A stretch of DNA of 20,780 bases from the IMG/VR virus record IMGVR_UViG_3300021964_006579, positions 1 through 20,780 of that record. One strand, written 5' to 3'. The translations under genes and the position numbers were made by a program. This document shows positions 1 to 20,780 of this stretch, in pieces. Within the stretch, counting starts at the first letter, position 1. The number at the start of each line of letters is the position of its first letter. Below the pieces are notes generated by a model. The model was not told the origin of the DNA. It made no database searches and saw only the letters and a program-made list of their open reading frames with translations. The stretch comes from a virus.

Positions 1-350
1 ATATTGAATTGTGAAAAGGGTATGGGCTAGAGATAGTCAGGGTTGCACCTTCCCCAGCAAGGAAGTGTTACAAGAGGTTCAATAGGTTGCGCAGTTATCA
101 AACATGCGACCTCGTATCTAGGCCAGCAAGTAACCAAACTTGCGTGACGGTTATGAAAATAACTTTACCCTGATAGGCTCACAGCCTTTGCCGCTAGATA
201 AAAGTTGATAATCAAATCCAAGCTCTGCTGGGGAGTAACTTGGTGGGTGAAACTAGAATATACATTAACTAATTATCTGGATACTAATTAAAACTTTACT
301 ATGAGGGTGGCTATTTCACCCTAATAACCCGTGGTTTATAGAAGGAGAAT
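1..350 (+). ncRNA. Candidate large structured RNA or structured 5' leader (class not recognised)
   Basis: No reading frame of useful length exists here, in a genome otherwise almost free of gaps. The + strand can form these local hairpins: 46-53 with 61-67 (one bulged C), 84-93 with 105-112, 126-130 with 139-143, 150-154 with 159-163 capped by GAAA, 175-179 with 183-187, and 304-309 with 317-322. Possible long-range helices are 50-59 with 226-235 (9 Watson-Crick pairs plus one wobble), 95-101 with 205-211, 115-121 with 194-200, 37-43 with 167-173, and 245-252 with 314-321. Two of these pair a hairpin loop with a distant strand, which implies pseudoknots. Large phage-associated RNA classes such as GOLLD, ROOL or T-large are possible, but I cannot assign one. 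The 5' end may lie outside the window. It could instead be a leader controlling the gene at 354. Helices of 7-8 bp can arise by chance, so the case rests on their combination and the lack of coding. Confidence 0.55.
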
Positions 351-353
351 GAT

Positions 354-602
354 ATGGATAAGATTGTTTTAAATACTGTTTTAGAAATGGCTGAGACTCA
401 TCTTACAAATGTTCAGCAAGAGATAGCTAAATTAGAGGCCAGTAAGGTCAAGATTGATGAGCAGATAAGCGCATATAAAAAATACTTGACAGATAGTGTA
501 GAAGCAATTAGGATAGTGAGAAAAGAAATGCAAGACGAACCAGTAAATACTCCAACTCCAAGCAGTAATATTGTTCAAGGTCACATTCAGGGGTTAGGAT
601 GA
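354..602 (+). CDS. Small coiled-coil protein, function unknown
   Basis: This 82-residue protein is not recognised. Residues about 10-60 are almost entirely helical with spaced Leu, Ile and Val between charged residues (the VQQEIAKLEASKVKIDEQI stretch), which fits a coiled coil. The last 20 residues are rich in Pro, Thr and Ser and probably disordered. The start is supported by an AGAAGGAG ribosome site about 6 bases upstream of ATG. It is the first gene after the structured region at 1-350, so any cis-acting control in that RNA would act on this gene first. The stop overlaps the next start (ATGA), which indicates translational coupling. A small virion, chaperone or adaptor protein are all possible. 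Confidence 0.7.
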   Translation: MDKIVLNTVLEMAETHLTNVQQEIAKLEASKVKIDEQISAYKKYLTDSVEAIRIVRKEMQDEPVNTPTPSSNIVQGHIQGLG

Positions 603-1075
603 TTACAGATAGTTATATTGCACATTTTATTGCCATGTTTATTGTTTTTGTTATTGCTTGTTCTTTTTCGGTTGGGTGGGCAAAAGCAGATGGAACTAAA
701 CCACTCTCTGATAAATTTGAATTGGGTTACATTGAAGATTCGCCAATTCAATACGTCACCGTTCAAGAACCTTACGATGAACTAAAAGAGCTAGAAAGGG
801 CTGTCAAACTTGCTAAACTTAAAAAGCAATTAAAAGAATTACACGAGCCTACTCCAACAAAAGCGCCTGTAAAACAAGCAAAAGCGCCCGCAAAACAGGT
901 GGTACAAAAAGAAGATAAAGATAATCTACTTTTTACTGACTGTAAAGACGCTTTAGTTGGATTAGGAGTACCAGCCAGAAAAGCAAAAGCAGATGTTCAA
1001 AACTTGTTTGACCAAAACCCCAACATTAAAACTGTTCAACAATTTATTACGGAGTACGGTAAAAGATGCGCCTAA
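599..1075 (+). CDS. Secreted or membrane-anchored protein with RuvA C-terminal-like helical domain
   Basis: This 158-residue protein begins with a hydrophobic segment at residues 8-28, which would act as a signal peptide or membrane anchor. V-I-A-C at 18-21 weakly resembles a lipobox. Residues 58-82 are a charged helix, and 83-104 a Lys/Pro/Ala-rich linker with a repeated KAP pattern. Residues about 115-152 (C115, the ALVGLGVPARKAK motif, then FDQNPNIKTVQQFI) resemble the three-helix C-terminal domain of RuvA, where the family pattern is AL..LG....EA..A. That fold usually mediates protein contacts, and its presence on an exported protein is odd. The start overlaps the previous stop as ATGA with AGGGG upstream, and the end overlaps the glycosyltransferase start. 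A virion or envelope-contact role is inferred, not shown. Confidence 0.6.
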   Translation: MITDSYIAHFIAMFIVFVIACSFSVGWAKADGTKPLSDKFELGYIEDSPIQYVTVQEPYDELKELERAVKLAKLKKQLKELHEPTPTKAPVKQAKAPAKQVVQKEDKDNLLFTDCKDALVGLGVPARKAKADVQNLFDQNPNIKTVQQFITEYGKRCA

Positions 1076-2115
1076 ACCTTCAAGCACCAATTAACCAACT
1101 TGGCTACGGAGTAGCTGGAATAAACATCCTCAAGGCACTACAAGCGCAGAATGTAGAGGTTTCATTCTTCCCTATTGGTCAACCTCAAGTCACCAACCAA
1201 GCAGACGCAGATGCCGTCAGGAAGGGTATGCAGACTGCTCAGATGTTTGACCCGCAAGCGCCTTGCGTTAAAATCTGGCATCAGAACCAGATGGCAGAAA
1301 GGATTGGGTCAGGTAAATTTATTGGCTTTCCTGTCTTTGAGTTGGACACGTTTAGCGACTTGGAGAAGCACCATCTAAATTCTTGTGACGAATGGATGGT
1401 ATGCTCTAATTGGGCTAAAGATATTATTCAATCGTCAGTAAGTTTTAAACCAACGCATGTTATACCGCTTGGTGTAGACGCAGAACTGTTCCCGCCAGCG
1501 CCAGTAAGACAAGACGACAAAACGATCTTCTTTAATTGCGGGAAATGGGAAATCCGAAAAGGACATGATGTTCTGATACAAGCGTTTAGAAAGGTCGCAG
1601 AAGAATACGACAACGTAGAACTTTGGATGATGTGCAGTAATCCGTTTAATTCTCAAGAAGAAAATAACCGCTGGCATCAATTATACAATCACCCCAAAGT
1701 CAAACTAATTCCTAGAGCTGAGACGCAGGCAGAAGTGTATAATATAATGTCACAAGTAGATTGCGGTGTATTCCCTTCTCGCGGAGAAGGCTGGAATCTT
1801 GAATTACTAGAGATGATGGCGGCGGGAAAGCATGTAATAACAACGAGTTATTCTGCTCACACTGAATTTTGCTCTCAAGAAAACGCTACGCTCATACCGA
1901 TAAAAGACGTAGAGTCAGCATTTGACGGCAAGTGGTTCTTTGGTCAGGGTAATTGGGCAAAAATTGATGATGAAGAAGTTAATTTACTAACTCAAGAAAT
2001 GAATCTATTTGCAGAAACCTACAAGGGTCAGCAAAATACACACGGAATAGAAACCGCCAAAAAATTCTCTTGGCAAAATACAGCAAGAGAGATGATTAAA
2101 TGCTTACAAAACTAA
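1066..2115 (+). CDS. GT-B fold glycosyltransferase, family 4-like (group 1)
   Basis: This predicted cytoplasmic enzyme would transfer a sugar from a nucleotide-sugar donor. At 349 residues its length is normal for a single-domain GT-B enzyme. The N-terminal half carries the glycine-containing opening (NQLGYGVAGIN, 10-20) typical of the acceptor domain. The C-terminal donor domain shows the family pattern G-K-W-E-I-R-K-G (159-166) followed by an acidic-aromatic helix. It also shows the E-x7-E motif at E241 and E249 within RGEGWNLELLE, where the second Glu normally contacts the donor sugar. The start overlaps the previous gene by 10 bases, with GGAG 11 bases upstream. The substrate cannot be told: host surface glycan, a virion protein or modified DNA bases are all known targets of phage glycosyltransferases. 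No base-modification gene is visible in this window. Confidence 0.85.
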   Translation: MRLNLQAPINQLGYGVAGINILKALQAQNVEVSFFPIGQPQVTNQADADAVRKGMQTAQMFDPQAPCVKIWHQNQMAERIGSGKFIGFPVFELDTFSDLEKHHLNSCDEWMVCSNWAKDIIQSSVSFKPTHVIPLGVDAELFPPAPVRQDDKTIFFNCGKWEIRKGHDVLIQAFRKVAEEYDNVELWMMCSNPFNSQEENNRWHQLYNHPKVKLIPRAETQAEVYNIMSQVDCGVFPSRGEGWNLELLEMMAAGKHVITTSYSAHTEFCSQENATLIPIKDVESAFDGKWFFGQGNWAKIDDEEVNLLTQEMNLFAETYKGQQNTHGIETAKKFSWQNTAREMIKCLQN

Positions 2116-2465
2116 AAAATCTTCTAAAAAAAGACAAAGACCTTAAAAAAGAAGATGACAATTTAGGTTGTATATCCTATAACCTATTGCCAGACGGTCA
2201 AATAGAGGTTAATATAAACCTTAAAAATTTAGACGACGATTCAATAGAAAAGTTCGCCAAGATGTTCGCTAGAGTAACCACTACTAGCTTGTCTGCCTAC
2301 ACCATAGAATTAACCAAACAATTATTCATGCGAGTAGATGAAGAAAAATACGTTGAGATGATACTTCTTGCGGCCAAAGAGTGTGAAATAATCACTGAGG
2401 AAAACAAGGATACATCCATTGTAGACGATGAATACATAAAACCTTCGGAGATGTTTAATGAGTAG
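2100..2465 (+). CDS. Acidic hypothetical protein
   Basis: This 121-residue protein is not recognised. It starts with a Lys-rich stretch (residues 4-17), followed by a compact segment with alternating hydrophobic residues (GQIEVNINLKNLDDDSIEKFAKMF within about 32-56). Two predicted helices and an acidic tail follow. Members of phage tail or neck gene clusters often look like this, but nothing here proves such a role. It overlaps the end of the glycosyltransferase gene by 16 bases and is followed by a gene whose ATG lies inside its own last codons, so the three are probably translated from one message. The GAGAG upstream of the start is only a modest ribosome site. Confidence 0.6.
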   Translation: MLTKLKNLLKKDKDLKKEDDNLGCISYNLLPDGQIEVNINLKNLDDDSIEKFAKMFARVTTTSLSAYTIELTKQLFMRVDEEKYVEMILLAAKECEIITEENKDTSIVDDEYIKPSEMFNE

Positions 2466-2871
2466 AAAAATTGGGTGGCAGAAATATGAGGATGTTATTC
2501 AAAGCGAGATGTACAGCCCCTTAGCCAATATGCTATTTGATGAAATAGCTACTGATGTTGAGCCAGAGGGATACGAAGAAGAAATGGAAAACCAAGAAAC
2601 TTTGTTCGTACCAAAAAATTTCTACGAAACAATCTCCTTGATGACCAGATTTGATTGCTGGATTGGTCATACTAACTTTAACATCACAACTTCTATAAAA
2701 AATAAGTTAAACGAGGTTGATGGTATTGAAGTATTGAATGTAACCAGTCGATACAGATTTTTTATTGGAATTGGAAAAATGTTTAAATTTTCCGATGTGA
2801 GAAAAAATATTGAAAATACTATTACTTCAGAGGGAGAAACACTTGGAAATGAAATTGAAGAAAGTTCTTGA
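2458..2871 (+). CDS. Hypothetical protein preceding the sigma factor
   Basis: This 137-residue protein is not recognised. The N-terminal 50 residues are acidic (EPEGYEEEMENQE near 35-47) and probably flexible. Residues about 52-122 look like a small alpha/beta domain: a helix, strands containing DCWIGHTNFNIT and RYRFFIGIG, then a closing helix. The order helix-strand-helix-strand-strand-helix would suit a ferredoxin-like fold, which is an inference from pattern only. The start is backed by CGGAG 7 bases upstream and overlaps the preceding stop. The stop lies inside or next to the start of the sigma-like gene, so the two are likely co-translated. A sigma cofactor is conceivable from position alone, without sequence support. 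Confidence 0.6.
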   Translation: MSRKIGWQKYEDVIQSEMYSPLANMLFDEIATDVEPEGYEEEMENQETLFVPKNFYETISLMTRFDCWIGHTNFNITTSIKNKLNEVDGIEVLNVTSRYRFFIGIGKMFKFSDVRKNIENTITSEGETLGNEIEESS

Positions 2872-3334
2872 GGATAGAGAAACTATGAATATTGCTAACT
2901 ATGCTGCCAGCGGGTATAGTAGTGCATTAACCAAAGATGAGCTTGAAAACTGTGTTTATAATGCTGTATGGAACGCTCTTGATAAATTTGACGAATCAAA
3001 AGGAACTAAATTCTCTACCTTTTTACACAGAGGGGTAAGGTTACAGTGTCAAAAACGACTAAACTTCAACAGAAGATATAAAACTTCACAATATTATGAA
3101 GATTCTATCTCTAGCAAGTATAATGTTGGTTTTAAAAACCAATCTTATTCACAGGATTTAAAGTTTGAATTAAAAGATGAGATTGAAAACTGTGAAGATC
3201 CAGACATTATTTTTGATAGATTCTACAGGAATATGACTCTTACGGAAATTGCTAAGAAAAAAAATACATCCTACGAAACTATCAGAAATAAGATCAAGAA
3301 AAATCTCCAGATTATAAAAAACAGAATCAGTTAA
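2849..3334 (+). CDS. Sigma-70 family factor, phage type (regions 2 and 4)
   Basis: It would bind host RNA polymerase core and redirect it to phage promoters. In the 161-residue product, residues about 33-72 match region 2: the ENCVYNAVWNALDKFDESKG segment followed by FSTFLHRGVRL resembles the core-binding and -10 recognition helices (the A...F....G..F.TYL pattern). Residues about 113-160 match region 4, a helix-turn-helix with the MTLTEIAKKKNTSYETIRNKI segment. Region 1 and most of region 3 are absent, as in small phage and group 4 factors; T4 gp55 is a functional parallel. I chose ATG 2849 (AGGGAG 12 bases upstream). ATG 2885 (149 residues, AGGA upstream) is nearly as good, and a TTG at 2810 is less likely. 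It lies just before an isolated gene that may be one of its targets. Confidence 0.8.
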   Translation: MKLKKVLEDRETMNIANYAASGYSSALTKDELENCVYNAVWNALDKFDESKGTKFSTFLHRGVRLQCQKRLNFNRRYKTSQYYEDSISSKYNVGFKNQSYSQDLKFELKDEIENCEDPDIIFDRFYRNMTLTEIAKKKNTSYETIRNKIKKNLQIIKNRIS

Positions 3335-3414
3335 GTGTATATTATATTAGGAAGATTAGGATCTTAAAGGAAACAGTAGGATAAAATATTTATATCTTAT
3401 TTAGAGAGGGTATT

Positions 3415-4068
3415 ATGGCTCTAAGAAATACTACTGGTGGCAGTTACTCTGCTGCTGCCGTAAGAAATGATGCGGGAACTGTTGTCAAAGGTGGAACTCC
3501 AGCTAGTGACAGCCCAATTCAAAATGTAAAAAGCCTAGCAGACCTAGCTGATGACTTTGGAACCAGCTTTGGTTCTAAAGTTGTCGCAAACGATGGAACG
3601 GGTGGCGTTACCACAGATAGGGCTGGTGTAGCTAAAGCAGTTAGCGGTGGAACTCTAGCTCATCAAGCTAGTGCTACTCAGTGGGTTGTTCGTGGCGGAA
3701 ATGTTACGACCACTCTTGCGGGTGTTGCAAATGACATTCTTGTTAGCCCAGCCAGAGATACTGGCGATTTGAATGATTTTGCAACTGAAGTTACTAGAAC
3801 CAAGATTAGCGATAGACTTGTTGGATCAAAAGCTGACGAGTCGTTCAATATCTACGCAAGACCTAGCAGCAATATTGTTCCGGGTCGCACTAAGGGTAGC
3901 AATGCTGGAAACGCATCTACTATGGTTAACCCAGCAGACGGAACGGATGCGGTCGCAAGCGAAATTGCGCCAAGTCAAGCAGTTCCAGGCGAACTTACTT
4001 ACTTCTTCGGTGAACTAGCCGTTGCTACAACCGACGAATACAAAGCTAAGAACGTAGCTGAGTCTTGA
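3415..4068 (+). CDS. Ala/Gly/Ser/Thr-rich protein, probable abundant virion component
   Basis: This 217-residue protein matches no family I recognise. It has no cysteine, no membrane segment and no signal peptide. It is rich in Ala, Gly, Ser, Thr, Val and Asp, a make-up common in phage capsid decoration, tail tube or fibre proteins. The gene stands alone: about 80 AT-rich bases separate it from the sigma gene, and a strong intrinsic terminator follows at 4096-4120. GAGAGGG before the ATG is a good ribosome site. A single-gene transcription unit with its own terminator is typical for very highly expressed structural proteins. The virion role is inferred from composition and context. Confidence 0.6.
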   Translation: MALRNTTGGSYSAAAVRNDAGTVVKGGTPASDSPIQNVKSLADLADDFGTSFGSKVVANDGTGGVTTDRAGVAKAVSGGTLAHQASATQWVVRGGNVTTTLAGVANDILVSPARDTGDLNDFATEVTRTKISDRLVGSKADESFNIYARPSSNIVPGRTKGSNAGNASTMVNPADGTDAVASEIAPSQAVPGELTYFFGELAVATTDEYKAKNVAES

Positions 4069-4095
4069 ATCTAATAATTCTTAGTTAATCGTATC

Positions 4096-4120
4096 CCCTC
4101 CCTTCGGGGAGGGTTCTTTT
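4096..4120 (+). terminator. Rho-independent terminator with UUCG tetraloop
   Basis: A perfect 7-bp stem CCCTCCC (4096-4102) and GGGAGGG (4107-4113) closes the extra-stable TTCG loop (4103-4106) and is followed by TTCTTTT. It sits 28 bases after the stop of the 3415-4068 gene and is the only strong intrinsic terminator noticed in the window. It separates the putative structural gene from the membrane cassette that begins at 4135. Confidence 0.92.
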
Positions 4121-4134
4121 ACTTGGGAGTAAAC

Positions 4135-4746
4135 ATGATTCAAGAAACAGAACTTATCAAGGAAGCAATAGAGAAAGGTACTGCGGAGGTTTCATCTTGG
4201 GATGCTTTTATAGGTTATTTAGATAAAATTGGAATTGTTTTAGGTATAATATCTGTAGCTGCCCCGATTGGCTACCAATACATTATCAAGCCAATTATTA
4301 GGTTTTATAAAAATAACGAATATTTAATACAAACAGTAAACCAAATTAAAAAAGAGGTTACACCAAACGGCGGATCATCTATCAAAGATATTATAAATAG
4401 AATTGATAGAAGGCAAGTAATGATCGACAAACGATCAAAAGCTATTTTCTACAATGTCGATGATGCCATTTTAGAAGTAGACGAAGATGGAAATATATTA
4501 TGGGCAAATCAAAAGTTCCATGATACGATTGGTTCAAAAAATATCTCAGGATTAGACTGGGTTTCGCACATAGACGAATCTCAGAGAGGATACTTTTTAA
4601 GGGAACTAGAGTCTTGTTCGGAAAAACTTAGAGAGTTAAGATTTGAAACCACTTCTATGGAAGGTAAAAAGATTACATTTTTGGGTTTCCCTTATAGGGA
4701 TGGTGATAAGAACTACGGGTTTTTAATTTATATTAAAGGAGAATAA
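4135..4746 (+). CDS. Membrane-anchored PAS-domain protein
   Basis: The 203-residue product has a hydrophobic segment at about 31-51 (KIGIVLGIISVAAPIGY), a charged helical linker at 60-100 and a PAS-type domain at about 100-201. The PAS match is the pattern KAIFYNVDDAILEVDEDGNI, then WANQKFHDTIG, then a hydrophobic C-terminal strand pair (KKITFLGFPYRD and NYGFLIYI). PAS domains bind small ligands or cofactors, or dimerise. No output domain such as a kinase or cyclase follows, so any signal would pass to a partner protein. The start was set at ATG 4135 because GGGAG lies 5 bases upstream; a TTG at 4123 is in frame but overlaps that site. It opens a run of membrane-associated genes. What it senses cannot be deduced. 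Confidence 0.7.
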   Translation: MIQETELIKEAIEKGTAEVSSWDAFIGYLDKIGIVLGIISVAAPIGYQYIIKPIIRFYKNNEYLIQTVNQIKKEVTPNGGSSIKDIINRIDRRQVMIDKRSKAIFYNVDDAILEVDEDGNILWANQKFHDTIGSKNISGLDWVSHIDESQRGYFLRELESCSEKLRELRFETTSMEGKKITFLGFPYRDGDKNYGFLIYIKGE

Positions 4747-4747
4747 G

Positions 4748-4984
4748 ATGGGTTCTAAAAGTTTTGCTTTAGATGTGGGTGATGTCGCGGTTCTATTCAA
4801 GAACGCGCTACTTGTCGCTGTGGCGGCATTTCTAACAACTGTCGTTAATAGTATCGGCAGTCTTGATCTCGGTGTATACACGCCGCTAGTCGTTCCTATG
4901 GTCACTGTCATTCTTGATACAATTATCAAGTGGACAAAAGACAATACAAATAAAGTTCCAGAACCGGCTCCAGACGGAGAATAG
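4748..4984 (+). CDS. Small holin-like membrane protein
   Basis: The 78-residue protein has one clear hydrophobic stretch at about 16-36 (FKNALLVAVAAFLTTVVNSI) and a second at about 40-60 (GVYTPLVVPMVTVILDTII), then a charged C-terminal tail (KWTKDNTNKVPEP). Size, two membrane spans and a short charged tail are typical of holins, but also of other small phage membrane proteins. It starts one base after the PAS gene stop with AGGAG upstream, so it is co-expressed with that gene. Both termini would face the same side in a two-span model. No linked endolysin of a recognised type is present, so the holin name is tentative. Confidence 0.5.
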   Translation: MGSKSFALDVGDVAVLFKNALLVAVAAFLTTVVNSIGSLDLGVYTPLVVPMVTVILDTIIKWTKDNTNKVPEPAPDGE

Positions 4985-4992
4985 GTGACGAA

Positions 4993-5370
4993 ATGGATGT
5001 AATTGTAGGACTATTAATGCTAGTCTACTGTATCGGTGGACTAGCATACGGGAACTTCTACGGATTTGACCAAAGGTTAATGCTACAAATTGGTGTTGCC
5101 GGTGTCGGATCTGTACTAATCTTTGCTGAAAATATATTTTCTTGGTTGAAAAACCTGAAATTGCCTAAAATTAAATTGCCTAAAAAAGAAAAAGAAGATA
5201 TGAACGATCTACCTATTGATGATAAGTCTGTCACAGACTTTAAATGCCTGCACTATCTTAGACACAGAGCAGAAGAAATCGAATCTAAAGAAATGTTAGA
5301 TATTGTCATCCAACTAAATACTCTACTATTTAATGGGTGCTGTAAACAAACGGGGAAAAACAGTGAATAA
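4993..5370 (+). CDS. Two-transmembrane protein with cytoplasmic tail
   Basis: This 125-residue protein is not recognised. Hydrophobic segments span about 2-20 and 31-51. A short repeat of Lys-Leu-Pro units follows (KLPKIKLPKKEKE, 56-68), then an acidic region and a helical domain (FKCLHYLRHRAEEIESKEML onward). Two Cys lie next to each other near the C terminus. The positively charged stretch after the second span suggests the tail is cytoplasmic. It begins 8 bases after the holin-like gene and its last codons overlap the start of the lipoprotein gene. A second holin, an antiholin or a membrane scaffold are possible; none is established. Confidence 0.6.
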   Translation: MDVIVGLLMLVYCIGGLAYGNFYGFDQRLMLQIGVAGVGSVLIFAENIFSWLKNLKLPKIKLPKKEKEDMNDLPIDDKSVTDFKCLHYLRHRAEEIESKEMLDIVIQLNTLLFNGCCKQTGKNSE

Positions 5371-5788
5371 ACTTTTACTATCTTTATGTATTTTTCTTAC
5401 AGGGTGTACTATCAACATCCACAGAAAACCAACGGAAGAATTTCTTCCGGTTGGAAACACACCAGAACTAATTAAGGTTGAGCAAACCTTTAGTTCTATT
5501 AGTAGTCAAGAAGATAAACTTACTATTCATAAACTATTTTCTGGCGCTGCCGAGTATCTGTCTAATTGTGAAGAGTTAGATAGTACAGGTCAGTTTGATC
5601 CAATTCTGGGTAAAGTCCAGTCAAGTTATGGTTGGAATAGAGAAAAATACCCTGCGCTCACAGATGCGGTTTCAGATTACTTGGTATCAGTTGGGTATCA
5701 AGAACCAAAGAAACTATCATCTAAATCAGAAAGAGATCAATTTGCTAGTATTTTTAGAGACTTAGCAGAGGCAACTAAATATGAGTAG
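5363..5788 (+). CDS. Putative lipoprotein (signal peptidase II type)
   Basis: The chosen start is GTG 5363, 7 bases after GGGG; it gives a 141-residue protein beginning with a classic lipoprotein signal. That signal has a Lys, a hydrophobic core LLLSLCIFL and the lipobox L-T-G-C with Cys15 as the lipidated residue. An in-frame ATG at 5333 would add ten residues but lacks a ribosome site. The mature part is hydrophilic and mainly helical, and it is not Pro-rich as Rz1 spanins are. The gene overlaps the preceding one by 8 bases and the following peptidase gene by 8 bases. A spanin-like or envelope-anchored role is suggested by position after a holin-like gene, but the sequence does not show spanin features. 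Confidence 0.65.
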   Translation: MNKLLLSLCIFLTGCTINIHRKPTEEFLPVGNTPELIKVEQTFSSISSQEDKLTIHKLFSGAAEYLSNCEELDSTGQFDPILGKVQSSYGWNREKYPALTDAVSDYLVSVGYQEPKKLSSKSERDQFASIFRDLAEATKYE

Positions 5789-6680
5789 TGATCTAGGCGG
5801 TTGGATTGACGATCCCGAAAAAGTAGAAGAAGTCATGACCGCACTACCGTTCCCTGTCTTTTCTGATGTATGGCAATCGACAAAGGGTTCTGGTAAAGGT
5901 AAAAAAGTGTTATTATATGAATACATAAAAAAAGCATCCGGCGGTAGTTTTCCAGCAAGAAAGCAGACAGTTGGCGATTGCGTTTCACAAGGCGCTGCTT
6001 ATGCCGTAGATGCTGTAAAGGCAGTAGACATTGTTATCAATGGCGACTTTGAAGAATGGGTTGCCGAAACTGCTACAGAAGATATTTATGCTGGCAGTCG
6101 CGTCCAAATTGGAAATGGTAGACTTTCTGGTGATGGTTCCATTGGTGCTTGGGCGGCAAAATACGTAAACGAATACGGCGCTTTGCCAAGGGGTAAATAT
6201 GGAAATGTAGACCTCACAACATACAATGGTAAAAAAGCAAGAGACTGGGGTAAGAGGGGTAAAGGCGTACCTAAGACCCTTATACCTGTCGCCAAAGAAC
6301 ATCCAATCTTAACGGTATCAAGAGTAGATTCTTACGAACAAGTTAGAGACTTGATCGCTAATGGATATGCTGTTACTATTGCTAGTAATCAAGGATTTGA
6401 TTCTCGTAGAGACAAAGAAGGTTTTGCTAAACCGAAGGGCAACTGGGCGCACCAGATGTCAATACTCGCAGTTGACGATGAATACAAAAGACCCGGTGTT
6501 TTAGTTCAAAATTCGTGGGGTCGATGGAACGGTGGCCCAAAACGACACAACCAACCAGACGGTTCGTTCTGGGTTGACGCTGACGAAATTGAGAAAAGAA
6601 TATTGAAAAAGGGTGACTCTTGGGCGTTCAGTGGTTACGAAGGTTTTAAACCTAGAACCCTTAACACAAGGATCATCTAA
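5781..6680 (+). CDS. Papain-like (C1A) cysteine peptidase
   Basis: This predicted endopeptidase has 299 residues and no signal peptide. The C1A active-site set is visible in order. Gln62 and Cys67 lie in KQTVGDCVSQGAA, matching the oxyanion Gln and nucleophile. His224 lies in NWAHQMSILAVDD. Asn244 lies in VQNSWGRWNG, where N-S-W-G is the hallmark around the papain Asn. There is no inhibitory propeptide of the usual size; only about 60 residues precede the catalytic block. The order Cys-His-Asn argues against NlpC/P60 peptidases (Cys-His-polar, different context). It sits in the membrane cassette and overlaps both neighbours (ATGAGTAG and TAATG). Possible roles are virion protein maturation, cleavage of host proteins, or cutting of peptide cross-links during lysis. 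Confidence 0.8.
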   Translation: MSSDLGGWIDDPEKVEEVMTALPFPVFSDVWQSTKGSGKGKKVLLYEYIKKASGGSFPARKQTVGDCVSQGAAYAVDAVKAVDIVINGDFEEWVAETATEDIYAGSRVQIGNGRLSGDGSIGAWAAKYVNEYGALPRGKYGNVDLTTYNGKKARDWGKRGKGVPKTLIPVAKEHPILTVSRVDSYEQVRDLIANGYAVTIASNQGFDSRRDKEGFAKPKGNWAHQMSILAVDDEYKRPGVLVQNSWGRWNGGPKRHNQPDGSFWVDADEIEKRILKKGDSWAFSGYEGFKPRTLNTRII

Positions 6681-7147
6681 TGACTAAAAAGAAAATAGAA
6701 TTAAAAGCAATCACTGTAATATCTCTATTGGCATTTGTATTAACTTTTATTCCGTCTGTTGACATTCCCGTAAGTAAAGATACATTTGAGTTTGATGCTG
6801 CCGCTAACGAAGGTTATGTGGCATTTATAGTCAATGGTTATCAACCCCCAAAACCAGATGGAGATGGCAATGTCTGCGATTGTAAAGGTACTGGTACTAT
6901 TACTCACGGCGATGGTCACAAAACTCCATGTCCTTGTATCGGAAGCGGAGATGGATGCCCATGTAAACCGCTGCAAAGTGTGGAAGAATGGGAAGAGGAT
7001 GTAGAAGAAGAACTGGAACTACTAATTCCAGAAGAAGAACCAGAAGTTGAAGAAATAGAATGGGCAACAGAACCCGTTATAGTAGAAGATATAAAAATAC
7101 AACCAAAGATTGAAACAAAATCTAGGTTTAGAATATTTGGAAATTAG
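6680..7147 (+). CDS. Membrane-anchored Cys-rich protein with DnaJ-type zinc-knuckle repeats
   Basis: The 155-residue product has Lys-rich residues 3-5, then a hydrophobic segment at about 10-30 acting as an anchor or signal peptide. A Cys-rich module spans 64-97. Its units CDCKGTG (66-72) and CPCIGSG (84-90), plus CPC (93-95), are joined by HGDGHK. The C-x-C-x-G-x-G pattern resembles the C-x2-C-x-G-x-G units of the DnaJ zinc-binding domain, with one residue fewer between cysteines. Residues 101-138 are very acidic, rich in Glu and Pro, and probably extended. The start overlaps the peptidase stop (TAATG). Zinc or another metal could bind the six Cys; if the module is exported, disulfides are the alternative. 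The function is unknown. Confidence 0.6.
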   Translation: MTKKKIELKAITVISLLAFVLTFIPSVDIPVSKDTFEFDAAANEGYVAFIVNGYQPPKPDGDGNVCDCKGTGTITHGDGHKTPCPCIGSGDGCPCKPLQSVEEWEEDVEEELELLIPEEEPEVEEIEWATEPVIVEDIKIQPKIETKSRFRIFGN

Positions 7148-7156
7148 GAGTTTACA

Positions 7157-7762
7157 ATGCCAAGTCAAGAAACACCACATGAGATATTATCTAAACTATT
7201 TTCAAAAGACGGTTATGAGCATGGTGCTTTTTCCGTCAAGATTGAAAATAATATTACCATTAGGGTATTTAGAGATGGGGATAACTTTATGATTAAGTTC
7301 CCCGAAGAAAGACCAGAAGCAAAAGTCCGTAAGATCATTCCACTTAAAACTAAAGTAGATGGAATTAGACTTGGTACAACTGGTGGAGTATTAGAACTAT
7401 CTTCATTCCCAGATATTCCATTCAGATATGACTGGGTTATGGAAGATGAGGGTATGGTCATCAGCGCTGCATCTCAGCGCGTCATGGAAAAAATCCCCAA
7501 AAAGTTCAAAAAAGAAAATCATAGAAAAGTTGCGGAAAAGTGCCTACAACTTTGTGAAGAGTGGGCTATAATAAGGGGTACAGACGACATAGAAGAAATG
7601 TCTCCAACCTATGCAAAAGAGTCCTGTAAAGAATATGTTATGGAACATATCAATGACGATGTTGTTGGTCTTAGTTTTTTAATGTCCATTATCGCTGGCG
7701 TAATACTAAAAATGATAGTAGAATGGATTATCAATAACTGGATCGTCAATCTTAAATCTTAA
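7157..7762 (+). CDS. Tail-anchored membrane protein, unknown
   Basis: The 201-residue protein has a soluble N-terminal part with beta-strand-like alternation at 22-95. A helical region follows, including a basic segment at 113-124 (IPKKFKKENHRK) and CLQLCEEW. A hydrophobic helix sits near the C terminus (about 169-190, GLSFLMSIIAGVILKMIVEW) with a short tail. A single C-terminal span with no signal peptide fits a tail-anchored protein with its bulk in the cytoplasm. It starts 10 bases after the preceding gene, with GGAG upstream, and ends the membrane cassette. No family is recognised. It could interact with the papain-like peptidase or the PAS protein, but that is only positional inference. 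Confidence 0.6.
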   Translation: MPSQETPHEILSKLFSKDGYEHGAFSVKIENNITIRVFRDGDNFMIKFPEERPEAKVRKIIPLKTKVDGIRLGTTGGVLELSSFPDIPFRYDWVMEDEGMVISAASQRVMEKIPKKFKKENHRKVAEKCLQLCEEWAIIRGTDDIEEMSPTYAKESCKEYVMEHINDDVVGLSFLMSIIAGVILKMIVEWIINNWIVNLKS

Positions 7763-7820
7763 TCCGCATTTCTAGCGGTATATCAATACAATTTTATTTT
7801 TACAATCGTGAGGGATATTA

Positions 7821-10028
7821 ATGTCTTTGAAGTCTTTAATGGATTATACATTTGTTAGTAAGTACGCACGTTGGATTCCTGAAAAGAAAAGGCGAGAAAC
7901 TTGGAACGAGGCAGTAGATAGAGTCAAGCAAATGATGCTTGACAAATATGTTGCAGGTCAAGAGGGCGAGAACGTAGAAGAAATTAAAACCGAGATCGAA
8001 TGGGCGTATGAGCAAATGCGAAAGAAGCGCGTCCTTGGATCACAGCGCGCCCTACAGTTTGGTGGATCGCCAATCTTTAAGCACAATGCTCGTATGTATA
8101 ATTGTATTGTGTCATACTGCGACCGTGTAAGATTCTTCCAAGAGTGTATGTATCTTCTTCTGTGTGGATGCGGCACTGGATTTTCTGTACAAAAACATCA
8201 TATTGAAAAACTACCAGACCTCCTGCCAAAAAAAGAAGGAAGCAAGAAGTTTGTGATTCCAGATACCATTGAAGGATGGAGTGATGCCGTAGGCATTTTG
8301 GTATCGAGCTACTTCGATCAATATCTACAAGATGAACTATTCGGTGAATATTTTGGCAAGACTGTTAATTTTGATTACAGTCAGATTCGACCTGCTGGAT
8401 CTTACCTAAAGTCAAGTGGCGGCAAAGCTCCCGGCCCGGAACCTCTACGTAATGCTCTAACAAACATTAGAAAAATTCTAGATAAGGCAGTTAAAGATGG
8501 ACAGAAAAAGCTCAAGCCTATCCAAGCTTATGATATTATTATGCACACCGCTGATGCTGTTATATCTGGTGGCGTTCGTCGCTCTGCTACCATTTGTGTA
8601 TTTAGTCCTGACGATAACGAAATGGCAAGGGCTAAAACAGGAACTTGGTTCATTGACAATCCCCAACGAGGAAGATCAAACAATTCTGCACTACTTGTAC
8701 GAGATGAAACAACAAAAGAACAATTCGCAGAATTAATGAACTCTGTTAAAGAGTTTGGCGAGCCGGGATTTGTTTGGGCAGATAGCACAGAACTTTTGGT
8801 AAATCCGTGTGTTGAGATTGGCATGTGGCCTGTGTGTGAGGAAACCGGCGAGTCTGGATGGCAGGCGTGCAACCTATCAACTATTAACTGCTCAAAAGTA
8901 AAAACAGAACAAGACTTCTTTGATGCTTGTCGTGCCGCTACAATCATTGGTACACTACAGGCGGGATTCTCGGAGTTTGAATATCTTGGTGGCGCGTCGG
9001 AGCGAATCATCGCAAGAGAAGCTCTGCTGGGTGTTAGCATGACGGGCATGATGGAGAACGCAGAAGTTTGTCTCGATCCTTCATCTCAAAAGCGCGGCGC
9101 TAATATTGTAAAGAAAACAAATGCTAGAATGGCTGAACTACTTGGTATCCGCCAAGCAGCAAGAACTACATGTATTAAACCAGAGGGAACATCAAGTTGT
9201 ATTCTTGGAACATCCAGCGGTATCCACCCACACCATGCGAAACGATATATCCGCCGAGTCCAAGCAAACAAAATGGAACCCATTTATAATTACTTTAGAA
9301 CACAAAACCCAAGAGCGTGTGAAGAAAGTGTTTGGAGTAATAATGATAGTGATGACGTTGTGTCGTTCTGTGTAGAGGTTAAAGATGGTGGCAAAACTAA
9401 AAACCAAGTGAGCGCACTACAGTTATTGGACTATGTAAAATCTACACAGCAAAGCTGGGTATTGACTGGAACAAATTCAGAATTATGTACTCAACCTTGG
9501 TTAAATCATAATGTAAGTAATACTATTAATGTTAAGCCAGATGAATGGGACGAAGTAGAGAAATATATTTATAAGAATAGAAAATACTTTTGTGGTATTT
9601 CATTGCTTCCTATCTCTGGTGATAAAGATTTTCCACAAGCACCATTCACTACAGTTTATTTGCCAAGCGAGCAGGTCGCACACTACGGCGATGCCTCTAT
9701 CTTTGTGAGTGGACTTATTGAGGTCGCACTTACTTTATGGGAGGACAACCTCTGGGCGGCGTGTGATAGTCTACTTGGGTTTGGCGAAAAGATTAAAGGC
9801 AACGGAAAGAAAGAGTGGAAAGATCGCTGTGAAAGATTTGCTGAAAAATACTTCGGTGGAGACTTGAAACAGTTGACATATTGTATGAAGGATGTGTACA
9901 ACTGGAAAGAGTGGGTGGATCTTAATAGAGAATACCAAGATGTAGACTTCACACAAGTTGTCGAAGAAACTAATAATGTAAATCCCGTTCAACAAGTCGC
10001 CTGTGCTGGCGGTAAATGTGACTTTTAA
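7821..10028 (+). CDS. nrdJ: Adenosylcobalamin-dependent ribonucleoside-triphosphate reductase (class II, monomeric)
   Basis: It reduces ribonucleoside triphosphates to deoxyribonucleotides using a cobalamin-generated thiyl radical. The 735 residues closely match the size of the monomeric Lactobacillus leichmannii enzyme (739). The radical site is N328-P-C330-V-E332, matching the N-x-C-x-E motif of all ribonucleotide reductases. Cys95 (MYNC) and Cys350 (ACNL) fit the redox-active pair. Cys728 and Cys733 near the end (CAGGKC) match the C-terminal shuttle pair with the same C-x4-C spacing. No separate radical-generating subunit gene lies nearby, as expected for class II. The start has GAGGG upstream. 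The enzyme needs adenosylcobalamin from the host. It lies apart from the replication genes, between the membrane cassette and the genes for two large unknown or structural proteins. Confidence 0.93.
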   Translation: MSLKSLMDYTFVSKYARWIPEKKRRETWNEAVDRVKQMMLDKYVAGQEGENVEEIKTEIEWAYEQMRKKRVLGSQRALQFGGSPIFKHNARMYNCIVSYCDRVRFFQECMYLLLCGCGTGFSVQKHHIEKLPDLLPKKEGSKKFVIPDTIEGWSDAVGILVSSYFDQYLQDELFGEYFGKTVNFDYSQIRPAGSYLKSSGGKAPGPEPLRNALTNIRKILDKAVKDGQKKLKPIQAYDIIMHTADAVISGGVRRSATICVFSPDDNEMARAKTGTWFIDNPQRGRSNNSALLVRDETTKEQFAELMNSVKEFGEPGFVWADSTELLVNPCVEIGMWPVCEETGESGWQACNLSTINCSKVKTEQDFFDACRAATIIGTLQAGFSEFEYLGGASERIIAREALLGVSMTGMMENAEVCLDPSSQKRGANIVKKTNARMAELLGIRQAARTTCIKPEGTSSCILGTSSGIHPHHAKRYIRRVQANKMEPIYNYFRTQNPRACEESVWSNNDSDDVVSFCVEVKDGGKTKNQVSALQLLDYVKSTQQSWVLTGTNSELCTQPWLNHNVSNTINVKPDEWDEVEKYIYKNRKYFCGISLLPISGDKDFPQAPFTTVYLPSEQVAHYGDASIFVSGLIEVALTLWEDNLWAACDSLLGFGEKIKGNGKKEWKDRCERFAEKYFGGDLKQLTYCMKDVYNWKEWVDLNREYQDVDFTQVVEETNNVNPVQQVACAGGKCDF

Positions 10029-10037
10029 GGAATAAAA

Positions 10038-11015
10038 ATGGCAGAACTAATTATTAATGTTAATGAGAACGGCTCATATGAAGATGGGGATATTCTCTGT
10101 GCATTTAATGATAAAAGTGTTCAGTGTACTCATGCTCAACACATTTGTCACTATCAACATCACGGTTTTACCAATGATGGACTAAGACCAGAGGGCAAGT
10201 CTAAACTATTTTTAGATTGTGTTTATCAATATAGGTTTGAGCGTCTTAACCGCACTCAAGTTAAACGTGTTGAAACAGACCATCTTGGAAATGTTTTATC
10301 CGAAGAAACTTTTGGCAAAGAAAGCATTGACGTAGACCAGTTCGTAAGTCGCCGCCTTAAACATGCCAAGCATAGAATTTTTGGTACGGTTGGTGCGGAA
10401 ATTTGGCACGGTGGCAAGAGCGACTTTTCGCAAGAAGCAGTTGACCAAGCGTGGGTTATTGTACAAAATAATTGCGATTGCCGCAATACTCCGGGTGAAT
10501 GTCCTTGTTGTGGACAAGACCATACACTGTGGCCGATGGGTAGACTAGATGTTAGACATTTTCTATGTACTCAATTAGATAATTTTTCCGATGTAGAACA
10601 ACAAGCGATGGTTTCAGACTTTAGCGCCACATTTGCGGAGGGTGAAGATATTACAGACCCAGACGGAACTATTATCTTCCCAACCTTCAGTGACGAGGGC
10701 GTGTGGGAACATCCAACTGGCGGCTGGACTTACACCAAAGACCCAGAAACCAACATTGTTTCCGTAACATTTAAAAAGAGAAATATGAAAGTTAGTGATT
10801 GGCGCACAAGTACGCTAGATACTATTGGTAAAACAGAAACAGAAGTTTTGGATAGAAATGTTCTTGTTGGTAGAGAAAAACAGTGCGACTGCCACAATGC
10901 CCCTTGGTTGCGTGGAAATGAAACTACATACAAAGTATTAGATCATGTACCGTTTACAGACCCATCACTTCTTCATGTAAAAAGAGATAATCGTCCCGGC
11001 GAAAGGATTCTTTAA
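10038..11015 (+). CDS. Cys-rich hypothetical protein, probably structural
   Basis: This 325-residue protein is not recognised. Cysteines cluster at 21-37, at 146-158 (NNCDCRNTPGECPCCG) and at 283-285 (KQCDCHNAPW). The last two share the pattern C-D-C-x-N-x-P, suggesting a repeated metal or disulfide module. Several His-rich patches lie near the N terminus (CTHAQHICHYQHH). There is no signal peptide or membrane segment. The start follows nrdJ by 9 bases with AAGGAA overlapping the nrdJ stop, and its own stop overlaps the ATG of the beta-helix gene, so the two are co-translated. That pairing suggests a chaperone, baseplate or fibre-associated role, but this is inference. Confidence 0.55.
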   Translation: MAELIINVNENGSYEDGDILCAFNDKSVQCTHAQHICHYQHHGFTNDGLRPEGKSKLFLDCVYQYRFERLNRTQVKRVETDHLGNVLSEETFGKESIDVDQFVSRRLKHAKHRIFGTVGAEIWHGGKSDFSQEAVDQAWVIVQNNCDCRNTPGECPCCGQDHTLWPMGRLDVRHFLCTQLDNFSDVEQQAMVSDFSATFAEGEDITDPDGTIIFPTFSDEGVWEHPTGGWTYTKDPETNIVSVTFKKRNMKVSDWRTSTLDTIGKTETEVLDRNVLVGREKQCDCHNAPWLRGNETTYKVLDHVPFTDPSLLHVKRDNRPGERIL

Positions 11016-13000
11016 TGGCAACTGTCACAAAATCTATCGGAACTTCTAGTCGCGATTATTCTACGATCACGGCGTGGGAAGCAGACCTAGACGACACCAA
11101 CATCTATACCAGCGGTGACGATGCCGTTGGTGAGTGTTATAATGATAGTACGTTCTCAACTAACAATGTAATTATTAACGGGGGTTCTACTGTTGGTTTA
11201 TCATCTATAACGCTAGGTGTAGCAACAGGAGAAAGGCACGATGGAACCGCTGGAACTGGAGCTATTTTAGAAAAAGATTCGCTGTGGAACAACCTTCTTT
11301 CTATTAGCACTACGGTAGAGACCTTAGTCACAGACTTAGAGATTTCAAGCACATATGTTACGGCAAATGGTGTTATAGCCGTTGGTGCTTACAGATACGA
11401 CCATAGATTCTCAAAACTTTTAATTTATGCTTCCGCTGGGGCTAACGGGGCGATTGGAGCTGGTTTTTGGAGAGTTGTTGTAGATAACTGCATTATGTAC
11501 GGAGCTATAAATGGCGGCATAGGGGCTAATACTTATTACAGCCCATGTGAATTTGTAAATAATACAATTTACTGTCCAAACCCAATTAGTAATCCTAGCG
11601 ATAGCACGACATCTAAAGCTATTATAAAAAACAATATAGCATTTTCAACAAACACAACAAATTCAATAAATAGTACAGGCGCTACATCTCACCCAGATTG
11701 GCAAAACAACTTGGTAAATGTCGGACCAAACTATGGATCAAATCAATATACAGAAACGTCTTCTTCAAAGCTGTTTGTTTCTACGGTTTCTGGGTCAGAA
11801 GATCTACACTTAAATTCAACATCGACCGCGATAGGCAAGGGCGCTAATCTTTCAAGCCAACTCGGTCTTTCAACATATCATACACACCCAGAATACGTTG
11901 CTGGGTTTATTGATTTAGATATTGACGGAAGAACAAGAACTGCGCTAAATGGTAGCTGGGACATTGGGGCAGACCAATACGCAATAACGGCGAGTATTGG
12001 CACAACCAGCCGTGACTACAGCACTATTACGGCGTGGGAAGCAGACCTAGACGATACTACGATATATGTAAATGGAGACAATGCTACCGGAGAATGTTAT
12101 AATGATAGTACCTTTGTAGAGGGTTTTATTATAGACGGGGGGTCAACAGTTGGTCTGAATTCAATCTTGCTCATTCCAGCAACGGGCGAGCGTCACGATG
12201 GCACTGCGGATACTGGTGTTAAAGTGGAAACACTTTCTTACGGTACTGGTAGCCAATATCGTTTGATTACAACAACTCCAACACTAGAGTTGAGATATAT
12301 AGAAATAGAGCGAAACGTAAATTCAGAACAAGCAGTGGTTACTCTTACTAATAATAATGTTTTTAATGCTGGCATCCTAAGACAATCAACAGGATCGCCA
12401 ACTAGAGATTTTGTAAACATGGCATTTAGTACCGGCTATTTATACAACTCTATACTATACGGCGTTAATGGAAAAGGTGTTCATACGCAATGTTTGTATG
12501 GTGCGACCCCAGAGATTATTAATAATACAATTGTTTCTTCAAGTTCATATTGTTTATACGCTCGCGATAAAGCTAATGGTCAAGCCAACGCAAAGATTAA
12601 AAACAATATATTAATAGCGAATGGTACGGCTGTTGCCGTTGATCCCGGAGGAACTGTTCCAACGTCATTCCCCGATTACGCAAACAATATAACTAACTAC
12701 TCCAGTTTTCCAAACGGACTAGCTAACCTGTCAGATCATAAAACAGGAATAAGCACCTCTAGGCAGTTTGTTAGTACGGTGTCTGGATCTGAAGATTACC
12801 ACTTAAAATTTTTGTCAGATGCTATTGACGCGGGGGAAGACATTGTAGCGACAAAATCTTCTACCACTAATTCTTATTACTTAGAAAACACACAGTATGA
12901 CATAAACGGAAAAGATAGAGACGCAGAGAATAGCATTTGGGACATTGGCGCTCATGAGTTTGGCGACAATGTTGTTTACGGTTTATTTACGGTTTTATAA
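11015..13000 (+). CDS. Duplicated right-handed beta-helix-like protein, putative fibre or spike
   Basis: The 661-residue protein consists of two similar halves. Each opens with the motif SIGTSSRDYSTITAWEADL or a near copy (residue 7 and residue 327). It continues with the pattern GECYNDSTF and GERHDGT, then with Asn/Ile-rich turns typical of beta-helix rungs (repeated NNTI and KNNI units). It closes with WDIGA (W315 and W642), a C-terminal cap pattern seen in many polysaccharide-binding or -cleaving beta-helix proteins. No cleavage site residues can be assigned. In phages such folds form tail spikes or adhesins, so host-surface binding is the likely job. The gene overlaps the previous stop and is followed by dut after 8 bases. 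Confidence 0.65.
   Translation: MATVTKSIGTSSRDYSTITAWEADLDDTNIYTSGDDAVGECYNDSTFSTNNVIINGGSTVGLSSITLGVATGERHDGTAGTGAILEKDSLWNNLLSISTTVETLVTDLEISSTYVTANGVIAVGAYRYDHRFSKLLIYASAGANGAIGAGFWRVVVDNCIMYGAINGGIGANTYYSPCEFVNNTIYCPNPISNPSDSTTSKAIIKNNIAFSTNTTNSINSTGATSHPDWQNNLVNVGPNYGSNQYTETSSSKLFVSTVSGSEDLHLNSTSTAIGKGANLSSQLGLSTYHTHPEYVAGFIDLDIDGRTRTALNGSWDIGADQYAITASIGTTSRDYSTITAWEADLDDTTIYVNGDNATGECYNDSTFVEGFIIDGGSTVGLNSILLIPATGERHDGTADTGVKVETLSYGTGSQYRLITTTPTLELRYIEIERNVNSEQAVVTLTNNNVFNAGILRQSTGSPTRDFVNMAFSTGYLYNSILYGVNGKGVHTQCLYGATPEIINNTIVSSSSYCLYARDKANGQANAKIKNNILIANGTAVAVDPGGTVPTSFPDYANNITNYSSFPNGLANLSDHKTGISTSRQFVSTVSGSEDYHLKFLSDAIDAGEDIVATKSSTTNSYYLENTQYDINGKDRDAENSIWDIGAHEFGDNVVYGLFTVL
11033..11983 (+). 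repeat. Internal duplication, unit 1 (beta-helix gene)
   Basis: This is the first of two in-frame copies inside the 11015-13000 gene. It runs from the SIGTSSRDYSTITAWEADL motif to the WDIGA cap. The N-terminal 45 codons are also similar at the base level to unit 2, including a run of about 25 identical bases around the AWEADLDD codons. The middle parts have diverged strongly. Confidence 0.8.
11993..12961 (+). repeat. Internal duplication, unit 2 (beta-helix gene)
   Basis: This second copy starts 960 bases (320 codons) after unit 1 with SIGTTSRDYSTITAWEADL and ends with the WDIGAHEF cap. The high similarity at the start and end with a divergent centre suggests an old duplication whose ends are conserved or homogenised by gene conversion, while the central rungs vary. 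Confidence 0.8.
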
Positions 13001-13008
13001 GGAATAAA

Positions 13009-13548
13009 ATGGAAGATAGTACAAACAAAAAAATGCCACCGTTTCCAGTGTGGCAAAACTCTTGCTGTAGGCATGAGCCAGTAGTGACTTCTCTACCAAT
13101 GGGTATAAAGCCGTACACTGGCCCTGAATTAAGGGTAAAGAAACTAGACCCCGAAGCGATTGTCCCAACCAAAGCAAACGAATCGGACGCTGGCTATGAT
13201 CTTTATGCTCTAGAAGATATAGAAATCCCCGCTGTTAATCATAAACTAATCAAGACCGGCATTTCTATGGCGATTCCTGCCGGATATGTTGGTCTTATCT
13301 GGCCGCGCTCCGGCCTTGCTTACAAGAATGGACTAGATGTGTACGCTGGCGTTATTGACTCTGGTTATAGAGGTGATGTGGGAGTAATACTCTATAACTC
13401 AAGAGTAAGTGACCACTATCAAGTTAAAAAGGGCGACAGGATTGCGCAAATATTATTTCAAAAAGTAAAGGGTTTTGAATTAGTAGAGGTGGATGATTTA
13501 GACGATACCCAAAGAGGACAGGGGGGATTTGGTAGTTCTGGTAATTAA
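13009..13548 (+). CDS. dut: dUTP diphosphatase with N-terminal extension
   Basis: It hydrolyses dUTP to dUMP and pyrophosphate, keeping uracil out of phage DNA and feeding dTMP synthesis. All five trimeric dUTPase motifs are present in the 179 residues: I SDAGYDLYA (59-67), II PRSGLAYKNGLD (99-110), III AGVIDSGYRGDVGV (113-126) with the catalytic Asp, IV KGDRIAQILF (141-150) and V RGQGGFGSSG (169-178). The family core is usually 140-150 residues, so about 35-40 residues are added at the N terminus, including Cys19-Cys20 and His22. The start is firm: AAGGAA lies 4 bases upstream, and the later in-frame ATG at 13099 has no ribosome site. It opens the nucleotide and replication block. Confidence 0.93.
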   Translation: MEDSTNKKMPPFPVWQNSCCRHEPVVTSLPMGIKPYTGPELRVKKLDPEAIVPTKANESDAGYDLYALEDIEIPAVNHKLIKTGISMAIPAGYVGLIWPRSGLAYKNGLDVYAGVIDSGYRGDVGVILYNSRVSDHYQVKKGDRIAQILFQKVKGFELVEVDDLDDTQRGQGGFGSSGN

Positions 13549-13569
13549 CACTAATATAAGGTACAACAT

Positions 13570-14238
13570 ATGTCTAAAAGAAGAACCAGAAAAGAAGTAG
13601 AGAATTCACCACAAAAAGTTAAAGCTGTAGAAGCAAAAACAACTAACCAAAAGGATTATATACGTCAGATTATTGAAAACGATGTCGTATTTTGTACCGG
13701 CCCATCTGGTTGTGGTAAATCATTTATAGCTTCTGGTATTGCCGCAGAGCATCTTCATCGCGGAGACATAGAACAAGTCATTGTAACCCGTCCGCTGGTA
13801 TGCACCGGTAAGGAGATAGGGTCGCTACCCGGAGAGCTTCTGGAAAAGATAGCGCCCTATCTTCTACCAATGCAAGAAAATTTCAAGTTTTTCCTTGGAA
13901 GAGCGTACTATGGACACTATTATAATGAGGGGAAGATTAGATATGCGCCCCTTGAAGTTATGCGCGGATCAACATTTCATAATTCGTATATGATATTAGA
14001 CGAAGCGCAAAACTGTACGTGGGAACAAATTAAAATGTTTATAACACGCATGGGGCAAGGAAGTAAAGTAATCATCAACGGCGATATTCGTCAAACTGAC
14101 CTTAACAATAAGAGTGGACTTGAAGATATAATCGACAAGATTGGCGAACTAGAAGGTGTTGGTGTTTGTAGATTAGGATATAGTGATATTCAACGTAATG
14201 GAATATTAGGAAGAATACTCAACGCATTGGAGAACTAA
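13570..14238 (+). CDS. phoH: PhoH-like P-loop ATPase
   Basis: The 222-residue protein carries the PhoH signature. The Walker A is GPSGCGKS (44-51), VTRP follows at 72-75, and the SLPGELLEKIAPYLLPM segment (85-101) is typical of the family. The Walker B is MILDEAQN (141-148), and IINGDIRQTDL (168-178) is the sensor-like region. Roughly 40 basic residues precede the ATPase core. PhoH proteins are common in large phages; they are linked to RNA metabolism or phosphate stress in bacteria, but their phage role is unsettled. It starts 21 bases after dut and its stop overlaps the next ATG (TAATG), tying it to the zinc-ribbon gene. Confidence 0.92.
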   Translation: MSKRRTRKEVENSPQKVKAVEAKTTNQKDYIRQIIENDVVFCTGPSGCGKSFIASGIAAEHLHRGDIEQVIVTRPLVCTGKEIGSLPGELLEKIAPYLLPMQENFKFFLGRAYYGHYYNEGKIRYAPLEVMRGSTFHNSYMILDEAQNCTWEQIKMFITRMGQGSKVIINGDIRQTDLNNKSGLEDIIDKIGELEGVGVCRLGYSDIQRNGILGRILNALEN

Positions 14239-14591
14239 TGCCTGTTTACGATTATGAATGTAGAGACTGTGGAGCAGAAGTCGGTGACGTGTTCCAAAAG
14301 GTCACAGACCCAGAACTAACAACATGCCCTAAATGTAATAAAGAGGGATTGTTTAGACTTGTTACTGGCGGACTCCACAGTTTCATGGCGGGAAGCAATA
14401 CCATAGGAAGTATTGCCGATAGAAATACAAAGTTGAACAAGGGTAGAATCAATGAGATGGAGGCGATGAAAAAAGAGCGCAATCCAGAACCCAAAAAACC
14501 TTGGTATCAAACTCAAGGCAATAAGTCTATGAAAGATATAAATAAAATGACGGACAAGCAAAAAGCCAAATACATAATGGAGGGAGATTGA
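14238..14591 (+). CDS. FmdB-type zinc-ribbon protein
   Basis: The 117-residue protein starts MPVYDYECRDCG, the standard opening of FmdB-family zinc ribbons. It has two metal knuckles, C8-x2-C11 and C30-x2-C33, enough to bind one zinc. The rest is basic and probably disordered, with SNTIGSIADRN (about 55-65) resembling a conserved segment I associate with phage members. These proteins may bind nucleic acid or a protein partner; no enzyme activity is evident. It overlaps phoH (TAATG), and the next gene begins at its TGA. A regulatory or assembly role is possible. Confidence 0.75.
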   Translation: MPVYDYECRDCGAEVGDVFQKVTDPELTTCPKCNKEGLFRLVTGGLHSFMAGSNTIGSIADRNTKLNKGRINEMEAMKKERNPEPKKPWYQTQGNKSMKDINKMTDKQKAKYIMEGD

Positions 14592-14905
14592 TGGACTTTA
14601 CTATAAGTGGTAAAAACCCCACAAGAGAATATGTATATATTAACAAGAGTGGGAAAATAATATCAAACGATAGAGACAAAGTTTACGCCCAAGTACTAGT
14701 TGAAGGAGAAAGAGAAACCTACTCTATTGTTACCTATCAAAACTCACCATTAGATCCAATGGGTAGATACCAAAAACGACAAGCATATCTTGAAACCAAG
14801 ATGAAGAAGGTCGATAAAAAAACCTTTGACTATTATATAACATATTTACAAACAAATAATTCTATTTATTTAACCAGAACCAATAGGAGTTATCAGAATG
14901 GCTAA
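14591..14905 (+). CDS. Hypothetical protein
   Basis: This 104-residue basic protein is not recognised. It has a beta-rich N-terminal part (EYVYINKSGKIIS and QVLVEGERETYSIVTY) followed by a Lys-rich helix and a Tyr/Thr-rich end. The ATG at 14591 shares a TGATG junction with the previous gene and has AGGGAG 4 bases upstream; a TTG one codon earlier is not needed. The end overlaps the following gene by 8 bases, so the genes are co-translated. Confidence 0.55.
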   Translation: MDFTISGKNPTREYVYINKSGKIISNDRDKVYAQVLVEGERETYSIVTYQNSPLDPMGRYQKRQAYLETKMKKVDKKTFDYYITYLQTNNSIYLTRTNRSYQNG

Positions 14906-15194
14906 GACTGGACCTTTAGGAGATGTGGAAAAATTTTATATTGAAAATAAACATAATGAGTTTACAGTAGAAGAGCTTGCGAAAAAACTTAATAGACCAA
15001 AAGCAACAATTCAAAAACATGTAGAGAAAGCAAAATCCGAAACAGTTTATATCCAAGAAGAAAAACCAAACCTGTTTGCTTCTCATAGAGGTTCTACGGT
15101 AATGACACAAGCGGCTTCCGAGCTTGGAGATGAAATAAGAAAAAAAAATAGAGAAAGAAAGCCGAGCGCAAAATGCACGACGAACATCAAATAA
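14898..15194 (+). CDS. Small helix-turn-helix protein
   Basis: The 98-residue protein contains a helix-turn-helix at about 22-45 (FTVEELAKKLNRPKATIQKHV), of the type used for DNA binding by small regulators and sigma-like proteins. After a linker, the segment GSTVMTQAASELGDEIRKK forms a second helix, followed by a basic tail that could contact nucleic acid. AGGAG lies 8 bases before the ATG. It may be a phage transcription regulator or a DNA-packaging or replication accessory; a terminase small subunit is conceivable because such proteins also carry an HTH, but no large subunit lies nearby. It overlaps the next gene by 22 bases. Confidence 0.6.
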   Translation: MAKTGPLGDVEKFYIENKHNEFTVEELAKKLNRPKATIQKHVEKAKSETVYIQEEKPNLFASHRGSTVMTQAASELGDEIRKKNRERKPSAKCTTNIK

Positions 15195-15607
15195 AAAACA
15201 AAGACGCTTGGAAATCTGCGTTCTTTGAAAATGTGAGGGCAACGTGGCTTATTGTAACCCTTAAAGACGGTCACGAACATTTTATAGATAGTAGTAAACG
15301 TTGGCACGAATTAAAAAGATATTGCGACAACAATAAAGTCTTTCTAGATAAACTATCTATTCAATTTAAATCTCATAGAGAAAGGATTGACATAACAGAT
15401 ATTGATGGTATATACTTTGCAAAGTCTGTTATTGGATACCTTGGTGCTAACAGTAAAGAGACATACACTATTGGTAAAATAAAAGGTGGTGTTGTTTATA
15501 AAACTTTATGGTTAGTCCCAGAATTAATCGTTGAAAAGGAATTTGAAGATCATGAATCAGGTTGTTTTGAAGAATCAATTATCTATGACCAAGAGAAAAA
15601 GAACTGA
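15173..15607 (+). CDS. Hypothetical protein
   Basis: This 144-residue protein is not recognised. It is a soluble protein with an apparent mixed alpha/beta fold: strands ATWLIVTLKDG and HFIDSS, a helix around HELKRYCDNN, and later strands RIDITDIDGIYFAK and KGGVVYKTLWLVPELIV. His and Cys are scattered without a clear metal motif. The start overlaps the HTH gene by 22 bases, and no strong ribosome site precedes it, so translation may depend on reinitiation. The C-terminal 23 bases overlap the next gene. Confidence 0.55.
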   Translation: MHDEHQIKNKDAWKSAFFENVRATWLIVTLKDGHEHFIDSSKRWHELKRYCDNNKVFLDKLSIQFKSHRERIDITDIDGIYFAKSVIGYLGANSKETYTIGKIKGGVVYKTLWLVPELIVEKEFEDHESGCFEESIIYDQEKKN

Positions 15608-16046
15608 TAAAAGTAAGTATAAACATCAGTCTACTGGCGATCACTGTACATGCGCCGCTTATTTAGCGGAAATGATGTGCTTGAGGCTCGCGGAGCATAA
15701 AAATGAAGGAAATTTAACTTATAAGTTCTGGAACAAGAAACCTTGGGACTGGACTTTTAAGCAACAATTATTTACTGCCAATGCTCTCGTTAAAAGGTAT
15801 GGGGAGATTGCCGTCATAAAAGCGGTCAACTCCCCCTACTTATCTAAAGTATTCTCTCTAAAAAATAAGAGAGTTGAGCCAGAAATCAAAAAGCAATTAA
15901 AGCTTATTGAAGATAATAAAGATAAGAAACAAGAGTTGAATGTAAAAGAACAGCCAAAAACTAGAAAAAAAACATACGGTAAAAAATCTAAATTAAGTAA
16001 AATTAGGAATATAAAGAAAGATGGCAAAGAAGAAAGCGAAAGCTAA
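15585..16046 (+). CDS. Basic hypothetical protein
   Basis: The 153-residue product starts with a basic MTKRKRTDKSKYKH stretch. A compact helical region follows, beginning STGDHCTCAAYLAEMMC (16-32; His20, Cys21, Cys23, Cys32) and continuing through conserved-looking aromatic residues (KFWNKKPWDWTFKQQ). The last 50 residues are very Lys-rich and likely disordered, suiting nucleic-acid contact. I chose ATG 15585, which gives the smallest overlap; in-frame starts at 15552 (ATG) and 15531 (TTG) would extend it by 11 or 18 residues. The product is unrecognised; its position directly upstream of recA/uvsX hints at a recombination accessory. Confidence 0.5.
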   Translation: MTKRKRTDKSKYKHQSTGDHCTCAAYLAEMMCLRLAEHKNEGNLTYKFWNKKPWDWTFKQQLFTANALVKRYGEIAVIKAVNSPYLSKVFSLKNKRVEPEIKKQLKLIEDNKDKKQELNVKEQPKTRKKTYGKKSKLSKIRNIKKDGKEESES

Positions 16047-17130
16047 ATTTGACGACGATATTGTGAGCAATCAAATCATTGCGAAGTATGGGGACATAGT
16101 TGAAGAAGGAACAAAGGTATTAGCAGACCTACAAAACTTTAATGTTATTGGTATATCACCAGCATTGGACTTGGCTCTTGGTGGAGGTCTAAGGGAAGGT
16201 AGCGTGGTTGTTATGACCGGCGACCCTAAAACTGGCAAGACTACAACTTCACTATACTTTGCGGCAAAAGCTCAGGCAGCAGGTAAAAATGTATTTTATT
16301 TCAATACCGAGGGAAGATTAACAAAAGAGAACTTCACTGGTATCAAAGGTTTAGATGCTAGTAAGATTAAGATTGTTCAAGCGACAGACAATCAACCCGT
16401 TGTGTCAGCAGAAACATTTCTTAACAGTATTGAAACGTATGTTAAAAACACTCCCAACTTTGTAGCGATTATTGATTCTGTATCTAATATGGTTCCGCAA
16501 GATGAGCTTGATGGAGATGTTCGCGGCGGCGTTAGAGCGCAACTGCCAAGACTTCTTTCTATGTTCTTCAAGCGAATCAGTAACGATGTAGCTAGAACCA
16601 AGTCGATATTAATTTTTATTACTCACAATATTGCTAATACTGGCGGCTCAAGATGGTCGCCAGCAAAGATGGCTGATGCCGGAAACATGCTTCAGTATCA
16701 AGCTGGAACCAATATGGTTATCACGCACAGGGGTAAATGGGAAGAAACCGATGACGCTGGACATGATGTAGGACAGGTGGCTAACTGGGTGGTTAAAACT
16801 TCCGCTGCTGGTGGAAAACCAAACTCTAACGCAATGTCTTATATTAGGTATGGCATTGGGATTGATGAAGTTAGAGAGCTTTGCGAGATTGCGAATGAAC
16901 TTACATTCGTAAAACAAGCCGGAGCTTGGTATACCATTACTACGGCTATAGAAAATAGAACTGACCCAATTATTAAATCTTTACTTGTTAAAAATGAAGT
17001 AGATGCAGACAATTTAGAAGCTGTAGAAAAGTTTTTCAAATTCCAAGGTATGGCTAACCTAAGTAAATTCTTGGAACAAAATGAAGAGATACAACAATTC
17101 CTCTATCAAGAAATAAGAAATGTACTATGA
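16021..17130 (+). CDS. uvsX: RecA/UvsX-like recombinase
   Basis: It would form filaments on single-stranded DNA and catalyse strand exchange for recombination-dependent replication and repair. The 369-residue product carries Walker A GDPKTGKT (67-74), the NTEGR segment at 95-99 with the catalytic Glu97, Walker B VAIIDSV (148-154), and the FITHNIANTGG segment (199-209) matching the loop 2 region. IRYGIGIDEVRELCEIANEL and AGAWYTI correspond to the C-terminal RecA core (compare GAWYSY in RecA). Sequence details are nearer general RecA, but the context (a UvsY-like gene two genes on) favours a UvsX function. It overlaps its upstream neighbour by 26 bases and its stop forms ATGA with the nuclease gene. 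The symbol is given for role; recA-like is equally fair. Confidence 0.88.
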   Translation: MAKKKAKAKFDDDIVSNQIIAKYGDIVEEGTKVLADLQNFNVIGISPALDLALGGGLREGSVVVMTGDPKTGKTTTSLYFAAKAQAAGKNVFYFNTEGRLTKENFTGIKGLDASKIKIVQATDNQPVVSAETFLNSIETYVKNTPNFVAIIDSVSNMVPQDELDGDVRGGVRAQLPRLLSMFFKRISNDVARTKSILIFITHNIANTGGSRWSPAKMADAGNMLQYQAGTNMVITHRGKWEETDDAGHDVGQVANWVVKTSAAGGKPNSNAMSYIRYGIGIDEVRELCEIANELTFVKQAGAWYTITTAIENRTDPIIKSLLVKNEVDADNLEAVEKFFKFQGMANLSKFLEQNEEIQQFLYQEIRNVL

Positions 17131-17549
17131 AAGTTGTAGGTTTAAACGGTCGTGAGTACAATATAAATTTAAAGAAATATATTGTAAAAAGAAATGACAA
17201 GACCGTTAAATCAAAATATCATATAGCAGCAAGAGAGCTTCTTGCTGAGATGTTTAATGGATACACGGTTTTAGAAGAAGTAAAGTTACCGGGCTCAAGA
17301 TGTCCTAGTAAAAAATCCGTTTTGTTTCTTGACTTTTTTATTCCAAGTCTTATGCTTGGTATAGAAGTTCACGGACGGCAACACTACGAGTTTTGTAAAT
17401 TCTTCCATAAAACTATGGCTGGGTTTTTACAGTCTAATAAAAGAGACTTTATAAAGCAAGATTGGTGCGAGCTAAACGGTGTAGAATTAATCGTTTTTAA
17501 ATACTCAGACAGCATAGAAGATTGGAGAAATCAAATTGACAGCCGCTGA
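17127..17549 (+). CDS. Vsr/DUF559-like PD-(D/E)XK nuclease
   Basis: The 140-residue protein has the features of a small PD-(D/E)XK-fold endonuclease of the Vsr/DUF559 type. An N-terminal helix carries Glu37 (AARELLAEMF). The strand LFLDFFIP holds Asp69, and GIEVHGRQH holds Glu80 and His82. The NKRDFIKQDWCELNGVELIVFKY segment matches the KR-D...L...G..v.rf pattern after the catalytic core. His in place of the usual Lys is seen in Vsr-like enzymes. It lies between the recombinase and the UvsY-like gene and overlaps both, so a role in recombination intermediates or DNA nicking is likely. A homing endonuclease is less likely, because no intron, intein or interrupted gene is present. Confidence 0.65.
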   Translation: MKVVGLNGREYNINLKKYIVKRNDKTVKSKYHIAARELLAEMFNGYTVLEEVKLPGSRCPSKKSVLFLDFFIPSLMLGIEVHGRQHYEFCKFFHKTMAGFLQSNKRDFIKQDWCELNGVELIVFKYSDSIEDWRNQIDSR

Positions 17550-18000
17550 AAGATTAAAACAATTTTTAGATGGTATTGATTCGTATATCACCGCTAAGAA
17601 TATAACGCCCACAAAGTTTAATGCAGAATTTGCGATGGCGGAAACATTATCTTTAGATAGCATGGAAAAGCTAACGCAAGATGAATGTTTTGGCTATGCT
17701 TATCAACTAATGCAGTATGTAGATCATGTTGCTACAGAGCGCGCTCAGTGTGAGAATGTAATTCGTTGGTGTGAAAACTCATTACAGAGTATTATATCTG
17801 AACAGTTATCTAGCGGCGTGTGGGATACATACGCAAAGCATGAAACTAAAGTCGCAACAATTCTTAGGAACGATGACTTGGCGCACAAAATTAACGAATG
17901 GAAATTAACTGCTCAAGGAAGGCTTGAAAATATCAAGACTAGAGAGTATAACATCAGAAGAAAGGCAGACATACTTTTTGAAAAAGGCAAAAGGAAATGA
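17536..18000 (+). CDS. UvsY-like recombination mediator (putative), TTG start
   Basis: The 154-residue product is all-helical and charged. Its C-terminal part (about 99-146: YAKHETKVATILRNDDLAHK, then NEWKLTAQGRLENIKTREYNI) resembles by eye the end of T4 UvsY, which has a similar Y-x-K-S-E-M-K...D.D.L......W......A...IKSR.F.I order. UvsY loads UvsX on single-stranded DNA covered by gp32, so this gene two places after the recombinase fits well. T4 UvsY has 137 residues. The start is TTG 17536 with GGAG 7 bases upstream; the first downstream ATG is 33 codons in and would remove conserved helix. The family match is pattern recognition, not a search result. Confidence 0.6.
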   Translation: MTAAERLKQFLDGIDSYITAKNITPTKFNAEFAMAETLSLDSMEKLTQDECFGYAYQLMQYVDHVATERAQCENVIRWCENSLQSIISEQLSSGVWDTYAKHETKVATILRNDDLAHKINEWKLTAQGRLENIKTREYNIRRKADILFEKGKRK

Positions 18001-18407
18001 TAGATAAAGATCTACTAAACAATTTGACCATTGAGCAAAAGCAAGCACTACTTGACCAGCTTATGAACAGCTTGGCAGAAAATAAATTATCAGAACCAAA
18101 ACAACAAGAGGTTACTGTAGAAGAACCTACCAAAACTACAGATGATAAAAACGATTTTACTATGCATAAAAATAATTCTAAACCTAAAGGAAGGAGAGAA
18201 CCCGTGAAGTTCAAAAAGAACGCTTGGCAAGATGACGGTCTTGAGTTTTCTGATATGGAAACGCCTCAGATTAAGAGGACTCCTAGAAACAGAAAGAAAC
18301 CGCAAAAGGCAAGTGTTGAGTGTCATGTTTGTGGAAGAGAATTCCAAATGAACTCTAGTTTAGTTTACGGCGAATATCACAGGTGTAACCGATGCGGCGG
18401 TAGATAA
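17997..18407 (+). CDS. Zinc-ribbon protein with disordered linker
   Basis: The 136-residue protein starts with a helical segment (TIEQKQALLDQLMNSLAE, 11-28). It continues with an acidic to basic disordered linker and ends with a zinc ribbon: C109-x2-C112 (CHVCGREF) and C130-x2-C133 (CNRCGG). The layout, a short protein-interaction helix, a flexible tether and a nucleic-acid type zinc ribbon, fits a replication or transcription adaptor. The gene overlaps the UvsY-like gene (ATGA with AGGA upstream) and stops 1 base before the helicase start. Helicase loader and single-strand binding accessory are possible roles by location only. Confidence 0.65.
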   Translation: MIDKDLLNNLTIEQKQALLDQLMNSLAENKLSEPKQQEVTVEEPTKTTDDKNDFTMHKNNSKPKGRREPVKFKKNAWQDDGLEFSDMETPQIKRTPRNRKKPQKASVECHVCGREFQMNSSLVYGEYHRCNRCGGR

Positions 18408-18408
18408 T

Positions 18409-19854
18409 ATGACAAAAACACTGCAAGACCTTGGAGCAGAAAGAGCAGTTCTTGCTGGTCTTTTCGCTTACGGTCTAGAATCATACATTGAAGTTTCAGA
18501 CATATTAGATCATAACAGCTTTGCTGTACAGAATAATCAAATCATTTTCAAATGTGTTGAGAAAATTTTTGCCAGTGAAGCCGAAGTTGATATCGCATCT
18601 TTTATCTCAGCTGCAGAGCGATTAGGCTTTGCTGAAATATTTAAAGATAAAAGAGAACTAAACTACATTAAATCGTTGATGGATTATCCCGTCAAGCGCG
18701 ATAACATCCTACATTTTTGCGCACAGGTTAAAAAGTTTGAATTAGCTAGGAGGATCAAATCTTTAGCTGCTAAAATATCTCACGATGCCGAACAGATAAC
18801 TGGCGATGAAGATATTGATGATATTGTATCTATCATTGAGAATCCAATAGTAGACTTCTTAAAAGAAGATGACAATAACAAAAGACCAGAAAAGATTGGA
18901 GAAGGTTTAGATGAGTATATTGAGTTTTTACTTGAAAACAAGTGCGACCAATTGGGTATACCAACTGGCTTTAACAGATACGATGCCGCTATTGGCGGTG
19001 GTCTTCGTCGCAAATGTGTAGACTTAATTTCTGCTAGACCTAAAGTTGGTAAGTCTGTTTTTGGTGATAATGTTGCCATCAACGTTGCGAAACAAGGTAT
19101 TCCAGTTCTGATGCTAGATACCGAGATGAGTAAAGAAGATCACCTCAATAGGATTCTGGCAAGTATCAGCAAGGTTTCAATTAATGATATTTCTACTGGC
19201 GCATTTGAGCATAACGAAGAGCAACATATTGCTGTTCAAAATGCGGTAGAAGAAATAAAAAGCATACCATACACCTATGCTACTGTAGCAGGTATGCCGT
19301 TTGAATCTATCCTAAATGTAATCAAGAGGTGGGTTTTACAGGAGGTTGGTACAGATGAAAATGGTAGAACAAATGAATGTTTAGTTGTTTATGACTATTT
19401 AAAACTAATGTCATCTACTTCTATTACTAATAATATTCAAGAGTACCAAGCGCTTGGTTTTCAAATTACCAATTTACATAACCTAGCTGTTAAATATGAT
19501 TTTGCCTGTTTGTCTTTTGTTCAGTTGAACAGAGATGGTATTACCAAAGAATCTACAGATGCCGTAAGTGGTTCTGACAGACTTATTTGGCTCTGTACAT
19601 CATTCTCTATTTTCAAAGAGAAGTCGGCAGAGGAATTAGCAGAGGATGGCCCAAGTGCTGGAAATAGAAAATTAGTACCCATAGTTTCACGACATGGACC
19701 TGGGATGCAGGATGGAAATTATATAAACCTAAACATGAGTGGGCAACACGCTTTGCTTACAGAACTAAGAACTAGAGATGAACTCGTAGCGACTGGCGGG
19801 GTAGACGCTATCGAAGGTGCAGAACTCCCATTCGAGGAAGATAATGATGAATAA
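18409..19854 (+). CDS. dnaB: DnaB-type replicative DNA helicase
   Basis: The 481-residue enzyme would unwind the fork as a hexamer. Residues 7-110 fit the helical N-terminal domain of DnaB (GAERAVLAGLFA opening). The RecA-like motor begins at about 184 with IPTGFNRYDAAIGGGL. Its Walker A is ARPKVGKS (209-216), the catalytic Glu239 sits in DTEM, and Walker B is VVYDYLKLM (326-334). The VQLNRDG segment (371-377) matches motif H4, and SRHGPGMQ (427-434) the arginine-finger region. The C-terminal 25 residues are acidic and may bind a partner. It starts 1 base after the zinc-ribbon gene and overlaps the next small gene by 8 bases. The primase follows within 350 bases, as in many phage replication modules. 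Confidence 0.92.
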   Translation: MTKTLQDLGAERAVLAGLFAYGLESYIEVSDILDHNSFAVQNNQIIFKCVEKIFASEAEVDIASFISAAERLGFAEIFKDKRELNYIKSLMDYPVKRDNILHFCAQVKKFELARRIKSLAAKISHDAEQITGDEDIDDIVSIIENPIVDFLKEDDNNKRPEKIGEGLDEYIEFLLENKCDQLGIPTGFNRYDAAIGGGLRRKCVDLISARPKVGKSVFGDNVAINVAKQGIPVLMLDTEMSKEDHLNRILASISKVSINDISTGAFEHNEEQHIAVQNAVEEIKSIPYTYATVAGMPFESILNVIKRWVLQEVGTDENGRTNECLVVYDYLKLMSSTSITNNIQEYQALGFQITNLHNLAVKYDFACLSFVQLNRDGITKESTDAVSGSDRLIWLCTSFSIFKEKSAEELAEDGPSAGNRKLVPIVSRHGPGMQDGNYINLNMSGQHALLTELRTRDELVATGGVDAIEGAELPFEEDNDE

Positions 19855-20074
19855 ATATGAAGGCGTGTTTAATGGCGGCCCTGAACACGGACAAAGATAT
19901 CCGTTTCCAAAGAATCAAGAAATAATTGAAGTAACTAAAGTGTATGAAAGCGGATTAACAACCGTGTCTAAATACGCTAGAAGAAGAGTAGAAGGCAATG
20001 TAATTTATTACGACCTCATGGAAGAGAAGTTCTTAAAATACGCAAGTCACTTGGAAAGAAATGATTTAAAATGA
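19847..20074 (+). CDS. Small hypothetical protein
   Basis: This 75-residue protein is not recognised. It opens with MNKYEGVFNGGPEHGQRYPF and has a beta-rich pattern (EIIEVTKVYESGLTTVSKYARR, then EGNVIYYDLM), suggesting a compact barrel-like domain. ATG 19847 is preferred because AGGAAG lies 6 bases upstream; ATG 19844 and GTG 19817 are in frame but less well placed. It overlaps the end of the helicase gene and its stop shares an ATGA junction with the small membrane gene. Confidence 0.55.
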   Translation: MNKYEGVFNGGPEHGQRYPFPKNQEIIEVTKVYESGLTTVSKYARRRVEGNVIYYDLMEEKFLKYASHLERNDLK

Positions 20075-20229
20075 GTATAATTCCATTGTCTATTGCGACT
20101 GTGTGCTACATTATAACAGCGTATAGTAATTTGAAGCAGCGTGATTATCCACATGCTTTTGTTTGGTTTTCTTATGCACTCGCTAACTGTGGATTATTAT
20201 GGTATGAGTACGACAAAACAAAAACTTGA
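20071..20229 (+). CDS. Short two-TM membrane protein (52 residues)
   Basis: The 52-codon frame reads as a hydrophobic segment (SIIPLSIATVCYIITAY), a short basic loop (NLKQRDYPH), a second hydrophobic segment (FVWFSYALANCGLLWY) and a charged end. This two-span hairpin is typical of small phage membrane proteins. Its start overlaps the previous stop (ATGA), and its last 26 bases overlap the primase start. No clear ribosome site precedes it, so coupling is likely. The role is unknown; its place beside replication genes would allow membrane tethering of the replisome, which is speculation. Confidence 0.55.
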   Translation: MSIIPLSIATVCYIITAYSNLKQRDYPHAFVWFSYALANCGLLWYEYDKTKT

Positions 20230-20780
20230 CTTAAATAAAGTTAGAGATAGTATCTTTAAAGATATATTTTTACTGCTGAACGACCTTGAGTTAGACTACC
20301 AAATTAAAAACAGCAATATCTTCATGCCTTGTCCTATTCATCAAGGTGATAACGACAATGGAGTGTCAATATCTTTATCACACAAAAACTGGCGGTGTTG
20401 GACAAGAAACTGCCACGAAGATAGTAGTACAAACATATTTGGATTTATACAGTCTGTTTTTAGAGAAAGAGGTCAAGACTCTTCGTTTTCTGATGTATTA
20501 AGATATGTATGTAAGCTGTATAAAATTAGAGATACAGAGCCAAGGAGAGAAAAAGTAGAAGATCCCTACGAAGATTTTAGCGAATTTGTAAAAATCTTTA
20601 AGGATAATTCACCACTCAACCATATAACTATTGAGGATGTAAAAACCTGTGGAAATTCATCCTATTTTGAATCCAGAGGTTTCTACACTAATACTCTCAG
20701 ACATTTTTGTGTAGAAGACTGTCTGGATAAAAAATCTATAATGAAAGATAGGTCAATTATACCTGTTCATTATCAAGGAA
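20204..20780 (+). CDS. dnaG: DnaG-type DNA primase, 3' end outside window
   Basis: The visible 192 residues form the N-terminal part of a DnaG-type primase. The zinc-binding domain runs from CPIH (C43, H46) to CWTRNC (C65, C70), a C-x2-H...C-x4-C layout in place of the usual C-x2-C at the second half. It is followed by NIFGFIQSV. The start of the catalytic core is marked by FESRGFYTNTLRHF (155-168) and DRSIIPVHYQG (182-192), matching the SRG-x8-F and R..IP....G patterns of DnaG. The frame runs open to the window end, so length and the TOPRIM motif cannot be checked. It would lay RNA primers for the neighbouring DnaB-type helicase. Confidence 0.8.
   Translation, partial: MSTTKQKLDLNKVRDSIFKDIFLLLNDLELDYQIKNSNIFMPCPIHQGDNDNGVSISLSHKNWRCWTRNCHEDSSTNIFGFIQSVFRERGQDSSFSDVLRYVCKLYKIRDTEPRREKVEDPYEDFSEFVKIFKDNSPLNHITIEDVKTCGNSSYFESRGFYTNTLRHFCVEDCLDKKSIMKDRSIIPVHYQG

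Follow-up and report, generated by a model that had tools for sequence, protein, structure and literature searches.

A candidate new family of structured phage RNAs with two sister forms in one uncultured phage group

The window (the whole 20,780-nt stretch of DNA analyzed here) is the 20.8-kb viral contig G000, and its first 353 positions contain no open reading frame of at least 50 amino acids. What does this stretch encode, if not a protein? The initial annotation, which correctly described the start as gene-free, proposed a network of local hairpins, two pseudoknots and a multibranch domain, and suggested that this might be a large phage RNA, of a class either known or new. It named an absence of covarying pairs among homologues as the result that would count against it. 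We found homologues, and their covariation is strong.

Relatives and conserved fold of the window RNA

The folding energy of the gene-free sequence does not stand out (z = -1.19; equally good folds in 11 of 100 shuffles), so the case for an RNA rests on conservation, not on stability. To collect relatives, we gathered 80 related viral loci via a search with the neighbouring glycosyltransferase. In a blastn comparison against these loci, the closest relative (L002) was ~85% identical to window positions 1-360, and three more (L050, L067 and L081) were 62-70% identical. We widened the set by iterated profiles, pattern scans and then a covariance model of the core (R1). Altogether, full-length copies of the RNA, hereafter type A, turned up in 17 more viral records, one of them 157 kb long (G074). 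Most of these full-length relatives were matched by nhmmer with E-values of 1e-65 to 1e-107, and R1 matched the window at 118-251 with 120 bits (the E-values of R1, and of the model R2 described below, are rough). Type A has a total length of ~340-420 nt, roughly 380, and just its opening bases are missing from the window, lost at the contig edge; the L002 copy reaches ~35 nt further 5', up to a TATAAT box.

Comparison of the relatives shows that the predicted type A fold is conserved and that it includes two long-range helices, P8 and P10 (Table 1). In the core alignment (A3, 28 pairs), standard pairs occupy 89.8% of the cells and 18 of the 28 pairs show changes on both sides. The covariation score is 0.460, as against 0.056-0.173 with partners displaced by 1-3 columns; none of 500 shuffles reached it. 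We also applied a strand-swap test, in which the 3' strand of each helix is exchanged between sequences (20,000 permutations). It supported P2, P5, P7, P8, P9 and P10 (0-4 of 20,000 permutations), with ~12-17 sequences per form in the tests; these values are optimistic because the test keeps composition and not phylogeny. For P9, none of the 20,000 permutations of 11-12 non-redundant sequences reached the observed value. Four of the five P5 pairs have changes on both sides in the core alignment. P8 was found in all 15 type A copies tested and extends to as many as 18 bp in L050, and P10 occurs in variants such as GGGUCAU/AUGACCC, GGGUGAAA/UUUCACCC and AGAGUCAU/AUGACUCU. P4 gave no significance in a wide-window strand-swap test. 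The closure of the multibranch domain shows no covariation because its pairs are nearly invariant.

Table 1. Features at the start of the window; helix coordinates were read directly off the window sequence.
Feature	Position	Strand	Remarks
Type A RNA, 3' ~90-95%	1..334	+	5' end beyond contig edge
Helix P2	25-29 with 34-38	+	strand-swap 0/20,000, 11-14 sequences
P3, AGG/CCU with conserved GUUNNCACCU	39..50	+	sequence conserved; little covariation, weak
P4 hairpin	85-90 with 106-111	+	seen by eye in most members
Multibranch domain, closed by GGC 121-123 with GCC 190-192	121..192	+	closing pairs nearly invariant
P5 hairpin, conserved loop UARCCAAA	126-130/139-143	+	strand-swap 0/20,000
P6 hairpin, GAAA loop 155-158	150-154/159-163	+	variable; missing from some members
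P7 hairpin, conserved loop UCACA 179-183	175-178/184-187	+	covariation; 0/20,000
P8 long-range helix	194-201/273-280, plus 204-206/267-269	+	strand-swap 0/20,000
P9 hairpin, loop 230-233	218-222/239-243 and 226-229/234-237	+	covariation; common to type B
P10 helix	245-252 with 314-321	+	strand-swap 4/20,000, 12 non-redundant sequences
3' tail UAAUAACCCGUGG	322..334	+	contacts covary in type B homologues
F0, small coiled-coil ORF, 82 aa	354..602	+	neighbour, outside the RNA

The local elements of the initial annotation held up well. Its hairpins are present in the window and conserved in the relatives, as is its multibranch domain with three hairpins, one of them GAAA-capped. The long-range pairings fared worse. 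One proposed pseudoknot (54-59 with 226-231) is complementary in the window and already broken in L002; positions 226-229 form the inner stem of the conserved hairpin P9. The other (95-101 with 205-211) is likewise complementary in the window, pairs at 5 of 7 positions in L002 and was not seen in other relatives. The helix proposed to close the multibranch domain (115-121 with 194-200) can form in the window and in a handful of relatives, and is absent from most; its 3' strand belongs to P8, and the conserved closure is the GGC/GCC pairing of Table 1. A repeat of CCAGCAAG, also pointed out, is not conserved. That description did not include P8, P10, the part of the RNA upstream of the contig edge or the contacts of the tail (328-334) with the loops of P9 and P7. 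In the window, 115-121/194-200 competes with P8, which may reflect either a switch or chance.

A sister form and the contacts of the 3' tail

Partial R1 matches on the P9 hairpin in other records led to a second form, type B, of ~300 nt. With a model of this form (R2), we counted 19 copies, spread over 16 records from the same group of uncultured phages; the count leaves out a marginal match in G031 (E 0.098). In an alignment of eight type B copies (A4, 32 pairs), the covariation score is 0.395, compared with at most 0.126 when partners are slid. The type B tests exclude G040, for which the extracted stretch did not contain the RNA. Independently, R2 also matches the P9 hairpin in most RNAs of type A, including the one in the window (208-244, E 0.0015). 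P9, P10 and an AU-rich linker ahead of the tail are common to both forms, and a scan of 2.78 Mb of retrieved DNA with a descriptor of these three elements picked up known members exclusively. By comparison of their sequences, types A and B are shown to be sister forms with a common predicted 3' domain composed of P9, P10 and the tail.

R1 and R2 never both gave a full match in the same record. Many of the records are fragments, so the absence of A or B from any one of them is weak evidence. Three records (G001, G019 and G044) carry two R2-matched type B copies each, and the paired copies have diverged (L291 and L305, L288 and L306, and L301 and L307, respectively); only one of the two is adjacent to a tRNA in G001, and likewise in G019. 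Three records of the same group, G054, G055 and G060 (128-161 kb), contain neither type A nor type B, and may harbor a further diverged form.

The comparison of type B copies also shows that the 3' tail pairs, as predicted from compensatory changes, with two upstream hairpin loops. The first half of the tail pairs with the P9 loop in variants such as GGCG/CGCU, CACCAC/GUGGUG and ACCAUU/AAUGGU (0 of 20,000 permutations); the second half has the b6 loop as its partner (CCGAC/GUCGG, CAAG/CUUG and CGAG/CUCG; 8 of 20,000). The counterparts in type A are CC with GG of the P9 loop and YGUGR with UCACA of the P7 loop. In the window, 328-330 can pair with 230-232 in the P9 loop and 331-334 with 179-182 in the P7 loop. 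Type A tail contacts are mostly invariant, with one compensated case (UCGCA/UGCGG in L250), and thus rest on the analogy with type B and on this case. By that analogy, the window would keep the tail-to-loop layout of type B in mostly invariant pairs.

Two other pairings were considered and set aside. As a 5' pseudoknot of type B, AAGAC/GUCUU was matched or surpassed in most copies by ACGUAA/UUGCGU, and support for a 5' pseudoknot in this form is modest (166 of 20,000). A helix enclosing the tail, P11, was weak (p ~0.018, with one misplaced anchor in the run) and was not used.

Genomic setting and possible roles

Type A lies between F3, a gene without an assigned role, and F0, which is followed by F1 and an SSB gene. 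F0 belongs to no clear family. Just upstream of type A, a TATAAT-like box is present in 13 of the 14 lineages with upstream sequence. Type B is often a neighbor of tRNA genes, commonly closing a phage tRNA cluster: 10 of 17 copies lie at most 75 nt downstream of a tRNA, and in G006 and G010 the RNA directly abuts it (gap 0). Some type A copies lie 0.8-1.5 kb from a tRNA; in the window itself ARAGORN found no tRNA and no tmRNA gene. Four loci have a permuted tmRNA (RF04321) beside tRNAs (L004, 3302-3616; L010, 3382-3740; L014, 3888-4246; L294, 2144-2338), for which ARAGORN gives the tag ADESLALAA in L004. Elsewhere in the window, an HNH/homing-endonuclease-like ORF (17127-17549) adjoins a UvsX-like gene (16021-17130).

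We consider it probable that window positions 1-334 encode a non-coding RNA of a new phage family, which would be made as a stable transcript of its own and act in trans. Type A would be transcribed from its own promoter. For type B, transcription would start either at a promoter of its own or with a tRNA array of which the RNA is the final element.

The main competing explanation is a cis-regulatory leader, riboswitch-like or an attenuator, that controls the downstream F0-F1-SSB operon. Type A is usually directly upstream of F0, and in most loci, the window included, its 3' end falls ~10-40 nt before the F0 ribosome-binding site. Many copies have a T run just before that site, although the window itself has none following the RNA, and the helix that competes with P8 in the window would fit a switch. 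However, this competing helix is not conserved, and a gene other than F0 follows the RNA in G074 and L079. F0 is conserved in ~60 loci, mostly without the RNA directly upstream. In L067, a GC hairpin and T run after the RNA, and then a new promoter, separate it from F0. Of 17 type B copies, 10 are followed within 120 nt by a TTGAC...TATAAT-like promoter that would serve the next gene. Own promoters, next genes other than F0 and F0 genes without the RNA all favor an independent non-coding RNA, and we regard the leader as unlikely, though conceivable in the window.

For the independent RNA, our overall account is of a new family whose forms A and B replace each other in one large uncultured phage group, whose tail is clamped by two hairpin loops, and which operates in trans in the infected cell, perhaps on the translation apparatus; we judge this account, on balance, the likely one. 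More tentatively, the tail-locked fold could serve, either by itself or together with proteins, as a scaffold for a translation-linked function during infection; this link to translation is suggested solely by the tRNA and tmRNA neighbors.

Comparison with known RNA families

A search of the window against Rfam release 15 gave no match at gathering thresholds, and only chance-level matches at E-values up to 10. Among the relatives, Rfam recognized the tRNA and tmRNA neighbors and not the RNA itself, and the tmRNA family matched neither type A nor type B. These results support the second branch of the initial proposal, a new class. Models of GOLLD and ROOL had no match at E-values up to 10 in the window and in the type A loci L217, L220 and L252, or at E-values up to 1 in the type B loci. 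Beyond the gathered records, a blastn search of 50,697 phage records with the two forms as queries found no match, and a genome scan with the core pattern gave 14 matches, none upheld by the model. R2 found nothing in 190 genomes of one bacterial class, a search that shows little since it had no positive control genome. The cultured Microcystis phage Mel-JY01, which matches two window proteins, has a gap after a tRNA-Leu and lacks RNA of types A and B. We found no description of the family in the open-access literature searched, outside of which lie most subscription papers and all preprints. In the sense that it matches no known family by sequence or model, the family is new.

GOLLD and ROOL raise the prospect of an independent RNA for RNA-only assembly, with tail and loops pairing between molecules. 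The setting is similar, a large phage RNA near tRNA islands, and the 3' region is conserved as in GOLLD (PMC12286853); the loop-tail contacts might arise within one molecule or between two. Given the lack of a sequence or model match to either family, and a length about half of theirs, we find this improbable. A degenerate or unusual form of a known RNA, for instance tmRNA or RNase P RNA, is very doubtful: a permuted tmRNA does occur at or near the same place in relatives, but Rfam has no match to the RNA, and tmRNA and type B co-occur in the same records, so that type B is no replacement for tmRNA. Chance structure in an AT-rich intergenic region would fit the weak folding z-score and is refuted by covariation: compensatory changes are seen among the 15 sequences of type A and the 17 of type B.

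To our knowledge, few phage RNAs of such size and structural order are known, and GOLLD and ROOL have no assigned function. The present family offers two diverged forms and a compact, covarying tail-to-loop lock, and its size (~300-400 nt) suits SHAPE, cryo-EM and in vitro assembly. If our account is right, it would provide another, smaller system for studying the reason that large structured RNAs accompany tRNA arrays in phages. A parallel is found in phage T4, whose stable RNAs C and D, also without assigned function, lie inside a tRNA cluster and are far shorter than types A and B. The permuted tmRNA is likewise phage-encoded and shares the neighborhood in relatives, but is a separate gene.

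GOLLD is a large structured non-coding RNA of phages and prophages that has a conserved 3' region and frequently lies close to tRNA islands; ROOL is phage-associated, also near tRNA islands, and has multiple pseudoknots. Neither has an assigned function, and both form homo-oligomeric RNA-only cages (PMC12286853). Types A and B resemble GOLLD and ROOL in being phage-encoded, structured and found in a tRNA neighborhood (the 10 of 17 type B copies within 75 nt), whereas many GOLLD members exceed 800 nt. ROOL, at ~660 nt, differs in sequence and structure. In a looser sense, then, the family joins the large phage RNAs without an assigned function.
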